Source of the DNA: Parasphingorhabdus marina DSM 22363 | GTDB lineage: Bacteria > Pseudomonadota > Alphaproteobacteria > Sphingomonadales > Sphingomonadaceae | NCBI RefSeq assembly: GCF_900128895.1 | Contig: NZ_FSQW01000002.1 | Span: 1,485,001-1,549,000, forward strand | Length of the DNA stretch: 64,000 nucleotides | Direction of reading: 5' to 3' | In this document: positions 1-64,000 of the stretch, piece after piece | Layout: the number at the start of each line of letters is the position of its first letter | Numbering within the stretch: position 1 is the stretch's first letter | Notes under the pieces: generated by a model | Database searches by the model: none | Seen by the model: the letters and a program-made list of their open reading frames with translations, nothing else | Told to the model about the DNA's origin: nothing | Made by a program: the position numbers and the translations under genes

Positions 1-177
1 GAAGGGGAATTGCCGGTGCAGAACATATTGCGCGCCCTGCCCGCCGACATCCCGCTCAGCCTCGAAGTCCGCTCGAAATTCTATCGCGACGCCTTTCCCG
101 ATGCTTCGGATCGGGCCCGCGCCGTAAAGGATCGCAGCGCGACCTTTTTCGCATCCGCCGGGATCAGGCGGAGTTGA
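1..177 (+). CDS. C-terminal end of a sugar phosphate isomerase/epimerase-like protein (partial)
   Basis: The open frame enters from the left edge and ends at TGA 175-177, leaving 58 residues. The visible tail contains GELPVQNILRALP and IPLSLEVRSKFYRDAFPDA. This resembles the last strand and helix of TIM-barrel sugar phosphate isomerases/epimerases of the AP endonuclease 2 family, where a 'GEG-LPL...LP-IPLSLEVP' stretch closes the barrel. The assignment rests on this short tail alone, and the substrate cannot be told. Its last 14 bases overlap the end of the convergent CBS-domain gene. Confidence 0.45.
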   Translation, partial: EGELPVQNILRALPADIPLSLEVRSKFYRDAFPDASDRARAVKDRSATFFASAGIRRS

Positions 178-592
178 TATAGTCCCGCATAGCTGCCGCT
201 TCGCTCTCGATCTTGTCAATCCGATATTTGACAAGATCGCCGATAGAGACAAAGCCGACCAGCTGGCCGTCCTCGACCACCGGCAGATGACGAATCCGGC
301 GCTTGGTCATGAGCGACAGCGCACCGATGGCACTTTTGGAGGTATCCACGGCAATCACGTCGGCGGTCATCACGTCAGCAACCGGCTTGACCATGGCGGC
401 GGCTCCGAATTCCCGGACACAGTGCAGCACATCGCGCTCGGAGAAAATTCCGGCCACACGATCGCCATCCAGCACGGGCAAGGCGCCAATCCGTTTTTCC
501 GCGAGTATCGCAACCGCGTCCGACACGCTCATGTCAGCGGTACAACTGAAAATATCTCCGCTCCGGCCATCCAGAATTGTCTTTATTGTCAT
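164..592 (-). CDS. CBS-domain protein, two CBS modules
   Basis: This is a 142-residue soluble protein made almost entirely of a CBS pair. The first module runs from about residue 10 to 65 (SVSDAVAILAEKRIGALPVLDG) and the second from about 75 to 130 (SAIGALSLMTKRRIRHLPVVEDG). CBS pairs bind adenosyl ligands such as AMP, ATP or NADH and act as energy or redox sensors; stand-alone forms are common in alphaproteobacteria. I chose the ATG at 590-592 because GGAGAGG lies just upstream. An upstream in-frame ATG at 691 would add 33 residues unrelated to the fold. The ligand and partner are unknown. Confidence 0.85.
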   Translation of the reverse strand: MTIKTILDGRSGDIFSCTADMSVSDAVAILAEKRIGALPVLDGDRVAGIFSERDVLHCVREFGAAAMVKPVADVMTADVIAVDTSKSAIGALSLMTKRRIRHLPVVEDGQLVGFVSIGDLVKYRIDKIESEAAAMRDYINSA

Positions 593-694
593 TTTGGCCC
601 CTCTCCTTCCCAAATGATTCTCTGATCTTTTCCGCAATGTAGCACATTTTATCGGCAAGTTGGACTTGAAGCGCATCGCAATCGGGTTCACTTA

Positions 695-1021
695 GTGACC
701 CATAACAACGGAGTATGGAAATTGCCCGGACCCTCACAGCTTGACGACCCCCTCAACGCAAGCATCGCCTGGTCACGTTACTGGAGGCTGATGCGCTGGA
801 TGAGCCTGCTCACCTTGCTCTGTGTGATCGTGGCTTTGGGCATCCTTTTTTACCTCCACGGTCTTGTTTCCATCCACATGTATATCGCCGCAGCCGGTGG
901 CGTTGCCTTCGCGCTGCTGCTCACCTCTGCCTTGATGGGGCTGGTGTTCATGTCCAGCGGGACCGGGCATGACGAATGCATAGACGATCCGGTTTCCAGT
1001 TCGCTGACTCCCGATGAGTGA
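695..1021 (+). CDS. small membrane protein of unknown function, two TM segments
   Basis: The 108-residue protein has two hydrophobic segments, about residues 35-57 (MSLLTLLCVIVALGILFYL) and 62-86, joined by a short loop. Soluble tails flank them, which suggests an inner-membrane hairpin protein. The start is a GTG at 695 with no clear Shine-Dalgarno sequence, so the true N-terminus is uncertain. The end overlaps the start of the thioesterase gene by 8 bases, so the two are probably co-transcribed and translationally coupled. I recognise no family. Confidence 0.65.
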   Translation: MTHNNGVWKLPGPSQLDDPLNASIAWSRYWRLMRWMSLLTLLCVIVALGILFYLHGLVSIHMYIAAAGGVAFALLLTSALMGLVFMSSGTGHDECIDDPVSSSLTPDE

Positions 1022-1451
1022 AGACGACGTCCAGACCCTGCGCAAGATGCAGCCGGTCCTGCGGGTTGCGCCGCGCCCGCGTGATCTCAACAATAATGGT
1101 CATATTTTCGGTGGCTGGGTCCTGTCGCAGATGGACACGGCGGGCGGCATCATGGCCGCCCGGGTCGCGCAGGGCTCCACTGCTACTGTCGCGATTGAAG
1201 CGATGGAGTTTATTGCACCGATCCTGCAGCGCGATCTGATCTCGGTTTACGCGCGGGTCGAAAGAATCGGGCGCACATCGATCGCGATCCGGCTGGATGT
1301 GATTGCTTCGCGAAATCTCGGGGAAGAATGGGTTCCGGTGACAAGCGGGCTTTTCACATTTGTCGCGCTGGACGAGAACCACCAGCCCCGACCGATCCCC
1401 GAAGAATCAAAAACCCGCTATCTTGACGCTACCGGCGGCGGTTCAGCCTGA
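1014..1451 (+). CDS. acyl-CoA thioesterase, YciA-like hot-dog fold
   Basis: The 145-residue hot-dog protein should hydrolyse acyl-CoA to free acid and CoA in the cytoplasm. The N-terminal half carries the YciA-type signature RPRDLNNNGHIFGGWVLSQM (about residues 20-40), followed by DTAGGIMAARVAQG, where the Asp and the GG of the central helix form the active site in this family. It continues into EAMEFIAPILQRDLISVYARV. Length and motif order fit a single-domain YciA/acyl-CoA hydrolase. The start overlaps the preceding small membrane protein and the 3' end overlaps the convergent DUF4139 gene by 23 bases. Confidence 0.88.
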   Translation: MSEDDVQTLRKMQPVLRVAPRPRDLNNNGHIFGGWVLSQMDTAGGIMAARVAQGSTATVAIEAMEFIAPILQRDLISVYARVERIGRTSIAIRLDVIASRNLGEEWVPVTSGLFTFVALDENHQPRPIPEESKTRYLDATGGGSA

Positions 1452-3024
1452 ACGAAAGGGTTCGCTCGCCATTGGCGGGAACCGTCACCGACCACAAATC
1501 GCTGCCGTCCTTGCGCCCCAGCTTCTCACTGGCTCGTGTGATTCTTTCTGTATCGTACCGCCGGATCTTCACCTCAACCTTCGCGGCGCGGGGAGACGCA
1601 TTGGTGATAGTCACTTGCTTGTCCGCGTAGCTGCGGCTTTCAACATCGACATCATCGACTGTACTCAATGTGTAGCGCACCAGCGGGCTGCGATTGATGG
1701 TGATATCGACCTCCTCGCCAATCGCCTTGTCGTCCACGCTGCCTTCGCCCAGCATCAGCCGAGCACCGCCAGCTTCGCGAAAAGCCACCAGACGCCCTGC
1801 GGGCATCGCCAGACCCAGCCCGTCGCGCTTGCGATTCTGCATCCGCAACACGGTCGAAAGCCCGACCGGCGAGTCATAAGAAGCGGACGCCCTCAGTTCG
1901 GCCTTGTATATCTGAACAAACTGCACCTGCTCTTTTTCGAACATCGCAACCTGTTTCTGACTCTGGGAGGCAATCGTCACCGGCACCGGAATGCGGTAAA
2001 GCTTCAGATCACCCAGTTCCTCCTGTTGCGCCGTGATCGCCAGCGGGGCTGCCATTTCCATCAGGGCACCGCTCCTTTTCGATGCGGTAACAGTGATGAC
2101 ATCCTGCTCGTCCGTTCTCCAGGAATTCAGCCGACCCAGTGCGGCCCGGTTGCGCAAGGCAATGTCGCTCGTTGTCGCCTGGGGCCAGCATCGCAGGGAT
2201 ATGGAACCACCGCTTATCGGCGCGATATCGTCCCGCTCCTTGTTGGGCTGCCCGGCGACGGTCTGGGCCTGGGCATTGAGGAAGCTTGTTTCATCGCTGT
2301 TCGCCAGCGTCACCCAGGAAAACAGGTTCAGCGTCTGGCCGTCATCGGCGATATCGGCCACATAACTGGCTTCCCAGTCAAAGCCGGTGGCCAGATAGGA
2401 CAAGGTCACCGTCGCCCGCGTGGCCTCCGTGATCCGGCTTTTCACAGAGAGGGTCGGCTTCGCAGACAGTCCCTCGGGAATGGCAGGATAGATAATAGCA
2501 TCATTGAGCCCGCTGCACCGCAGGGCCTCGAAGCCATCTGCTGTCTGGATCACCACACCGGCACTGGCATCGGTCCGGATCATGGCATCAAATTCTTCCG
2601 TTTTGCCGCTAGCGACATTGGTCCGGCGGATGGTCACGCCGCGCCCCAGATGTCCGTTGAGCAAGGCGGAGGGTGACAACAGGGCCGCATTCCGGTTCTT
2701 CTCGATGACGCCGTCGGCCAGTCCGGTGACAATTGCCGACTGTGGGATGATCCCGCCAGCCACGCCTTCAAACCGGAGTTCCACCTCTCCTGCGGGGAGA
2801 TTGACGGTTCGCTGTTCCGTTACCAGCGCATATCCCCCCAGATACTGAAGATTCATCACGGTGCCGGAAGATCGCTGCGGGTTGCGATATACTGTCACGG
2901 ATACCGCCGACGGACCGTCGGAAATCACGGTCTGCAACCCGGCAACGGACTGCGCGGCCGCACTGCCAGCCCAGCCGGCGATCAGGCCGGTCACCAGGAA
3001 CGCGATCAGCGTTCGTCTCAACAT
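1429..3024 (-). CDS. DUF4139-family periplasmic protein (copy 2)
   Basis: The 531-residue exported protein starts with a Sec signal peptide (MLRRTLIAFLVTGLIAGWAG, AAAQ cleavage region). Around residues 205-250 it has the DUF4139 core YLATGFDWEASYVADIADDG followed by NLFSWVTLANSDETSF. DUF4139 proteins are beta-rich envelope proteins with no settled enzymatic role. The protein is clearly paralogous to the gene 4 bases upstream, with which it forms a tandem operon. The C-terminus (WSVTVPANGERTLSFRLN) matches the usual end of the family. The substrate is unknown. Confidence 0.8.
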   Translation of the reverse strand: MLRRTLIAFLVTGLIAGWAGSAAAQSVAGLQTVISDGPSAVSVTVYRNPQRSSGTVMNLQYLGGYALVTEQRTVNLPAGEVELRFEGVAGGIIPQSAIVTGLADGVIEKNRNAALLSPSALLNGHLGRGVTIRRTNVASGKTEEFDAMIRTDASAGVVIQTADGFEALRCSGLNDAIIYPAIPEGLSAKPTLSVKSRITEATRATVTLSYLATGFDWEASYVADIADDGQTLNLFSWVTLANSDETSFLNAQAQTVAGQPNKERDDIAPISGGSISLRCWPQATTSDIALRNRAALGRLNSWRTDEQDVITVTASKRSGALMEMAAPLAITAQQEELGDLKLYRIPVPVTIASQSQKQVAMFEKEQVQFVQIYKAELRASASYDSPVGLSTVLRMQNRKRDGLGLAMPAGRLVAFREAGGARLMLGEGSVDDKAIGEEVDITINRSPLVRYTLSTVDDVDVESRSYADKQVTITNASPRAAKVEVKIRRYDTERITRASEKLGRKDGSDLWSVTVPANGERTLSFRLNRRR

Positions 3025-3028
3025 GATA

Positions 3029-4408
3029 TCAAAACCGCGTCTCGAACGTGGCGGTCACGGTTGCGCGGCCATTGGCCGGGACCGGGACCTTCCAGGCGAT
3101 ACTGTTCGAGGAACGCCGTTCGCTGGCCATGCTTTCGCTGACAATCCGGGTGTCGCTCCAGTAAAAGTCGAGCCCGTCCTGGATCAGGGAAATCGTGACC
3201 GGTGCCGGCCGCGCATTGCTGAGCTCATAGCTCATGGTCGTTCGCCATTTGCGGGAAGACAGCCGCCGCCGCTCGGTCACCGTGGGCTTCACCTTCACGT
3301 CGAAGGCTTCTCCGGTTTTCAGACCCAGCTCTGAACCCATGGGCGTATGGCCAATGCTGTTCTCGCCAATAAATTGCGGCTGGCCTGACGCATCCTTCAT
3401 GTAGACGCGCACAGTTCCGGCAGGCAGCGCATCGCCCAGGCCGCCGTCGCTGGACGAACTGAACTGCAACACGGTGTTGGCGCTCTGTGCTTCACTCTGC
3501 GTACCCAGCCAGCGATTGGTATATTCATAGGCCTTTTGTGCGGGCGCACCGGTGACGTCGAGAAAGCTGACCTGCTTGGTCTGGGCATTGGCAATCGTCG
3601 TCCGGGCAGCCAGCGGATACAGATAGAAGTCCCCCAGAGATTCGCGATTGGCAGACTCGGTGCCAGCGCGCCGGATATTGTTGCGGCGGTTGTTTCTCCG
3701 TTGCCCGTTCACACTCGGCGTGCCGGCGACCAGCAGGGTTTTGGCATTGTCAAAAGTCGTGCCGGTATTGTTGGTCAGTGTGACCCAGCCTTGCACATCC
3801 ATGCGCCCGGCATTTTCGTCAAACAAGGCCACATAGTCGGCTTTCCAGCCCATGCCGCTGGTCAGATAGCTCAGTTGCGCCGGACGGACCCCGCCGCGTG
3901 AGCTGTTGAGCGTGACCGACAGGGTTGGACGCGCCCGCAAATTGCTGGGGACCTTGTCAAATATGACGCGCGTGGGAAGCCGGTCATCGCGCAGCACTTC
4001 GATCCGGCTGCCGATTTGCAGAACGACACCGCCATTGGCCGCGAGCACCTTGGCACGTTCCCGCTTTTCCTGACCGGTGGCAGGATTGATCCGGACGATG
4101 GTCACGGTTTCGCCCACGGCCTTTTCCATCAGCTTCGCCGGCGACAGCAGGTCATAGTCGAAATTCTGCTCGACAATTCCGGCATTGGCTGCGCTGAACC
4201 CAACCGTTTCGGCCCGGATCTGACCTGATACTCCCGGGAAGGTCTGTACCGAGCGTCCGGACGGGATGTTCAGACGGCGAGTATCCTGGACCAGGGCCAG
4301 ATTGTTGTTGTAGATCGTCACCGATATGTCACCCGGTCCGGATGACTGGCTGACAGCCGGTGTGGTGGCCAGCACCAGGGCCAGTCCGGTAAAAGCTAGA
4401 AGCCGCAT
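3029..4408 (-). CDS. DUF4139-family periplasmic protein (copy 1)
   Basis: This 459-residue paralogue of the downstream gene begins with a signal peptide, MRLLAFTGLALVLATTPAVS. The DUF4139 core is at about residues 185-220 (YLTSGMGWKADYVALFDENA then VQGWVTLTNNTGTTF), and it ends with WKVPVPANGRATVTATFE. I chose the ATG at 4406-4408 because GAGAGA sits at good distance; an in-frame ATG five codons earlier is less likely. A 10-bp palindrome lies just upstream. The tandem duplication, with the copies well diverged, suggests two parts of one envelope complex or an old duplication. Confidence 0.8.
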   Translation of the reverse strand: MRLLAFTGLALVLATTPAVSQSSGPGDISVTIYNNNLALVQDTRRLNIPSGRSVQTFPGVSGQIRAETVGFSAANAGIVEQNFDYDLLSPAKLMEKAVGETVTIVRINPATGQEKRERAKVLAANGGVVLQIGSRIEVLRDDRLPTRVIFDKVPSNLRARPTLSVTLNSSRGGVRPAQLSYLTSGMGWKADYVALFDENAGRMDVQGWVTLTNNTGTTFDNAKTLLVAGTPSVNGQRRNNRRNNIRRAGTESANRESLGDFYLYPLAARTTIANAQTKQVSFLDVTGAPAQKAYEYTNRWLGTQSEAQSANTVLQFSSSSDGGLGDALPAGTVRVYMKDASGQPQFIGENSIGHTPMGSELGLKTGEAFDVKVKPTVTERRRLSSRKWRTTMSYELSNARPAPVTISLIQDGLDFYWSDTRIVSESMASERRSSNSIAWKVPVPANGRATVTATFETRF

Positions 4409-4432
4409 GTTTTCTCTCTCCATCGTTCGTAC

Positions 4433-4442
4433 AGACCGGTCT
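4433..4442. promoter_or_regulatory. palindrome AGACCGGTCT, candidate operator of the DUF4139 pair
   Basis: A perfect 10-bp palindrome sits 25 bases before the start of the first DUF4139 gene, in the 64-base gap to the DUF389 gene. Short palindromes around ACCGGT are common in TetR-type operators, and a TetR gene lies 1.8 kb away. The link to that regulator is only a guess. Confidence 0.3.
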
Positions 4443-4472
4443 ATCGAGCCGAAAGTGAATGTAGCTTAAACG

Positions 4473-6065
4473 CTATTCGGTTTCCTGTTCGCCCGATTCC
4501 GGCATCATCCAGACAAACCGCACGCGGCCGCGGGATTCTTCATCCACTTTGTTACTGGAAAAAAACAGGTTTTGCTTCGCCATCTCGGTCGCCACCACAT
4601 CCAGGTCGGCCTGGGCCCCGCTCATCGACATGGTCATGGGGCTGCGCAATGCAGCCCAGCTGATCAACTCCATTTTGGCTTTGGATGCGCTGGTGAGCTC
4701 CCCTTCCGCCACGACCAGTTCTGGCAGCGTTGTTGGCGGCGGCTGGATATTGATCGCCCAGTCCGGCATCTGGCTCACCATGCGCTGTTCCAGTGCCCGA
4801 TAGGTCTGGAGCGACGCTCCGGGTAACGGCTTCGCCATGACGATGGCCCGGCGTTTGGCGCTGTCCACCACCACGTCATCCGGACCCACTCCGGCAATCA
4901 GCGCAAGATTGTCCCGCAGCCGCGCGACCTGCGTCTCGACGGCCTGTTGCTGTTCCTTCGCCCGGACCGCTGCCAGGGCAGCTTTTGCCGCATCATCGCC
5001 TGTTTCGACCCGATATTGTTCGATCTGCACTTCGATGGTCTCCCGGAACGCCCGGCTGAGCACTCGCGAGCTTTGCTCCGACGCACCGGGGTTGATGACG
5101 GGAGTGAACACCGAAGCGTTGACCTGGACTGGCGAGGCGTTGAAATCGATATCAATCTGGGAAACCCGGGCCCGTGGACCGAACTGGTCCTTGATATAGC
5201 CATTGGCCGAACGGGAAATATTCGCTTCATGGCCGATCCGGACCAGCGAGATCCCGAGCGGAATGGCGAGGCCAACAAAAACCACCACCATTGCGAAAAT
5301 CTGAAACTGGGTTTGCCGTTCCGACAGATAGGACCGGAAGCCGTAGAGCCAGGCCATGACCGTTGCGGTCAGCGCGATGGTCATCAGGTTGGTGAAATAG
5401 AGCAGCAGCGAGCCGCCAAAGACCGCCCAGTTTGCGGTGGCCAGCCCAAAACCGACCACGGCCAGTGGCGGCATCAGGGCCGTCGCTATGGCAACACCCA
5501 CGATCGTGCCCATTCCACCCCGGATCATTGCATAGGCTCCCGCCAGTCCGGAAAACAGGGCGACCGCGAGATCAAACAGATTGGGCCGGGTGCGCGAGGC
5601 AATCTCCGGAGTCACGGTTTGCAGCGGTGACAGCAGCACGACAAAGGCGGAAAACAGGACTGCGATGATGGTCCCGAGAAACAGCGCCCAGCCGGTGTCT
5701 TTCAGCCATGCAGAATCGCCGGTTGCCGATGCAAATCCGGCGCCCATGATCGGATACATGAGCGGTGACAGCAGCATCGCCCCGATGACCACCGCCGGTG
5801 AGGACAGCAACAGGCCAAGAATGGCTATGCCAGCCGACATGCATATCAGAAAGGAATAGCGCGGCGTGAAGCTGCAGTCGGCCTTGATTTTTTCAATTAC
5901 CGCCGGCTGGTCGACTTCCGCCTGGACCGCCATGCGCCACCAGCGCCGGAGCAGCCGGTAGCTGCCGCTGATCGGCGAAAACATGCCCGAACGGCGCTTC
6001 GCCTCCATTTTCTCCTGATCCAGCCGTTTTTCCTGATCAGGCGCAGATGCCCTTGGGTCGGTCAT
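4473..6065 (-). CDS. DUF389-family inner-membrane protein
   Basis: The 530-residue protein has a charged cytoplasmic N-terminus of about 70 residues, then a membrane domain from about 72 to 275. That domain contains the DUF389 hallmark SSPAVVIGAMLLSPLMYPIM and a glycine-rich helix (GGMGTIVGVAIATALMPPLA). A long soluble C-terminal half (about 280-530) includes a helical stretch rich in Ala, Arg and Gln. DUF389 proteins (TIGR00341-like) are multi-pass membrane proteins without a proven activity. The gene is divergent from the TetR regulator and shares a 158-base promoter region containing an inverted repeat, so that regulator is a candidate for controlling it. Confidence 0.85.
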   Translation of the reverse strand: MTDPRASAPDQEKRLDQEKMEAKRRSGMFSPISGSYRLLRRWWRMAVQAEVDQPAVIEKIKADCSFTPRYSFLICMSAGIAILGLLLSSPAVVIGAMLLSPLMYPIMGAGFASATGDSAWLKDTGWALFLGTIIAVLFSAFVVLLSPLQTVTPEIASRTRPNLFDLAVALFSGLAGAYAMIRGGMGTIVGVAIATALMPPLAVVGFGLATANWAVFGGSLLLYFTNLMTIALTATVMAWLYGFRSYLSERQTQFQIFAMVVVFVGLAIPLGISLVRIGHEANISRSANGYIKDQFGPRARVSQIDIDFNASPVQVNASVFTPVINPGASEQSSRVLSRAFRETIEVQIEQYRVETGDDAAKAALAAVRAKEQQQAVETQVARLRDNLALIAGVGPDDVVVDSAKRRAIVMAKPLPGASLQTYRALEQRMVSQMPDWAINIQPPPTTLPELVVAEGELTSASKAKMELISWAALRSPMTMSMSGAQADLDVVATEMAKQNLFFSSNKVDEESRGRVRFVWMMPESGEQETE

Positions 6066-6107
6066 AAGCTGTTGTAACCATTCAGATCAGCGCGTGAAAC
6101 GAAAAAT

Positions 6108-6124
6108 ATTACCTGCCGGGTAAT
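6108..6124. promoter_or_regulatory. inverted repeat ATTACC-N5-GGTAAT in the divergent promoter region
   Basis: Two perfect 6-bp arms are separated by 5 bases, giving a 17-bp palindromic site between the DUF389 gene (start 6065) and the TetR gene (start 6224). Size and placement fit an autoregulatory TetR-family operator. I inferred this from position; no consensus was compared. Confidence 0.5.
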
Positions 6125-6223
6125 TGAAAAATGAACAATTTCCTCTTTTATCAGAAAACCGTATCAACTATATAGAGCGCAGCGGCTATGGTGCCGCCGT
6201 GAATTCCCCCAGGAGACTCCCTC

Positions 6224-6865
6224 ATGCCCCGTCCCGAAACCGACATGGAAGCCAAGCGACAGCAGATCATGGAAGCGGCCGACCAGATCATTCAGGACAA
6301 GGGCGCGATCAGCTTTACCATGACCGATCTCGCCGCAGCGGCCGGAATGTCACAATCCAACCTCTACCGGTTTTTCGAAAGCAAGGATGCCCTCGCCGAA
6401 GCCATGGCGGGGGAATGGTTTGCCGATCTCGAAGTGATCATGCGCGAGCTTGTCGATGCCGACATGCCGGTGGAGGAAAAGCTGTTCGCCTTTTTCGCCC
6501 GGCGGCTGGAAATCAAGCGTGCCCGGTTTGAAGAAGATCCCGAGCTGTTTGCATCTTATATGGAGCTGGGCGACGAGCATTTTGAAGTCATCAAGGGCTA
6601 TGTCGACCTCGCTGACCATTATATGGCCACGATCCTCGCCGAAGCGATGGAGGCCGGTTACTTCAAGGGACTAGAGCTCGATGCCGTGGTGTCTCTGGTC
6701 AACACCATGATGCAGCCCTTCTGCAATCCCAAGCTGATGATGCAGATGATGCACCTCGCCACCGAAGACCGGTTGCGCCAGGTGATCGGGACAATCCTGA
6801 CCGGGCTGAATGCCAATGCGTCCCAGCGCGCCATGGACGGCAAGGCCCTGCACGTCGTCGGGTAA
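6224..6865 (+). CDS. TetR/AcrR-family transcriptional regulator
   Basis: The 213-residue protein has a TetR N-terminal DNA-binding domain at about residues 8-55: AKRQQIMEAADQIIQDKG, then the helix-turn-helix FTMTDLAAAAGMSQSNLYRFFESKDALAEA. A helical ligand-binding domain fills the rest. AGGAGACTCCCTC precedes the ATG. The gene is divergent from the DUF389 membrane gene, which together with the intervening inverted repeat suggests autoregulation and control of that gene. The ligand is unknown. Confidence 0.9.
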   Translation: MPRPETDMEAKRQQIMEAADQIIQDKGAISFTMTDLAAAAGMSQSNLYRFFESKDALAEAMAGEWFADLEVIMRELVDADMPVEEKLFAFFARRLEIKRARFEEDPELFASYMELGDEHFEVIKGYVDLADHYMATILAEAMEAGYFKGLELDAVVSLVNTMMQPFCNPKLMMQMMHLATEDRLRQVIGTILTGLNANASQRAMDGKALHVVG

Positions 6866-6871
6866 TCCGGT

Positions 6872-7399
6872 TTATCGGGGCGCAAATACTGCCGCGCTTT
6901 TCCACGCCAGGTCCGGATCCCGGATACTGACCACATCCGCCAGTTCATGGATATTCTCATATCCATAACCATGGAGGTTGATGAAGGTCGGGATATTGAG
7001 TGCGAGCGGCGCAGATTTTAGCCGGACCGGGCGCATATTGTCCGAAAAATTGTTGTTGCAGTAGATCAGGATCGGGCGATTTTTGTCGCCGATGACCTCT
7101 GCCAGTTTCTCCTCTGTGAAATCCGAAAAGGGCAGGTTCACTGCCCCCGATATATGTCCCGTCTGAAAGGCGGCAGCGGATCGTGTGTCGAGAATGATCG
7201 CGTCAGGCTGTGCGGCCAGCTGGCGGAATGTCGCGAGATCGACAAGGCGCTTGCTGCGATAATCCTGCAGCCCGGCTGCCATTTCAACGAAACCGCGATA
7301 GTCCACCTGGGGGTTGGCCGGAACCTGCACCTCCTCCGCATGAACCGGGGCCAGTGCGATAACCATCAGCGCCAGAGCCAGGCCGAAAACATGTCGCAT
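6872..7399 (-). CDS. exported rhodanese-like domain protein
   Basis: The 175-residue protein has a signal peptide (MRHVFGLALALMVIALAPVHA) and one rhodanese domain at about residues 40-150: ATFRQLAAQPDAIILDTRSAAAFQTGHISGAVNLP, with the active-site Cys in LIYCNNNFSDN. The loop after the Cys (NNNFSDN) lacks the usual basic residue pattern, so sulfur transfer may be modified or the domain may only bind. I chose the ATG at 7397-7399 because GGAAGGGAG precedes it. The longer frame beginning at 7543 would bury the signal peptide. The gene is convergent with the TetR gene, 6 bases apart. Confidence 0.8.
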   Translation of the reverse strand: MRHVFGLALALMVIALAPVHAEEVQVPANPQVDYRGFVEMAAGLQDYRSKRLVDLATFRQLAAQPDAIILDTRSAAAFQTGHISGAVNLPFSDFTEEKLAEVIGDKNRPILIYCNNNFSDNMRPVRLKSAPLALNIPTFINLHGYGYENIHELADVVSIRDPDLAWKSAAVFAPR

Positions 7400-7481
7400 G
7401 TAATATTCTCCCTTCCACCATGAGAGATAGGCGAGACCGATTTGCTCTTCGATGAACGACCGGTTCAGAAAGATTCCTGAC

Positions 7482-7523
7482 GCAAAAAGAATCAGGCGGC
7501 CTGTCTTCCGACACACCGCCTGA
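7482..7523 (-). terminator. rho-independent terminator of the His/Arg-rich protein gene
   Basis: An 8-bp stem (TCAGGCGG at 7492-7499 pairing with CCGCCTGA at 7516-7523) is followed on the minus strand by TTCTTTTT. It lies just past the stop of the minus-strand gene 7571-7969. A second weaker hairpin at 7530-7558 sits between them. Confidence 0.65.
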
Positions 7524-7570
7524 CCCTGCGACCCTCCACTCACGGGAATGTGAGGGTCTTTTCCGCCGGT

Positions 7571-7969
7571 CTAGCGGTGGCGGAAAACATTGTCCCGATT
7601 GAAACGGGAATGCCCGTATTTGCCGTGATGTTTGAATTTGCTCCGGAAATGCCGGTCCAATCCGCGGTGATGTTTCCGGAATGTCTTGTGCTTGAAACCA
7701 GAGAGACCGCGATGGCTGTTGCGGTGCAGACCAAAGCCGCGATGCGACCGAAACCCGCGGTGACCAAATCTGCTGCGGCCAAAGCCACGCGAACGGACAT
7801 GGCCGCGGTTTTCGGCTTTCCCGGCCAGCGTGTCGCCCGAAATCAGAGGGCTGATGGGCGATGCACCAACGGGACCCGGCCCGGTTATTGAGATATTGGC
7901 AGCCTGAGCCGGAGCGAATGCGGCGAGCGCAACAAGACCAGCTAAAGCGAGGGATGAAAACCTGATCAT
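7571..7969 (-). CDS. secreted His/Arg/Gly/Phe-rich basic protein
   Basis: The 132-residue protein has a signal peptide (MIRFSSLALAGLVALAAFA, PAQAA cleavage region). A short acidic-free linker follows (ISITGPGPVGASPISPL), then a low-complexity tail from about residue 55 to the end made of His, Arg, Lys, Gly and Phe, such as RGFGRSRFGHRGFRSHRGF and FKHHGKYGHSRF. The start is set by GGAGACAAG upstream of the ATG at 7967-7969. Such tails can bind metal ions, heme, nucleic acid or acidic glycans. No family is recognised. The gene stands alone and is followed by a strong terminator. Confidence 0.7.
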   Translation of the reverse strand: MIRFSSLALAGLVALAAFAPAQAANISITGPGPVGASPISPLISGDTLAGKAENRGHVRSRGFGRSRFGHRGFRSHRGFGLHRNSHRGLSGFKHKTFRKHHRGLDRHFRSKFKHHGKYGHSRFNRDNVFRHR

Positions 7970-8169
7970 TACTTGTCTCCTTGGGGGATAGGAACAACTG
8001 GTCATTCGCCGCAGCGGCCGGTTGGGTTACACGTCGGCGGCCTTCGGGAGGTTCGCAACACGGTTGCGGACCAGTCAAAATCGCCAGAATTCAGGCGATA
8101 ATGTGCACTCAAAAAATGACCGGCTCCGTTTCATATTGCCTGATCCCGCGAATTCGGCGATGAGCCGCC

Positions 8170-8940
8170 ATGATGTTCGCAATCGACACGTGGTTCCAGT
8201 CCCATGCGGACATGTCGCTGCTCTCTTTCCTGCTGGTATGCTGTGCCGTCGGCGGAGCGTCCTTTTTCCGCGGCCTGACCGGCTTCGGCTACGCAATACT
8301 CGCGGTTCCTTTTGTCGGTCTGGTTGCTACCCCACAGGTCGCTGTGATCATGGCGATATTGATGCAATTGCTGATGGGTCCGATCGGAATCCGGCAGAAT
8401 CTGCGGATTGCCGACAAAGCACTCATTTTTAAAATTTCGGCCTTCGCCTGCGTCACCACACCGCTTGGCCTGTGGCTGCTCGACATGGTCAGTGCCGATA
8501 TCGCCCGGCTGCTGATCACGGCTATCGCTCTGGGCAGCTTCTTCCTGTTCATGCTGAAGCGCGCGCCTGTGATGAACAACAGTCCGCTGCGTTTGCTGCT
8601 TGTCGGAAGCTCGTCCGGCCTTCTGAACGGCTTTGCCGCGATTCCCGGCCCGCCCGTGATCCTGCATTTCGTTCGGGATCAGGTGGCGCCGGCTGTCTCC
8701 CGCAGCTCAATGATGCTGATCTTTTTCGTCACCGCGATTGCCGGAACCGTTGCAGCCTGGTGGCGCGGGATGATCGACGAACAGGCCCTGATCCTGACTG
8801 CCCTGACCTGCCCGCTGATGGTCATCGGCAACCATTTCGGATCACGCTTTTTCGGGGCGATATCAGAACCCGTCTGGCGCGGATTTGTCCTGGTGTTGCT
8901 GCTGATCGCCGGGGCGGTTGCTCTCGGCAGAATGCTCTAG
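8170..8940 (+). CDS. TauE/SafE-family permease
   Basis: The 256-residue, very hydrophobic protein has about eight membrane spans. It carries the TauE/SafE (DUF81) pattern: an N-terminal FRGLTGFGYAILAVPFVGLV repeat and a matching second-half repeat SSSGLLNGFAAIPGPPVILHF. The family exports sulfite, sulfoacetate or related organosulfur anions across the inner membrane; this member's substrate cannot be told. It starts at ATG 8170 or the next codon. The 3' end overlaps the convergent VOC gene by 4 bases. Confidence 0.85.
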   Translation: MMFAIDTWFQSHADMSLLSFLLVCCAVGGASFFRGLTGFGYAILAVPFVGLVATPQVAVIMAILMQLLMGPIGIRQNLRIADKALIFKISAFACVTTPLGLWLLDMVSADIARLLITAIALGSFFLFMLKRAPVMNNSPLRLLLVGSSSGLLNGFAAIPGPPVILHFVRDQVAPAVSRSSMMLIFFVTAIAGTVAAWWRGMIDEQALILTALTCPLMVIGNHFGSRFFGAISEPVWRGFVLVLLLIAGAVALGRML

Positions 8941-9467
8941 GCGTCTTTGGCCAGCCACTGCTTCATCATCGCCGGTGGCGGGGAAGCATGCATTTCCCTT
9001 TCATCCAGCGCGGCAATCGCCCGCGCCCGGTCATCGTCGGAAAAACTGCCCGTGGTCAGGCAGAATTCCACCATGTTCCCGTTCGGATCACGGGTGTAGA
9101 TCGACCGGCACCAGTTATGATCAATTTCCAGCACGTCCAGATCGGCGGCATTCCATTTGGCCCGCCACTCATCCAGTTCCTGCTGGCTATCAACCGAGAA
9201 ACTGTAATGGTTGGTCCCTTGCGGGGTGCCGGCAGCCTCATTGAGATCGAAGGCATATGTCCCCTCACCCGGCGTGTCATTCAGCTCCCAGAATGCGATA
9301 AACCGGCTGTCGTCGCCATTCATGCGATAAAAGAAATGTTTGCCCCAGCCGCCGCCCATGACCGGTGCGATTTCCACCTTCACCAGCTCGAACCCCATAA
9401 TGTCTTCGTAAAAGGCATGGATCGCCTTCATGTCTTTCGCGGCCAGCGCGAGATGGTGGTAACTCAT
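8937..9467 (-). CDS. VOC-superfamily (glyoxalase/dioxygenase-type) protein
   Basis: The 176-residue protein has paired beta-alpha-beta-beta-beta modules. The first starts SYHHLALAAKDMKAIHAFYE, with a possible metal His at residue 4 or 5. The second starts NHYSFSVDSQQELDEWRAKW and ends YTRDPNGNMVEFC, whose Glu is the usual metal ligand. This layout is typical of VOC metalloenzymes such as glyoxalase I and ring-cleavage dioxygenases. It overlaps the upstream carboxymuconolactone-decarboxylase-like gene by 4 bases (ATGA), which suggests a joint role in breakdown of an aromatic or other xenobiotic compound. The specific reaction is unknown. Confidence 0.85.
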   Translation of the reverse strand: MSYHHLALAAKDMKAIHAFYEDIMGFELVKVEIAPVMGGGWGKHFFYRMNGDDSRFIAFWELNDTPGEGTYAFDLNEAAGTPQGTNHYSFSVDSQQELDEWRAKWNAADLDVLEIDHNWCRSIYTRDPNGNMVEFCLTTGSFSDDDRARAIAALDEREMHASPPPAMMKQWLAKDA

Positions 9468-10117
9468 TTGTCGGCATCCTTTCGCTTGTCGACCATGCCC
9501 ATGACATCGGCGGTCGCCCCTTCCGGCGCGGGCACTTCAACCACGCGCTCCGCGACATCGTCAAATTCCAGTTTCAGCGCCCGGCTCATCACCGCGTGCA
9601 TCATGTAGGTGCAAGTGATGTAAGTGAGTTCGAGGATCTCGACTTCACTCAGATGCTTCTTCAGCAGTTCAAACACCCCGTCCGGCACCCGGCCCCGTTC
9701 CAGTACCAGGCAATCGGTATAGGCCAGCACCGCGCGCTCGACCTCACTGAAGCAAGCAGCGGTGGACCAGTTCGGAATGGCTTTGACCTGTTCTTCCGAA
9801 TATCCCTCGAAGCGCATCGCCTTGCTGTGCTGTGAATAGACAAATTGCGAGCCCACCGCATAGCCTGCGCGGATCTGCCCCAGTTCGCGAAGCTTCGGAT
9901 CGAGCTGTCGATTGGGCGAGCGGTAAAAACCGAACCCCTCTGTTGTGTGCCTGAACGCATCTGGCACCTGCGCAAAAACTGTCCACCAGTTGCCCGGCGT
10001 GCCGGTCGCGGTTCCCGGCTCGGTCACCGGATCACGGTCTCCGAACAATGTGCCGTAAAGCGCCAGCACATATTCATCAGTCACTTCAGATCGCGGAATC
10101 TCGCGCAGTCGGGGCAT
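9464..10117 (-). CDS. carboxymuconolactone decarboxylase/AhpD-like protein
   Basis: The 217-residue all-alpha protein carries the AhpD-like core at about residues 60-160: LRELGQIRAGYAVGSQFVYSQHSKAM, then FSEVERAVLAYTDCLV and LSEVEILELTYITCTYMMHAVMSRAL. The CxxC redox motif of true AhpD is not visible, so a decarboxylase-like or hydrolase-like role is more likely than peroxide reduction. I chose the ATG at 10115-10117 because CAGGAGAGAAG precedes it. It is the first gene of a two-gene operon with the VOC gene. Confidence 0.8.
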   Translation of the reverse strand: MPRLREIPRSEVTDEYVLALYGTLFGDRDPVTEPGTATGTPGNWWTVFAQVPDAFRHTTEGFGFYRSPNRQLDPKLRELGQIRAGYAVGSQFVYSQHSKAMRFEGYSEEQVKAIPNWSTAACFSEVERAVLAYTDCLVLERGRVPDGVFELLKKHLSEVEILELTYITCTYMMHAVMSRALKLEFDDVAERVVEVPAPEGATADVMGMVDKRKDADK

Positions 10118-10163
10118 GGGCTTCTCTCCTGTGCCCCGACTATGCACATAATTTCAGCCGGTT

Positions 10164-12842
10164 CTACCCCGCCAGGTTCCGCAGCACATAGTGCAGGATG
10201 CCGCCGTTGAGGAAATATTCCATTTCATTGGCGGTATCGATCCGGCAGTCGGTCATGAAGGTCGATGTTGTCCCGTCGGCACGGGTCATTTCGACTTCGA
10301 CTTCCTGACGCGGATCGAGGCTGGCGACACCCTTGATCGTAAATGTCTCGGTGCCGTCGAGGCTCAGCGTGTTGCGGTCGACGCCCTCGGCAAATTGCAG
10401 TGGCAGAACGCCCATGCCGATCAGGTTCGAACGGTGGATGCGCTCATAGCTTTCCACAATCACCGCCTTGACGCCGAGCAGGTTGGTGCCTTTCGCGGCC
10501 CAATCCCGGGACGAACCGGTGCCATATTGCTCACCGCCGATGACGACCAGGTCATTGCCATCCGCCTTGTGACGCATCGCGGCGTCGTAGATCGGCATGA
10601 TCTCACCATTATATTTGGTGTAGCCACCTTCTTTTCCGTCGGCCATCAGGTTCTTGATGCGTATATTTGCAAATGTCCCCCTCATCATGACTTCGTGGTT
10701 TCCGCGGCGGCTGCCGTAGGAGTTGAAGTCCTGTTTGGAGACCTGGTGGTCGCGGAGATATTCGCCTGCGGGGCTGTCTTCCTTGATCGCGCCAGCGGGG
10801 GAGATATGGTCGGTTGTGATGGAATCTCCCAATAATGCCAATGTCTTGGCATCGATAATATCTCCAACAGGCGCTGGGGTCATCTCCATGCCCTCGAAAT
10901 AGGGCGGGTTCTGGACATAGGTCGATCCGGCGCGCCAGCTATAGGTGTCGCCGCCGGTCACATCGATATCCTGCCACGCGGCATCGCCGTCATAGACATT
11001 GGCATAGCGCCCCTCGAACATCTCGCGCGAAACCGCCCCGCCCATCGCCGCATTGACCTCGTCATTGGTCGGCCAGATATCCTTCAGATAGACATCTTCA
11101 CCATCGCTGCCCTGCCCGATCGGCGTTTCATACATGTCCTCGCGCACCGTGCCTTTCAGCGCATAGGCCACGACCAGCGGCGGCGACGCGAGATAATTGG
11201 CGCGCACATCCTGCGACACGCGGCCCTCGAAATTCCGGTTGCCCGAGAGCACCGAGGCGGCGACCAGATCATTGTCATTGATCGCCTTCGAAATCGGTGC
11301 CGGCAAAGGCCCACTATTGCCGATACAGGTGGTGCAGCCATAGCCGACCAGGTTGAAGCCGAGATAGTCGAGATCATCGGACAGCCCGGCCTTGTCGAGA
11401 TAATCGGTCACCACCTGCGATCCCGGCGCGAGCGAGCTCTTCACCCAGGGCTTGCGCTGCAGACCCTTTTCGCGCGCCTTTTTCGCGACCAGCCCGGCGG
11501 CGATCAGCACGCTCGGGTTGGAGGTATTGGTGCACGAGGTGATCGCGGCAATGGTCACGTCGCCATGGCCGAGATCATGATCCGCACCCTCGACCGGCAC
11601 CCGCTTGTCGGGGTCGGCGGAGTTGAACACTTCGGTAATGTCACTGTTGAAGCCCTCGTCGAGATCGGCCATCGACACGCGCTGCTGGGGCAGCTTCGGC
11701 CCCGACAGGGACGGCACAACGCTGGTCATGTCGAGCTCGAGCGTCTTGGTGTAGATCGCCTCGACCTCGTCATCATGACGCCAGAAGCCCTGCTCTTTCG
11801 CATAGGCTTCGGTCAGCGCAATATCCTGCTCGTCGCGGCCGGTCAGGCGCAGATAGTCGAGCGTCTTGTCATCAATCGGGAAATAGCCGCAGGTCGCGCC
11901 ATATTCCGGCGCCATGTTTGCGATCGTCGCGCGATCAGCCAGTGACAGCGCCGCCACGCCGGGCCCGTAAAATTCCACAAAGCGCCCGACCACGCCGATT
12001 TCGCGCAGCATCTGCACACAGGTCAAAACAAGGTCCGTCGCGGTAATACCCTCGGCGAGATTGCCGGTCAGCTTGAACCCGACCACTTCGGGGATCAGCA
12101 TCGACACCGGCTGGCCCAGCATCGCGGCTTCCGCCTCGATCCCGCCAACGCCCCAGCCGAGCACGCCCAGCCCGTTGATCATGGTTGTATGGGAATCGGT
12201 ACCGACACAGGTGTCGGGATAGGCGGTGAGATCGCCATTCTGATCCTTTGACGACCAGACGGCTTTTGCGATATTCTCCAAATTCACCTGATGGCAAATG
12301 CCGGTTCCGGGCGGCACGACGGAAAAATTGTCAAACGCTTTGGAACCCCATTTCAGGAATTCATAGCGCTCCATATTGCGCTGATATTCTAGCGCGACGT
12401 TGTTTTCGAACGCCTGCGGGGTGCCGAATTCGTCGACCATGACAGAGTGGTCGATCACCAGATGCACCGGCACCTGCGGGTTGATCTTTTCCGCGTCACC
12501 GCCCAGCGCCTTGATCCCGTCGCGCATCGCCGCGAGATCAACAACAGCCGGAACACCGGTAAAGTCCTGCATCAGCACGCGCGCCGGGCGGTACTGGATC
12601 TCGCTGTCCGAGCGGGCATCCTTCTGCCAGTCGACCACCGCCTGCGCATCCTCGGCCGCCACCGTGTGACCGCCATCCTCGAAGCGCAGCATATTCTCGA
12701 GCAGCACTTTCAGCGTGTAGGGCAGCCGGTCAATATTGCCGAGCTTCGCGGCGGCCTTTGCCAGTGAATAATAGGCATAGTCGGTGCCGTTGACAGAAAG
12801 GGTGGATCGCGTGCCGAGTGCGTCTTTGCCGGTGGTGGTCAT
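10164..12842 (-). CDS. acnA: aconitate hydratase A
   Basis: The 892-residue protein interconverts citrate and isocitrate in the TCA cycle, using a [4Fe-4S] cluster. Length and architecture match AcnA/IRP1-type aconitases. The N-terminal part is [20 protein letters not shown] and [16 protein letters not shown]. The cluster ligands lie in [17 protein letters not shown] and [14 protein letters not shown]. The C-terminal swivel domain has [18 protein letters not shown] chose the ATG at 12840-12842, preceded by GAAGGACC. A longer frame to 12908 adds 22 atypical residues. The gene appears monocistronic. Confidence 0.97.
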
Positions 12843-13031
12843 GGAAGGTCCTTCGTCAAAAAGTGGTACTTTTTGCCGGATTGGGGAAAGCCTCCGCAAG
12901 GGAGACAATCAGGCTAAAGCAGGTGAATCGATTGTTCGGGAGCGCTTTAGCGCAGCACCGTGGCTGGTGCAATGTGGCGACGGGAATTATTGTGGGATTC
13001 TCGTTGCTGGCGGCTTCCATGGGTCGAAATC

Positions 13032-13055
13032 GTCATCCCAGCGCAGGCTGGGATC
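13032..13055. repeat. intergenic palindromic repeat, copy 1
   Basis: A perfect 8-bp stem (ATCCCAGC, loop gcag, GCTGGGAT) lies inside a 24-bp unit beginning GTCATCCC. Near-identical units are at 13093-13116 and 13426-13449, with a diverged relative at 61281-61305. This is the REP-like intergenic palindrome type common in sphingomonads. Confidence 0.85.
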
Positions 13056-13092
13056 TCAGGCAACCACACCCGACCGCTCGTCCACACCCCAT

Positions 13093-13116
13093 GTCATCCC
13101 AGCGCAGGCTGGGATC
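13093..13116. repeat. intergenic palindromic repeat, copy 2
   Basis: Identical over 24 bases to copy 1 at 13032, with the same 8-bp stem and gcag loop. Confidence 0.85.
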
Positions 13117-13218
13117 CCGGGCGGCTGTACGGAACAGACTCACGCGAAGCCGCGAAGGCACGAAGGGCCGGCGCGCAGCTGGAACCCATAGCCCGTCACC
13201 GGGAGCACCGCCCCGGTT

Positions 13219-13306
13219 CGTCGTCCCGAACTCCCCAACCCGTCATCCTGAACGCCCCAATCCGTCACCCTGAACGCCCCAACCGTCACCCTGAACTCGT
13301 TTCAGG
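13219..13306. repeat. short imperfect tandem repeat, period 21-22 bp
   Basis: Three to four units begin near 13219, 13241, 13263 and 13284, each of the form CGTC(A/G)(T/C)CC(T/C)GAAC followed by CCCCAA(T/C)C. The last unit instead runs into CCTGAACTCGTTTCAGG (13290-13306), whose reverse complement recurs at 13352-13368. They lie in the 654-base gap downstream of aconitase, which otherwise shows no gene I can support. Confidence 0.7.
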
Positions 13307-13368
13307 GCCCATTCCTCCTCCCGCGCCACCTGTGATCGGGGCACAATGGATCCTGAAACGAGTTCAGG
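13290..13368. repeat. long inverted repeat around CCTGAACTCGTTTCAGG
   Basis: The 17-bp arm 13290-13306 is perfectly reverse-complemented at 13352-13368. The similarity extends a few bases outward (GTCACCC versus GGATGAC). It forms a stem with a 45-base loop, and the arms are themselves a typical alphaproteobacterial dispersed repeat. Confidence 0.75.
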
Positions 13369-13425
13369 ATGACGGGAAGGAAAAGCGGAACCACCGGTAA
13401 ATCCCCAGCCCCCACCCTACCCCAT

Positions 13426-13449
13426 TTCATCCCAGCGCAGGCTGGGATC
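13426..13449. repeat. intergenic palindromic repeat, copy 3
   Basis: Third copy of the unit at 13032, with the same stem and loop but TTCATCCC instead of GTCATCCC at the left edge. Confidence 0.8.
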
Positions 13450-13496
13450 CAGAGCGACGACACGCAACAGATGCGTGCGAAGCCGCGAAGCCCCGC

Positions 13497-13637
13497 TCAT
13501 CCTGAGCACAGTCGAAGGACCAGCGCCCACAACCACCGCGCATAGTCGCGCGCCAGCAACAGGATGATCACCACCGAGACCGCAAAGACCAGCCCCTCAA
13601 CCACCCGCGCCCGCCTGCCGCGCCGAGGTCCGGTCAT
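13497..13637 (-). CDS. small single-span membrane peptide (46 aa)
   Basis: The frame encodes 46 residues: a basic head (MTGPRRGRRARVVEG) and one transmembrane stretch (LVFAVSVVIILLLARD), ending in WLWALVLRLCSG. Its ATG overlaps the stop codon of the 37-residue frame upstream in an ATGA arrangement, which implies translational coupling. The stop falls in repeat-type sequence, so the last residues may have been acquired. Basic head plus a single span recalls small phage or toxin-like membrane peptides. No family is recognised. Confidence 0.4.
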   Translation of the reverse strand: MTGPRRGRRARVVEGLVFAVSVVIILLLARDYARWLWALVLRLCSG

Positions 13638-13747
13638 GCCGCCACCATCCAGAGCATCCATAGCCCCAGCCCGGCAAAGGCCACCGCACACAGACGGCGG
13701 ACGAGAATTTCATAGCGATCAGGATTGGGGGCGGGATTGCGCGGCAT
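13634..13747 (-). CDS. small membrane peptide (37 aa), first of an overlapping pair
   Basis: The frame gives MPRNPAPNPDRYEILVRR followed by a hydrophobic stretch LCAVAFAGLGLWMLWMVAA. It has AGAGG about 10 bases before the ATG at 13745-13747 and overlaps the next micro-ORF by ATGA. A polar N-tail followed by a C-terminal membrane anchor is consistent with a tail-anchored peptide. It lies directly downstream of the structured region 13801-13950, on the strand that could use that region as a leader. The function is unknown. Confidence 0.4.
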   Translation of the reverse strand: MPRNPAPNPDRYEILVRRLCAVAFAGLGLWMLWMVAA

Positions 13748-13800
13748 GGAGTGCGACCTCTTTTGTTAAAGCAAGAGGCGCGGCAGGGTCGAACCGGGTG

Positions 13801-13950
13801 ATAGTAACCCCATGCACGCATGAAGCGCCGCCACCTTTAGGCGGACCCTGGACATGCGTGACGGCCACCCGGTCGTTATTATAACGACCAGAGCGTGCAA
13901 TCATGAGGTTACTATGCCTCACAGCGGGAATTGGCCCGCTGCGGGTGAGG
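13801..13950. other. nested inverted repeats: candidate structured RNA or DNA element
   Basis: An outer stem pairs 13801-13819 with 13893-13915: ATAGTAACC/GGTTACTAT, CATG/CATG and GCACGC/GCGTGC with small bulges. Inside lie CCGCC/GGCGG at 13828-13844 and the 19-base palindrome GGTCGTTATTATAACGACC at 13871-13889. CACGCATG/CATGCGTG at 13815-13860 offers an alternative pairing. A second hairpin, CCTCACAGCGGG with CCCGCT and GTGAGG, follows at 13917-13950. I recognise no known RNA family. The remainder of the gap (13951-14156) shows nothing further. Confidence 0.5.
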
Positions 13951-14156
13951 GTTTAGTGAATGAGGGGCGGAGTGGCAATGGGAAGTATTGCGTCAACAGT
14001 ACCTAAAGTCAAAACTAGCGTGAGTTCGGCTTGCTAGCTGTGAAGCTTAGCTGTTTGGAGATCCTTGTTCGTTGGACGGTAACAAGTTTTGATTCCGGCG
14101 AGTTGCAATCGGTTATACTTGCGGGGCTTGATCTCAATAAGCAAGCGCCTTGATTT

Positions 14157-15017
14157 CTACTTATAGTTTTCCACTATTTGTGCTGCTGCCCGATCAATCT
14201 CTGGAAACAGTGTACCTGCGTCGATCCCGATTGCTCTCAGCTCATTCCTTATTTTTTTCTTGGCGTTTTTAGGTATACGAATGGAGTATGAGGAAATTTC
14301 TTTCGAAAATGCAGAACTGTCCTCCAGTTTCAAACCGAATGCCAGAAACGCACCACTCTGAGCAATGATCCGGGCGTTGTTCTGCTTTGCGACAACATAG
14401 TAGGGTCGAAAAAGATCATCCTTTTTTATCCTGGCCTGAAAATGAGGTTTTTCCTCCCGGATAAACTGAAGCAAGCGATCAGTCGGATGTAGCTTATGAA
14501 AATCAGAAATATTGGATGCTGTAGTATTCTCAAGTATCTCTTTTTCCGACATTTTTAAATTTGCAAGGTTACACACACAACTCACTGAATCGCTATCATA
14601 ATACTTTTTTCTGTCAGCACTAATTCTGTAGATTATTAATGAGCCGTCTTCATTTTCGCACTCGGTTACAGCAAAATAAAGCCCCACCAACGGGTTACTG
14701 GTCACGTCCATTAACCGCGTTGGCAATCCAAAATGTTGCATCCGCACAAGCCGGTCAAACATCGTGTTGTCATGCAAAAAATGATCGGGGTATCTCGACA
14801 CCAGATCTCGCACAATTGTGTACTCGGAACTCAAAATTCTCTGAGATTGTCTAAATATGCTTGGAGTTGCCGTCCAAGAAATGGAGCCATGGCCTCGATA
14901 GCAACTGAACGTATCTGATTCATCAGACAGTTTTTGCACTCTAATAAGCGCGTCAGAAACGCTATCTACAAGGCCGATTTCCCTTGGCCGATTTTTTTGT
15001 TTGTTGTTCGAAGGCAT
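14157..15017 (-). CDS. FRG-domain protein, candidate defence component
   Basis: The 286-residue protein contains an FRG domain, named for a conserved Phe-Arg-Gly that here reads CYRGHGSISW at about residues 39-48. The strongest signature is RMQHFGLPTRLMDVTSNPLVGLYFA at about 92-116. FRG domains are widespread in phage-defence and stress modules, but their biochemical activity is poorly defined. The ATG at 15015-15017 is my choice; a TTG at 15029 overlapping the upstream stop is the alternative. It follows the DUF7946-like gene by about 8 bases, so the two form one operon. The region is much richer in A+T than its surroundings, a sign of transfer. Confidence 0.8.
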   Translation of the reverse strand: MPSNNKQKNRPREIGLVDSVSDALIRVQKLSDESDTFSCYRGHGSISWTATPSIFRQSQRILSSEYTIVRDLVSRYPDHFLHDNTMFDRLVRMQHFGLPTRLMDVTSNPLVGLYFAVTECENEDGSLIIYRISADRKKYYDSDSVSCVCNLANLKMSEKEILENTTASNISDFHKLHPTDRLLQFIREEKPHFQARIKKDDLFRPYYVVAKQNNARIIAQSGAFLAFGLKLEDSSAFSKEISSYSIRIPKNAKKKIRNELRAIGIDAGTLFPEIDRAAAQIVENYK

Positions 15018-15025
15018 CCTCAAAC

Positions 15026-16012
15026 TCAAAGCAAATCGTCGATTTCATCAATGGTGCTAACATCAACTACTATGAGACGAAGAGGCTCTCCAGAAGTACT
15101 CCGCACAATGTAAGCATCGACACTGACTTTGTCCTCCTGCATCGCCGATAGAAGATCGAATTTCAGATCATCTTTTCGATCAGCTGGAACGGAGAACGAT
15201 GGAATACCTTCCCAGTAAACATTCCGAAACTTCCCCCAACCTGTTTCCTTGTTGTATTGTACAATATTAACATCAATCGAAGTTACTTCTTTGTCAATTC
15301 TGATTGATTCCAATGCACTTGCAGTCTCTTGGTTGGCGGTGAGTATTGGCCTTTTGCCAAGCCCGTCGATCGTGGAAATTGTCACTAGTTTTGCGCTACG
15401 TCTTAGTGGTACAGCCAATTCGCTGAGGAGTGGAGTGGCCATTGTCACCAGTGCAGCATCTTGGTCTGGGGTGATTTGCGCAAGCAAGTCTCTGTGACTT
15501 TTGAGATAACTTCGCCGTTCAACTTCAGATATTAATCTATCGAGCAACTCGTTCTCACTAGGCTCCAATCCTCGATCTGTCTCAAAACGAGATCGAAGGA
15601 CCTCAATCGCTTCATTACTGTCGAAGATATTGTGATCGACCAACTCAAAGAACTCGGAGCGGAGCGCATTGTCATCGATAAGATCTAGCGCTGCACTGGT
15701 TTCTATGGGCTGAAATACCCGTTCTATAATATAGGTCCAAAGTGCTGTCAGCGGGACATCTATTTTTGCTTCGTCATCTTCGGATGTTGACGCCGCCACA
15801 TTGAGATTAAAGCTTCCCTTTTCAAATGGAAACAAATCTATGTTTGTTCGAGAAGCTGCTGTTACTCTTTTGGAGAAACGACCTGTTTTCCTGAATTGAT
15901 CAAGTTTCACCGAAAGACGAGCTGCAGCGTATTGAAACCTAGCAGCCTCATAAAAATCCATGCGATTTGAATCGGCCAATCCACCCTGAAAATGGAAGTT
16001 TAGTGCGTCCAT
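15026..16012 (-). CDS. DUF7946-like protein, partner of the FRG protein
   Basis: The 328-residue protein opens with NFHFQGGLADSNRMDFYEAA (about residues 5-24). This matches the start of proteins annotated DUF7946, which read 'GG-AD-HR-DFYDAAR'; I recognise it from memory of that family. The middle is helical and acidic. The C-terminal part (about 215-328) is beta-rich with KFDLLSAMQEDKVSVDAYIV and ends LIVVDVSTIDEIDDLL, perhaps a small interaction domain. GGGA lies 8 bases before the ATG. It is the first gene of an AT-rich two-gene operon with the FRG gene, the arrangement expected for sensor plus effector. Confidence 0.6.
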   Translation of the reverse strand: MDALNFHFQGGLADSNRMDFYEAARFQYAAARLSVKLDQFRKTGRFSKRVTAASRTNIDLFPFEKGSFNLNVAASTSEDDEAKIDVPLTALWTYIIERVFQPIETSAALDLIDDNALRSEFFELVDHNIFDSNEAIEVLRSRFETDRGLEPSENELLDRLISEVERRSYLKSHRDLLAQITPDQDAALVTMATPLLSELAVPLRRSAKLVTISTIDGLGKRPILTANQETASALESIRIDKEVTSIDVNIVQYNKETGWGKFRNVYWEGIPSFSVPADRKDDLKFDLLSAMQEDKVSVDAYIVRSTSGEPLRLIVVDVSTIDEIDDLL

Positions 16013-16203
16013 AACTGTGTTCCCAAAAACATCGACACATTATTAAAATGCATCCAATACACTAGAGCCAAAAAACATACTGTTGAATATATGTGTATTC
16101 TGTATGTCTTCTTTAATAGTACCTTCAATCAAACTCAAAAAATATATCCAACAATGAGTTTCCGCCTACAAAGGCAACAGGCCTTGATTGCAAACAGCAA
16201 TCT

Positions 16204-16581
16204 CTAATTCCGAATAGTCCAAAGCCCAGATCCAATGCCACCAACTGATTTGAACCAATCCCTATGCCCCAAATAGGCATCTGAATCAGAGCTATTCTGC
16301 TCTATTTCCCGCCGGATAATCGCCTCGGTGTTCCGGGGAAGCGATCTCCCATTCTTGGCTCTGATATCTCTTACTTTCTTGTAGATCTTTTTCAGTTCAA
16401 CCGCACCATCGAGGCACCGAAAAGCTGAACGCACATCATCTCTCCACCTTGCAAATTCCTCCTCACCAGGCGCGGATGGCACAAGCAGTCTTCTGAGAAT
16501 ATCATTCTCAGATTCCTCTCCTTCTGCACGATGTGCCCAGATACTCGCGAAAACGTCAGTATCGACCTCAATTTGCCTCAT
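16204..16581 (-). CDS. small DNA-binding-type protein with a SeqA-like N-terminus
   Basis: The 125-residue protein begins MRQIEVDTDVFASIWAH, then ESENDILRRLLVPSA. It lines up with the E. coli SeqA N-terminal multimerisation region (IEVD at the same place, E-S-x-x-DILRRxL and a following SA). The SeqA methyl-GATC-binding C-terminus is absent. A different small C-terminal domain follows, ending SDAYLGHRDWFKSVGGIGSG, which resembles short winged-helix-like tails seen near restriction genes. The ATG at 16579-16581 is best because AGGAG lies 7 bases upstream; the ATG two codons earlier is too close. Four GATC sites at 10-bp spacing sit just upstream. Confidence 0.6.
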   Translation of the reverse strand: MRQIEVDTDVFASIWAHRAEGEESENDILRRLLVPSAPGEEEFARWRDDVRSAFRCLDGAVELKKIYKKVRDIRAKNGRSLPRNTEAIIRREIEQNSSDSDAYLGHRDWFKSVGGIGSGLWTIRN

Positions 16582-16608
16582 GGTCATTCTCCTGATGCCG
16601 CTGTATCA

Positions 16609-16648
16609 GATCTTTTTCGATCTATCTAGATCTTTATTGATCTAACTA
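16609..16648. promoter_or_regulatory. four GATCT repeats at exact 10-bp spacing
   Basis: GATC occurs at 16609, 16619, 16629 and 16639, each followed by T and five A/T-rich bases, giving a four-unit 10-bp array 28 bases before the start of the SeqA-like gene. One site per helical turn places all four on the same DNA face, as expected for cooperative binding by a small oligomeric repressor. Autoregulation by the adjacent protein is inferred. Confidence 0.65.
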
Positions 16649-16700
16649 GAATAAATCTCCCCCCTTTCCTACACCCCCCACCCCCTGATACACCCCTCGG

Positions 16701-17381
16701 GTGACAGCGAAGAAACCCAAAAACCCCCTTATCCCCTCCTACAATCCGGGCAATCGCAAGATCCGCCATGATGGCTGGACGCCGGCCCGCACGAAAACCT
16801 TTCTGGCGACGTTGCGGCAGACGGGCTGTGTGACCGATGCGGCGCGGACGATCGGGATGTCGACGGCTTCCGGCTATCGGCTGCGCAAGCGGGATGCGGT
16901 GTTTCGGGCCGCCTGGGATGAAGCGCTGGCCGATGCGCGGCGGGGGCTGATTGCGGTGGCGCATGAGCGGGCGGTGGTCGGGCGCGAGACGGTGATTATC
17001 CGCAAGGGCGAGGAGGTCGAGCGGCGGATCCAGCCGAGCGATGCGATGCTGGCGCTGCTGATCAAGCATGGTGATATGGGCGGTGACGGCGCGGGGCGGC
17101 AGCGGATCGGCAATCGCACCGCCGACAAGATCCTGACGCAGGACGAATGGCGCGCGGGGATGGGCTTTGACGGGCGCGGCGAGAAGGTCGATGCGGTGAC
17201 GCTATACGGCGATACCCGGGCGCGGATCGATGCCAAGCTCGACCGCATGCGCGCGCGGCTGGAACAGGAGCAGGAGCGGACCGGCGAGCGGCGGATCAAT
17301 ATCCGTACCGGCGAAGGGATCACGCCGGAGGTGATCGCGGCGGTGCAGCGCTTTGCGGCGGGGGTTGATTGCGGTGGCTGA
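16701..17381 (+). CDS. terminase-small-subunit-like helix-turn-helix protein
   Basis: The 226-residue basic protein has an N-terminal helix-turn-helix, about residues 28-65: TKTFLATLRQTGCVTDAART, then IGMSTASGYRLRKR, followed by FRAAWDEALADARRG. This resembles the DNA-recognition region of phage terminase small subunits and related packaging regulators. A long charged helix (RARIDAKLDRMRARLEQEQE) lies near the C-terminus. No large terminase or other phage genes are nearby, so it is a solitary remnant or a domesticated DNA-binding protein. The start is a GTG at 16701 without a clear Shine-Dalgarno sequence. Its G+C is high, unlike the AT-rich genes to its left. Confidence 0.6.
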   Translation: MTAKKPKNPLIPSYNPGNRKIRHDGWTPARTKTFLATLRQTGCVTDAARTIGMSTASGYRLRKRDAVFRAAWDEALADARRGLIAVAHERAVVGRETVIIRKGEEVERRIQPSDAMLALLIKHGDMGGDGAGRQRIGNRTADKILTQDEWRAGMGFDGRGEKVDAVTLYGDTRARIDAKLDRMRARLEQEQERTGERRINIRTGEGITPEVIAAVQRFAAGVDCGG

Positions 17382-17456
17382 CGGGGCCGGATTGAGATCA
17401 GAAGTCCCGGGCAAACGCCACATTTCCAGTTGACTGGACGACCTGTTCGATTCGAA

Positions 17457-17475
17457 GGATAAAGCCGCTTTATCC
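17457..17475. promoter_or_regulatory. inverted repeat GGATAAAG-ccg-CTTTATCC
   Basis: Perfect 8-bp arms with a 3-base centre lie 60 bases before the beta-helix gene. No T-run follows, so an operator is more likely than a terminator. Confidence 0.4.
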
Positions 17476-17482
17476 ATTGGCA

Positions 17483-17499
17483 TTCCGGAATTTCCGGAA
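17483..17499. promoter_or_regulatory. double palindrome TTCCGGAA-t-TTCCGGAA
   Basis: Two copies of the self-complementary octamer TTCCGGAA are separated by one base, so the 17-bp unit is also palindromic as a whole. It lies 36 bases before the first gene of the polysaccharide locus, a likely binding site for a dimeric regulator. Confidence 0.45.
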
Positions 17500-17534
17500 C
17501 TAAAGTGCCGTTTCACAGGACAAGGTGCCGAACA

Positions 17535-19052
17535 ATGCGCAGGCTGCTAACATGGCTTCTTGACAGGTCCCGGAGAATCCTGTCCGCACACGCAAATGAC
17601 CCGCCCGCCGGACCCGCAAACCAGACGCGCCGGAGGACCTTGACTACTCTCGTTGGCGTCGGAGCTGCTCCCTATATCCTGGCCGCCCGGAATGTCGCCG
17701 ATGCCAAAACAGCCCTCGCGACTGGTCCGGGAGGCGCGAATCCGTCGGCAAACGATATGGCCGGCGTCGATCCGGAGCAGGCAGTTGCAGAACTGCAGGC
17801 CGACGCACAGCGGGCGATCGCATATGCAAATGTCAGGGATTTTGGGGCCACGGGAGATGGCCACACCGATGACACATCCGCGCTGAATGCGGCCATTGCA
17901 TCGGGAAAACCGCTCTATTTTCCGGCTGGTCGTTATTTGTTCACCAGTCTGGAAGGTCTGGATAGCGAGGACATAAGATGGACCGGAGCGGGGTCGGCCT
18001 ATACGATTTTGCAATGTACAGCGGGCGGCGTGGCTCTGACCATCGGCACCGAATCAGGCTTCCGGAACGGGGTCAGAATTTCGGGCTTCACGATTAGCGG
18101 CAATTCCCGCACCAGCATTATCCTGAGAACCATCGCTCTTTCCCGATCCTGCCTGTCGGACATCAATTTGTGCGAAGGCTCCCGAACAACAGGAATCGCC
18201 TGGCAAATGGATGGCTGTTCGCTGAATCAGTTCAGCATGGTCATGTGTTCCCTCAACCGGCAACCCATGGCCAGCCCTCCGCGGGAGGGATTGCGGATCA
18301 ATGCTTTAACGCCGCTGGGGAACAGTTCGAACAATACTTTTACCAATTGCTATTTCGAAGGTGGCGGCAGGCGAAAGAAAAAAACCATCGCCATCGGGGT
18401 CCGATTAACCGGCGCCGACCAGAATCTGTTTCTCGGCGGATCAGCGGAGGCATGCAGCGTTTATGGGCTGCTGGTCAGTCCGAAATGCCGATACAACAGC
18501 TTTCTGGCGGTGGGATTTGAAAATCTGGACGCGATGTCTGCTGACGTCAGTGACGCCGGGATTTCAACATGTTATTCGAATTGCTACTCATCCCACAAGA
18601 TGGTTTTGCAGGGTCGAAATTGCCGTGTGATCGGCGGATACTATGAATCCATCCAATTGCACGCAAGTGCGACAGGTTGCCGAATTGAAGATGTTTCGAT
18701 CAATGCCTGGAACACCGGTAACGGAGGCTTGCTTGATGAAGGCAGCATGACCTTTTGGAGCAACATTTATGATCTCGATCAGGCAAGGCATGTTTATCCC
18801 CATGACACGCGCAAGCGGCTGCGTGCTCGTCAATCTCCCCTGAGATGGCGGAACGATACCGGATCATGGGCTTCCGTGATTATCCAGTCCGGGAAAAGTC
18901 TGACCGTAACATACCACCGCGGCAGCGATAATTGGCAGGGTTCGGACCGCACACCGGAAACTCACTTCATCGCACCGGGTGATATCATCGAGATTGATTA
19001 TTCCGGTCCGGCCCCGGATGTCAGCTATGCGCCGATGAGGGGACTGGCCTGA
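17535..19052 (+). CDS. right-handed beta-helix (pectate-lyase-3 type) exported protein
   Basis: The 505-residue protein begins a beta-helix at about residue 97 with VRDFGATGDGHTDDTSALNAAI, the classic entry of the pectate_lyase_3/GH55-GH28-like fold. The fold continues to about 430, with many Asn-, Cys- and Gly-containing turns. The N-terminus has TRRRTLTTLVGVGAAPYILA at residues 31-50, a twin-arginine-type signal preceded by an unusually long 30-residue extension. At the head of a polysaccharide locus, such proteins usually trim or modify the polymer as lyase, hydrolase or epimerase. I chose the ATG at 17535, preceded by AAGGTG. The reaction is unknown. Confidence 0.75.
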   Translation: MRRLLTWLLDRSRRILSAHANDPPAGPANQTRRRTLTTLVGVGAAPYILAARNVADAKTALATGPGGANPSANDMAGVDPEQAVAELQADAQRAIAYANVRDFGATGDGHTDDTSALNAAIASGKPLYFPAGRYLFTSLEGLDSEDIRWTGAGSAYTILQCTAGGVALTIGTESGFRNGVRISGFTISGNSRTSIILRTIALSRSCLSDINLCEGSRTTGIAWQMDGCSLNQFSMVMCSLNRQPMASPPREGLRINALTPLGNSSNNTFTNCYFEGGGRRKKKTIAIGVRLTGADQNLFLGGSAEACSVYGLLVSPKCRYNSFLAVGFENLDAMSADVSDAGISTCYSNCYSSHKMVLQGRNCRVIGGYYESIQLHASATGCRIEDVSINAWNTGNGGLLDEGSMTFWSNIYDLDQARHVYPHDTRKRLRARQSPLRWRNDTGSWASVIIQSGKSLTVTYHRGSDNWQGSDRTPETHFIAPGDIIEIDYSGPAPDVSYAPMRGLA

Positions 19053-19211
19053 AAAACTTGCCCGTTCACCGCTCCCGGTGCAAAAACGAATTTGGCAATT
19101 GGAACGTCAAACCTCGAAAAGGACCGCAAAGCGCAAAAAGCTCATAATTCCACTGGGCTTGCTCGGGATATAAGTTTACAGACCCTTTCACCAAAAAAGC
19201 GGGAGTATGTC

Positions 19212-20225
19212 GTGCGTGTTGTTCTTGTTACCGGTTCTGCCGGTTTTATCGGGTTTCACCTGTCGCAAGTGTTGCTGGCGCAAGGCTGCAGGGTGATCGG
19301 TGTAGATGCGCTAACGGACTATTATGATGTGGAGATCAAGAAAGCGCGTCATGAGATTCTTTCCCGGCATGATAATTTCACTTGCCATATTGCAGACATT
19401 ACAGAAACCGAATCATTCCGGAAAATTGCCGTCGAGGCAAACCCGGATGTAATCGTGCATCTGGCCGCCCAGGCCGGCGTTCGCTACAGCATCGAAAACC
19501 CAAGGGCCTATATCGACGCCAACGTGGTCGGTACGCTTAATGTCATGGATTGCGCTCGCGAGCTTGAAGTTGACCATTTGCTGATGGCGTCAACATCATC
19601 CGTATATGGTGCCAATAGCAACATGCCATTCAGGGAAGATGAAAAAACCGACACACCGCTCACCATGTATGCTGCGACCAAAAAAGCCAACGAGGCAATG
19701 GGTCACAGCTATGCAAATCTCTGGAACCTGCCAGTAACGATGTTCCGCTTCTTTACGGTTTACGGCCCCTGGGGCCGTCCGGACATGGCGTTGTTCAAGT
19801 TCACCAAAGGCATACTCGAAGACACCGAGATCGATGTTTATAATCATGGCAACATGTGGCGGGATTTTACCTATGTGGAGGACCTGGTAAGTGCAATCTC
19901 AAAACTGATTGATACTCCGCCGCCGGATCAGGACAACAGAACGTCGGAGATTGCAGGAGACAGCCTGTCGCCGGTCGCTCCTTTCCGGATCGTCAATATC
20001 GGGAATTCCGATAAAGTGCGGTTGCTCGACTATATTCAGGCGATCGAAGCGGAAACAGACCGGAAAGCCAAAATGAACATGCTGGACATGCAGCCCGGTG
20101 ATGTTCCAGCCACCTGGGCGAGCTCCCGGCTTCTTCACGATCTCACCGGCTTCAAGCCAACGACGGATTATCGTGAAGGCGTCAAAAAGTTCGTTCAATG
20201 GTATCGCGAATATTACCGGATGTGA
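19212..20225 (+). CDS. NAD-dependent epimerase, probably UDP-glucuronate 4-epimerase
   Basis: The 337-residue extended SDR has its Rossmann motif at the very start (VVLVTGSAGFIGFHLSQVL), the specificity stretch GVDALTDYYDVEIKKAR, and the catalytic MASTSSVYG with YAATKKANE (YxxxK). The DYYD and YAATKKANE motifs match UDP-glucuronate 4-epimerases such as Cap1J/LpsL, which would give UDP-galacturonate. UDP-GlcNAc(A) epimerases are a close alternative. I chose the GTG at 19212, preceded by GGGAG, because the frame upstream to 19092 adds 40 unlike residues. The UDP-GlcA it needs could come from Ugd at 44.4 kb. Confidence 0.85.
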   Translation: MRVVLVTGSAGFIGFHLSQVLLAQGCRVIGVDALTDYYDVEIKKARHEILSRHDNFTCHIADITETESFRKIAVEANPDVIVHLAAQAGVRYSIENPRAYIDANVVGTLNVMDCARELEVDHLLMASTSSVYGANSNMPFREDEKTDTPLTMYAATKKANEAMGHSYANLWNLPVTMFRFFTVYGPWGRPDMALFKFTKGILEDTEIDVYNHGNMWRDFTYVEDLVSAISKLIDTPPPDQDNRTSEIAGDSLSPVAPFRIVNIGNSDKVRLLDYIQAIEAETDRKAKMNMLDMQPGDVPATWASSRLLHDLTGFKPTTDYREGVKKFVQWYREYYRM

Positions 20226-20278
20226 CAGTTAAATCACAAGTTGAGTCCATAAATACCATTCTGTCCTTGGAGGGAAAA

Positions 20279-21550
20279 GTGGAAAAAATCGTTGTGCTGG
20301 GACTGGGATATGTCGGGTTGCCGGTCGCTGTCGGGCTGGCAAAAAAATTCGACCATGTCACGGGGTTTGATATTTCGAAAAAGCGTGTGGCAGATCTCAA
20401 AAAAGGAAATGACTGGACCGGGGAGATCAGTGACCGGGAAATGGCTGCCACGAAACTGAAAGTCAGTGATAATCCGGATGTGTTGTGCGACGCAAATTTC
20501 ATCATTGTCACTGTGCCGACACCCATTGACGCCGACAACCGGCCAGATTTGTCACCTATCCGTGATGCGTGCGCCCTTATTGGGCCCAGAATCCGGAAAG
20601 GAACGGTGATTGTCTTTGAATCAACTGTTTATCCGGGTGTGACCGACGACATATGTGCGCCCATTATCTCCCGGCTCTCAAAGCTTGACCGGGGAAAGGA
20701 TTTCTCGCTGGGTTACAGTCCCGAAAGGATCAATCCCGGCGACAAGGTCAATACGCTGTCATCGATTGTGAAGATTATTTCGGCCGATGATGATGCAACC
20801 CTCGATCGGCTCAGGAACGTTTACGGTTCCATCGTCGAGGCTGGCCTTCATGTCGCCCCATCCATCAAGGTTGCAGAAGCTGCAAAAGTGATCGAGAATA
20901 CCCAGCGTGACATCAATATCGCACTGATCAATGAGATTGCGCTGATATTTGATCGCATGGGGATCAAGACGAGCGACGTGCTGGAAGCCGCCGGAACAAA
21001 GTGGAACTTCCTGCCGTTCAGACCCGGCCTCGTCGGGGGGCATTGCATTGGTGTCGATCCTTACTACCTGACCAGCGCAGCCCAGAAACTTGGATATAAT
21101 CCGGAGATAATCCTGGCAGGACGGCGGATCAATGACGATATGGGGGCCATGATCGGGCAAAAAGCTGTCAAGCTGATGGTCAGACAAGATTTCACGGTCA
21201 GGCAATGCAAGGTTGGTATTCTGGGCCTCACTTTCAAAGAAGATGTTCCCGATCTCAGAAACAGCAAGGTTCCCGACATTGTATCGGAGTTGCGAGACTA
21301 CGGGATCCAGCCCCTCATCCATGATCCACACGCCAATCCGGAAGAAGCAATGGATGAATATGGCCTTCAGCTTTGTGGCATCGAAGAGTTTAAAGATCTC
21401 GACTGCCTGATCTATGCCGTTCCCCACCGCTCCATAAACCTCAGTCCATCGTCCGTCATGTCAATGGTCCGAAAAGGCGGTGTGATTGTGGATATCAAGT
21501 CGAGACTGGCTGACAACAGGTTTGACGATCGAATATACTGGTGCCTGTAG
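20279..21550 (+). CDS. UDP-sugar 6-dehydrogenase, TviB/WbpO-like
   Basis: The 423-residue NAD-dependent dehydrogenase has the N-terminal Rossmann motif IVVLGLGYVGLPVAVGLA, the family stretch FSLGYSPERINPGDK, and the catalytic Cys in GLVGGHCIGVDPYYL. SPERINPGD and GGHCIGVDPYYL mark the WbpO/TviB branch, which oxidises UDP-GalNAc or UDP-GlcNAc to the uronic acid rather than UDP-Glc. The GTG at 20279 follows GGAGGG at good spacing; a longer frame to 20198 overlaps the upstream gene. The neighbouring epimerase may interconvert its substrate or product. Confidence 0.88.
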   Translation: MEKIVVLGLGYVGLPVAVGLAKKFDHVTGFDISKKRVADLKKGNDWTGEISDREMAATKLKVSDNPDVLCDANFIIVTVPTPIDADNRPDLSPIRDACALIGPRIRKGTVIVFESTVYPGVTDDICAPIISRLSKLDRGKDFSLGYSPERINPGDKVNTLSSIVKIISADDDATLDRLRNVYGSIVEAGLHVAPSIKVAEAAKVIENTQRDINIALINEIALIFDRMGIKTSDVLEAAGTKWNFLPFRPGLVGGHCIGVDPYYLTSAAQKLGYNPEIILAGRRINDDMGAMIGQKAVKLMVRQDFTVRQCKVGILGLTFKEDVPDLRNSKVPDIVSELRDYGIQPLIHDPHANPEEAMDEYGLQLCGIEEFKDLDCLIYAVPHRSINLSPSSVMSMVRKGGVIVDIKSRLADNRFDDRIYWCL

Positions 21551-21652
21551 GTCCGGTTTCTTTCCCAACGGCTGAAGGAGTATAGCATCATCATCTCCAT
21601 CGAGTTCCGGCATGATTGATTTCGGCATGCAGAGTCGGGATCCGGTGCAATA

Positions 21653-22861
21653 ATGCCAAAGCACATGGGAATCGCAAATTCGACGGCCTTGATGTCCGGT
21701 TCAGGCGCTGTTGGCCAGGCGCTGCAACTTGTTGGCATCATTTTGCTGACGCAGGTTTATGCGGTAGAATCCTTTGGCGAGCTAACGCTGGCGATCAATA
21801 CTGCAGCGCTGTGTGCAATTGCATTTGGCCTGCAACTGCATCTTGCCATCCCAACGGTCAGAGATGAAAGAACAGTAAACGACATTGCTCACGCGATCGT
21901 ATGTAACGCCTTGATTCTTGGTGCTATATCGACTGCCGTACTTCTTTTGCTTGATGGAATTCTGGCAACGGGTGCTCTCATTGGAATATTGGTTTGCCTG
22001 TCCAATAGCAGCAGAGCCATGCTGGTTCGATTGAACAGGATCCACCTTGTTGCGCTCGCCAATCTGGGCCGTGCTGTATGCATCGTTGGTGGTCAGGCGG
22101 TGATGGTCAATCTCGAACTGAACGGACTGGTAGCCGGATTAATTTTTGGCGAAGCGTGCATTTGCCTGTTCCTGTTTTTGAAAAGCCGTCAGAGACTCCG
22201 GCTGTTCAGCCATGTTAAACAGGGACTCCAAAAGGCAACAATTGCAAAGTTTTCAGACTTCTCATTCTGGGGAACAATTCAGGAATTCGTTTCCGTGGCA
22301 GTCGTGTTTATGCCATTTTTTCTTTGTGCAAGACTATTCTCCGAAGCCGAGCTGGGAAATTTCGGAATGGCACACCGATTGATATGGGGGCCGGTAGTCG
22401 TTGTGTCAGTTGGTTTTGGCTGGGCTTTTCTCGGTGCTGTGGGTCAAAAGCCATCGCAGTTTTTCGAGGTGCTGAAACAAATCCGATATTATCACCTGCT
22501 GTTGCTGGCAATTGTGGGGGTCAGCCTTTCCTGGATCGTTCTTCAACCGATCATGTTATTCATTCTGTCGACCGAATGGATGTTGGCAGCCCGAATAAGC
22601 CCGATAATGTTCAGCGCGGCGATTGTGTTCCTCGCCTCCTCCCCGTTCCGCCAGATGATCAGGATTTGCAAAAAACAAAAATGGCAACTGGGCATCGATT
22701 TCATGACGATAATATTCATTGCCCTTACTCTGCTCTTCCCATATCGCTCCGCGTTCGACTGGATCACAATGATTGGAGCAGTTTTGATCGTGCAGAATCT
22801 TGCCACCATTCTGTGTGGCTGGATCGCCGCGAACAACTACAGGGAACCGGAGAATGTCTAG
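21653..22861 (+). CDS. Wzx-like polysaccharide flippase
   Basis: The 402-residue protein is hydrophobic, with about 10-12 predicted membrane spans spread from residue 10 to the C-terminus (QLVGIILLTQVYAVESFGEL, AIFGLQ-like early helices, then FWGTIQEFVSVAVVFMPFF). Early FGELTLAIN and the mid-protein LFSEAELGNFGMAHRL repeat the F/YG...A pattern of PST-type (MOP/MVF) flippases that turn over undecaprenyl-linked repeat units. Context supports this: it sits between sugar nucleotide and transferase genes in a Wzy-type locus. It overlaps the next gene by 8 bases. Confidence 0.8.
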   Translation: MPKHMGIANSTALMSGSGAVGQALQLVGIILLTQVYAVESFGELTLAINTAALCAIAFGLQLHLAIPTVRDERTVNDIAHAIVCNALILGAISTAVLLLLDGILATGALIGILVCLSNSSRAMLVRLNRIHLVALANLGRAVCIVGGQAVMVNLELNGLVAGLIFGEACICLFLFLKSRQRLRLFSHVKQGLQKATIAKFSDFSFWGTIQEFVSVAVVFMPFFLCARLFSEAELGNFGMAHRLIWGPVVVVSVGFGWAFLGAVGQKPSQFFEVLKQIRYYHLLLLAIVGVSLSWIVLQPIMLFILSTEWMLAARISPIMFSAAIVFLASSPFRQMIRICKKQKWQLGIDFMTIIFIALTLLFPYRSAFDWITMIGAVLIVQNLATILCGWIAANNYREPENV

Positions 22862-23399
22862 GCTTTCATCATTAAAGACATCAATTATTCACCGAATCTG
22901 GCTACTCAAGGGAGCCCTGCATTACGCCAGGAAGATCGGTGTGGATGTTGAAGGTCCGGTGTATTTTTACGGACTCAAACCCGGCGCGTTTGGTAGTGAG
23001 CCATGGCTCGTGAAACTGGGGAAAAATGTACACATCGTTTCCGGAACAAATTTTGTGACGCATGACGGTGGCACATTGGTTCTGCGTCATTTGGATCCAG
23101 ATCTGGAATTAACCGACAGAATTGTTGTCGGCGACAATGTGTATTTCGGCATGGGCGCACTCGTTTTGCCGGGAGTTACGATTGGCAGCAACGTTGTTGT
23201 CGGCGCACGCTCAGTGGTGACAAAGGATGTTCCGGACAATTCCGTTGTGGCCGGTGTCCCGGCCCGCATCATCCGAACATTTGATGAATATCTGGACTCC
23301 GCGCGCAAACGCTCGCTTGGCTTTGGCAGATTGCAGGGCCCAGAAAAAGACAAGGCTTTGCGGGCATATTTTGCAAAGAAATATGATGACATTAAGTGA
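22854..23399 (+). CDS. hexapeptide-repeat acyltransferase
   Basis: The 181-residue protein has left-handed beta-helix hexapeptides at about residues 65-145: VHIVSGTNFVTHDG, NVYFGMGALVLPGVTIGSNV and VVGARSVVTKDVPDNSVVAGVPARI. This is the LbH fold of O-acetyltransferases such as maltose acetyltransferase/WbbJ. The presumptive catalytic His is in THDGGT. It would acetylate a sugar of the repeat unit. The ATG at 22854 overlaps the flippase stop, and the end overlaps the following membrane gene, so all three are coupled. Confidence 0.88.
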   Translation: MSRLSSLKTSIIHRIWLLKGALHYARKIGVDVEGPVYFYGLKPGAFGSEPWLVKLGKNVHIVSGTNFVTHDGGTLVLRHLDPDLELTDRIVVGDNVYFGMGALVLPGVTIGSNVVVGARSVVTKDVPDNSVVAGVPARIIRTFDEYLDSARKRSLGFGRLQGPEKDKALRAYFAKKYDDIK

Positions 23400-24465
23400 C
23401 AGGAAAAAATTTGGATATGGCTGCGTGGTCACACTGCTGGCCAGCTCCTATCTGTACTATCTATTTATTGGGGATGCGTATCTGTATTCCCTGGATAATC
23501 TCTGGTCACGTCCTGCCAATATCCATGATCACAAGATTTACTATAACTATATAAATTACCGATCAGCATTTGAATTCCGGTTATTTGACAATAATTATGG
23601 AATTTCTTTTATATACAACCTGTTGCCTGGGCGTGACATTCAACAGGTTTCATTTGCCGTCAATTGCTTTTTCCTGGGGATCTACGGAATCCTCTATGTA
23701 AAAATTTGCGAGAAACTTGATCTTCCGATCCAGTCCTTTCTGTTGATCATGTTAAATACATCGGTGCTTTATTTTTCACTGCTGATCAACAAGGACATGA
23801 TTACGCTCGCGATAGTGGTTGCCGCCCTTTATTTCGGATTGTGCCGAAAGTGGACTTATGTTTTGTTGCTGATTATTCCTGCTTTTCTGATCAGACAGCA
23901 ACTGGTTTACTTCATTGCTTCTTTCATGGCATTGTCCATTTTGACGCAAAAAAGCCTGAAGTTCAATACGATAGCCTTGTTCAGTGTCACCAGTGTACTC
24001 GGGATCCTTGTGCTACGTGCGGAAAGCTTCATTTCGCTCGATACACTGGGTGAGGGCTTTACGGGACAAATCACGCGATATTTTTATCAGAATCCCATCC
24101 TCGCTCCATTCGGAGTGCCGCTTCGAATTGCGCTGTATCAATGGGAATTTTTTGGTAGTGTATTTATCTACGAGAATGGCCAGATCGATGCCGCGAAATT
24201 CCTGCGAGCACCCGCTGCCATTTATTTGTTGCTACAGATCCCCATAGCCTTTGGTGCCTATGTAAAAGGCCGGGCACACTGGGACGGGAACCTGAAAATC
24301 ACTTATTACTGCCTGATCTCAATCTTCGCCGCCATATTGTTGAATCCGCAGATCAACGGCAGATATTACACGGTTCTCGTTCCCGTTCTTTTTGTCTTCA
24401 TCGCGTTGCTAAAAAGGACATCGAAGAAAGCGGACAATCAAGATCCGGGCTTGGCCAGACGATGA
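23383..24465 (+). CDS. multi-pass membrane protein, candidate Wzy-type polymerase
   Basis: The roughly 360-residue protein has about ten hydrophobic segments. One larger loop with KDMITLAIVVAALYFGLCRK and a conserved-looking LIRQQLVYFIASFMALS lies between spans. It lacks the recognisable Wzy_C block of O-antigen ligases. Length, topology and position between a flippase/acetyltransferase pair and glycosyltransferases fit an O-antigen polymerase or EpsG-like protein. The start is one of two adjacent ATGs (23383, 23386) within the previous gene's end, and it overlaps the next gene by ATGA. The function is inferred from context. Confidence 0.6.
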   Translation: MMTLSDRKKFGYGCVVTLLASSYLYYLFIGDAYLYSLDNLWSRPANIHDHKIYYNYINYRSAFEFRLFDNNYGISFIYNLLPGRDIQQVSFAVNCFFLGIYGILYVKICEKLDLPIQSFLLIMLNTSVLYFSLLINKDMITLAIVVAALYFGLCRKWTYVLLLIIPAFLIRQQLVYFIASFMALSILTQKSLKFNTIALFSVTSVLGILVLRAESFISLDTLGEGFTGQITRYFYQNPILAPFGVPLRIALYQWEFFGSVFIYENGQIDAAKFLRAPAAIYLLLQIPIAFGAYVKGRAHWDGNLKITYYCLISIFAAILLNPQINGRYYTVLVPVLFVFIALLKRTSKKADNQDPGLARR

Positions 24466-25571
24466 CCTGTATCCTTTATGCCGGAAATTTCCGGCTGAAT
24501 CCTGTTGATGCTGCCGGAAAACGCGTTCTCGAACTGTCTCTTGGAATGCATCTTCTGGGTCATGAAGTCTACCTGCTTCCCATGAACAGCGCAAACGGAG
24601 TGCCAGTCCTGTTTGAACCCGGGAATCTGTATGAGGCGGCGGGAGACTGTCGGGATCGCTCATACCGGGACATAGTGTCAACAGGCATCCGTGCCACAAA
24701 GTCGCGAAGCTACTCCCACGTGATCCTGTACAATCCGAGTTCGGCATTGGCCCTGGCATGTCTTGTCAGATCGAAGGTCAGCGGATTCAAGGCGGTGCTC
24801 GATTGCACCGAATGGTACGAATCCAGTCATCTGGATTCCGTCCATGCAAAACTGGAAGTCATCGCCAGGATGTACGTCATCTACCGAATGTTTCGTCGAG
24901 CAATTCTGGTATCTCCGTTTCTGGACAGCCAGCTTTCGATTGCCAACTCTGCGGTTATTCCTCCACTCGTCAGAAAAGACCGAATTCTCGATGGACCACG
25001 CGAACGGGATTTCGCAACAGGCGACACAGTGCGGTTTTTATATGCCGGCTTTCCAGGGGCAAAGGACAAGGTTCGATTGCTTGCTGATTCCCTGCACGAA
25101 ATTGCACCCCGACTGCCCTTCGCCTGTGAATTGCATATTGCGGGTCCCGAGCATTCCGAATTGGCAAATCTGTTTCCTGCCTCCACTGACAAGTTTACGA
25201 CGGTTGCTCACGGACGCCTGAAATCAGAAGATCTTGTAACGCTGTATCAGCAGAGCGATTTCTCGGCGGTATTCCGGGACGATGCGCGATATGAAAAAGC
25301 CGGCTTTCCAACCAAGGCGGTCGAAAGCTGGGCTCAAGGTGTGCCGGTCATGGTCCTTGACCATTCAACTTTCGCCCGCAACGCAAGCGCTTTCGATGCG
25401 GTCGTAACATTGAACAGTACAGATATAAGCAGCGCCCTGGCCCAGTCTCTGACGAGCTTGTACTCCAGCAGATCTGCCTATAACAAAAAATCCCGAGGCG
25501 CGCTTCAGCTGGCCCGTGAACAGCATGTTGCGGAATCCTACCTGGACGATATCAGCAAGGTCCTCAGGTAA
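24462..25571 (+). CDS. glycosyltransferase, GT4-like (GT-B fold)
   Basis: The 369-residue protein has a GT-B layout. The N-terminal half begins MTCILYAGNFRLNPVDAAGK and includes a DCTEWYES stretch. The C-terminal half has RFLYAGFPGAKDKVRLLADS, then CELHIAGPEHSEL, and the nucleotide-sugar-binding region DDARYEKAGFPTKAVESWAQ. There the usual E-x7-E is replaced by a K-x-GFPTK-x-E pattern, seen in several capsular GT-B enzymes. It would transfer one sugar onto the growing lipid-linked unit at the inner face. The sugar is not identifiable. Confidence 0.78.
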   Translation: MTCILYAGNFRLNPVDAAGKRVLELSLGMHLLGHEVYLLPMNSANGVPVLFEPGNLYEAAGDCRDRSYRDIVSTGIRATKSRSYSHVILYNPSSALALACLVRSKVSGFKAVLDCTEWYESSHLDSVHAKLEVIARMYVIYRMFRRAILVSPFLDSQLSIANSAVIPPLVRKDRILDGPRERDFATGDTVRFLYAGFPGAKDKVRLLADSLHEIAPRLPFACELHIAGPEHSELANLFPASTDKFTTVAHGRLKSEDLVTLYQQSDFSAVFRDDARYEKAGFPTKAVESWAQGVPVMVLDHSTFARNASAFDAVVTLNSTDISSALAQSLTSLYSSRSAYNKKSRGALQLAREQHVAESYLDDISKVLR

Positions 25572-25587
25572 AGGCTGGTCGACAGAA

Positions 25588-26718
25588 ATGATTATTGGCA
25601 TTGATGGCACGCGAAGCCGCTCCGGAGGAGCAATTGGCTACCTGAAAAACATTTTTGAAAATGGCGATCCGCGCGATTTTGGCATCTCGGAAGTACATCT
25701 TTGGGCGGCACCGCATATACTTGACGCCATACCCGATCGGACATGGCTGAAACCTCATTCCATTGGCTCAGCTGCCGATCATCTTTTACGCGAAGTTTTC
25801 TGGCAGCGCACGAAACTTCCAAAAGAGCTTGATCGCACGGGCTGCAACTTGCTGTACATCCCGAATGGCGTCTCGGTATGCAGATACAAGCCCCAGGTAG
25901 CAATGTGCCGGGATCTTTTGTGTTTCGAACCTGGACAGCGGGAACTTTACCCGTGGCACTCGAAACAGCAAATCAGGTTGCGACTTAACCGCTGGCTACA
26001 GTTGCGAACTTATTCAAACGCCGAAAAAGTGATTTTCTTGTCCGAATATGCCCGTGATCTGGTTGCAGAATATCTGGATGATGACCCGGAAGAATTCCCG
26101 ATCATTCCTCATGGTGTCAACCGGGAACAGTTCTATCCTTCTGAACAGTCAGAGACACGAACGCGCAGCACGCTCAAGATCACATATGTTTCCAATCTCG
26201 ACGCATACAAGCACCAGTGGAACGTCATAGAAGGCGTGGCCGCTGCGCGCGTTTCCGGAGTTCAGGCAACATTGAACCTCGTCGGGAACATGGACAGCCC
26301 CTTTCGCGAGCGACTGGAATCAGCAATGAATGCCTATGATCCGGAAGGAGAATGGATAAATCTGGCCGGGCAGCGTTCATCAAAAGAGGTGGGAGAGATT
26401 CTTCGTCAATCTGATGCATTTCTTTATGCCTCGTCATGCGAAAACCTCCCCAATTCACTCATTGAAGCAATGGCGTCCGGATTGCCCATCCTGTCCTCGG
26501 ACAAGGGACCCATGCCGTCAATTCTAAACGAAACTGCTATCTTGTTTGATCCATTTTCCCCCGTTTCCATCAAGGATGCCATCATGCTTTTGGCAGCCGA
26601 GCCGGAACAGATGACCAGTCTGGGAAAGAAGACTTACGAGTTGAGCAAAGCCTATAGCTGGTCAAATTCGGCAAACCAGCTATGGAAAACGTTGGGCGCC
26701 GGCGGCGCAAATGGTTAA
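25588..26718 (+). CDS. glycosyltransferase family 4
   Basis: The 376-residue protein starts MIIGIDGTRSRSGGAIGYLK. The GT4 core at about residues 205-345 includes LKITYVSNLDAYKHQWNVIE, then LNLVGNMDSPF, and the E-x7-E-type motif CENLPNSLIEAMASGLPILS, typical of retaining GT4 enzymes. The ATG at 25588 lies 17 bases after the previous stop. It adds a sugar to the repeat unit; donor and linkage are unknown. Confidence 0.88.
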   Translation: MIIGIDGTRSRSGGAIGYLKNIFENGDPRDFGISEVHLWAAPHILDAIPDRTWLKPHSIGSAADHLLREVFWQRTKLPKELDRTGCNLLYIPNGVSVCRYKPQVAMCRDLLCFEPGQRELYPWHSKQQIRLRLNRWLQLRTYSNAEKVIFLSEYARDLVAEYLDDDPEEFPIIPHGVNREQFYPSEQSETRTRSTLKITYVSNLDAYKHQWNVIEGVAAARVSGVQATLNLVGNMDSPFRERLESAMNAYDPEGEWINLAGQRSSKEVGEILRQSDAFLYASSCENLPNSLIEAMASGLPILSSDKGPMPSILNETAILFDPFSPVSIKDAIMLLAAEPEQMTSLGKKTYELSKAYSWSNSANQLWKTLGAGGANG

Positions 26719-26753
26719 ATCATCCTCTCAACAGAAACGACAGGACACTCTTG

Positions 26754-27785
26754 GTGAAAACAACTAGAAACACAGTGCTCATTACCGGCGGAACAGGATC
26801 ATTTGGGAAAATGATGCTGAAGGATATCTTGGAGAAAGGTGTCTCTGAACTGCGGATTCTGAGCAGGGACGAAGAGAAACAGGACGCACTCCGTAACGAC
26901 CTGCAGGATGACCGTGTTCGATATTATATTGGTGACGTCCGGAATCGCGACAGTGTTGACCGGGCCATGGCGGGAGTAGATTGCGTTTTTCATGCGGCTG
27001 CCCTCAAACAGGTGCCGTCGTGCGAATTTTTTCCCCTGGAAGCCGTCAAGACAAATGTGCTCGGTTCCGAGAACGTGATCAGATCTGCCATTGCCAGTGG
27101 CGTTGGCAGTCTGGTCTGCCTGTCAACCGACAAGGCTGTTTTCCCGGTCAATGCGATGGGCATGTCCAAGGCGATCATGGAAAAAACTGCCCAGGCAGCC
27201 GCCCGGGAATTGGGGGACGACTCTCGCACCACAATATCATGTGTGAGATATGGCAATGTCATGTATTCTCGCGGATCGGCCATTCCTCTTTTTGTAAAAC
27301 AGATCAAGGCGGGGATTCCAATCACTGTCACCGAACCGAAGATGACAAGATTCCTGATGCCGCTTCGCGACTCCGTGGCGCTGGTAAATCATGCTTTTGA
27401 CCATGCCAACCAGGGTGATTTGTTCATCAAGAAGTCCCCTGCATCGACGATCATCGATCTGGTAACCGCGTTAAAGAATCTGTTCGGTGCGCCAGAGCAC
27501 CCGGTTGAATTTATCGGCTGGCGCCATGCGGAAAAGCTCTACGAAACCCTGGCCAGCGCGCAGGAGCTTGCAACATCAGAGGACATGACAGACTATTTCC
27601 GCATAACGCTCGACAGCCGGGGCCTGAACTACAAGTCCTACTTCAGTGAAGGTGATCAGAAAACGTCTCAACTGGAAGATTATCATTCGCACAATACTCA
27701 AAGACTGTCCGTGAAAGAAGTCGAGTCGCTGTTGCTCAGTTTGCCCGAAATTCAGAAAGAACTCGCGGAAGGACAAGGTCGGTGA
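26754..27785 (+). CDS. capE: UDP-GlcNAc 4,6-dehydratase/5-epimerase, CapE/FnlA type
   Basis: The 343-residue SDR enzyme takes the first step of UDP-L-FucNAc synthesis from UDP-GlcNAc. It has VLITGGTGSFGKMMLKDIL, HAAALKQVPSCEFFPLEAVK and CLSTDKAVFPVNAMGMSKAI. In this branch a Met replaces the usual catalytic Tyr, as in other CapE/FlaA1/WbpM-type dehydratases. SRDEEKQ and FRITLDSRGLNYKSYFSEG are characteristic of FnlA/CapE. I chose the GTG at 26754, preceded by AGGA, giving the normal family length. The next two genes complete the pathway, and their overlaps show one operon. Confidence 0.93.
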   Translation: MKTTRNTVLITGGTGSFGKMMLKDILEKGVSELRILSRDEEKQDALRNDLQDDRVRYYIGDVRNRDSVDRAMAGVDCVFHAAALKQVPSCEFFPLEAVKTNVLGSENVIRSAIASGVGSLVCLSTDKAVFPVNAMGMSKAIMEKTAQAAARELGDDSRTTISCVRYGNVMYSRGSAIPLFVKQIKAGIPITVTEPKMTRFLMPLRDSVALVNHAFDHANQGDLFIKKSPASTIIDLVTALKNLFGAPEHPVEFIGWRHAEKLYETLASAQELATSEDMTDYFRITLDSRGLNYKSYFSEGDQKTSQLEDYHSHNTQRLSVKEVESLLLSLPEIQKELAEGQGR

Positions 27786-28897
27786 AGAAGGTAGCCATTA
27801 CGGGTGTACAGGGACTTATCGGCTCGCACGCCCATGCCAGACTGCATGCTGCCAATTGCGCGGCCAGGTTCGCGGGAAAGGACATCGTCCATGATATTGT
27901 TGCCATTGATCATGCCCTGTTTTCCGATCCAGTCGAACTGGCCGAGGCGCTGGAAGGCGTGGACAGCATCCTCCATTTTGCAGGAGTGAACCGCGGGCCG
28001 GAAAACGAAGTTGAAGAAGCCAACCCAAAAATTGCGGACGACCTGATTGCAAGTTGCATCAAGGCCGGGATTTCGCCTCACATTATCTATGCAAATTCCA
28101 CCCATTCAAGGTCTGACAGTGCGTACGGTCGCTCGAAGAGAGTTGCGGGAGAGAAACTTGAGAATTTTGCCGAAAGATATACGGATTTGACCTTGCCTCA
28201 CATTTTCGGGGAAGGAGCCCGGCCCTATTACAATAATGTCACTGCAACGCTTGTCGATCAGCTTCTGAAAGAGGAACCGCTGACGATTAATCCGGAAGGG
28301 CAGGTAAGCCTGCTGCATGCAGGAGAAGCGGCACAGATCGCTGTCGACGCTATGGACCAGGGCCATACAGGGATTATGGAACCGGAAGGCTTGCCGCTCA
28401 GCATAGCGGATCTGGCAAAAAAGCTGCAGACTTTTCATTCCCAATATGTCGGAGAGACCGTGCCGGAGCTCTCAACCGTTTTTGACGTGCAGCTTTTCAA
28501 CACTTATCGCTCGGCAACCTACCCCGAGGGCTGGCCGCGTCAGGTCGAGTTGAATGTGGACGATCGCGGAGTGCTGTTTGAGGCAGTCAAGGCTTCGAGC
28601 GGACAGACCTTTATGTCTGTGACAAAACCCGGAATAGTTCGCGGCGATCATTTCCACATCAACAAGATCGAGCGCTTCCTCGTCATCCAGGGTGAAGCAA
28701 TGATCCGGATACGGCATATACTTGGCAACACTGTGCGGGAATTTCGCGTGTGCGGTGAAAAACCGGTATTTATCGATATGCCCACTTTGCACACGCACAA
28801 TATTGAGAATATTGGTTCAACGCCGCTGCTGACAATGTTCTGGAGCAACGAGATATTCGATCCTGAATATCCCGACACTTATGCAGACAAGGTATGA
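27782..28897 (+). CDS. capF: CapF/FnlB-type reductase with C-terminal cupin
   Basis: This 371-residue two-domain protein is of normal CapF length. The N-terminal SDR domain (VAITGVQGLIGSHAHARL, HFAGVNRG, YGRSKRVAGE) reduces the 4-keto intermediate to UDP-2-acetamido-2,6-dideoxy-L-talose. The C-terminal cupin from about residue 255 has RGDHFHINKIERFLVIQGEA, with the metal His pair, and works on the preceding epimerisation step in S. aureus CapF. GTG start, overlapping the CapE stop by 4 bases. Confidence 0.93.
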   Translation: MKKVAITGVQGLIGSHAHARLHAANCAARFAGKDIVHDIVAIDHALFSDPVELAEALEGVDSILHFAGVNRGPENEVEEANPKIADDLIASCIKAGISPHIIYANSTHSRSDSAYGRSKRVAGEKLENFAERYTDLTLPHIFGEGARPYYNNVTATLVDQLLKEEPLTINPEGQVSLLHAGEAAQIAVDAMDQGHTGIMEPEGLPLSIADLAKKLQTFHSQYVGETVPELSTVFDVQLFNTYRSATYPEGWPRQVELNVDDRGVLFEAVKASSGQTFMSVTKPGIVRGDHFHINKIERFLVIQGEAMIRIRHILGNTVREFRVCGEKPVFIDMPTLHTHNIENIGSTPLLTMFWSNEIFDPEYPDTYADKV

Positions 28898-28898
28898 C

Positions 28899-30056
28899 AT
28901 GACAAAACTCAAGGTTGTTACGATCCTTGGCACTCGGCCGGAGATCATAAGGCTCTCACAGGTAATGAAGGGGCTGCGTTTGTACTGTGATCATGTACTG
29001 GTGCATACCGGACAGAACTGGGACTATGAACTGAACGAGGTGTTCTTCGAGGATCTCGAGATTCCAAAACCGGATTATTTTCTGGGCGTCGGAGGCGGAA
29101 GTCTCGGAGAAACGCTTGGTGGAATTCTTGCGGAAACGGAAAAAGTTCTGGAAAAAGAAGCGCCCGATGCGGTTCTCATTCTTGGAGATACCAATTCCGC
29201 GATATCGGCCATTATGGCGCGCCGCATGAAAATCCCGATCTACCACATGGAGGCAGGCAATAGGTCATTTGACCGGAATGTGCCCGAGGAAACGAACAGG
29301 TTGCTGGTAGATCATATTGCGGATTTCAATCTGGTATATACGGAACATGCGCGCCGGCATCTCCTGACGGAAGGTATTGCCCACCGCAGGATAAATCTGA
29401 CTGGGAGCCCCATGCGTGAGGTGCTGGATCAATTCTCCCGGCAAATAGCGGAATCGGAGATTCTTTCCACGCTCGGCCTGACCCGGGGGGAGTTTTTTGT
29501 CGTCTCACTTCACCGCGAAGAAAATGTCGACAATCAGGCCAGACTAAAGGTCTTGCTGGAAGCGCTAAACGAACTTGGCGAAAAATATGGCTATCCGCTC
29601 GTGGTCTCGACCCACCCGAGAACGAGACAGCGCCTGGAAAAACTTGACATGTCAGTTCACAAAAACGTGGCTTTTGAAAAACCATTTGGTTTTCACGACT
29701 ATAACAGGCTTCAAAAAAGTGCCTTTTGCGTGATTTCGGACAGTGGCACCATTGCTGAAGAAGCATCGATTCTGGGTTTTCCGGCAATAACACCACGCGA
29801 CGCTATCGAACGTCCGGAAGGTATTGACGTTGGCTGCATCATGATGACGGGTGTCGACAAGGAGTCAATTGTAAACGCCGTCGAAATCGTCACGCGAATG
29901 TACGAGGAACGCGGGAAAGACGGATCAGGCATTCCGATACCTGCTGACTATACCATCACGAACACGTCCGAACGGGTCGTCAAGCACATCCTTGGAACAG
30001 CGCGAGTTTCGAACAAGTGGGACGGCATCCGCCTCAATGATCAAGAAAGCGCCTGA
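28899..30056 (+). CDS. capG: UDP-sugar 2-epimerase giving UDP-L-FucNAc, CapG/FnlC type
   Basis: The 385-residue GT-B-fold epimerase completes UDP-L-FucNAc by C2 epimerisation of the talose intermediate. It has VTILGTRPEIIRLSQVM at the start, GDTNSAISAIMARRMKIPIYHMEAG, VPEETNRLLVDHIADFNL and SLHREENVDN, plus the family C-terminus SDSGTIAEEASILGFPAITP. The start ATG at 28899 lies one base after the CapF stop. Confidence 0.93.
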   Translation: MTKLKVVTILGTRPEIIRLSQVMKGLRLYCDHVLVHTGQNWDYELNEVFFEDLEIPKPDYFLGVGGGSLGETLGGILAETEKVLEKEAPDAVLILGDTNSAISAIMARRMKIPIYHMEAGNRSFDRNVPEETNRLLVDHIADFNLVYTEHARRHLLTEGIAHRRINLTGSPMREVLDQFSRQIAESEILSTLGLTRGEFFVVSLHREENVDNQARLKVLLEALNELGEKYGYPLVVSTHPRTRQRLEKLDMSVHKNVAFEKPFGFHDYNRLQKSAFCVISDSGTIAEEASILGFPAITPRDAIERPEGIDVGCIMMTGVDKESIVNAVEIVTRMYEERGKDGSGIPIPADYTITNTSERVVKHILGTARVSNKWDGIRLNDQESA

Positions 30057-31311
30057 GTTGAAAATCGCATTCATTTCCCAGTATTTTCATCCCGAGCCCT
30101 TTTCCAATACGGACATGGTCAGGGCATTGCTTGAAAATGGGCATTCCGTCGACGTATTTTGCTGTGTCCCCAATTATCCGGCCGGCGAATTTTACGAGGG
30201 ATATTCGAACCGCGATCGACGTGAGGAGGAATTGCACGGCGCAAATGTGTATCGTGCCTGGACGCTGCCGCGCGGCAAATCGAAAATCGCGCTACTGCTG
30301 AACTATCTGACCTTCCCGGTAACAGCATCGTGGCAGATCGCACGCAAATTGAAACAGGCGGATGTTGCTCTGGTCTCCATGCCCTCCCCGCTGACCCAGG
30401 CAATTGCCGGCATTTTCCTGAAACGCACAAAAGGAGTGCCATTGGTCTATTGGGTACAGGACATCTGGCCTGAAAGCCCAATATTGACCCTAAATCTGAA
30501 AAGTGCCCTGATCGTCAAACCGCTGGAATGGATCTGTGGCTGGATTTATCGGCAGGCGGATCTGGTTCTGGTCCAGAGCAAACAGTTCCCGGCCATGATC
30601 GAGAGATTCGACGTACAGTCAAACAAAATTCGTTTTTTGCCCAACACTGCACCGGAAGAATATGCACCAAAAACGCGAGACGAAAGCAAGGACGAGGCGT
30701 GCCTTGTACCCCAAAATGGTTTTCGTCTTATGTTTGCGGGCAATATCGGCGAAAGTCAGGATTTCGATACCCTGATCGAGGCGGCCCGGTTGCTGCGTGC
30801 AGAAACGGCACTCGTCTGGGTGATCATCGGCGGAGGGCGAGGTCTGGAATCTGCGCGCAAGCGGATAACCGATCTGGGTCTGGAAGATCAGTTTTTGTTC
30901 CTGGGTCGCCACCCCATGAACAGGATGCCCAATTTCTTTTCACATGCAGACGCCATGCTGGTCAGTCTCAAGGACAATGCGATATTCAATCTGACCGTGC
31001 CGTTCAAAATGCAATGTTACCTGGCGTGCGGGAAACCAATTGTCGGCTCACTGAATGGCGAAGGTGCCCGCATTCTCGAACAATCCGGAGCGGGCTATGT
31101 CGCCGAAGCATCCAGTCCGGCAAAACTGGCTGAAACGATACGCAAAATGGTCAGTTCCAGTGCAGCAGAACGTCAGAAAATGTCCGAACTTGCGCGCACC
31201 TATTTTCTTGAAAGATATTCCCGGGACAAAGTCTACGGAGACCTGATCGCATGGTTGAGAGAAGCGTCCGAAAATGTTGACAGCAAGGCCTCCTCGACCG
31301 CGGGCACCTAA
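30037..31311 (+). CDS. WbuB-like glycosyltransferase, probably L-FucNAc transferase
   Basis: This 424-residue GT4 protein begins LKIAFISQYFHPEPFSNTDM. It has the WbuB-type features VPNYPAGEFYEGY, VYWVQDIWPESP and FLPNTAPEEYA, then FRLMFAGNIGESQDFDTLIE and HADAMLVSLKDNAIFNLTVP. In E. coli O26 and relatives WbuB transfers L-FucNAc, and the genes for making that sugar lie directly upstream here. The start overlaps capG by 20 bases. The 3' end overlaps the convergent phosphoglycosyl-transferase gene by 4 bases. Confidence 0.88.
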   Translation: MIKKAPELKIAFISQYFHPEPFSNTDMVRALLENGHSVDVFCCVPNYPAGEFYEGYSNRDRREEELHGANVYRAWTLPRGKSKIALLLNYLTFPVTASWQIARKLKQADVALVSMPSPLTQAIAGIFLKRTKGVPLVYWVQDIWPESPILTLNLKSALIVKPLEWICGWIYRQADLVLVQSKQFPAMIERFDVQSNKIRFLPNTAPEEYAPKTRDESKDEACLVPQNGFRLMFAGNIGESQDFDTLIEAARLLRAETALVWVIIGGGRGLESARKRITDLGLEDQFLFLGRHPMNRMPNFFSHADAMLVSLKDNAIFNLTVPFKMQCYLACGKPIVGSLNGEGARILEQSGAGYVAEASSPAKLAETIRKMVSSSAAERQKMSELARTYFLERYSRDKVYGDLIAWLREASENVDSKASSTAGT

Positions 31312-32504
31312 TTCCGAACCCGGTCTCCCAGTCCGCGACCGGTAAGCGTTCCCAACAAGATCCCGATGTCGGCGGTGATGCTTTTCCTTACCAGATACTG
31401 AGCATCAACGGTCGCCAGCCGCTTGGGGTCACTCATGTCGACGTTTCTGACCTGCGCGAACCCTGTGATGCCCGGTTTGATCGTCAAAACATGCTTTCGT
31501 CGGCGTTCTTCAATCAGCTGATGCTGGATCGGGAGACAGGGGCGCGGACCAATCAGCGACACATGTCCCCGCAAAATGTTCCACACCTGCGGAAGTTCAT
31601 CAAGTTTGGTGCGCCGCAACACGGCTCCTATGCGCGTAATGGAGTCTGCCGTGACTTTGTGGGTACCCGCCTGGACCGTACCGGCGTGCATTGTTCGGAA
31701 TTTTCTGCAAGTAAAAACCTGTCCATGCAGACCAACGCGGTTTTGTGCAAATATTGCCGGTCCCGGAGAAGTAACCCGAATCGCGACCCACAAAGCGGCA
31801 AGCAACCACCAGAAGCCCAACACAACGACCAGCACGAATGATGCGTTGAGTATGCTGTCCCAGATTCGATATGGCATATTTCCGGTTACATCGTCAGAAA
31901 CATGCATCGTCTCGGGAAAATGTGGTTCCACAAGCGAACGGGTGATTGTTGCAACAACCAGGTCCATGGCCACAATCGGTTTCAGAGCCCGGGCAAATGT
32001 CAGAACCGCAGGACGCGCAAATTTTGGGAACTTGCTGACCATGGACAACTTTCCCTGAAAAGTTTCTGCGTACACGGCTGGTATCCGGATCTTGGTTATG
32101 CTTGTCCCGTTTTGCTGATCCAGCCAATCGGCCGCCTCGGCCTTGCTGACTGAATAGGGATCGCCTCCTGACTGATCGTGAAAGCTTGCAATGTAGACAA
32201 ATCTCGCAATATTTGCAGATGCTGCAATGTCAAAAACCTGTTTCAGCAATCCCACGTTGACCGCTGTGAACTGCTCCAGATCCGCATCACTGGTGTTGTT
32301 GTGAACGGCAAGATGAACCAGGGCTTCGTAGCCTCGAACATGCTGTTCCAGAGAGTCATAGGAACAGCTTGCGCAGTCCGGATGTAGCCTGGCCAGCTGC
32401 TCCGGGGACCTGCCAACCAGCAGCAGATCATGACCGTCTGATTTTAGTTTCGGAACCAGATGCCTGCCAATATAGCCACTGGCCCCTGTCACTACGATTT
32501 TCAT
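31308..32504 (-). CDS. fused sugar 4-reductase/epimerase and polyprenyl-phosphate sugar transferase
   Basis: The 398-residue hybrid has residues 1-200 as an SDR domain (VVTGASGYIGRHLVPKL; Y117-x3-K121 in DPYSVSKAEA). A membrane segment follows at 221-240, then a monotopic phosphoglycosyl transferase with TSPGPAIF (245-252), CRKFRTM (266-272), the catalytic DE pair at 302-303 in KLDELPQVWN and IGPRPCLP. NCBI uses the name 'hybrid nucleoside-diphosphate sugar epimerase/sugar transferase' for such fusions. The likely job is to reduce UDP-4-keto-QuiNAc and load the product as sugar-1-phosphate onto undecaprenyl phosphate, starting the repeat unit. The start is set by AAGGAT at 6 bases. Confidence 0.85.
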   Translation of the reverse strand: MKIVVTGASGYIGRHLVPKLKSDGHDLLLVGRSPEQLARLHPDCASCSYDSLEQHVRGYEALVHLAVHNNTSDADLEQFTAVNVGLLKQVFDIAASANIARFVYIASFHDQSGGDPYSVSKAEAADWLDQQNGTSITKIRIPAVYAETFQGKLSMVSKFPKFARPAVLTFARALKPIVAMDLVVATITRSLVEPHFPETMHVSDDVTGNMPYRIWDSILNASFVLVVVLGFWWLLAALWVAIRVTSPGPAIFAQNRVGLHGQVFTCRKFRTMHAGTVQAGTHKVTADSITRIGAVLRRTKLDELPQVWNILRGHVSLIGPRPCLPIQHQLIEERRRKHVLTIKPGITGFAQVRNVDMSDPKRLATVDAQYLVRKSITADIGILLGTLTGRGLGDRVRN

Positions 32505-32611
32505 CAACAATCCTTTGTGATCAGCAGGCCGTCGCCGGATCCGGACAAGCCGCATTCTGACCAGGGGCAATTGCAAAAAACACCAGGTGGGCCTCGGTCA
32601 AAGGCCGGGCA

Positions 32612-33802
32612 TCATGATGAAACATGAATCTGTACATGCTCGAGGTCGGCAAAAGTTGCCGAGTTATTTGATGTCGGTCGACCGACAAGTTCCAGCCAGA
32701 CATGGACACAGCCGATTTCCGCGGCAGCAAATTCGAATTGCTGCCTGGTTTTGCTGACTTCAAAGCTGAGCGGTTCCCCGGTTGCTTCTCTCGGACGGGA
32801 ACATTTCAGTCTGACAAAAAACTGACCCGCAGGCTGTTCGCTGTCTGCCGCAATATCGAGGCGAAATTTGCGGCCCTCGAGGGCCAGCAGCTGGCGCGCG
32901 AAGATCTTTTCACCGCTGCTAAATGTCTCGAAGCTGACCATCTCTTTTGCGGGATCGATGTCGGCACTGAAATCGCCTTCGGAAAAGAACTGCCAGTCAA
33001 GGGGAGGATAGGCGGGAACCCTCTCAAAGGACGGATTGGCGACGATCTGGCGCTTCTCGTCTGACTCGTCCTGGAGATAGTTGTAGAGAGATTTTGCTTC
33101 CGCAAATTTTCCGTAGCCAATCAGGTACCGGAACAGCTCCGTGTCGTTGAAACTGGCAGTTGAAGCGCTGTCACGCGTCAGATTTTGGCGAAGGATTGAG
33201 GCATTGGTCAAGGCATCTCGGTCCTTCACAACAACGTCCCAGAATGATCGCGACCAAGGCGGTTTCCGCCTCAGCAACCTTGTGATTGGATTGATCGCCT
33301 GCTGATGGTGCAGCGCCTGGCTCATGTTGATGTTCAGCGTACTGGCAGCGGCATAACTTGATCTCATTGCGACGTCGTAGAAACCAAGCAAGGCCTCAAG
33401 ATCGTTTCGTTCAGCACTGCGCTGAATCATGAGGCCGTTTGTCAGAGGATCCCGCCTGGACAGCTCGACCGCATAGTCTCCCAGCCTGTCAGCCTCCGAA
33501 ATATCGGGATCAAGCGTCAAAATCGCCAGCGCTTTTGAAGCCGTCGGTTCCAGAACGAAAGCCTTTCTCGCCGTGTCAAATAGTCTGGAGTCGACGATCT
33601 CTTCATACGGCTTTGATCCGGAGGCATATTCCCGGTATTCGGCGCTCGCTTTTTGCTGGTGGGCAAAGCCGTCCATTTGCCAAAATGACAGCGCCAGCTC
33701 CGTATTGTTTTTTCGAGCAGCGCTGGAGATTGAAAAACAGGCAGCCAAAACGGCCAAGAGAATAGCCGATGACCAGAAAATTATAAGTCGAAACATCAAC
33801 AC
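32612..33802 (-). CDS. exopolysaccharide-locus protein of unknown function, membrane-anchored
   Basis: The 396-residue protein has a single N-terminal membrane anchor or signal (LIIFWSSAILLAVLAACFSI) and a mostly helical middle, about residues 60-240, with repeat-like ALAILTLDPDISEADRLGDY and NDLEALLGFYDVAMRSS. The C-terminal beta-rich domain (about 245-396: NPSFERVPAYPPLDWQF, RQLLALEGRKFRLDIAAD, ARCVHVWLELVG-like end) resembles a carbohydrate-binding jelly roll. It lies between the Wzc-type kinase and the initiating transferase, 3 bases from the kinase, so it is part of the export operon. A start two codons later is also possible. No family is recognised. Confidence 0.6.
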   Translation of the reverse strand: MLMFRLIIFWSSAILLAVLAACFSISSAARKNNTELALSFWQMDGFAHQQKASAEYREYASGSKPYEEIVDSRLFDTARKAFVLEPTASKALAILTLDPDISEADRLGDYAVELSRRDPLTNGLMIQRSAERNDLEALLGFYDVAMRSSYAAASTLNINMSQALHHQQAINPITRLLRRKPPWSRSFWDVVVKDRDALTNASILRQNLTRDSASTASFNDTELFRYLIGYGKFAEAKSLYNYLQDESDEKRQIVANPSFERVPAYPPLDWQFFSEGDFSADIDPAKEMVSFETFSSGEKIFARQLLALEGRKFRLDIAADSEQPAGQFFVRLKCSRPREATGEPLSFEVSKTRQQFEFAAAEIGCVHVWLELVGRPTSNNSATFADLEHVQIHVSS

Positions 33803-33805
33803 CGC

Positions 33806-36013
33806 CTATGCGCTTGGTGCCGGCAAAGGATCCTGTTGCCCGTAACTGTACTGGTAGTCATAGCCATACCCATAACCCGTCCCACTGGACTTGACCTTGG
33901 TAATGATCGCTCCGAAAATCGTTGCATGAGATGATCGCACTCGCCGCAGAGCCGACTCAATACCGCGAACTTTTACCCCGCCGGCTTCGATCGTATAAAT
34001 GACCCCTTCAACGGCATTGGCCAAAAGCGGAATATCGGCTAGCCCCAGAACCGGCGGCGCATCGACAATTACACAGTCAAACTTCTCTTCCAGATGATCA
34101 AAAAGTTTCTTGATCCTGGGACTGCTGAGCAGTTCCGCCGCATTGGGCGGAATTGGGCCGGCTGTCATGACCCAAAACCCCTGATCAGGCATTTTCTGGA
34201 TGAGGTTGTCAATGTCATCATCGCCCGACAGATAGTTGCTCAGACCCTGCACGTTTTTCTGGTCGATCATCTGGTGAAGAGAGGGATTGCGCATGTCGCC
34301 ATCGATCAGCAGAACCTTCCGGTTTGTACTGCTCAGCACCGCGGCCAGGGCAAATGCCGAAGTACTCTTGCCTTCGTTCGGGCGGGTGCTGGTCATGAGA
34401 AAAGAACGCGGCGCCCCGTGAGACGTCAGAAAAGACAGACTGGTCTGAATGGAAATATAGGCTTCCCAAGCTACCGATTTTTTGTCTTGCAGCATTGAGA
34501 TAATGTCGTCTTTCCGCATATCGGGCACAGAACCCAACGGCGCAAGATTCAGCCTGTTTTTCAGATCCGATGGGTCCTTGATGGTTTGATCAATCTGCTC
34601 CGACACCACAACATAGGCGCCCGCCAGCCCCAGACCCATGAGCATGGCGAGCGCCATGTTAAGCAATATCCGGGGGCTGGAAGGCTGTTCCGGTGCCAGG
34701 GCCGGATCAACAACTGCGATATTGTTGCTACCCACCCCGGCAACACCAATCTCTTTGTACCGCTGAAGCAACCCGTTATAAAGCTGGCGGTTGGTATCAA
34801 CCTCCCGCTGAAAAATATTGTACTGGATTGTATCCTGGCGTTCCCCGCTGAACTTGGATTTCAGTTGCGCTACCTGGTTTTGCAGGTTGCGTTCCCGTTT
34901 CAGCGCCTCACTATACCGCGTAAGTGCGCCCGTTCGCATTCGCAACTCTTCCTTTTCGATACTCTCATCAAGGTCAGATATTTGCCTTTCAAGCGCTTTC
35001 GCGGTGGGATATTCCGGTTCGAACTGGACCAGTATCTTGGCGTATTCAGATGCAATTTCAGCTCGTTTTTGACGCATGCCGTTGATCGCCGGATTTTCGA
35101 TTGCGTCCTTGTTAAGACCATTTTGATCGGCCTGAGCCTGAGCAGCAATGCGATCGGCCGTCGCATCCGTCAGCGCCTTGTTCAAAGCTGCGAGATTGGA
35201 CGAGATCAAGGTATCACCACCTACCGTGCTCCCCTCGGCGTCCCTTGTCGTAGAAAGCGTTACAATTTCCTTGTTGTCAGCATAGCGAACAAGCCGTCGT
35301 TCCGAATCCTCCAGCCTGGCACGCAATTGCGCAAGCCGTTCCTCAAGGAACTTTCGGGCATCTATTGTGGAATCGAAACGCCTGTCGAGATTAGAGTCCA
35401 CAAATTGTGCAACCCATGCGTTGGCTATTGAAGCTGACAGCTGCGGATCGGGACTGCGGAAGCTGACATCAACGAGGCTGGAGCCCCGCACCGGGGAAAT
35501 CGAGACGTTGTCCAGCAGCAATCGTATCGCAAGTTCAAAACGTCGGCGACGGTCTTCGGATGACTGGCGGCTATCACTTCCGGAGATTATGCCGTTCTCG
35601 TCGGGGTCAACATTGAACGTCTGAAAAAAAGCATCTCCCGTCGCCAGGTTTTCCGAACGGACCACCCGATCTGCCAGAGACCGGGCTTCGAGCAGGGCAT
35701 ATTGAGTCTGATAGAATTCCAGATTCTGTCCGACATCCTCGGCTTCCAGACCCTCAACATTGGTGACCTTGTCCTGATTGCGGTTGATCTCAATACGGGA
35801 CGTTGCCGTATAATAGGGCGTCATCAGCAACGTGACGATGATTCCCAGCGCAATTGTACCCAGCACAATACAAGCTATGCCGATGCGATATCGGGACACC
35901 GCCTGCCAATATTGCAACAGCAAGGGCACCTGCTCATCGCGGCGGTCGTCGGAGTTCACATCTACTTGATTCATATTGTGTGGACTTGTCGTGTTTTTGG
36001 CTTCAACTACCAT
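33806..36013 (-). CDS. ExoP/Wzc-type chain-length regulator and BY-kinase
   Basis: The 735-residue protein joins a Wzz domain (TM at about 43-65, periplasmic coiled coil about 225-420 with SEYAKILVQFEPEYPTAKAL, second TM about 452-472) to a cytoplasmic bacterial tyrosine kinase. The kinase has Walker A STRPNEGKSTSAFALA, Walker A' VLLIDGDMRNPSLH and Walker B CVIVDAPPVLGLADIP. The C-terminus carries a Tyr cluster, YGYGYDYQYSYG, the usual autophosphorylation tail. It controls polymer length and export together with Wza (next gene upstream in the operon). ATG at 36013; a Met 13 codons later is an alternative. Confidence 0.95.
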   Translation of the reverse strand: MVVEAKNTTSPHNMNQVDVNSDDRRDEQVPLLLQYWQAVSRYRIGIACIVLGTIALGIIVTLLMTPYYTATSRIEINRNQDKVTNVEGLEAEDVGQNLEFYQTQYALLEARSLADRVVRSENLATGDAFFQTFNVDPDENGIISGSDSRQSSEDRRRRFELAIRLLLDNVSISPVRGSSLVDVSFRSPDPQLSASIANAWVAQFVDSNLDRRFDSTIDARKFLEERLAQLRARLEDSERRLVRYADNKEIVTLSTTRDAEGSTVGGDTLISSNLAALNKALTDATADRIAAQAQADQNGLNKDAIENPAINGMRQKRAEIASEYAKILVQFEPEYPTAKALERQISDLDESIEKEELRMRTGALTRYSEALKRERNLQNQVAQLKSKFSGERQDTIQYNIFQREVDTNRQLYNGLLQRYKEIGVAGVGSNNIAVVDPALAPEQPSSPRILLNMALAMLMGLGLAGAYVVVSEQIDQTIKDPSDLKNRLNLAPLGSVPDMRKDDIISMLQDKKSVAWEAYISIQTSLSFLTSHGAPRSFLMTSTRPNEGKSTSAFALAAVLSSTNRKVLLIDGDMRNPSLHQMIDQKNVQGLSNYLSGDDDIDNLIQKMPDQGFWVMTAGPIPPNAAELLSSPRIKKLFDHLEEKFDCVIVDAPPVLGLADIPLLANAVEGVIYTIEAGGVKVRGIESALRRVRSSHATIFGAIITKVKSSGTGYGYGYDYQYSYGQQDPLPAPSA

Positions 36014-36076
36014 TGAAAAACTATATCTCCGATCTCTCGCATTGCTCTGTGTTCCCGGTCATGTTTTCTGCAAGCG

Positions 36077-36787
36077 TTATCTTCTGTTAAACAGGATGAT
36101 CAATGGAGTTGTGATCAGGGGCGAAGCCTGCAGCACATCCTTGAAAATCCGGCGCGCCTGAGAATCACCGACGATGATCACATCGTTGGCAAATACCTCA
36201 GGGTCGGAATAATTTCCCCTACGGATTGCCTTCAGATTGTACAATCCGGCAATTTGCTGACCATCTACGACACGGAAAATCACTACGTTGCTCAGTTTCG
36301 CAAACTCAGTGGTACCCCCGGACGTCGCAACCGCACGCATGAGAGTCATACGGCCCACTACGGGATAGAGGCCCGGCTCATTTACTTCTCCATCAACGGT
36401 AATCACACGGCTCACCGTTTCTTCCAGGTTTATCGTCACTTCCGGATTTCGAACAAACCGTCCTCGCAAACGGGATTCCATTTCCTCTGCAAGTTCACCA
36501 GGTGTCAATCCGGCAGCTTCCACCACACCAATCAGCGGGAATGAGAGACGTCCGCTGGCATCTATCTGAACTTCTTTCTCCAGATCCTCAATTCCGAACA
36601 CGTCAATCTTCAGTTTGTCGAAGGGTCCGATAAGATAGGGCCGGTTTGCCGCCAGCAGGTCAGATCGCTTGGGCTCGGGAAATGCATCTGTCGAAACAAC
36701 CTGAACATCCGCGCCCAAGCCAAACTGATTGCTCGCGCAGCCGCCTAGCAACAGCACGACCAGCAGCATTGTCAATTTTTCTCTCAT
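36077..36787 (-). CDS. Wza-type polysaccharide export lipoprotein
   Basis: The 236-residue lipoprotein has signal MREKLTMLLVVLLLGGC with the lipobox Cys at 17. The Poly_export domain follows at about 50-130 (YLIGPFDKLKIDVFGIEDLE and SGRLSFPLIGVVEAAGLTPG). An SLBB-like segment follows (VITVDGEVNEPGLYPVVGRM, then LSNVVIFRVVDG). It would form the outer-membrane export channel that works with the downstream Wzc-type kinase. It is shorter than Wza of E. coli, as usual for alphaproteobacterial homologues. Confidence 0.93.
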   Translation of the reverse strand: MREKLTMLLVVLLLGGCASNQFGLGADVQVVSTDAFPEPKRSDLLAANRPYLIGPFDKLKIDVFGIEDLEKEVQIDASGRLSFPLIGVVEAAGLTPGELAEEMESRLRGRFVRNPEVTINLEETVSRVITVDGEVNEPGLYPVVGRMTLMRAVATSGGTTEFAKLSNVVIFRVVDGQQIAGLYNLKAIRRGNYSDPEVFANDVIIVGDSQARRIFKDVLQASPLITTPLIILFNRR

Positions 36788-36900
36788 ACCAGATCATCCA
36801 TTGATTTCATTGGTGCAATTTTCCTTCGAAGAGTTTGCGCCATCTTTGGCAATTCCTGGCAAGACCTGTACGCAGAAATTACCAAATAGTCAGTCAAAAT

Positions 36901-38331
36901 TTACCCGGTCTTAACCGATCGTCGCTCCACCCTTTCCAGTGATCCCAACAAGCACAGGGACACAGTGCTGACCATCATTATAATCGGCACCCGAAGCGGA
37001 TAGTCTCCAGCGCTGGCAAGAGCCATTACTCCCAAGATCGACAAGTTGGCAATGACCAGTCGTCGTTGGCCGGAATAGGCCCGTGTATTGCGAAACACGT
37101 CAATCGTCTTCGCGGATATCCAGATCAGCAGGGCGATCGCAACAAACACCGCTGCTACACCACCCTCGATCAAGAATTGCAGCCAGTCATTGTGGGCCTG
37201 GTTCAAATAGTTAGGTCGCAGCAATTCCAGGCTCTCGTAACGGGTAAATATGTGCTGAAAGGAGCCGAAACCTGATCCGAATGGAAAATAATCCTTCGCC
37301 ATCTGCCAGAGAACAGGCAGCAAATTAGCGCGAATCCCTTCGAAAAAGCGGGTATTCAAAAGGCGGTCGAGAGCCTCCGCTCTTGCCAGAACGAATGCCA
37401 GAGCTATCACTGACAAGAAGGCGACGGCCAGGCCCATGATGATCAGCTTGCGATTCTTCGAAATCTTGTCTGCTGAACGCCGGTTTTTGCGCCTGACCGC
37501 GGCATAGTAGAAATATGCGCACGGGAAAATCGCGACCAACATCACCAGAATCCCGGCCCGAGATCCGGTAACCAGGATCAGCGGAATGATTGCGAGGACT
37601 GCCAGAGTGATTGCCAGCAGGGAAAGAGTCGATGGATGCCGACCTGCGCCAATGACGGAAAAGTGCCAAGCAAGCATGATAATCACGCTCGCCAGAAATA
37701 TCGCCTGATGATTGCGGTTCGAAAACAGTCCGACAGCTGCTCCATTATTCGTAATGTCGTAAAAATAGAGTGGTCCGTTTGGCGAACCAAGCAACTGAAG
37801 CAGTGCGATTCCTCCGCTCACAAGCCCCAGCACAGCAATAAATGGCATGATCCTGGTTCTCGACTCGGGGGTTTGAATAATGAACAGCAGACATGTGGCC
37901 AGAGGGATGCTCATCGAAAACAGGCTGTTCAATGTCTTGGTCGGAGCAAGCGATAACGGACGCCAGTGTTGCTCCATTTCCATCAGTAGCGCAATTTCCA
38001 GATATATTTCGCGCTGAGGTAACTGTGTCCAAATCGCTGGCGGCAACGGCACCAGTTGCACAGCCATCAGAATCATCAAGGCCAAAATAAGCAAAAGAGG
38101 CATTTTGTGTAGCGCGAGAATTCGCCGATTGCATTGTATCACGGCGTAGGCGCAGAACAATATCGCCAGCGGTCTCAATATAATCAGGGACTGTATGTCG
38201 TCTCGTGATCCGCCGCCAAGCGCAAAGACACACAGAATGAAAGTCAGAAAGGCGAAAAGCCTTGCACGATCGGAAGAAAGCGCGGACACCAGCTCTTCAG
38301 CCGTTTTGACATGCGTTTTATTTCTAGGCAA
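36901..38331 (-). CDS. O-antigen ligase/polymerase family membrane protein (Wzy_C)
   Basis: The 476-residue protein has about 11-12 spans. It carries the Wzy_C region at about 330-440: FPFGSGFGSFQHIFTRYES, LNQAHNDWLQFLIEGGVAAV. The AHNDWLQ motif is typical of the large periplasmic loop in O-antigen ligase and polymerase family proteins. Its position at the head of the export operon suggests the polymerase or a late transfer step; a second candidate polymerase lies at 23.4 kb. The start appears to be TTG at 38331, since no ATG precedes the first membrane span. Confidence 0.88.
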   Translation of the reverse strand: MPRNKTHVKTAEELVSALSSDRARLFAFLTFILCVFALGGGSRDDIQSLIILRPLAILFCAYAVIQCNRRILALHKMPLLLILALMILMAVQLVPLPPAIWTQLPQREIYLEIALLMEMEQHWRPLSLAPTKTLNSLFSMSIPLATCLLFIIQTPESRTRIMPFIAVLGLVSGGIALLQLLGSPNGPLYFYDITNNGAAVGLFSNRNHQAIFLASVIIMLAWHFSVIGAGRHPSTLSLLAITLAVLAIIPLILVTGSRAGILVMLVAIFPCAYFYYAAVRRKNRRSADKISKNRKLIIMGLAVAFLSVIALAFVLARAEALDRLLNTRFFEGIRANLLPVLWQMAKDYFPFGSGFGSFQHIFTRYESLELLRPNYLNQAHNDWLQFLIEGGVAAVFVAIALLIWISAKTIDVFRNTRAYSGQRRLVIANLSILGVMALASAGDYPLRVPIIMMVSTVSLCLLGSLERVERRSVKTG

Positions 38332-38532
38332 CGTTGCGGCCCTACCAATCTCACGTGTAATGAACTGCGGTCGAATATCTGCCGGTCGTCACTTATACAA
38401 GACTTTTAGTTCGGCCTAGAAAATCTATCCGCCACGCCCGGACAATTTGTATATATGAGCAGGGGTAGCGCACGCAATCCGGCACTTCACAGGCTTCTCG
38501 TCTGGAATTATTCACCCCAAAGGAAGGTACCG

Positions 38533-39432
38533 ATGAACCTCACTCACCTCCAGCGCCTCGAATCCGAAGCCATCCACATCATGCGCGAAGTTGTGGCCGA
38601 GGCGGAGAAACCCGTCATGCTCTACTCGGTTGGCAAGGACAGTGCGGTCATGCTGCATCTGGCAAAAAAGGCGTTTTATCCGTCGCCTCCCCCCTTCCCG
38701 CTGCTTCATATCGCCTCCGGCTGGGACTTCCAGGCGCTGCTCGACCATCGCGATCGCACAGCGAAAGAAATCGGCATGGAGCTGATCGTCGCGCACAACC
38801 AGGAAGCCGCCGATGCCGGAATCAATCCGTTTGATGCCCGCGCAGGCGTCTATTCCCAGCAAATGCTGATCGATCCGCTGAAACAGGCGCTGACCGAACA
38901 TGGGTTTGACGCGGCCTTTGGCGGCGGACGGCGGGACGAAGAGAAGAGCCGGGCGAAAGAGCGGATTTTCTCGTTCCGCTCAAGCAGCCATCGCTGGGAT
39001 CCGAAGAACCAGCGGCCGGAGCTGTGGAAGCTCTACAACATGAACAAGGCGAAGAGCGAAAGCATCCGTGTCTTCCCGCTGAGCAACTGGACCGAGCTCG
39101 ATATCTGGCAATATATCCATCTCGAGCAGATCGACATCGTCCCGCTCTATTATGCGGCCAAATTGCCAACCGTGAAGCGCGACGGACTGCTGCTGGTCGT
39201 TGACGACGAGCGCATGCGGCTCGAAGAGGGCGAGGTTCCGGAAGAGAAAGTCGTGCGGTTCCGGACGCTGGGCTGTTATCCGCTAACCGGTGCCACCGAA
39301 AGTTCAGCGGCAACCCTGCCGGAGATTATCCAGGAAATGCTGCTCGCGACCTCTTCCGAGCGCGAAGGACGCGCGGTTGATCATGATGCCACAGCGAGCA
39401 TGGAGAAGAAAAAGCAGGAAGGGTATTTCTGA
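38533..39432 (+). CDS. cysD: sulfate adenylyltransferase subunit 2
   Basis: This 299-residue ATP sulfurylase catalytic subunit makes adenosine 5'-phosphosulfate from sulfate and ATP. The PP-loop is at about residues 33-45 ([18 protein letters not shown]), followed by family stretches [36 protein letters not shown] and [11 protein letters not shown]. It ends with the expected KKKQEGYF. The ATG at 38533 follows AAAGGAAGG. It overlaps cysNC by one base. The cysD-cysNC-cysQ run lies within the polysaccharide locus, divergent from the wzy-type gene. Confidence 0.97.
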
Positions 39433-41372
39433 TGGCCCGGTCCGATACCGAGCAGCTGGATACCAGCTACCAGACCGAGGCGCTGATCGCCGAGGATATT
39501 GACGCTTATCTGGAAAAGCACCAGCACAAGTCGATGTTGCGGTTCATCACCTGCGGGTCGGTGGATGACGGCAAGTCGACGCTGATCGGGCGGCTGCTCT
39601 ATGACAGCAAGATGATCTTCGAGGATCAGCTGGCCGCGCTCGAAGCCGACAGCAAAAAGGTCGGCACCCAGGGGCAGGAGATTGACTTTGCCCTGCTCGT
39701 CGACGGGCTCGCAGCCGAGCGCGAACAGGGCATCACCATCGATGTCGCCTATCGCTTCTTCGCCACCGAGAAACGCAAGTTCATCGTCGCCGATACCCCT
39801 GGGCACGAACAATATACCCGCAACATGATCACCGGCGCCTCGACCGCCGATCTGGCGATCATCCTGATCGATGCGCGCCAGGGCATCCTGACCCAGACCC
39901 GCCGGCACAGCTATCTCGCGCATCTGATCGGCATCAAAAACCTGGTCGTGGCCGTGAACAAGATGGATCTGGTCGGTTACGATCAGGCCGTTTATGACAA
40001 GATCATCGCGGACTATGCGAAATTTGCCACCGAAATCGGTATCGAAAACTTTACGCCAATTCCGATTTCCGGTCTCGCGGGCGACAATATCACGAGCGTT
40101 TCGCCCAACACCCCCTGGTATGACGGACCGGATCTGGTTGCGCATCTGGAGACGGTCGAACTGACAAATACGGTCAATCGCACAAAACCGCTGCGGATGC
40201 CGGTCCAGTGGGTCAACCGCCCCAACCTCGATTTTCGCGGATTCAGCGGGCAGATTGCCAGCGGCACGATCAAACCCGGTGACGAAGTGCGGGTGCTGCC
40301 CTCCGGCAGACGATCCTCGGTCAAGTCGATCGTGACCATGGATGGCGAGCTGGATGAGGCCGTTGCCGGCCAGTCGGTGACGCTGGTGCTGGCTGACGAA
40401 ATTGACTGTTCGCGCGGCGATGTCATTGCCGCCGCGGATGCCCCGCCGCAAACCGCGGATCAGTTCGAGACCACGCTGGTCTGGATGGATGAAAATGAAA
40501 TGCTCCCCGGCCGCAGCTACTGGATGAAAATCGGCAGCCAGATGGTCAGCGCCACTGTCCAGACGCCGAAATACCAGATCAACGTCAACAATATGGAGCA
40601 ACTGGCCGCCAAAACTCTGGAACTGAACGGCATCGGTGTCGCGGAACTGGCCACCGACCGGCAGATTGTGTTCGAGCCCTATGCCGACAATCGCGATCTT
40701 GGCGGCTTCATTCTGATCGACAAGCTGACCAATGCCACCGTGGCGGCGGGCATGCTGCACTTCTGTCTGCGGCGGTCGCAAAATGTCCACTGGCAGGCGG
40801 TCGATGTGGACCGGAACGCCCATGCCCTGCAGAAGAATCAGGAACCAAGGGTCGTGTGGTTCACCGGCCTGTCCGGATCTGGCAAATCCACCATTGCCAA
40901 CATGGTCGAAAAACGGCTCCATGCGCTGGGCAAACACAGCTTCCTGCTCGACGGCGACAATGTCCGTCACGGGCTCAACCGGGATCTCGGATTTACCGAT
41001 GCGGACCGGGTGGAGAATATCCGCCGCATCGGCGAAGTCGCCCGGCTGATGGCGGATGCCGGACTGATTGTGCTGACCGCTTTCATCTCTCCGTTCCGCG
41101 CCGAACGGCAGCTGGTCCGGTCGATGCTCCCGGAAGGCGAGTTTTTCGAGGTGTTTGTCGATACCCCGCTGGAAGTGGCGGAAGAGCGCGATGTGAAGGG
41201 GCTGTACAAAAAGGCCCGGGCCGGTGAACTGAAAAACTTCACCGGAATTGACAGTGACTATGAAGTCCCGCGCAATCCCGAAATCCGGATCGACACGACC
41301 AGAACCAGCCCGGAAGAAGCGGCCGAACTCATCGTGAACAAGATTACCGGCATCTGGTCTTATACCATATGA
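39432..41372 (+). CDS. cysNC: bifunctional sulfate adenylyltransferase subunit 1/APS kinase
   Basis: The 646-residue fusion begins with the CysN GTPase: G1 [14 protein letters not shown] (41-54), G3 [13 protein letters not shown]4 NKMD, and two beta-barrel domains to about 450. APS kinase CysC follows from about 472, with Walker [17 protein letters not shown] and [17 protein letters not shown]. CysN powers APS synthesis with CysD; CysC phosphorylates APS to PAPS, the sulfate donor. The fusion is common in alphaproteobacteria. It overlaps cysQ by 4 bases. Confidence 0.97.
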
Positions 41373-42112
41373 CCCGCAGCGACATGTCCGACGGAGAACT
41401 GGCCGAGACCCTGGCCCGCGCGGCTGGTGCGCTGCTGCTTGACCTGCGTACATCCTCCGGGATGGCAGGCCGGGAACTGGGTGATGCCGGAGATGCCGCT
41501 GCCAATGAACTGCTGGTCACGGCCCTGCGCAAGGCGCGACCGAATGATGGTCTGTTGTCGGAGGAATCCAAGGATACCAAAGACCGACTGTCACAAAAGC
41601 GGGTCTGGATCATCGATCCGGTCGATGGCACCCGGGAATATGGCGAAGGGCGCGACGACTGGGCGGTGCATGTCGGGCTGTCAGTTGACGGCAAGGCTGC
41701 CATCGGCGCGGTCGCCCTGCCCGCGCTCGAAATGACCCTGAGCAGCGAGCGGCCCGATATCTCTCCGCGGCGGGCCGATACGCTTCGGATGGTCGTCAGC
41801 CGATCGCGACCCGCGAAGGAAGCAGTGGCGGTATCGAAAAAACTGGATGCCGAGCTGATACCGATGGGATCAGCCGGCGCCAAGGCAATGGCAATTGTGC
41901 GCGGGGAAGCGGACGTCTATCTCCACTCCGGTGGACAATATGAATGGGACAATTGCGCGCCGGTAGCCGTGGCGCAGGCGCACGGCCTGCATTGCTCGCG
42001 GATAGATGGCGGGCCGCTCGCCTATAATTGCCGCAATCCCTATCTTCCTGACCTGCTGATCTGTCACAAGCAGGATGCGGAAACCATTCTGGCACTTGTT
42101 GGCAGCAGCTGA
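41369..42112 (+). CDS. cysQ: 3'(2'),5'-bisphosphate nucleotidase
   Basis: The 247-residue inositol-monophosphatase-fold enzyme removes the 3'-phosphate of PAP (and PAPS), recycling the product of sulfotransfer. Metal-binding motifs are visible: [23 protein letters not shown] and [15 protein letters not shown]. Its start overlaps cysNC by ATGA. The presence of a PAP phosphatase beside PAPS synthesis is what a sulfotransferase pathway would need, though no sulfotransferase is seen in the window. Confidence 0.92.
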
Positions 42113-42138
42113 ACATCACCCGCTGCTCAGCCTCCTGA

Positions 42139-44058
42139 TCAGGACGCCTGCTGTTCCGCATCATTGTCCCGTTCGTGCTCAAATTCGGGTACCAGCTGGT
42201 TGAGCAGGTCAATCACTTCTGAGCGTTCACGAGAATTACGGAACCGATGGATCAGCTCCTCAAGCCTGTCCCGGTCAAGAAAATCTTCATGCGCCATCAT
42301 GATCCGGTCGTGCACCGTTTTCTCCGGATTGTTGCCGATGATCAGTTCCTCGTAGAGTTTTTCACCAGGACGCAATCCGACTTCCTGAATCTCGATGTCT
42401 CCATCCGGATGTGATTCGGATCTGACCGTCAGGCCGGACAGCTGTACCATGGTCTTCGCCAGATCGGCGATGCGCACGGATTTGCCCATGTCGAGAACAA
42501 AAACTTCACCGCCCTTGGCCATCCCGGCCGCCTGAATGACCAGTTGTGAGGCCTCTGGTATGGTCATGAAATACCGGGTCACATCCCGGTGGGTGAGAGT
42601 GATCGGACCACCGGATTCAATCTGCTGACGGAAAAGCGGCACGACCGAGCCACTGGATCCCAGCACATTTCCGAAACGAACCATCGAAAATCTGGTTTTC
42701 TTGCTGATCGCGGCGAAGGCCTGCACCACCTGTTCGGCACCTCTTTTGGAGGCTCCCATGATGTTGGTGGGCCGGACGGCCTTGTCGGTACTGACAAGAA
42801 TGAAGTCGCTGACGCCCGCCTCGTGGGCGGCATTCACAACTTCAAACGTCCCGAACAGATTGTTGCGGATCCCTTCGACCGGATTGGCTTCCACCAGCGG
42901 CACATGTTTGTAGGCTGCGGCATGAAAAATTGTGTCGGGATTCCAGCGTGCCAGGATCTCCCTGACACGGCCGGCATCGGTCACGGATCCCAGAACCGGA
43001 ACAATCTGAAGGTTTTCCAGCGACCGGGATTTCCCGAGATTGCGCAATTCTTTCTCGATCGCATAAAGCGAGTATTCCGACAGTTCGAACATGATCAACC
43101 GGCGTGCACCGCATTGCGCGATCTGGCGGCAAAGTTCGCTGCCAATCGAGCCCCCCGCTCCGGTTACGAGAACGGTCTTTCCGACAATTGTCCGGCCCAG
43201 GAGCAATTCGTTCGGTGCAACCGGTTCCCGCCCGAGCAGATCCTCGATGTCCAGCTCCCGGATGTCGTTGAACGAAACCTTGCCATCAATGATTTCCTTC
43301 ATGTTCGGCAGGGTCTGAACATGCACCTGGAATTGCTGGACCTGGTCAACAATGGCCCGCCGTTTTTTTCTCGAGATATTTGGCAGCGCCAGCAAAATGT
43401 CGGTTATTTCATGCTTCTCGATAATGCTCTGGAGCTTCCCGCTCCAGAAAACCCTGTCTCCGTCCAGTTTCTGGCCCTCCAGTCGACGATCATCATCCAC
43501 ATATCCCAGCAAGCGGGTGGAAGGTTCGGAGCGCATCGACGAAGCCAGCTGCTGTCCGGCACTTCCCGCACCGTAAATCAGAACAGTCTTCACCTGACCG
43601 CCAAACAGCCGGCGACCCAGGATGTCGACCATCAGATATCGCGCCATGATCCGGGAAAAACCAACAAGGAAGAAAAAGAGCATCGGCTGAATAGCGCCCA
43701 CCGTGCGGGGAACGCCATCGATGCCAATGACCGAGAATACGACCACCATCGGCATTCCAAAGAGTATGAATGCGCGTGCAAGCGTCTTCATCATGCCGGA
43801 GCCCGCATAGCGGAAGATCGCGTTGTAGACGCCGGTAAAATAAAAGATCGGCAGCATGAACAACAGGGCCCCGAATACCAGCTTCTGCACGGCAAGGTCC
43901 CAGAATACCCAGACACCAATGCGGAGCGAATAGGCTATCCAGATGGACTGAACGCACAAAACGATGTCAAGAAGGACAACGACTGCCTGCTTTTGCCACC
44001 TGGAAAGTCCGGCAACGCGCTTGAGCAAGGATGTTACAATGGCAGTCAGAGTTTCCAT
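42139..44058 (-). CDS. WbpM/CapD-type membrane-bound UDP-GlcNAc 4,6-dehydratase
   Basis: The 639-residue protein has four N-terminal membrane spans to about residue 130, a CoA-binding-like Rossmann domain (about 150-270: VLIYGAGSAGQQLASSM), then the catalytic SDR domain. That has VLVTGAGGSIGSELCRQI, HAAAYKHVPLVEANPVEG and LVSTDKAVRPTNIMGASKR, the last with Met in place of the Tyr of the YxxxK motif. Such enzymes make UDP-4-keto-6-deoxy-GlcNAc. This product is the likely substrate of the fused reductase/transferase at 31.3 kb, which would give QuiNAc or FucNAc. The 330-base gap before ugd holds the divergent promoters; I see no other gene there. Confidence 0.93.
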   Translation of the reverse strand: METLTAIVTSLLKRVAGLSRWQKQAVVVLLDIVLCVQSIWIAYSLRIGVWVFWDLAVQKLVFGALLFMLPIFYFTGVYNAIFRYAGSGMMKTLARAFILFGMPMVVVFSVIGIDGVPRTVGAIQPMLFFFLVGFSRIMARYLMVDILGRRLFGGQVKTVLIYGAGSAGQQLASSMRSEPSTRLLGYVDDDRRLEGQKLDGDRVFWSGKLQSIIEKHEITDILLALPNISRKKRRAIVDQVQQFQVHVQTLPNMKEIIDGKVSFNDIRELDIEDLLGREPVAPNELLLGRTIVGKTVLVTGAGGSIGSELCRQIAQCGARRLIMFELSEYSLYAIEKELRNLGKSRSLENLQIVPVLGSVTDAGRVREILARWNPDTIFHAAAYKHVPLVEANPVEGIRNNLFGTFEVVNAAHEAGVSDFILVSTDKAVRPTNIMGASKRGAEQVVQAFAAISKKTRFSMVRFGNVLGSSGSVVPLFRQQIESGGPITLTHRDVTRYFMTIPEASQLVIQAAGMAKGGEVFVLDMGKSVRIADLAKTMVQLSGLTVRSESHPDGDIEIQEVGLRPGEKLYEELIIGNNPEKTVHDRIMMAHEDFLDRDRLEELIHRFRNSRERSEVIDLLNQLVPEFEHERDNDAEQQAS

Positions 44059-44389
44059 ATCTTAGGCCTTGGCCCTTTTCGCAACTTGTACAACAATACT
44101 GGCCCGCGCTTTTAGTCGAGACTCGTCTGCTTGCCAAATCATTCAGCGCGAAAAGCCTGTACCGATTCAACGCATGGATGTTCAAAACCCTTCGCCTACA
44201 GGGAAAAAATCGGTGTCAGGGTCGAAAACGCAACGGTAAATTTACACATTTTCTTTAGGAAACAGTCCATTAACAACGGCCGTTTGCCATTCGTTTGCCA
44301 ACCTTGACCGGCAAAGTGCAACAGGCCACAAGCGGTCGGGTAAGCACCTTTTTCAGGGCGGCAAACAATTTGGGTTTTAAGGAATAGTA

Positions 44390-45694
44390 ATGAAAATAGC
44401 GATGATTGGCTCGGGCTATGTGGGACTCGTGTCCGGTGCATGTTTTGCGGATTTCGGGCATCAGGTCGTTTGCGTCGACAAGGACGCTGGAAAAATCGAG
44501 CGCCTGAACCAGAATATCATGCCGATTTACGAGCCGGGTCTGGCCGATCTTGTCAAGTCGAATGTCGATAATGGCCGGCTGTCCTTTTCGACCGACCTCC
44601 CGGAGTCCGTAAAGGATTGCGATGCTGTCTTTATCGCAGTCGGGACTCCTTCCCGGCGCGGCGATGGTCATGCCGATCTCAGCTATGTCTACGCTGCCAG
44701 CGAAGAAATCGCGGCATCAATCACCCGGCCGACCGTTGTCGTAACCAAGTCCACCGTTCCCGTGGGCACGGGTGACGAAGTGGAAATGATCCTGTCGAAA
44801 AAACTCGACCCCAGCCAGTTTGCCGTTGTTTCCAATCCGGAATTCCTGCGCGAAGGTGCGGCCATCGGAGACTTCAAACGGCCAGACCGGATCGTTATCG
44901 GGGTGGAAACGGACTGGGCGAAGGACGTGATGAGCGAGATCTACCGGCCTCTGTTTCTCAATGAGTCACCGATCCTGTTCACGGGTCGTCGCACCGCTGA
45001 ACTCATCAAATATGCTGCCAATGCCTTTCTTGCGACGAAAATTACCTTCATCAACGAGATCGCTGATCTGTGCGAAAAAGTGGGTGCCAATGTCCAGGAA
45101 GTATCGCGCGGTATTGGTCTCGACAATCGTATCGGATCCAAATTTCTGCATGCTGGCCCCGGATATGGCGGCAGCTGTTTCCCGAAGGACACGCTGGCCT
45201 TGCTCAAAACGGCCCAGGATCATGAGAGTCCGGTGCGCATTGTGGAAGCAGTTGTCCAGGTCAATGACCAGCGCAAGCGTGCGATGGGCCGGAAGGTCGT
45301 GCATGCACTGGGCGGCGAAGCGCGCGGCAAGAAAATCGCGCTGCTCGGTCTCACCTTCAAGCCAAATACCGACGACATGCGCGATGCACCGGCGATTGCC
45401 ATTGCCCAGACCCTGGTCGATGCGGGGGCTGAAGTCTGCGCCTATGACCCGGAAGGCATGGAGATTGCAGCTGAACTGATGCCCAACGTTGAAATGATGT
45501 CCGACAGCTACAGCGCCGCCGAGAATGCTGATGCGGTGGTCATCGTGACGGAATGGGACGCGTTCCGCGCACTTGATCTGGAAAAGCTTGGCAACGCCAT
45601 GTCAGGAAACGTCCTGGTCGATTTGCGCAATATCTATCATCCGGCGGACGTCGCCAAAAGCGGTCTGACCTATACCAGCGTCGGGCGCAGCTGA
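44390..45694 (+). CDS. ugd: UDP-glucose 6-dehydrogenase
   Basis: The 434-residue enzyme oxidises UDP-glucose to UDP-glucuronate. It has MIGSGYVGLVSGACFADFG at the start, the family PTVVVTKSTVPVGTGDEV and SNPEFLREGAAIGDF, catalytic Cys in YGGSCFPKDTLAL, and NAD-domain end LLGLTFKPNTDDMRDAPA. NPEFLREG and GGSCFPKDT are diagnostic for the UDP-Glc branch, unlike the two other dehydrogenases in this window. AAGGA precedes the ATG. Its product probably feeds the epimerase at 19.2 kb. Confidence 0.96.
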   Translation: MKIAMIGSGYVGLVSGACFADFGHQVVCVDKDAGKIERLNQNIMPIYEPGLADLVKSNVDNGRLSFSTDLPESVKDCDAVFIAVGTPSRRGDGHADLSYVYAASEEIAASITRPTVVVTKSTVPVGTGDEVEMILSKKLDPSQFAVVSNPEFLREGAAIGDFKRPDRIVIGVETDWAKDVMSEIYRPLFLNESPILFTGRRTAELIKYAANAFLATKITFINEIADLCEKVGANVQEVSRGIGLDNRIGSKFLHAGPGYGGSCFPKDTLALLKTAQDHESPVRIVEAVVQVNDQRKRAMGRKVVHALGGEARGKKIALLGLTFKPNTDDMRDAPAIAIAQTLVDAGAEVCAYDPEGMEIAAELMPNVEMMSDSYSAAENADAVVIVTEWDAFRALDLEKLGNAMSGNVLVDLRNIYHPADVAKSGLTYTSVGRS

Positions 45695-45712
45695 CCGGGC
45701 GGGAACAGTCAC

Positions 45713-46516
45713 ATGAAACTCCGGCGCAAAATAGTTAAAAAACCGTGGGGCCAGACGGCACTGCCGGAGATTTTTGGCGGCAAGCAGAAGGAGAAGACTG
45801 GCGAAATCTGGTTTCAGGCGCCGAAGGGTGTCACGCCGGCGCTGATGACCAAATATCTGTTCACCAGCGAGAAGCTGTCCATCCAGGTTCATCCCGACAA
45901 CCGGCTCGCCCGGCGGGAGGGTTATCCGCACGGCAAGGACGAATGCTGGTATGTTGTCGACGCGGAGCCCGAAGCCTTGCTTGGTCTCGGGTTGACCAAG
46001 GAGGTGAGCCGCACCAAATTGCATGCCGCTGTTGCCTGCGGACAGCTGGAGCCCCTGATCGACTGGAAACCGGTAAGGGCAGGTGATTTCTATTATGTCC
46101 CGGCTGGCACCATCCATGCCATCGGTCCGGGCATAACTCTGATCGAGGTTCAGCAAAATGTCGATTTGACTTATCGGCTATATGATTATGGCCGTCCCCG
46201 GGAGCTGCATCTCGAACAGGCACTGGAAGCGGCAACGCTGAAACCCTATGCCGACGACAATCATCTGGCAGTCGATCCCGGTACCACCGCGCAATTGCGC
46301 GAAGGCCGGCATTTTCGCCTGTTCCATGTCGCCGGGACTGATGTGGGAACGCTGGGCGAGGCGAAGGCGGCAGAGTGGCAAGTCGTTCCGCTCGAGGGGA
46401 AAACCACGGTCCGGGACAAGCTAATCGCTCCCGGAGAATGCGGCCTTTGCACAAAGCTGTCCGAGATCGACTTGTCTCAAAACCAGCGATGCCTGATCGC
46501 GACCACGGTGAAGTGA
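45713..46516 (+). CDS. manA: class I mannose-6-phosphate isomerase
   Basis: The 267-residue cupin converts fructose-6-phosphate to mannose-6-phosphate. Zinc-site motifs are visible: SIQVHPDN (Gln and His), GKDECWYVV (Glu) and PAGTIHAIGPGI (His). The N-terminus has KPWGQTALPEIF, and the short length matches the compact class I form. It sits between ugd and manC, so mannose-1-phosphate formation by a phosphomannomutase encoded elsewhere would be needed. Confidence 0.93.
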   Translation: MKLRRKIVKKPWGQTALPEIFGGKQKEKTGEIWFQAPKGVTPALMTKYLFTSEKLSIQVHPDNRLARREGYPHGKDECWYVVDAEPEALLGLGLTKEVSRTKLHAAVACGQLEPLIDWKPVRAGDFYYVPAGTIHAIGPGITLIEVQQNVDLTYRLYDYGRPRELHLEQALEAATLKPYADDNHLAVDPGTTAQLREGRHFRLFHVAGTDVGTLGEAKAAEWQVVPLEGKTTVRDKLIAPGECGLCTKLSEIDLSQNQRCLIATTVK

Positions 46517-46523
46517 GCATCGG

Positions 46524-47591
46524 ATGACCGATCAGGATCTGATAACTCCCGTAATATTGTCCGGTGGTTCCGGAACCCGTCTGTGGCCCCTGTCCACCGA
46601 TGACCAGCCCAAACAGTTCCTTCATCTGCTCGGCCCGCTCAGTCTGTTCCAGCTGACATTGCAGCGTTGCCAGCAAGATGACCTGTTTGACACACCGATA
46701 ATCGTTGGTGGGGCCCGTCATGCCGGACTGGCGGAACAACAGATAGACGAGGTTGGAGCAGAAGTCGGAACCCATATTCTCGAACCCTGCGCGCGCAATA
46801 CTGCCCCGGCCATCGCTCTGGCCGCTCTCGCCTGCGATAACCCGCAAACACCAATGCTGGTCATGCCGAGTGATCATCTGATCAAGGATGTACCCGACTT
46901 CCAGGGAGCTGTCCGCAACTCTCTCGCGCTGGCCAAGGCCCGCTGGCTGGTGACCTTCGGGATTGAGCCAGCGGCCCCTGAAACCGGTTATGGCTACATC
47001 CGTCAGGGGGAACCGATATTCGGCAGCGCCAACAGCTTTGCCGCGCGCAGCTTCGTCGAAAAGCCCAATAGCGAAAATGCAGAACGGATGCTCGATGAAG
47101 GCGGTTATTTCTGGAATGCCGGAATATTCCTGTTTCGGGCAGATTGCTATCTGGCAGCGCTGGAAGAACATAATCCGCAAATGCTGCGAGCCGCCCGGGA
47201 AGCCATGGACAAGGCTGTGCATGACGGCAACCGGGTGAACCCTGAGGAAGGGGCCTTTTCCGCAGCTCCTTCGGACTCGATTGATTATGCGGTCATGGAA
47301 AAGGCGGAAAAAGTCGCGGTAACACCGGTGAACCCGGGCTGGTCGGATGTCGGCAGCTGGGATTCGCTGTTCGAAGTGCAGACCCCGGATGATCAGGGGA
47401 ATGTGACCAGCGGTGACGCGTTGGCAGTGAATTCAACAGGCAATTTCCTGCGGTCCGACGGAATCAGCGTGGCAACCTATGGCGTGGACAATATGATAAT
47501 CGTCACCAGCGGAAACCAGGTTCTGGTGCTCCCGCGCGGAGAATCCCAGAACGTCAAGAAGATCCTGATGGAACTGAACCGCGAGAACTGA
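46524..47591 (+). CDS. manC: mannose-1-phosphate guanylyltransferase
   Basis: The 355-residue nucleotidyltransferase makes GDP-mannose. It has VILSGGSGTRLWPLSTDDQP (signature), LVMPSDHLIKD, RSFVEKPNSENA and PGWSDVGSWDSLFE. It lacks the C-terminal isomerase domain of bifunctional ManC, which fits with the separate manA 7 bases upstream. The C-terminal beta-helix-like end (VTSGNQVLVLPRGESQNVKK) is present and complete. Confidence 0.95.
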   Translation: MTDQDLITPVILSGGSGTRLWPLSTDDQPKQFLHLLGPLSLFQLTLQRCQQDDLFDTPIIVGGARHAGLAEQQIDEVGAEVGTHILEPCARNTAPAIALAALACDNPQTPMLVMPSDHLIKDVPDFQGAVRNSLALAKARWLVTFGIEPAAPETGYGYIRQGEPIFGSANSFAARSFVEKPNSENAERMLDEGGYFWNAGIFLFRADCYLAALEEHNPQMLRAAREAMDKAVHDGNRVNPEEGAFSAAPSDSIDYAVMEKAEKVAVTPVNPGWSDVGSWDSLFEVQTPDDQGNVTSGDALAVNSTGNFLRSDGISVATYGVDNMIIVTSGNQVLVLPRGESQNVKKILMELNREN

Positions 47592-47625
47592 CGCCCAGGG
47601 CGGAAGTTGCTTGACCGATAGTTCT

Positions 47626-47982
47626 TCAGTCTTTTTCTTCAACAAGCGGCTGGTCATCTGTTCGGCCTGTAAGCAGATTCGGCCAGTATCTCGCGACAAG
47701 CAACAAAACCGTTGGCAGGATCATGGTGTTGCGCATGTCATGTAGCGAGGCAGCGCGATAAAGGTCGATACTCCACTGCTGGGGGCCAGCATGTTGCAGA
47801 TCGAGATATTCGTTTAGCAACGCCACAATCAACGCGGCAATCCATGGCAGCGGGCTGCTCAGCGGACGCCGCACAATTATGGCCGTCAATATCTGTATCA
47901 GCAGCGCCCCGTAAATATGCAGCGCATCTCTATCCAGGGACAGGGTTTCCGCGAACCAGATCTTGATTTCATACCATTCCAT
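47626..47982 (-). CDS. small multi-span membrane protein, unknown function
   Basis: The 118-residue protein has about three membrane segments, about residues 22-38, 45-62 and 88-102 (NTMILPTVLLLVARYWP), with a conserved-looking ALLNEYLDL and ASLHDMRNTMI between. The NE-x-x-D and SLHD-x-x-NT pattern occurs in unnamed alphaproteobacterial membrane proteins. It is convergent with manC (34 bases apart) and divergent from wecB. The function is unknown. Confidence 0.6.
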   Translation of the reverse strand: MEWYEIKIWFAETLSLDRDALHIYGALLIQILTAIIVRRPLSSPLPWIAALIVALLNEYLDLQHAGPQQWSIDLYRAASLHDMRNTMILPTVLLLVARYWPNLLTGRTDDQPLVEEKD

Positions 47983-48073
47983 GCGGGGCTTCTGTCCAAT
48001 CCATCCCTAACCGTCAATGAATGAAAAACATGATTATCGGATTTTTAGCCAATTGCTGATAGATCTTCCGGCC

Positions 48074-49219
48074 ATGAACAACGCAAACAGCTCTGCTCCG
48101 AAGGTGTTGGTCATTTTCGGTACGCGCCCGGAGGCAATCAAGCTTTTTCCGGTGGTTCGTGCCTTGTCGGCACAGCCTGCTCTCCGGACGGTCACCTGCG
48201 TGACAGCCCAGCACCGGCAAATGCTGGATCAGGTGCTGGATATTGCCGAAATCCGGCCGGATCATGATCTCGACCTGATGCGTGCAGATCAAAGCCTCGA
48301 TGAACTGACGACCAGGTTACTGCAAGGCATCGGGAAGACACTCGATGCTGTTCAGCCGCAACGGATAATCGTCCAGGGCGATACGGCCACCGCCATGTGC
48401 GGCGCACTGGCCGCCTATTACCGGCAGATACCCGTTAGCCATGTCGAAGCCGGCCTGCGCAGCTACAATATTTATCACCCCTGGCCGGAAGAGGTGAACC
48501 GCAAGATTATCGGGACAATAGCGGACCAGCACTTCGCTCCGACGGAGACATCGGCAGAGGCCTTGCGTAGCGAAAACATTCCGGAAAACCAGATCAGCAT
48601 TACCGGCAATACCGTAATCGATGCCCTGCTGGTCACAGCAGAAAAGGTCGGCAAGGACATTGCCCTGAACCCGGAACTGACAGCGCTGCTGGGCCGTTTT
48701 GCGGACCGGAAAATCATCGGTGTGACCAGTCATCGCCGGGAGAATTTCGGCGACGGACTGAACCAGATCTCCGCCGCCTTGCGCAATATCGCCGCGCGAG
48801 ATGACGTGGCCCTGATTTTCCCGATCCACCTCAACCCCAATGTCCGTGCCGTGATGAACAATGCACTGGGCGGGCTGGACAATGTCGCGATGATCGAGCC
48901 GCTGGACTATCCCAATTTCGTCGGTCTGCTGGGGGCGTGCCATTTCATGCTGACCGACAGCGGCGGCGTGCAGGAAGAAGCGCCGGCTCTCGGCAAACCG
49001 GTGCTGGTCATGCGCAACACGACCGAGCGTCCGGAAGGTGTCGAGGCCGGCACCGCAAAGCTGGTCGGTACCGATCCGGATCTGATCGAGACAGAGGCTT
49101 GCAGGTTGCTGGATGAACAGGATTATTATGACAGCATGGCCAGGGCTCACAATCCCTTCGGAGACGGCAAATCGAGCGAACGCATCGCCGATATTGTCGC
49201 GGCGAGCCTGACCCGCTGA
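48074..49219 (+). CDS. wecB: UDP-N-acetylglucosamine 2-epimerase (non-hydrolysing)
   Basis: The 381-residue GT-B-fold enzyme converts UDP-GlcNAc to UDP-ManNAc. It begins KVLVIFGTRPEAIKLFPVV, then VQGDTATAMCGALAAYY, VSHVEAGLRSYN, PWPEEVNRKIIG, TSHRRENFGD, and ends with the usual SGGVQEEAPALGKPVLVMR. I chose the ATG at 48074, 10 codons before the first strand; the longer frame from 48017 is possible. It forms a pair with wecC downstream. Confidence 0.95.
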   Translation: MNNANSSAPKVLVIFGTRPEAIKLFPVVRALSAQPALRTVTCVTAQHRQMLDQVLDIAEIRPDHDLDLMRADQSLDELTTRLLQGIGKTLDAVQPQRIIVQGDTATAMCGALAAYYRQIPVSHVEAGLRSYNIYHPWPEEVNRKIIGTIADQHFAPTETSAEALRSENIPENQISITGNTVIDALLVTAEKVGKDIALNPELTALLGRFADRKIIGVTSHRRENFGDGLNQISAALRNIAARDDVALIFPIHLNPNVRAVMNNALGGLDNVAMIEPLDYPNFVGLLGACHFMLTDSGGVQEEAPALGKPVLVMRNTTERPEGVEAGTAKLVGTDPDLIETEACRLLDEQDYYDSMARAHNPFGDGKSSERIADIVAASLTR

Positions 49220-49325
49220 CCAACCCGCCCGGCAAGAGCGTCATTACCGGTTTGTTTACGATATTCCGCTAGCCTGAAATCCCGAAAATTGCGCCTTTTT
49301 GGCGTCTTGAGGAGATTTTTGCACG

Positions 49326-50624
49326 ATGCTGTCCGACGAGAAGCCTTCCGTTTGCGTTCTGGGCCTGGGATATATTGGCCTGCCGACTGCCGCGGTGATC
49401 GCCCGTTCCGGGTGCAAGGTGCTGGGCGTGGATGTCACCGATCATGTCGTCGACACCATCAACAGCGGCAAAATCCATATCGAGGAAGTCGACCTTGATG
49501 GCCTCGTCCAGGGCGTGGTCTCACGCGGAACACTGCGCGCGTCTTTGATGGTTGAACCCGCCGACGTCTTCGTCATTGCGGTTCCGACACCCTTTGGCGA
49601 CGATCATGTTCCGGATACCAGCTATGTCATGGAAGCAGCGACCAATGTCGCGGCCGCGCTGAAACCCGGCGATTGCGTGATTCTGGAATCCACCTCCCCG
49701 GTCGGAACGACCGAGAAGATGCGCGACCTGATCGCGAAACTCCGTCCGGACCTCAAAATCCCCGGAATGACCAAGGATATTCCCGATATCGCGATTTCCT
49801 ATTGTCCCGAACGCGTATTGCCCGGGAAAATTCTCGAGGAACTGACCAATAACGATCGCTGTATTGGCGGTATCACGCCGCGCTGTGCCCGCAAGGCGCT
49901 GGGATTTTATCGCCGGTTCGTGCGCGGAGAATGCGTGACCACTTCTGCACGGGCTGCAGAAATGACCAAGCTGGTGGAAAACAGCTATCGCGACGTGAAT
50001 ATTGCCTTCGCCAACGAGCTCTCCATTGTTGCCGACCAGATGGATCTCGATGTCTGGGAAGTCATCCGGCTGGCCAACCGCCACCCGCGCGTCAATATTC
50101 TGCAACCCGGCCCCGGCGTTGGCGGTCACTGCATCGCTGTCGATCCGTGGTTCATCATCCACGGCGCGCCGGAGCATACGCCGCTGATCCGCATTGCGCG
50201 GGAAGTCAATGACGGCAAGGTCGGACATGTCCTCGAACAGGCTTCGCTGATGATCGACGAATTGCCCGGCGTCCAGGTGGCCTGCTTCGGACTGGCGTTC
50301 AAGGCGAACATTGATGACTTTCGCGAGAGCCCGGCGCTGAAGATTGCCGCAAAACTGGCCCGCCGCTACCCGGGACGCATCAATATCGTTGAACCCTATG
50401 CCAGCGAGTTGCCGGCCGGGTTTGAAGGCACCGATACAAAATTGATCGATATTGACGAGGCGCTGGAAAGCTGTCCCGTGATGATCACTTTGACCGATCA
50501 TGACATGTTCCGGTCAATTCCGCTCGACGAACGTTCCGGCAAGGTGGTTTATGACACACGGGGAATATGGCCCGATCAGCCGGACAATCTTCAGGCCGTC
50601 ACCGACCTGCGGCTCGCCAGCTAG
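49326..50624 (+). CDS. wecC: UDP-N-acetyl-D-mannosamine dehydrogenase
   Basis: The 432-residue NAD-dependent enzyme oxidises UDP-ManNAc to UDP-ManNAcA. It has CVLGLGYIGLPTAAVIARSG, the stretch ISYCPERVLPGKILEELTNN (CPERVLPG is typical of WecC), ENSYRDVNIAFANE, and catalytic Cys in GPGVGGHCIAVDPWF. GAGGAG precedes the ATG by about 11 bases. With WecB it makes ManNAcA available to the polysaccharide, a third uronic acid besides GlcA and GalNAcA-type sugars. Confidence 0.95.
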   Translation: MLSDEKPSVCVLGLGYIGLPTAAVIARSGCKVLGVDVTDHVVDTINSGKIHIEEVDLDGLVQGVVSRGTLRASLMVEPADVFVIAVPTPFGDDHVPDTSYVMEAATNVAAALKPGDCVILESTSPVGTTEKMRDLIAKLRPDLKIPGMTKDIPDIAISYCPERVLPGKILEELTNNDRCIGGITPRCARKALGFYRRFVRGECVTTSARAAEMTKLVENSYRDVNIAFANELSIVADQMDLDVWEVIRLANRHPRVNILQPGPGVGGHCIAVDPWFIIHGAPEHTPLIRIAREVNDGKVGHVLEQASLMIDELPGVQVACFGLAFKANIDDFRESPALKIAAKLARRYPGRINIVEPYASELPAGFEGTDTKLIDIDEALESCPVMITLTDHDMFRSIPLDERSGKVVYDTRGIWPDQPDNLQAVTDLRLAS

Positions 50625-51337
50625 GCAGGTTTCCGGGCCAGAATCACATAATTTTTCGGATGACCCCGGTCGGTGATCTTGCACGCAAGATCAAGCCGGT
50701 AGAACAGGGCGGCAAGCAGTGCAGCGCTTCCCTTGACCAGCAACAGGAGCGGCCAAAACAGCACCGGCCACCAGGGCTTTTTCAGATAACGCGACGGACT
50801 TGCCGGCAATCGATGCGCCATGGTCTGGAACTGATAGCCGAGCGTTCCGAAATAGCCTTCCAGCCACTCCAGCCGGTCGATCTCAAATCCGGCCCTGGCG
50901 AAGATATGGCGATGCGCAAACTGGGTATAGCGATAGAAATCGTAGGGTTTTTCGTGTTCTTCATAGTAGAACGGGCAGGTACAGATTATCCGCCCGCCCG
51001 GCCGGGTCACCCGGTATAGCTCGGCCAGCACCTTGTCGGGCTCGGGAATGTGCTCCAGCACCTGGTTGAACACGATCCGGTCAAACAGATTGTCTTCGGT
51101 CGGTATGTCAGCCAGATCGCAAACATAGGTTGACCTGGCATACGGCTTGTCGACCATCTCGAAATCTGCGCTCTCATAGGTGCAATGGTCGAAAAATGGC
51201 CGATAGGGCTGTTCGCCGGCGCCAGCATCGAGCACCCGCATGCCCGGTTCGGTTTCGGCGGCAAAGGCCTGGTTATACCGCCTGAGATATTCGCGCGAGC
51301 TGTTGGGAAACACCCACCGCCTGATAAAGGATTTCAT
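50621..51337 (-). CDS. class I SAM-dependent methyltransferase
   Basis: The 238-residue protein has motif I RVLDAGAGEQPYRPFF (about residues 34-49), an acidic loop, and VLAELYRVTRPGGRIICTCP (post-motif). It ends with a hydrophobic PWWPVLFWPLLLLVKGSAAL segment that could anchor it to the membrane. Type 11 methyltransferases in such loci methylate sugar hydroxyls or lipid intermediates. It is coupled (ATGA) to the upstream flippase-like gene and convergent with wecC. Confidence 0.87.
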   Translation of the reverse strand: MKSFIRRWVFPNSSREYLRRYNQAFAAETEPGMRVLDAGAGEQPYRPFFDHCTYESADFEMVDKPYARSTYVCDLADIPTEDNLFDRIVFNQVLEHIPEPDKVLAELYRVTRPGGRIICTCPFYYEEHEKPYDFYRYTQFAHRHIFARAGFEIDRLEWLEGYFGTLGYQFQTMAHRLPASPSRYLKKPWWPVLFWPLLLLVKGSAALLAALFYRLDLACKITDRGHPKNYVILARKPA

Positions 51338-52323
51338 GTTTCGTTTCCCTTTGCCGGCATCTGCGGCTTGTCCGAATGATCTGTCTTCCAGGCCAGAATG
51401 GCGGCCAGCGGTGCGCTCACCGCAAAGCCGACAAGGCGATTGGCCGCAGAAGCCATAAAAGCCGCCGCAGCTGTCAGGCCGACAAGGGGACCGAGCAAGG
51501 CGGAAACACCCTCGCGAATGCCGAGCCCGGCCGGCACGATGGAAAAGGAAGCGCCCACAAATCCGGAAACCGTGAGTACGGATGCCTGACCAAATCCGGC
51601 CATGACACCCAGTGCCAGAAGACAGAGATAGAGCCGCAGTGCATCGAAAAGCACCAGCCCGAACTTGCAGGCAAACAGCTGGGCCGTGATCAGGCTGTCA
51701 TCCAGCAGCTGCCTGCTCATCGCGAAACAGGCAATGGCGCCCGCAAGGCCGATCATCAAAAACAGCAGCCCGAGCATGCCGATACCACCGGCAACAAGCC
51801 AGATACCGGAATAACCGAATGAAACGGCCGCCCAAATCGCAACAACGAATATCATTGTTGAAGTTCCCTTTGCCACGCTGGCACCTTCTGATTTCAGTGC
51901 AGCGACGCGGACGATCGCGCCGCCGGGAATAGGCAAGAGATTGGCAACGCTGCCAACAATCGTTGTTTCTACCGCCGATTTCATGCCCACCCGGTGACCA
52001 ATCAACCGGGCTGACAAAACGAATTCCAGCGCGTTGAAAAACATGGTGACGGGCACCGCAAACAGGGCAAGAACAACCAGCGGGGTCCACTGGACGTCCT
52101 GGAGCAGCTCCGGCTGGTTGCGCAGGGAGAGATAAATCCCGGCGACAAGGGCCAATACCGCAACAATCAGGACCGACCGGCGAAATCGCGGGCTTTTCAT
52201 GGGTATCAAGCCCATGACATGGTCGGCTACAGCCAGAAATTTTCGCAGTATTTCGGGCAAAATCCAGTCCCTGACCTCGATTGGTGCATACCGGCAGCAC
52301 ATGTCCGGAATATCGCTTTCCAT
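51334..52323 (-). CDS. LPG-synthase-TM/UPF0104-type flippase-like membrane protein
   Basis: The protein has up to 329 residues and about eight spans. It carries the pattern of the lysylphosphatidylglycerol synthase TM region (UPF0104): LVVLALFAVPVTMFFNALEF early, NLLPIPGGAIVRVAALKSEG in the middle, and GASFSIVPAGLGIREGVSAL near the end. The P-G-G-A-x-R and P-A-G-L-G-x-R-E-G motifs are typical. The family flips lipid or lipid-linked intermediates. The N-terminus is uncertain: M37 (52215) or M42 (52200) would begin directly before the first span. Confidence 0.82.
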   Translation of the reverse strand: MESDIPDMCCRYAPIEVRDWILPEILRKFLAVADHVMGLIPMKSPRFRRSVLIVAVLALVAGIYLSLRNQPELLQDVQWTPLVVLALFAVPVTMFFNALEFVLSARLIGHRVGMKSAVETTIVGSVANLLPIPGGAIVRVAALKSEGASVAKGTSTMIFVVAIWAAVSFGYSGIWLVAGGIGMLGLLFLMIGLAGAIACFAMSRQLLDDSLITAQLFACKFGLVLFDALRLYLCLLALGVMAGFGQASVLTVSGFVGASFSIVPAGLGIREGVSALLGPLVGLTAAAAFMASAANRLVGFAVSAPLAAILAWKTDHSDKPQMPAKGNET

Positions 52324-52421
52324 CTAGCCCGAATATGGTTACCAAATCCTTACCGGATCACGCTATCACAGGTGATCAGGCGATGTGCAAGCATCCGGAA
52401 TAATGCCATTTTGGAGTGTCA

Positions 52422-53525
52422 ATGTTTCTCGTGCTTCACGCATTCAGCCGCAGGAATTCAGGAGATGGCCTGCTCGTCGATCTGACACTCGAGGCGCTGG
52501 CTGACGCCGGGATAGACCAGTCGCAAATCGAAATCCTCGCCCTCGACCCGGAAAGCTTTGAAGAACCACCCAAAGTGCATCGCGCACCAGGCGAACCCTT
52601 TGCCGAACTGTCGCCCAAACTGGTCGGTGCCGGCATGGAATTACTGGCCAACCAGCTGGCCTCGGGCAAGATCGAAACCCTTGTCGCCAGGGCGCAGGGT
52701 GTGATTGCCGTTGGCGGAGGCTATCTGGTGGCGGATTCCCTTGTCCGCCAGTCGGGAGTTTTGCTCAACCATCTGGCGCAGTTGCGAACCGCCGCCCGCG
52801 CGTCCATCCCGTCCATCTATCTTCCACAAAGCGCTGGCCCCTTGCAGGGACCTGTAGGCCAGGCGGTGAAACGCCACCTCAATGCCGTCGACCTGTTTTG
52901 CGCCCGCGATGATATTACGCTGGAGGAGATTGGCGGCGACAATATTATCCGCTGCGCCGATCTTGCCGTGCTGAAACTCGCCCGGGGCGGCGACATCGGC
53001 GGACAGTCAATGGCAGTGGACGGCGCCCCGATCATTGTCGGAAGAGACCTTCCCCGCCCGGCAGACTATGTCAGCCGCCTGCAATCGCTGGGTGACAAGC
53101 TCACCGATCCGCTCTGGGCGGTCCAGGCGGATGTCGCCGGAGACCGCAGCGACCGCGCCTTTTATCAGCGGCAGAATATTGTGGATGACGGACCGCTTGC
53201 GACGATGCTGGAAACAGGTTCCGGCGGAGTTGTCATCTCGGTCCGGTTGCACGGAGCGATTGCGAGCCTGATTGCCGGCCGGCCTGCCATCCACCTTGCC
53301 TATGAACGCAAGGGCTGGGGAGCCTATGAAGATCTCGGACTGGGCGAGTGGGTGCATGATGCGCGATCATTCGATCCTGCCCTCGTTGCCGCTCAGGCAG
53401 AAGCCCTGCGGAAAGATCCGGCCCCGTTCTGGAAATGTGTCGAACAGGCCGCGCCCAGGCTGAACGCGCAATATGCGCAGCTTGTCGGGGAACTACGCGA
53501 CCGGCTGGGACGCAATACCGGCTGA
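52422..53525 (+). CDS. polysaccharide pyruvyl transferase family protein
   Basis: The 367-residue protein has the PS_pyruv_trans layout: FLVLHAFSRRNSGDGLLVD at the start, AVGGGYLVADSLVRQ (about 97-112), SIYLPQSAGPLQGPVG, LFCARDDITLEEIGGDN and VISVRLHGAIASLIAGRPAIHLAYERKG. The RLHG-x9-P motif is the family hallmark. Members add ketal pyruvate to sugars or modify glycan ends. The ATG at 52422 has GGAG upstream. It is divergent from the flippase-like gene, separated by about 100 bases of promoter. Confidence 0.87.
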   Translation: MFLVLHAFSRRNSGDGLLVDLTLEALADAGIDQSQIEILALDPESFEEPPKVHRAPGEPFAELSPKLVGAGMELLANQLASGKIETLVARAQGVIAVGGGYLVADSLVRQSGVLLNHLAQLRTAARASIPSIYLPQSAGPLQGPVGQAVKRHLNAVDLFCARDDITLEEIGGDNIIRCADLAVLKLARGGDIGGQSMAVDGAPIIVGRDLPRPADYVSRLQSLGDKLTDPLWAVQADVAGDRSDRAFYQRQNIVDDGPLATMLETGSGGVVISVRLHGAIASLIAGRPAIHLAYERKGWGAYEDLGLGEWVHDARSFDPALVAAQAEALRKDPAPFWKCVEQAAPRLNAQYAQLVGELRDRLGRNTG

Positions 53526-54728
53526 ACCCAGATATTCGGTGATCAGCCGTTCCCAGCGATAGCGGGACATGATCTGCCGGATGCGGGCCGAACGCCTGGA
53601 AAGTTCTGTCATGTCCAGCTCCTGTGCGGACCGAAGCGCCTGCTTCAGGCTGTCGAGATCGGCCGGATCGGCGACAAAGAATATCTCCTGTTGCAATGCA
53701 TCCCATTCGGGCAACATTTCGATATTCGTGTCCCGGCTGGCGATGACCATCTTGCCAAGGCACAGCGCTTCGAGAAGCGAGACCGGCAGGCCTTCAACAT
53801 CCGAACCGGCTGCCACCGAGGTAAAAACAAAGACCTTGGTCTGTTCGAAAAACCGCTTCTTGCCCGCTCCGCTCAGATAGCCGGGAAATTCGATATCGGC
53901 GTCGCTTGCCGCGGCCACCAGCGCTTCCCGGTCTTCCCCGTCACCCGCAATGCCAGCCGAAACCGTCAATCCTTCCCGTTGCAGTCCGCTCAGGGCATCA
54001 ATCAGATGCGGCAAGCCCTTTTTTCGGGACAGGCGCGAGATGGTTCCAAAATCATAACGAAAATCGGCCGTCTCGTCATAGCGGGACTGGTCTGCAGCGG
54101 CGAAGTCCGATTCCACACCCATTGGCAGGGTCAGGATCTTGTGCTCCATTTGCGCGCGCTGTGCAGCCGGAAACAGGTCCAGCGCCGCCCGTCGCTGGGC
54201 ACTGTTGACGCAGAACAGTTTTTCCGATGCGCGAATGATCGTCCGGGCCAGTGCCCGTCCCGGCCCGCCCAGCCGGGAGAAGACCGCCAGGTCGGACGAG
54301 TGGTTCTGGATGATATAGGGGGTGCCCGTGCACAGCCTGATCAGCCAGGCGGTCAGCCCCTGTGGCATCACCCAGTGGGCGTAAATGAGGTCCAGCTGTT
54401 CCTTGCGCACCAGGAACAGGGCAGAAAAAAACTGGGCGATCAGAAAGGGCAGTATCAGCAGTGCCGTCACCGGCCGTTCCTTGATATTCGGCAAAATGGC
54501 CGGATAGGCCAGCTGTTGTGCCCGTTCCGGCCAGGCATAGCGAAAGCGCCGGACCCGGACGCCGCCGGTCATTTCTTCTCTTTCCGCGGAGGCATCATGC
54601 GGCGCCAGGATCGACACCCGATCAGCCGGGCGATCAGCCTGCCAGGCACGCGCCTGGTCGAGGACAAATGCCGGCTGCATGTCGCCCGCGAAACGCGGCA
54701 GGGTCGAGGTCAGGAAAAGCACGTTCAT
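53493..54728 (-). CDS. glycosyltransferase family 4
   Basis: The 411-residue GT-B protein begins MNVLFLTSTLPRFAGDMQPA, with AHWVMPQGLTAWLIRLCTG and YIIQNHSSDLAVF in the acceptor half. The donor half has ISRLSRKKGLPHLIDALSGL, VSAGIAGDGEDREALV and GSDVEGLPVSLLEALCLGKM, with the retaining GT4 E-x7-E equivalent. I prefer the Met at 54728; the frame opens 14 codons earlier, directly after the upstream stop. Its 3' end overlaps the convergent pyruvyl-transferase gene by 33 bases. Confidence 0.88.
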   Translation of the reverse strand: MNVLFLTSTLPRFAGDMQPAFVLDQARAWQADRPADRVSILAPHDASAEREEMTGGVRVRRFRYAWPERAQQLAYPAILPNIKERPVTALLILPFLIAQFFSALFLVRKEQLDLIYAHWVMPQGLTAWLIRLCTGTPYIIQNHSSDLAVFSRLGGPGRALARTIIRASEKLFCVNSAQRRAALDLFPAAQRAQMEHKILTLPMGVESDFAAADQSRYDETADFRYDFGTISRLSRKKGLPHLIDALSGLQREGLTVSAGIAGDGEDREALVAAASDADIEFPGYLSGAGKKRFFEQTKVFVFTSVAAGSDVEGLPVSLLEALCLGKMVIASRDTNIEMLPEWDALQQEIFFVADPADLDSLKQALRSAQELDMTELSRRSARIRQIMSRYRWERLITEYLGSAGIASQPVA

Positions 54729-54770
54729 CTGGCCAGTGCGACTGAATATCTTGTGATCGGGCATCTCCAT

Positions 54771-56465
54771 CTAAAAGCTTCCCGCAATCGGTCCGCCTGG
54801 GAAACCCTCTGGCAGCTGCGGGACATGGTCAAGCCCCCACAGTTTCAAGCAGGTTCCTTCTGTATAGCCAATTTGACGGACTCCCGCCTCGAGTCGGACG
54901 GTCGCACCGTCCCCGATGCGACGGCCATCGATGGTCAGGCTCCCGCCATCCAGCGACCAGGGCCCGGATCGCACGATCAACACGTCCTGTACCTGTGCAG
55001 CGGGGCAGATTTCCCGGCCGAGAAGGTAGATCGTGTCGCTGTGCTGCAAATAGTTGGTGCGCAGCGCAGCTATGTCACGCTCGGGCAGGAAGGGCGTCGG
55101 CTCGTCACTCGCATATATCGCATCCAGTGCGTCGCCCGTTGCGATGACAAAGGCGATGCGGCCCGCTTCGATATCCTCCGCGATCTGGCCACTGCGCTGT
55201 TCCCAGTAGCGCCGGAGTCCGACTCCCGAAATCAGGGAGGGAAACTGCCGGGGATAGTGCGGCATATATCCCGAATAGGAGAGATAGGGAGTCGGCTCGG
55301 GGTAGAGACGCTCCACTTCGTCAATCGTTGCACGCTGTCGTTCCAGTGTGCCCCAGGGTTCCTGCGTCAGCAGAAAGATCGGTCCCAGCAGGGCAAAGCC
55401 GATAACCGGCACCTGACCATAGCGTGTCACCGCGCGTTCCAGAACCGGCGCAATCGCGACGCAGATCGGTGGCAGCAGGAAGGTGAAAAAATACGGAAAT
55501 GTATTGCGATAAAACAATATGCACAGCAGCGGGCCGCATAGTCCGAGCAGCATGATGATGGTGCGCGAAGACATGTTTCGCGCAACGAAAGGCAGCGCGA
55601 TCAGACCGGCGGTCACAACCGGTGCAAAGGCTGCTTGTGCAAAGACATAACGGATTTTCTGGAACTCGAAAAAGCGCAGGAAATTCCCCAGACTGCGCTG
55701 GACATTGCTGCCTTGTGCTTCGCTCGCAGGCAGCCCCGCACCATGCAGACCAACCAGCAGGGCGAAACACAGCATTGCGACCAGCCCGACGCTGCAAAAT
55801 TCCAGAAACCGGCGCAGCCGGCCCTCACCCTTTTCGGTCCAGCGGAGCCAGGCGAACGCCGCGAAACAGGGCAAATAGAAAATGCTCTTGATCGTCAGCG
55901 CCCCGGCAAATCCGACCAGCAATCCAGTCAGCGCGACACGCTTCCAGTTCAGCTGTCCGGATGCAAAAACATAGAGAGCCCACATCAGCGCGGCGGCGGC
56001 GACAGGATCGGTGCGATAGGTGAAGGCGTTGGTGAACACAAAGCCCGCGGTGAGGAAGACCAGACCGCTCAGGAGGGCGATCTCGAAGCGGACCAGACGT
56101 CTGGCCAGCGCCACGACTGCCGCAGCCGCCAGCACCGCACAAGCCAGCATGACCAGCCGTATTGCCTGGATCTGGGAAATGATATCGTCCGAAACGTCCG
56201 TCGCCCAGCTGAACAAGCGGGTTGGCAATGTCTGGATACTGCTGCCCAGCTGCCCGGCCTGCAACTCGTAGACCTGACCAAAGTGCAGAAACTCGTCCCA
56301 GTTGATTGCTTTCGCAAAGATCAGCCAGATCTGGCACAGGATCACGACGGCGAGCGTCGCGAAAATCAGCCGGGTTTGATGGACCGGCAGAGATCCGGAG
56401 CCAGTCATGGCTGCGGTTCCCGATGCACTGTCCGTTGTCATCATGCCGGAAGCGAGATCAGCCAT
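54771..56465 (-). CDS. GT39-like membrane glycosyltransferase (PMT/ArnT type)
   Basis: The 564-residue protein has about 11-12 spans up to residue 420 and a soluble C-terminal domain of about 140 residues. In the first periplasmic loop lies INWDEFLHFGQVYELQAG, with the acidic DE pair needed by GT39/ArnT-type enzymes. These use polyprenyl-phosphate sugars made by a GT2 partner. Such a GT2 is encoded directly upstream and overlaps by 8 bases, strongly supporting a donor-user pair. The C-terminal domain includes WSLDGGSLTIDGRRIGDGAT, beta-rich. The acceptor is unknown. Confidence 0.85.
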   Translation of the reverse strand: MADLASGMMTTDSASGTAAMTGSGSLPVHQTRLIFATLAVVILCQIWLIFAKAINWDEFLHFGQVYELQAGQLGSSIQTLPTRLFSWATDVSDDIISQIQAIRLVMLACAVLAAAAVVALARRLVRFEIALLSGLVFLTAGFVFTNAFTYRTDPVAAAALMWALYVFASGQLNWKRVALTGLLVGFAGALTIKSIFYLPCFAAFAWLRWTEKGEGRLRRFLEFCSVGLVAMLCFALLVGLHGAGLPASEAQGSNVQRSLGNFLRFFEFQKIRYVFAQAAFAPVVTAGLIALPFVARNMSSRTIIMLLGLCGPLLCILFYRNTFPYFFTFLLPPICVAIAPVLERAVTRYGQVPVIGFALLGPIFLLTQEPWGTLERQRATIDEVERLYPEPTPYLSYSGYMPHYPRQFPSLISGVGLRRYWEQRSGQIAEDIEAGRIAFVIATGDALDAIYASDEPTPFLPERDIAALRTNYLQHSDTIYLLGREICPAAQVQDVLIVRSGPWSLDGGSLTIDGRRIGDGATVRLEAGVRQIGYTEGTCLKLWGLDHVPQLPEGFPGGPIAGSF

Positions 56466-57468
56466 CGGTTCCGTTTCGCGGCTGTTTCAGAGCTTGCCCC
56501 GCGCTGGTGTCAGCATCCTTGCCGGAGCGGAGTGTGTCCTCTACCTGATGCAATCGCTCGAGGGCCTGTTCCAGCAGCTGGCGGTTGCGCCCAACCAGAT
56601 CGGCAATGGCACCGAACATCGCCGCAATGACACCCAGTGTGACAAGCGACCCGCCGATGACCAGCGACTGGACATGGCCATTGCCCTCGCCAATCGCGAA
56701 ATAATAGAGAAATCGCAGAATCGGGGCAGCCCCGACGATCACTGCCAGTCCGCCGATCAGCATGAAGACTTTAAGCGGATTGTACATGGCATAGGCCCGG
56801 ATCATGGTCGCGCCGGTATTGGTAATGAATTGCGGGATCGATTTGAACAAACGTGACGGACGCACCGCGCTGTTGGTCCGGATCGGAACCGAGACGATCG
56901 CCATCCGCTTGCGGCCGGCCTGGATCAGCATCTCGGTGGTGTAGGAAAAACTGGACGTAATGTTGATCCGCTGGGCCGCGCTGCGACTGATCGCGCGAAA
57001 TCCGCTGACCGCATCCGTAATCTGGGTGTTGGAGAGCCGCTTGACGACGGCGCTGCCGAACATCTGCAAAAGCCGTTTGAACGGGCCGAAATGGGCATTG
57101 TTGCGGACGCCGCGATCCCCCACGACGATATCCGCTTCACCGGCCAGCACCGGGGCGACCAGCTTGCTGATATCCTGCCCCTCATATTGATTGTCGGCAT
57201 CGGTATTGACGATAATGTCCGCACCTTCGGCCAGCGCCCTGGCAATGCCCGACTGAAAGGCTGCGGCCAGTCCGCGGTTGGTCCGGTGCCGCACGATGTG
57301 ATGCACACCGAAACGGGCGGCCACCTCGCTGGTATTGTCACTGCTGCCATCATCGATGACCAGCAGTTCAATGGAATCGATCCCGTCTATCCGGCGCGGC
57401 AGCGCCACCAGCGTTTCGGGCAGACTGTCTGCTTCGTTGAAACAGGGTATCTGGATAATCAGCTTCAT
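56458..57468 (-). CDS. GT2 polyprenyl-phosphate sugar synthase-like (DPM1/GtrB type)
   Basis: The 336-residue protein has a GT-A GT2 domain: MKLIIQIPCFNEADSLPETL, IVNTDADNQYEG with the metal-binding DAD at about 89-91, and VVGDRGVRNN. Two C-terminal membrane spans follow, about 232-256 and 263-290, the GtrB/DPM1 layout that makes undecaprenyl-phosphate sugar. A short charged tail follows. It is the first gene of a three-gene operon with GT39 and GT4. The upstream 187-base gap holds an inverted repeat AAGCCA/TGGCTT at 57514-57532. Confidence 0.9.
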   Translation of the reverse strand: MKLIIQIPCFNEADSLPETLVALPRRIDGIDSIELLVIDDGSSDNTSEVAARFGVHHIVRHRTNRGLAAAFQSGIARALAEGADIIVNTDADNQYEGQDISKLVAPVLAGEADIVVGDRGVRNNAHFGPFKRLLQMFGSAVVKRLSNTQITDAVSGFRAISRSAAQRINITSSFSYTTEMLIQAGRKRMAIVSVPIRTNSAVRPSRLFKSIPQFITNTGATMIRAYAMYNPLKVFMLIGGLAVIVGAAPILRFLYYFAIGEGNGHVQSLVIGGSLVTLGVIAAMFGAIADLVGRNRQLLEQALERLHQVEDTLRSGKDADTSAGQALKQPRNGTDG

Positions 57469-57655
57469 CTGATCCGCAATCCTTTGTCAAACACCCGGAA
57501 TCCCGCGCGTAAAAAGCCATTAAAATTGGCTTAAATCCCTATGGTTAACAAAGGGTTTAATCAGCGGAATAAGCCGGACCCGCGATTCGGGTGGAAGCGC
57601 CGCGAATCCCGGACTTGATACTTGCCGCTCGGGCAGAATTTGATATGGCCGGAGC

Positions 57656-58537
57656 ATGACCGATATCGACCACCGCCCGCGCCGTTCCTGCCTGTACATG
57701 CCGGCATCCAATGCCCGGGCGCTGGAAAAGGCCAAAACACTTTCCGCCGATACGATCATTTTCGATCTGGAAGATGCGGTTGCTCCCGAAGCCAAGTCCG
57801 AAGCCCGTGCACAGGCTTGTGCGGCCGTCACCTCGGGTGACTACGGGCCACGGGAGCTGGTCGTCCGGATCAACGGGATGGACACCGAATGGTTTGCCGA
57901 TGACTTGCAACAGGTCTGCGCCAGCGGCGCCGCGGCGATTCTTGTTCCCAAGATCCGGAGCGCGGCGGATATCGTCACCCTGACCGAACGCATGGCCAAG
58001 GCAAATGCCGAGAACACTACCCGGCTCTGGGCGATGATCGAAATGCCCCTCGCGGTCCTCAATATCGGAGAGATCGCGGCCCAGGCCGAACGCGGCCGGC
58101 TTTCCGCTTTCGTCATGGGTTTCAACGATCTCGCCAAGGAAATGCGGGCCGAACAGGATCGTGCCCTGTTCACGCCGGCCATGGCCCAGACAGTGATGGC
58201 TGCCCGTGCCCATGGCATGGCGGTGCTGGACAGCGTCTATAATGATTTCAAGGATCCGGAGGGTCTTGAGGCCGAGTGCCGGCAGGGGCGAAAATATGGA
58301 TTTGACGGCAAAACCCTGATTCATCCGTCGCAGATTGCCATTGCCAACCGGATATTTGCGCCCGGAGGGGATCAGATCGCCGAAGCACGAGCGATTGTCG
58401 CCGCTTTTGCCGATCCGGCCAATACCGGCAAAGGGGTGATCACAGTGGACGGCAAGATGACCGAAATCCTGCACCTTCGCCAGGCGGAACAGACTCTCGC
58501 GTTCGCCGAAATGATCGCCACCCGCGACTCCGGTTGA
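57656..58537 (+). CDS. CoA ester lyase, HpcH/HpaI (citrate lyase beta-like)
   Basis: The 293-residue TIM-barrel lyase has RSCLYMPASNARALEKAKTL, then IIFDLEDAVAPEAK (metal/CoA site), LVVRINGMDTEWF, WAMIEMPLAVLNIGEIAA and the C-terminal GFDGKTLIHPSQIAIANRIF. This combination marks CitE-like/malyl-CoA or citramalyl-CoA lyases. Substrate choice (malyl-CoA, citramalyl-CoA or other) is open. The downstream aldehyde dehydrogenase and CoA transferase suggest an aromatic or branched acid pathway. Confidence 0.88.
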   Translation: MTDIDHRPRRSCLYMPASNARALEKAKTLSADTIIFDLEDAVAPEAKSEARAQACAAVTSGDYGPRELVVRINGMDTEWFADDLQQVCASGAAAILVPKIRSAADIVTLTERMAKANAENTTRLWAMIEMPLAVLNIGEIAAQAERGRLSAFVMGFNDLAKEMRAEQDRALFTPAMAQTVMAARAHGMAVLDSVYNDFKDPEGLEAECRQGRKYGFDGKTLIHPSQIAIANRIFAPGGDQIAEARAIVAAFADPANTGKGVITVDGKMTEILHLRQAEQTLAFAEMIATRDSG

Positions 58538-58628
58538 GCCTCGACAAACCGGCAAAAACTGGTTTAAGTGGTCAATTGAAACCAATAACGGGCCACAGCC
58601 CGAGGCGTACCGGCAAAGGAGAGGCAAA

Positions 58629-60083
58629 ATGGAAGCACTGGAAGCAGCAGCGGGCGAAGTCCCCAGGGAAGAAATCGAACGTCTGTTCCAGGCACAGCGG
58701 GATGCGTTCCACGCCGAATTGCCGGTCACCTATGAAACGCGCATGGACCGGATCAACCGCACGGCCCAGATGATCATCGACAACAAGGATGCGCTTTGCG
58801 AGGCAGTGTCCAACGATTTCGGCCATCGCAGTTCGGTGCAAACGGTCATGACCGATCTCATGTCCGTCGTCGGCCATGCCAAGGACCACAAGAAGAACCT
58901 GAAGAAATGGATGCGCCCCGAGAAGCGCAAGACCGACTTTCCCCTGGGTCTGCTGGGAGCCAGTGGCCAGGTGGAGTATCAGCCCAAGGGCGTGGTTGGC
59001 GTGATCTCCCCGTGGAATTTCCCGATCAATCTGGCCTTTGACCCCGCCATCGGCGCCTTTGGCGCCGGCAACCGGGTGATGATCAAATTTTCCGAATTCT
59101 GTCCGGAGACCGGAGAACTGGTGAAACAGCTGGTCGCCAAATATTTCGCTCCCGAAGAAATGACCGTGATCACTGGCGGTCCCGAAACCGGCAAGGCTTT
59201 TTCGGAAATCCCTTGGGATCACCTGATCTTTACCGGCGGTGGCGGGATCGCCAAGCATGTCATGGCAGCCGCGGCGCAGAACCTGACCCCGGTGACGCTG
59301 GAGCTGGGCGGCAAGTCGCCGACGATCGTCGGTCCGGATGCCGATATCCAGAAGACCACCCAGCGCATTGCCATGGGCAAGATGATGAATGCCGGACAGA
59401 TTTGCCTCGCGCCGGACTATTTGATGGTTCCGGCCGACAAGGAGGAGGCTGTGGTCGACGGCATTGCTTCCAGCGTTGCCGAGCAATATCCGACGCTGAT
59501 CGCCAATGATGACTATACTTCGGTTATCAACGGCCGTCACAAGGAGCGGCTTCAAGGGCTGATCGACGATGCTGTCGCCAAGGGTGCGAAGCCGACCGAG
59601 GTCAATCCCGGCGGCGAGGATTTTGCCAATACCAACAGCAACAAGATGCCGCTCACGGTCCTGCAGAATGTCAACGAAGACATGCGCGTGATGCAGGAGG
59701 AAATTTTCGGACCGGTGCTGCCGGTGAAAACCTATCGCAATCTCGACGAAGTGGTGGAATATGTGAACGACCATGACCGGCCGCTTGGGCTCTATTATTT
59801 CGGCGAAACCGAATCCGACAAGCGCAAGTTGCTCGACAAGACGATATCCGGCGGCGTGACGGTCAATGACGTGATCTTCCACATCGCCCAGCATGACCTG
59901 CCCTTTGGCGGCGTTGGTCCCTCGGGCATGGGTGCCTATACAGGACCCGACGGCTTCAAGGAATTCAGCCATGCCAAGGCGGTCTATCGCCAGTCCAAAC
60001 TGAACATTGCCAAAATTGCCGGTTTCCTGCCGCCTTATGGAGCGGGTACGGAAAAAACCATGAAACAGCAGATGAAGCTCTAG
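58629..60083 (+). CDS. aldehyde dehydrogenase, coniferyl-aldehyde type
   Basis: The 484-residue NAD(P)-dependent ALDH has the catalytic Glu at about 225 in VTLELGGKSPTIVGP and the catalytic Cys at about 259 in NAGQICLAPDYLMVP. The coenzyme segment is GVISPWNFPINLAFDPAIGA. IMKFSE-type spacing, ICLAPDY and the C-terminal PYGAGTEK are typical of the coniferyl aldehyde dehydrogenase (CalB) group, which oxidises aromatic and medium-chain aldehydes. It is followed 12 bases later by a CaiB/BaiF CoA transferase, so product acids may be activated there. Confidence 0.9.
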   Translation: MEALEAAAGEVPREEIERLFQAQRDAFHAELPVTYETRMDRINRTAQMIIDNKDALCEAVSNDFGHRSSVQTVMTDLMSVVGHAKDHKKNLKKWMRPEKRKTDFPLGLLGASGQVEYQPKGVVGVISPWNFPINLAFDPAIGAFGAGNRVMIKFSEFCPETGELVKQLVAKYFAPEEMTVITGGPETGKAFSEIPWDHLIFTGGGGIAKHVMAAAAQNLTPVTLELGGKSPTIVGPDADIQKTTQRIAMGKMMNAGQICLAPDYLMVPADKEEAVVDGIASSVAEQYPTLIANDDYTSVINGRHKERLQGLIDDAVAKGAKPTEVNPGGEDFANTNSNKMPLTVLQNVNEDMRVMQEEIFGPVLPVKTYRNLDEVVEYVNDHDRPLGLYYFGETESDKRKLLDKTISGGVTVNDVIFHIAQHDLPFGGVGPSGMGAYTGPDGFKEFSHAKAVYRQSKLNIAKIAGFLPPYGAGTEKTMKQQMKL

Positions 60084-60095
60084 AACCCGACGCGC

Positions 60096-61265
60096 ATGTC
60101 CGGATTTCCGCTCGCAGGACTGAAGGTCCTTGATTTTTCGCGTGTTGTCGCGGGGCCCTATGCCACGCGGATGCTGTCCGATCTCGGCGCCGAAGTGCTC
60201 AAGGTCGAGCCGCCCGAAGGCGATGTCACGCGCAAGCTGGCCAAGCGCGAGAGCGGTGTCAGCGGCAATTATCTGCAACTCAATATCGGCAAGCAGAATA
60301 TCTGTATCGACCTCAAGGCCGAGGGCGCGAAGGAACTGATCCACGGGCTGGCGGCCAAGGCCGATATTGTTGTGGAAAATTTCCGGCCCGGGATCATGGA
60401 CAGGTTCGGCATTGGCTGGAAAGATCTGTCCGCCGTCAATCCGCGCCTCGTGATGCTGTCCATTTCCGGCTACGGCCAGAATGGTCCCGAACGCGGCCGT
60501 GCCGCCTACGCGCCGGTCCTGCATGCCGAAACCGGGCTGATCGCGCGCCAGGCGGAGATGAGCGGCGGCCATCCCACCGATATCCAGTTTGCCATGGCCG
60601 ACAGCTATTCCTCACTCCACGGAATCATCGCCATCCTGTCGGCACTGCGCATGCTCGACCAGACCGGCGAAGGCCAGCATATCGATCTCGCGATGCTTAA
60701 TGTCCTGCATTCGGCCGATGACTATGCGCATTTCGCGCTTGACAACATCTGGCCCAAGGCCCCGGAAACGCTGGTCTGGGAGGCGCCTGAAAAGCGCCAG
60801 ATCCTGATCACCGGGGACATGAAATGGCTGTGGATCATGTTCTCGACAAAGGATGGCCTTGCCGACCCGACGCCAGAAGGTGCCGACATTCCGACCAAGG
60901 TCCGCCTGCGCCGCGAGGCCATGGAGACGCATATAAGCGGGCATGCCAGCTTTGACGCGCTGACCGCCACGCTCGACCGGCTCAATCTCGCCTGGGGCGA
61001 AGTGCATGCCTTTGGCCCGGAGGTCTACGAACAGACCAGCGTCAAGGCGCTCGGCACGATCGTCGACGTGACCGATGATGACGGCAATGCCCGGCGGACC
61101 GTGCAGTCACCCTATCGCTTCTCCAAGTCCGCGAGCGGCATCGACAGCAACGCCCGGACGGCGAAGCGCGGCGAACATAATGTGAGCGCGTTGCAGAACT
61201 GGCTGGGCATGACGGAGGACGAGATCGCTGCCCTGGCAAAATCTGGCGCGCTGATCTCCGAATAA
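60096..61265 (+). CDS. CaiB/BaiF-family (class III) CoA transferase
   Basis: The 389-residue protein has LKVLDFSRVVAGPYATRMLS at the start, ADIVVENFRPGIMDRFGI, LSISGYGQNGPE and QFAMADSYSSLHGIIAILSA, where the Asp at residue 169 is the expected catalytic nucleophile. It ends NWLGMTEDEIAALAKSGALIS, the standard family tail. Class III enzymes move CoA between carboxylic acids. It is the last gene of the three-gene CoA/aldehyde cluster; partner acids are unknown. Confidence 0.93.
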   Translation: MSGFPLAGLKVLDFSRVVAGPYATRMLSDLGAEVLKVEPPEGDVTRKLAKRESGVSGNYLQLNIGKQNICIDLKAEGAKELIHGLAAKADIVVENFRPGIMDRFGIGWKDLSAVNPRLVMLSISGYGQNGPERGRAAYAPVLHAETGLIARQAEMSGGHPTDIQFAMADSYSSLHGIIAILSALRMLDQTGEGQHIDLAMLNVLHSADDYAHFALDNIWPKAPETLVWEAPEKRQILITGDMKWLWIMFSTKDGLADPTPEGADIPTKVRLRREAMETHISGHASFDALTATLDRLNLAWGEVHAFGPEVYEQTSVKALGTIVDVTDDDGNARRTVQSPYRFSKSASGIDSNARTAKRGEHNVSALQNWLGMTEDEIAALAKSGALISE

Positions 61266-61280
61266 GATCCACCCCGGTTT

Positions 61281-61305
61281 GTCATTCCCGCACAGGCGGG
61301 AGTCC
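61281..61305. repeat. intergenic palindromic repeat, diverged copy
   Basis: ATTCCCGC-acag-GCGGGAGT with a GTC lead and a TCCAGAGC tail is the same design as the units near 13.0 and 13.4 kb but with a different stem sequence. It lies 15 bases after the CoA transferase stop. Confidence 0.75.
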
Positions 61306-61331
61306 AGAGCGCCAACTCGTGCGTCCCGGCC

Positions 61332-61353
61332 CCCTCCTTCACGCCAAGGAGGG
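61332..61353. repeat. stem-loop CCCTCCTT-cacgcc-AAGGAGGG
   Basis: A perfect 8-bp stem with a 6-base loop, without a following T-run. It may help end the CoA-transferase transcript. From here to about 61680 I see no gene; base composition shifts to lower G+C. Confidence 0.5.
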
Positions 61354-61693
61354 TCAAACATCAAATATGGCCACTGGAATTTGATACCACCAAAGGTCCG
61401 CTCAATCCCGAAAGCGGGTATTGGGAAGAAGCATAATATCATTGAACTGCCAGGAATTGACCCTCAAATTGATTCCTGAAACACTCTATGCCTGTTTCAA
61501 GAGATCGGACGTTTTGTCCGAACTGGACCAACTGAACATCGGTTGACTCGTCCTAAGCCATTTCCCTTGCAAGAAACAGCTAAGTATGATCTGCCAAATA
61601 CAAGTAGGTAAACATGCTTGCAAACCCGCAAGAAAAGTGGTGATCTAGTTTTACTGAAACAAAAAGCTAGTTTCTGAGCTTTGGAGAAATCAA

Positions 61694-63487
61694 ATCTACA
61701 AGTTAAAGTTTTACGGCATAGTTCTTGCGACCGGATTGATCTCAGCTTGCGGTGGCGGGTCGTCATCTGGCGGGGGTATCACGGCCGTTCCTCCTCCCCC
61801 TCCACCGGTGACCAACACAAGTCTGGCTGGCGCCACGGTTGAGGAGAGTTTCACCAATGACAGTGCATCTTCTTCGGTAACACGCGCTTCGAATGGATCG
61901 CTTGATACATCTGCAGGCCCATCTGCGATGACGATCGTCTATAACCCCGCTAACCGAAGCTATACTTTGACATCAGGGAACAGGAACCAAACCTTTGGCT
62001 TCAATGACAAAGATAACGACGATAGCAACTTCACAGCATTGATTTTCAGAAAACGAACCGGAGATATCGTAGACAATCTGATCATCACTCAGGCAACAAC
62101 CACACCGGTGAACGGTTATGAATATGTCGGCGGTGCGGTGTGGGAAAGGGGCGATTCCGGTAGTTTATTGACCGGTGATGCCTTTACGTTTGGGGTCGAA
62201 ACTCCTGATAATGCTACTCCTCGTACTGGGTCTGCGACCTTTGCAGCACGTCTGATTGCAACCGGGTACTGGCAAGACGGCTTCACTGATCTTTCGGGAA
62301 CCGGATTGGCAACGGTAGAATTTGCAACCGGCAACATAGCTGCGTCGGGTCTCGCTCGTGAACTCAGCACAGAAACCAAATTACCGGTTGCCAGCGGTGA
62401 TTGGTCTGCTTCAGCTCAGCTTGCATCCACCAGAAATGCATTTGACGGTACTTTGCAACTTTATCAGGGATCAGGTTACGCGGTATCGGGCGCACTCTCG
62501 GGGAGGTTGTATGGGCCTCAATCCCAAGAATTGGGCGGAGCCTTTGGATTGAACGGCACATCGAGTCTGGGCAGTGGCAGTGTGGTGGGCGTGTTGCTGG
62601 GTAGTCGTGTTGACCCGGCAACCACGAACATGTCAGTTGCACCGCTAACAGCGGATCAGGAATTTCGTATTCTGTCAAACAGTCTAGTCATAGATATCCT
62701 GAACGCCACCGGGGTCACCGATGAAAACCCATGGAACCCGGATGTCAGATATGCTCCGGATCTGCTCACCTACAATGCGTCGGAAAACAGCTACAAATTG
62801 TCGATAAATGACAATGCTGGTGGGACCGAACCGCTATTCACGGGAGCCATAGCCGACGACACCACCAGTGATGGTCGGTTCGTGAGCTATGTCAGCACGA
62901 ATGGAGAAGTCCATGATCAACTGAGACTCTACCGTCCTGCTGGATCCAACAGTGAAATTTCCCTGACTTATAGCAGTTTCGGCAATTTTCGACGAACTGA
63001 GCCTGCCACGGATATTGAAAAAACGGCTATTGCCAACAGTTGGTTCTATTTTGGCATACCAACTAATCCCGCTGCGATTCCGGCCTTTGGTACAGCAACT
63101 TATCGGGGTACTCTTCATGGTACCGCAAATTATGGTCTTGAGGGAAGTAGAGTGCTGGAGGTGGAAGGCACCAGTTTGTTTGTCTTTGATTTTGGTACCA
63201 GCAGCTTGACTGGAAATCTCCATCCATTTGTTATTGAACATTCCGGTGCCAGAACAGATCTTGGTGAATGGTCCTTTGCAAACGCACAGGTTAGCACCAC
63301 TGTTGTGTCAGATCCCAGGTTCACCGTGGCGCTTGAAACTAACGTGGGTGTTAATGGTCAAGTATTCGGTCGGTTCTTTGGACCGGCTGCGGATGAAGTG
63401 GCTGGGATTTTTTCCGCGCAGTTTCGACCTCCTAACGGTTTTGGCAACACGGGTAACGTTGTCGGAGCATTTGGAGCGGGCAAGTAA
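61694..63487 (+). CDS. TbpB-like surface lipoprotein, Slam-dependent type
   Basis: If started at ATC 61694 (GGAG 7 bases upstream), the 597-residue product opens with a complete lipoprotein signal, YKLKFYGIVLATGLISAC, Cys at 19. A Gly/Ser/Pro linker with six prolines follows. Two TbpB-type barrel repeats are visible: VSGALSGRLYGPQSQELGGA at about 243-262 and VNGQVFGRFFGPAADEVAGI at about 552-571. No ATG, GTG or TTG lies in frame before the lipobox; TTG 61736 would give a product starting five residues before the Cys. TbpB-like lipoproteins bind transferrin, heme or metal carriers on the cell surface; this one's ligand is unknown. The next gene encodes its probable exporter. Confidence 0.78.
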   Translation: MYKLKFYGIVLATGLISACGGGSSSGGGITAVPPPPPPVTNTSLAGATVEESFTNDSASSSVTRASNGSLDTSAGPSAMTIVYNPANRSYTLTSGNRNQTFGFNDKDNDDSNFTALIFRKRTGDIVDNLIITQATTTPVNGYEYVGGAVWERGDSGSLLTGDAFTFGVETPDNATPRTGSATFAARLIATGYWQDGFTDLSGTGLATVEFATGNIAASGLARELSTETKLPVASGDWSASAQLASTRNAFDGTLQLYQGSGYAVSGALSGRLYGPQSQELGGAFGLNGTSSLGSGSVVGVLLGSRVDPATTNMSVAPLTADQEFRILSNSLVIDILNATGVTDENPWNPDVRYAPDLLTYNASENSYKLSINDNAGGTEPLFTGAIADDTTSDGRFVSYVSTNGEVHDQLRLYRPAGSNSEISLTYSSFGNFRRTEPATDIEKTAIANSWFYFGIPTNPAAIPAFGTATYRGTLHGTANYGLEGSRVLEVEGTSLFVFDFGTSSLTGNLHPFVIEHSGARTDLGEWSFANAQVSTTVVSDPRFTVALETNVGVNGQVFGRFFGPAADEVAGIFSAQFRPPNGFGNTGNVVGAFGAGK

Positions 63488-63622
63488 ACTGTCCCAGGGT
63501 CTGGATCGAAACTCTATAGCGAAACATGAGTTCCGAATTGCCAGTCTTTAAAAATTTCCACCGGAACATTGTCGGCCCGGGACAATCTGGTCCTAATCAA
63601 GAATATCTTAAAGGCTGAATCT

Positions 63623-64000
63623 ATGAGGACCATTCCCTTGTGGAATAATCTGATATCGGGCTTGCACATAGTCGTGGTCAACTGGGTATTATGCTGTGCG
63701 GAACCAGTAGCGGCGCATAATTCCCCGGATGCTGAAGTGGCTGCTGACTCATTGGACCGTCAAACCGTGAATCTGTCTCCTGGTCAGCTGTTTGCCTTTG
63801 CTGAAGCTGCACGCATTCGGCAGGAATTTGATGCTGCCGAGAAAGCCTATCGCGCGCTTGCATCGAATCCGGATTTGGAAATACGCACAGAAGCTAGGTT
63901 TCGACTGGCCTTGATGCTTGCAGCACAATCTCGCGAAACCGCCGCAGCCGTTCTTCTTCGCCAGATACTGGATGAAAAACCTCATGCTGTTCGTGTCAGG
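63623..64000 (+). CDS. Slam-like outer-membrane protein, N-terminal part (partial)
   Basis: The frame from ATG 63623 runs off the window after 126 residues. A signal-like stretch (LISGLHIVVVNWVLCCAEPV, AAH) is followed by TPR-type helices: LSPGQLFAFAEAARIRQEFD, AAEKAYRALASNPDLEIRTE, ARFRLALMLAAQSRETAAAV. In surface lipoprotein assembly modulators (Slam, DUF560) a periplasmic TPR domain precedes an outer-membrane barrel. Position 135 bases after a TbpB-like lipoprotein gene fits that pairing. The barrel is outside the window, so another TPR protein cannot be excluded. Confidence 0.6.
   Translation, partial: MRTIPLWNNLISGLHIVVVNWVLCCAEPVAAHNSPDAEVAADSLDRQTVNLSPGQLFAFAEAARIRQEFDAAEKAYRALASNPDLEIRTEARFRLALMLAAQSRETAAAVLLRQILDEKPHAVRVR

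Follow-up and report, generated by a model that had tools for sequence, protein, structure and literature searches.

The putative regulator gene and its surroundings

The window, that is, the whole 64-kb stretch of Parasphingorhabdus marina DNA that was analysed, carries on its minus strand the gene of a 125-aa protein (16204..16581) that combines a SeqA-N-like module with a C-terminal domain predicted to be a winged helix. The likeliest start codon is the ATG at 16579-16581; an upstream ATG at 16585-16587 would give a protein of 127 aa. GGAGA, which resembles a ribosome-binding site (16588..16592, minus strand), precedes the ATG at 16579-16581 and was read directly. The SeqA-N-like module corresponds to residues 1-33 of the 125-aa form (16483..16581, minus strand) and has been assigned from Pfam, PDB, and profile matches. 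The C-terminal domain comprises residues 45-125 (16207..16449, minus strand) and has been assigned from AlphaFold2, Foldseek, and the related loci L003 and L004.

A tandem, operator-like array is located in front of the gene (16606..16645, minus strand). It is formed by four 10-bp units of the type nnAGATCnnn, at 16636-16645, 16626-16635, 16616-16625, and 16606-16615, which read TTAGATCAAT AAAGATCTAG ATAGATCGAA AAAGATCTGA on the minus strand. Direct reading of the letters confirms the GATC positions given in an earlier note on this DNA, namely 16609, 16619, 16629, and 16639, each of them GATCT on the plus strand and AGATC on the minus strand, the strand of the gene. There are 27 bases between the nearest of these GATCs and the ATG at 16579-16581. 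A possible -10 element, TGATAC (16603..16608, minus strand), overlaps the end of the fourth unit; a promoter consensus scan reported no promoter on the strand of the gene and did not pick up TGATAC. A terminator-like stem on the plus strand at 16592-16609 (one found, 0.3 expected) was judged weak.

The next gene on the strand of the regulator (15026..16012, minus strand) encodes a 328-aa protein with weak DUF7946/DUF7947 matches. It is overlapped by four bases by an FRG-domain gene (14157..15029, minus strand), which matches the PADLOC candidate defence family PDC-S15 with an E of 1.5e-106. Passages of PMC9503650 put the FRG domain forward as an antiviral effector and a possible NADase. The regulator gene, the 328-aa gene, and the FRG gene are contained in a stretch of low GC (14000-16499, 0.42-0.45, versus 0.57-0.65 in the seven nearest flanking bins), which was probably acquired.

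The common strand, the common low-GC stretch, and the PDC-S15 match would suit a protein in charge of a small defence island, controlling the neighbouring pair made up of 15026-16012 and the FRG gene. We consider this quite improbable, since the 191 bases between the 328-aa gene and the regulator gene contain no GATC and no FRG gene was seen by eye in the flanks of the orthologous loci L031-L034. A conserved role as controller of an FRG pair is not supported for the latter reason, and the conserved role of the array is therefore not tied to the FRG gene. Pfam gave no match of any kind for the next genes beside the L031, L033, and L034 orthologues. Azospirillum (L086) and Tritonibacter (L087) encode relatives of the 328-aa protein; neither annotation nor inspection by eye shows an FRG gene immediately following them. 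The gene at 16701 is a member of a common family, present in 27 of 30 genomes and often in several copies. The intergenic region 13000-13500 contains repeated short segments (CCTGAAC, CAGGATGACGG, and similar, by eye), possibly repeat elements.

Phase and spelling of the array

The phase of the GATCs in the window is beyond chance. No other set of four successive GATCs in the 64 kb is evenly spaced, for spacings of 4 to 39 bp. In the 77 bases upstream of the gene, 16 identical 4-mer pairs are found at lags 10 and 20 taken together, against a shuffle mean of 0.87, and none of 2000 dinucleotide shuffles reached this count. The earlier note was thus right that four phased GATCs are unlikely by chance. 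Its expectation of one GATC per 256 bases does not hold for this DNA, where 556 sites (407 expected) amount to about one per 115 bases. In the genome of the organism itself, perfect matches to AGWTC-n5-AGWTC-n5-AGWTC occur solely within the array of the window. A single match with one mismatch lies elsewhere (G000:C2:814139), and a control pattern written backwards gives the same number. A genome-wide, SeqA-like target set of three-unit arrays was rejected, as the perfect matches are at the window locus only.

Relatives of the protein are few. Matches of any kind to it were found in 11 of 196 genomes of a first sample and in 17 of 397 genomes of a same-family sample, and mostly cover one domain only. 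Six orthologue loci with the full architecture have been compared, namely L031, L032, L033, L034, L021, and L072, with L032 being a near copy of L031. For L031-L034 the identity is 52-56 per cent. In all six loci an array is found at the same place just upstream of the gene, which bears out the proposal that the array belongs to the gene. Units 2-4 keep the 10-bp register in all six arrays with changed bases; unit 1 is out of register in L034 and L021, and L033 has only three complete units. In the 27 complete units, window included and one incomplete unit of L033 left aside, position 6 is T in 26 and position 7 is C in 25, while position 5 holds T in 17 units and A in 8. The 23 cores from outside the window comprise 12 GTTC, 3 ATTC, 3 GATC, and 5 others, with one further GATC in L021 out of register. 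The array of L072 alone contains AGATC, AGTTC, AGTTC, and TGATC. TGATA is found at the end of unit 4 in five of seven arrays.

The long gene directly in front of the L031-L034 loci has been read as UvrB, which Pfam confirms for L031 and L034, and the upstream ends of L021 and L072 look by eye like uvrB ends. Because at least L031-L034 share this position behind uvrB, their arrays are related by descent and hence not independent. As a side observation, the slot behind uvrB is occupied by a winged-helix or a RAMA version of the family, depending on the genome (L021, L027-L029, L031-L034, L072; uvrB assigned by Pfam in L031 and L034, elsewhere by visual inspection of the upstream ends), and it may be an exchange site.

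GATC would be how this locus writes a unit of the form nnAG(T/A)TCnnn. No homologue lacking the upstream array was found among the six, yet the arrays are mainly not GATC arrays. The expectation that GATCT arrays would be kept upstream of homologues holds for the array and its phase and fails for the letters, the core being mostly GTTC (12/23) and GATC in 3/23. GTTC/GAAC is not a Dam site. An involvement of GATC or Dam methylation, as the earlier note suggested, is not borne out by these cores, nor by the genome, in which a search for the Dam-type methylase PF02086 gave no match; the control search was positive in 4 of 14 genomes. Since close relatives keep the spacing and spell the site differently, GATC methylation is probably not what the array serves. 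The mixed cores are explained by a DNA-binding protein for which A and T in the middle are both acceptable; a reader of GATC methylation does not account for them. A methyl-GATC switch was rejected as the units change to GTTC in the orthologues.

A protein that, like SeqA, recognises GATC in the hemimethylated or methylated state, with the array as a methylation-sensitive switch, would account for four GATCs in phase next to a gene with a SeqA-N-like N-terminus. Passages of PMC11037411 also describe DpnI-type winged helices that read G6mATC. Such a reader is barely credible here: the orthologue units are mostly GTTC, no PF02086 methylase was found in the genome, the perfect array pattern is at one locus only in that genome, and both the SeqA C-terminal domain and a DpnI_C match are absent. 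Phase has been kept and letters have not, and a misleading clue, the GATCs in phase, is thereby removed.

The two domains of the protein

The Pfam SeqA_N model matches residues 3-35 of the 127-aa form with 22.8 bits, just below its cut-off of 23. The window protein matches SeqA in the PDB (3fmt) with an E of 0.0027, and A2, a profile of nine alphaproteobacterial N-termini, has only SeqA as its PDB matches (1xrx, E 0.0028; 3fmt, E 0.033). The family profile was positive in 11 of 299 sampled genomes of the phylum, four from the class of the window and seven from other classes, and all seven proteins from other classes, compared over their whole length, score above the NCBIfam SeqA cut-off. Since the profile finds only SeqA in the PDB and these seven pass the SeqA cut-off, the relation to SeqA is taken as real. 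By these profile comparisons the resemblance is real but modest and covers about 35 N-terminal residues. The earlier note had described a close alignment with the SeqA N-terminus; the homology of about 35 residues stands. None of four relatives (L072, L031, L034, L024) matches Pfam SeqA_N at E 0.1, and two of these four have weak DUF7557 matches below the cut-off. Weak VAPB_antitox matches, also below the cut-off, are seen in some relatives. L026, a relative of the RAMA type, exceeds the SeqA_N cut-off with 23.8 bits.

The AlphaFold2 model of the N-terminal part is poor, with blocks of pLDDT 43-72 and helices at residues 10-17 and 27-35. Residues 1-9 have a pLDDT below 50 and form no strand in the model. 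In a Foldseek search with the model, SeqA 3fmt ranked third with a probability of only 0.18. From the order of the elements and from the examples of MetJ, Arc, and omega, we infer a likeness of the module to the ribbon-helix-helix fold (strand-helix-helix).

In SeqA, the N-terminus serves oligomerisation and the C-terminus DNA binding, and T18, I21, and A25 are instrumental in the oligomerisation, according to passages of PMC6225831. These filament residues are invariant in seven of seven SeqA proteins and are replaced by R, G, and E in the window protein, so that the SeqA oligomer contact is not kept. Among 35 aligned non-SeqA members (window included, near copies L025, L032, and L071 left out), position 18 is R in 34 and position 25 is E in 25.

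The statement of the earlier note that the SeqA C-terminus is replaced by another small domain is supported by the analysis: the window protein has no Pfam match to the SeqA C-terminal domain at E up to 1, and a winged helix is predicted in its place. At fair confidence, with blocks of pLDDT 80-93, AlphaFold2 folds the C-terminus into three helices plus a wing. The Foldseek matches of this part have probabilities up to 1.00 and a best E of 0.073, with none at 0.001, and many of the best are what we take to be winged-helix proteins; DpnI is absent from the best 50 of 342. No match to DpnI_C (PF17726) was found at E up to 1 in the window protein and 11 members of the domain, and the DpnI_C profile gave no match in the genome of the organism, nor in 14 control genomes. 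An hhalign comparison with one DpnI_C protein, a weak test with a single sequence, gave a probability of 1.5 per cent. A PDB profile search with the C-terminal alignment returned a repeat artefact and weak matches only.

The C-terminal domain is also found at the N-terminus of L003 and L004, both of which have HNH nuclease parts (HNH_2 with an E of 1.2e-12 in L003; read by eye in L004). Four plasmid matches cover the C-terminal domain only, and the records H1-H3 are annotated as HNH endonucleases. The whole gene has no match among 50,697 phage records, and none of 15 pattern matches in viral_contigs was confirmed. Carriage of the whole gene by phages or plasmids was rejected on these phage and viral results and on the C-terminal-only plasmid matches.

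The nuclease associations (L003, L004, and H1-H3) raise the question of an autoregulator that senses DNA modification, in which the winged helix would detect modified or foreign DNA and the protein would be pulled off its operator. Sections of PMC11037411 consider RAMA and winged helices in the role of modified-adenine readers. G6mATC is recognised by some winged helices, and among the new winged-helix fusion proteins about 10 per cent contain the motif for it. The same sections report that no confirmation was obtained for a preference of one RAMA protein for methylated DNA. As the DpnI_C sequence match is absent as well and a nuclease fusion alone is no proof, we regard a modification-sensing autoregulator as unlikely. 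The suggestion of the earlier note that incoming phage DNA may be sensed would, if it applies, involve the predicted C-terminal winged helix and is a weaker possibility.

The wider family and its upstream repeats

Periodic repeats are also found upstream of further relatives. L024 has the same architecture; its core differs, with CTC occurring five times at exactly 10 bp. In eight upstream regions of the winged-helix type, window not counted, 18 identical 4-mer pairs are found at lag 10 (shuffle mean 2.5, reached in 0/2000) and 15 at lag 8 (mean 2.7, 0/2000), the latter mostly in L035 and L036. With L072 added, the nine upstream regions have a sum of 20 at lag 10 and of 34 at lags 10 and 20 together, which were reached in 7 and 0, respectively, of 100000 random draws from real DNA with an AT content of 50 per cent or more. 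Not one identical 4-mer pair at lag 10 comes from L034, L021, or L035. As controls at the same lag, four winged-helix genes without SeqA-N gave no pair and seven seqA genes one pair in total. The period counts omit L025 and L032 (near copies of L024 and L031, respectively), L071 (copy of L032), L039 (gene not recovered, the locus being truncated), L078, L083, L084, and, as carriers of another C-terminal domain, L020 and L022; L072 enters only the count of nine.

A SeqA-N-like module is joined to a RAMA-like C-terminus in L012-L014, L016-L019, L023, L026-L030, L037, L038, and L041-L045. By our reading these proteins fall into two groups with 10 upstream regions each. The second group, without a winged helix, has 32 pairs at lag 9 against a shuffle mean of 3.3 (0/2000), and in a subgroup of the RAMA-type loci ACTATT-like sequences recur upstream every 9 bp. 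The first group is best at lag 7 and shows no clear excess at lag 10 (6 pairs against 3.6, 394/2000). In a scan with Pfam RAMA (PF18755) that took in nine RAMA-type proteins together with L012 and L023, each with a supposed single RAMA segment, 6 of the 11 match at E 0.1 or better, all below the cut-off (L027 6.9e-8, L044 1.7e-7, L043 7.5e-6, L019 0.0032, L030 0.0042, L023 0.03). There is no match at E 0.1 in L012, L016, L018, L026, and L045. L035, scanned besides, has no Pfam RAMA match either, and "RAMA-like" is our reading only for most of the first group, L035, and L036.

Two loci, L035 (4479-5258) and L036 (4449-5237), encode a SeqA-N-like module, a RAMA-like segment as read, and a winged helix in one chain, and have upstream CCTC sites 8 bp apart. 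L020, L022, L083, and L084 combine the SeqA-N-like module with a third type of C-terminal domain. Repeats resembling TTATAAGG are seen by eye further upstream in several of these four, and L020 and L022 have no lag-10 pair.

The array of the window is probably the gene's own operator, at which this small putative DNA-binding regulator would cover the promoter and limit its own expression. In outline, a small and probably dimeric protein would bind DNA as a regulator, with its SeqA-N-like module (strand-helix-helix, ribbon-helix-helix-like) sitting on successive 10-bp units. The units are one helical turn apart, which would place the bound proteins on one face of the DNA. Covering the promoter in this way would limit expression of the gene, and the C-terminal winged helix may provide a second DNA contact or a signal input. 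In this scheme we infer the dimer, the N-terminal fold, the binding, the promoter overlap, and the repression. Self-regulation is the most likely function.

We lean slightly towards the SeqA-N-like module, rather than the winged helix, as the part that would read the units, because periodic repeats follow the module across different C-terminal domains. The assignment is tentative, given that in SeqA itself the C-terminus does the DNA binding. The division of labour described for SeqA in the cited passages of PMC6225831 would instead be retained if the winged helix read the units and the N-terminal module only joined the subunits so that the heads fall one turn apart. The core also varies with the subtype by our reading, the G-[IM]-G type going with AGWTC and the GKG type with CCTC or ACTC, but subtype and core may simply track descent. 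A winged-helix reader is rendered somewhat unlikely by the second RAMA-type group, which also has periodic upstream repeats, and by the four winged-helix genes without SeqA-N, which have none.

More broadly, the SeqA-N-like module could be an exchangeable head on putative modification readers, with self-control through short-period tandem operators and with SeqA as a specialised branch. The alphaproteobacterial heads joined to a winged helix, to RAMA, or to both would then form a family of modification-responsive regulators. Taken together, this wider reading is tentative and rather doubtful. Searches of the open-licence literature of PubMed Central brought up no recognisable description of SeqA-N joined to RAMA or winged-helix domains, nor of a SeqA-like alphaproteobacterial protein.

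The finding as first given becomes ordinary, and the SeqA-N-like family behind it is more interesting. The analysis groups the N-terminal module of SeqA with a larger number of small proteins from alphaproteobacteria whose C-terminal domains differ, and this offers a testable route to the origin of the SeqA architecture. In addition, many proteins of the family gain a candidate DNA target in their own upstream repeat.

Comparison with known systems

With DpnI, HhiV4I, and their relatives, as treated in parts of PMC11037411, the window protein shares a predicted winged helix, which L003 and L004 carry together with HNH nuclease parts; unlike DpnI and its relatives, it has no nuclease domain and no DpnI_C sequence match. 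The proteins with a RAMA domain (PF18755) are linked to the family through sister proteins that join the SeqA-N-like module to a RAMA-like domain, whereas the window protein lacks a RAMA segment. MetJ, omega, and Arc are small ribbon-helix-helix autorepressors with tandem operators. The likeness to these three lies in the putative strand-helix-helix module and the short tandem boxes before the protein's own gene; the window protein differs in its additional C-terminal winged helix, as predicted, and the PDB sequence comparison reached only SeqA. About 35 N-terminal residues of SeqA are homologous to the window protein, which differs from SeqA in the absence of the SeqA-C domain, in the replaced oligomerisation residues, and in having a 10-bp array before its own gene, the core of which is not GATC-specific.
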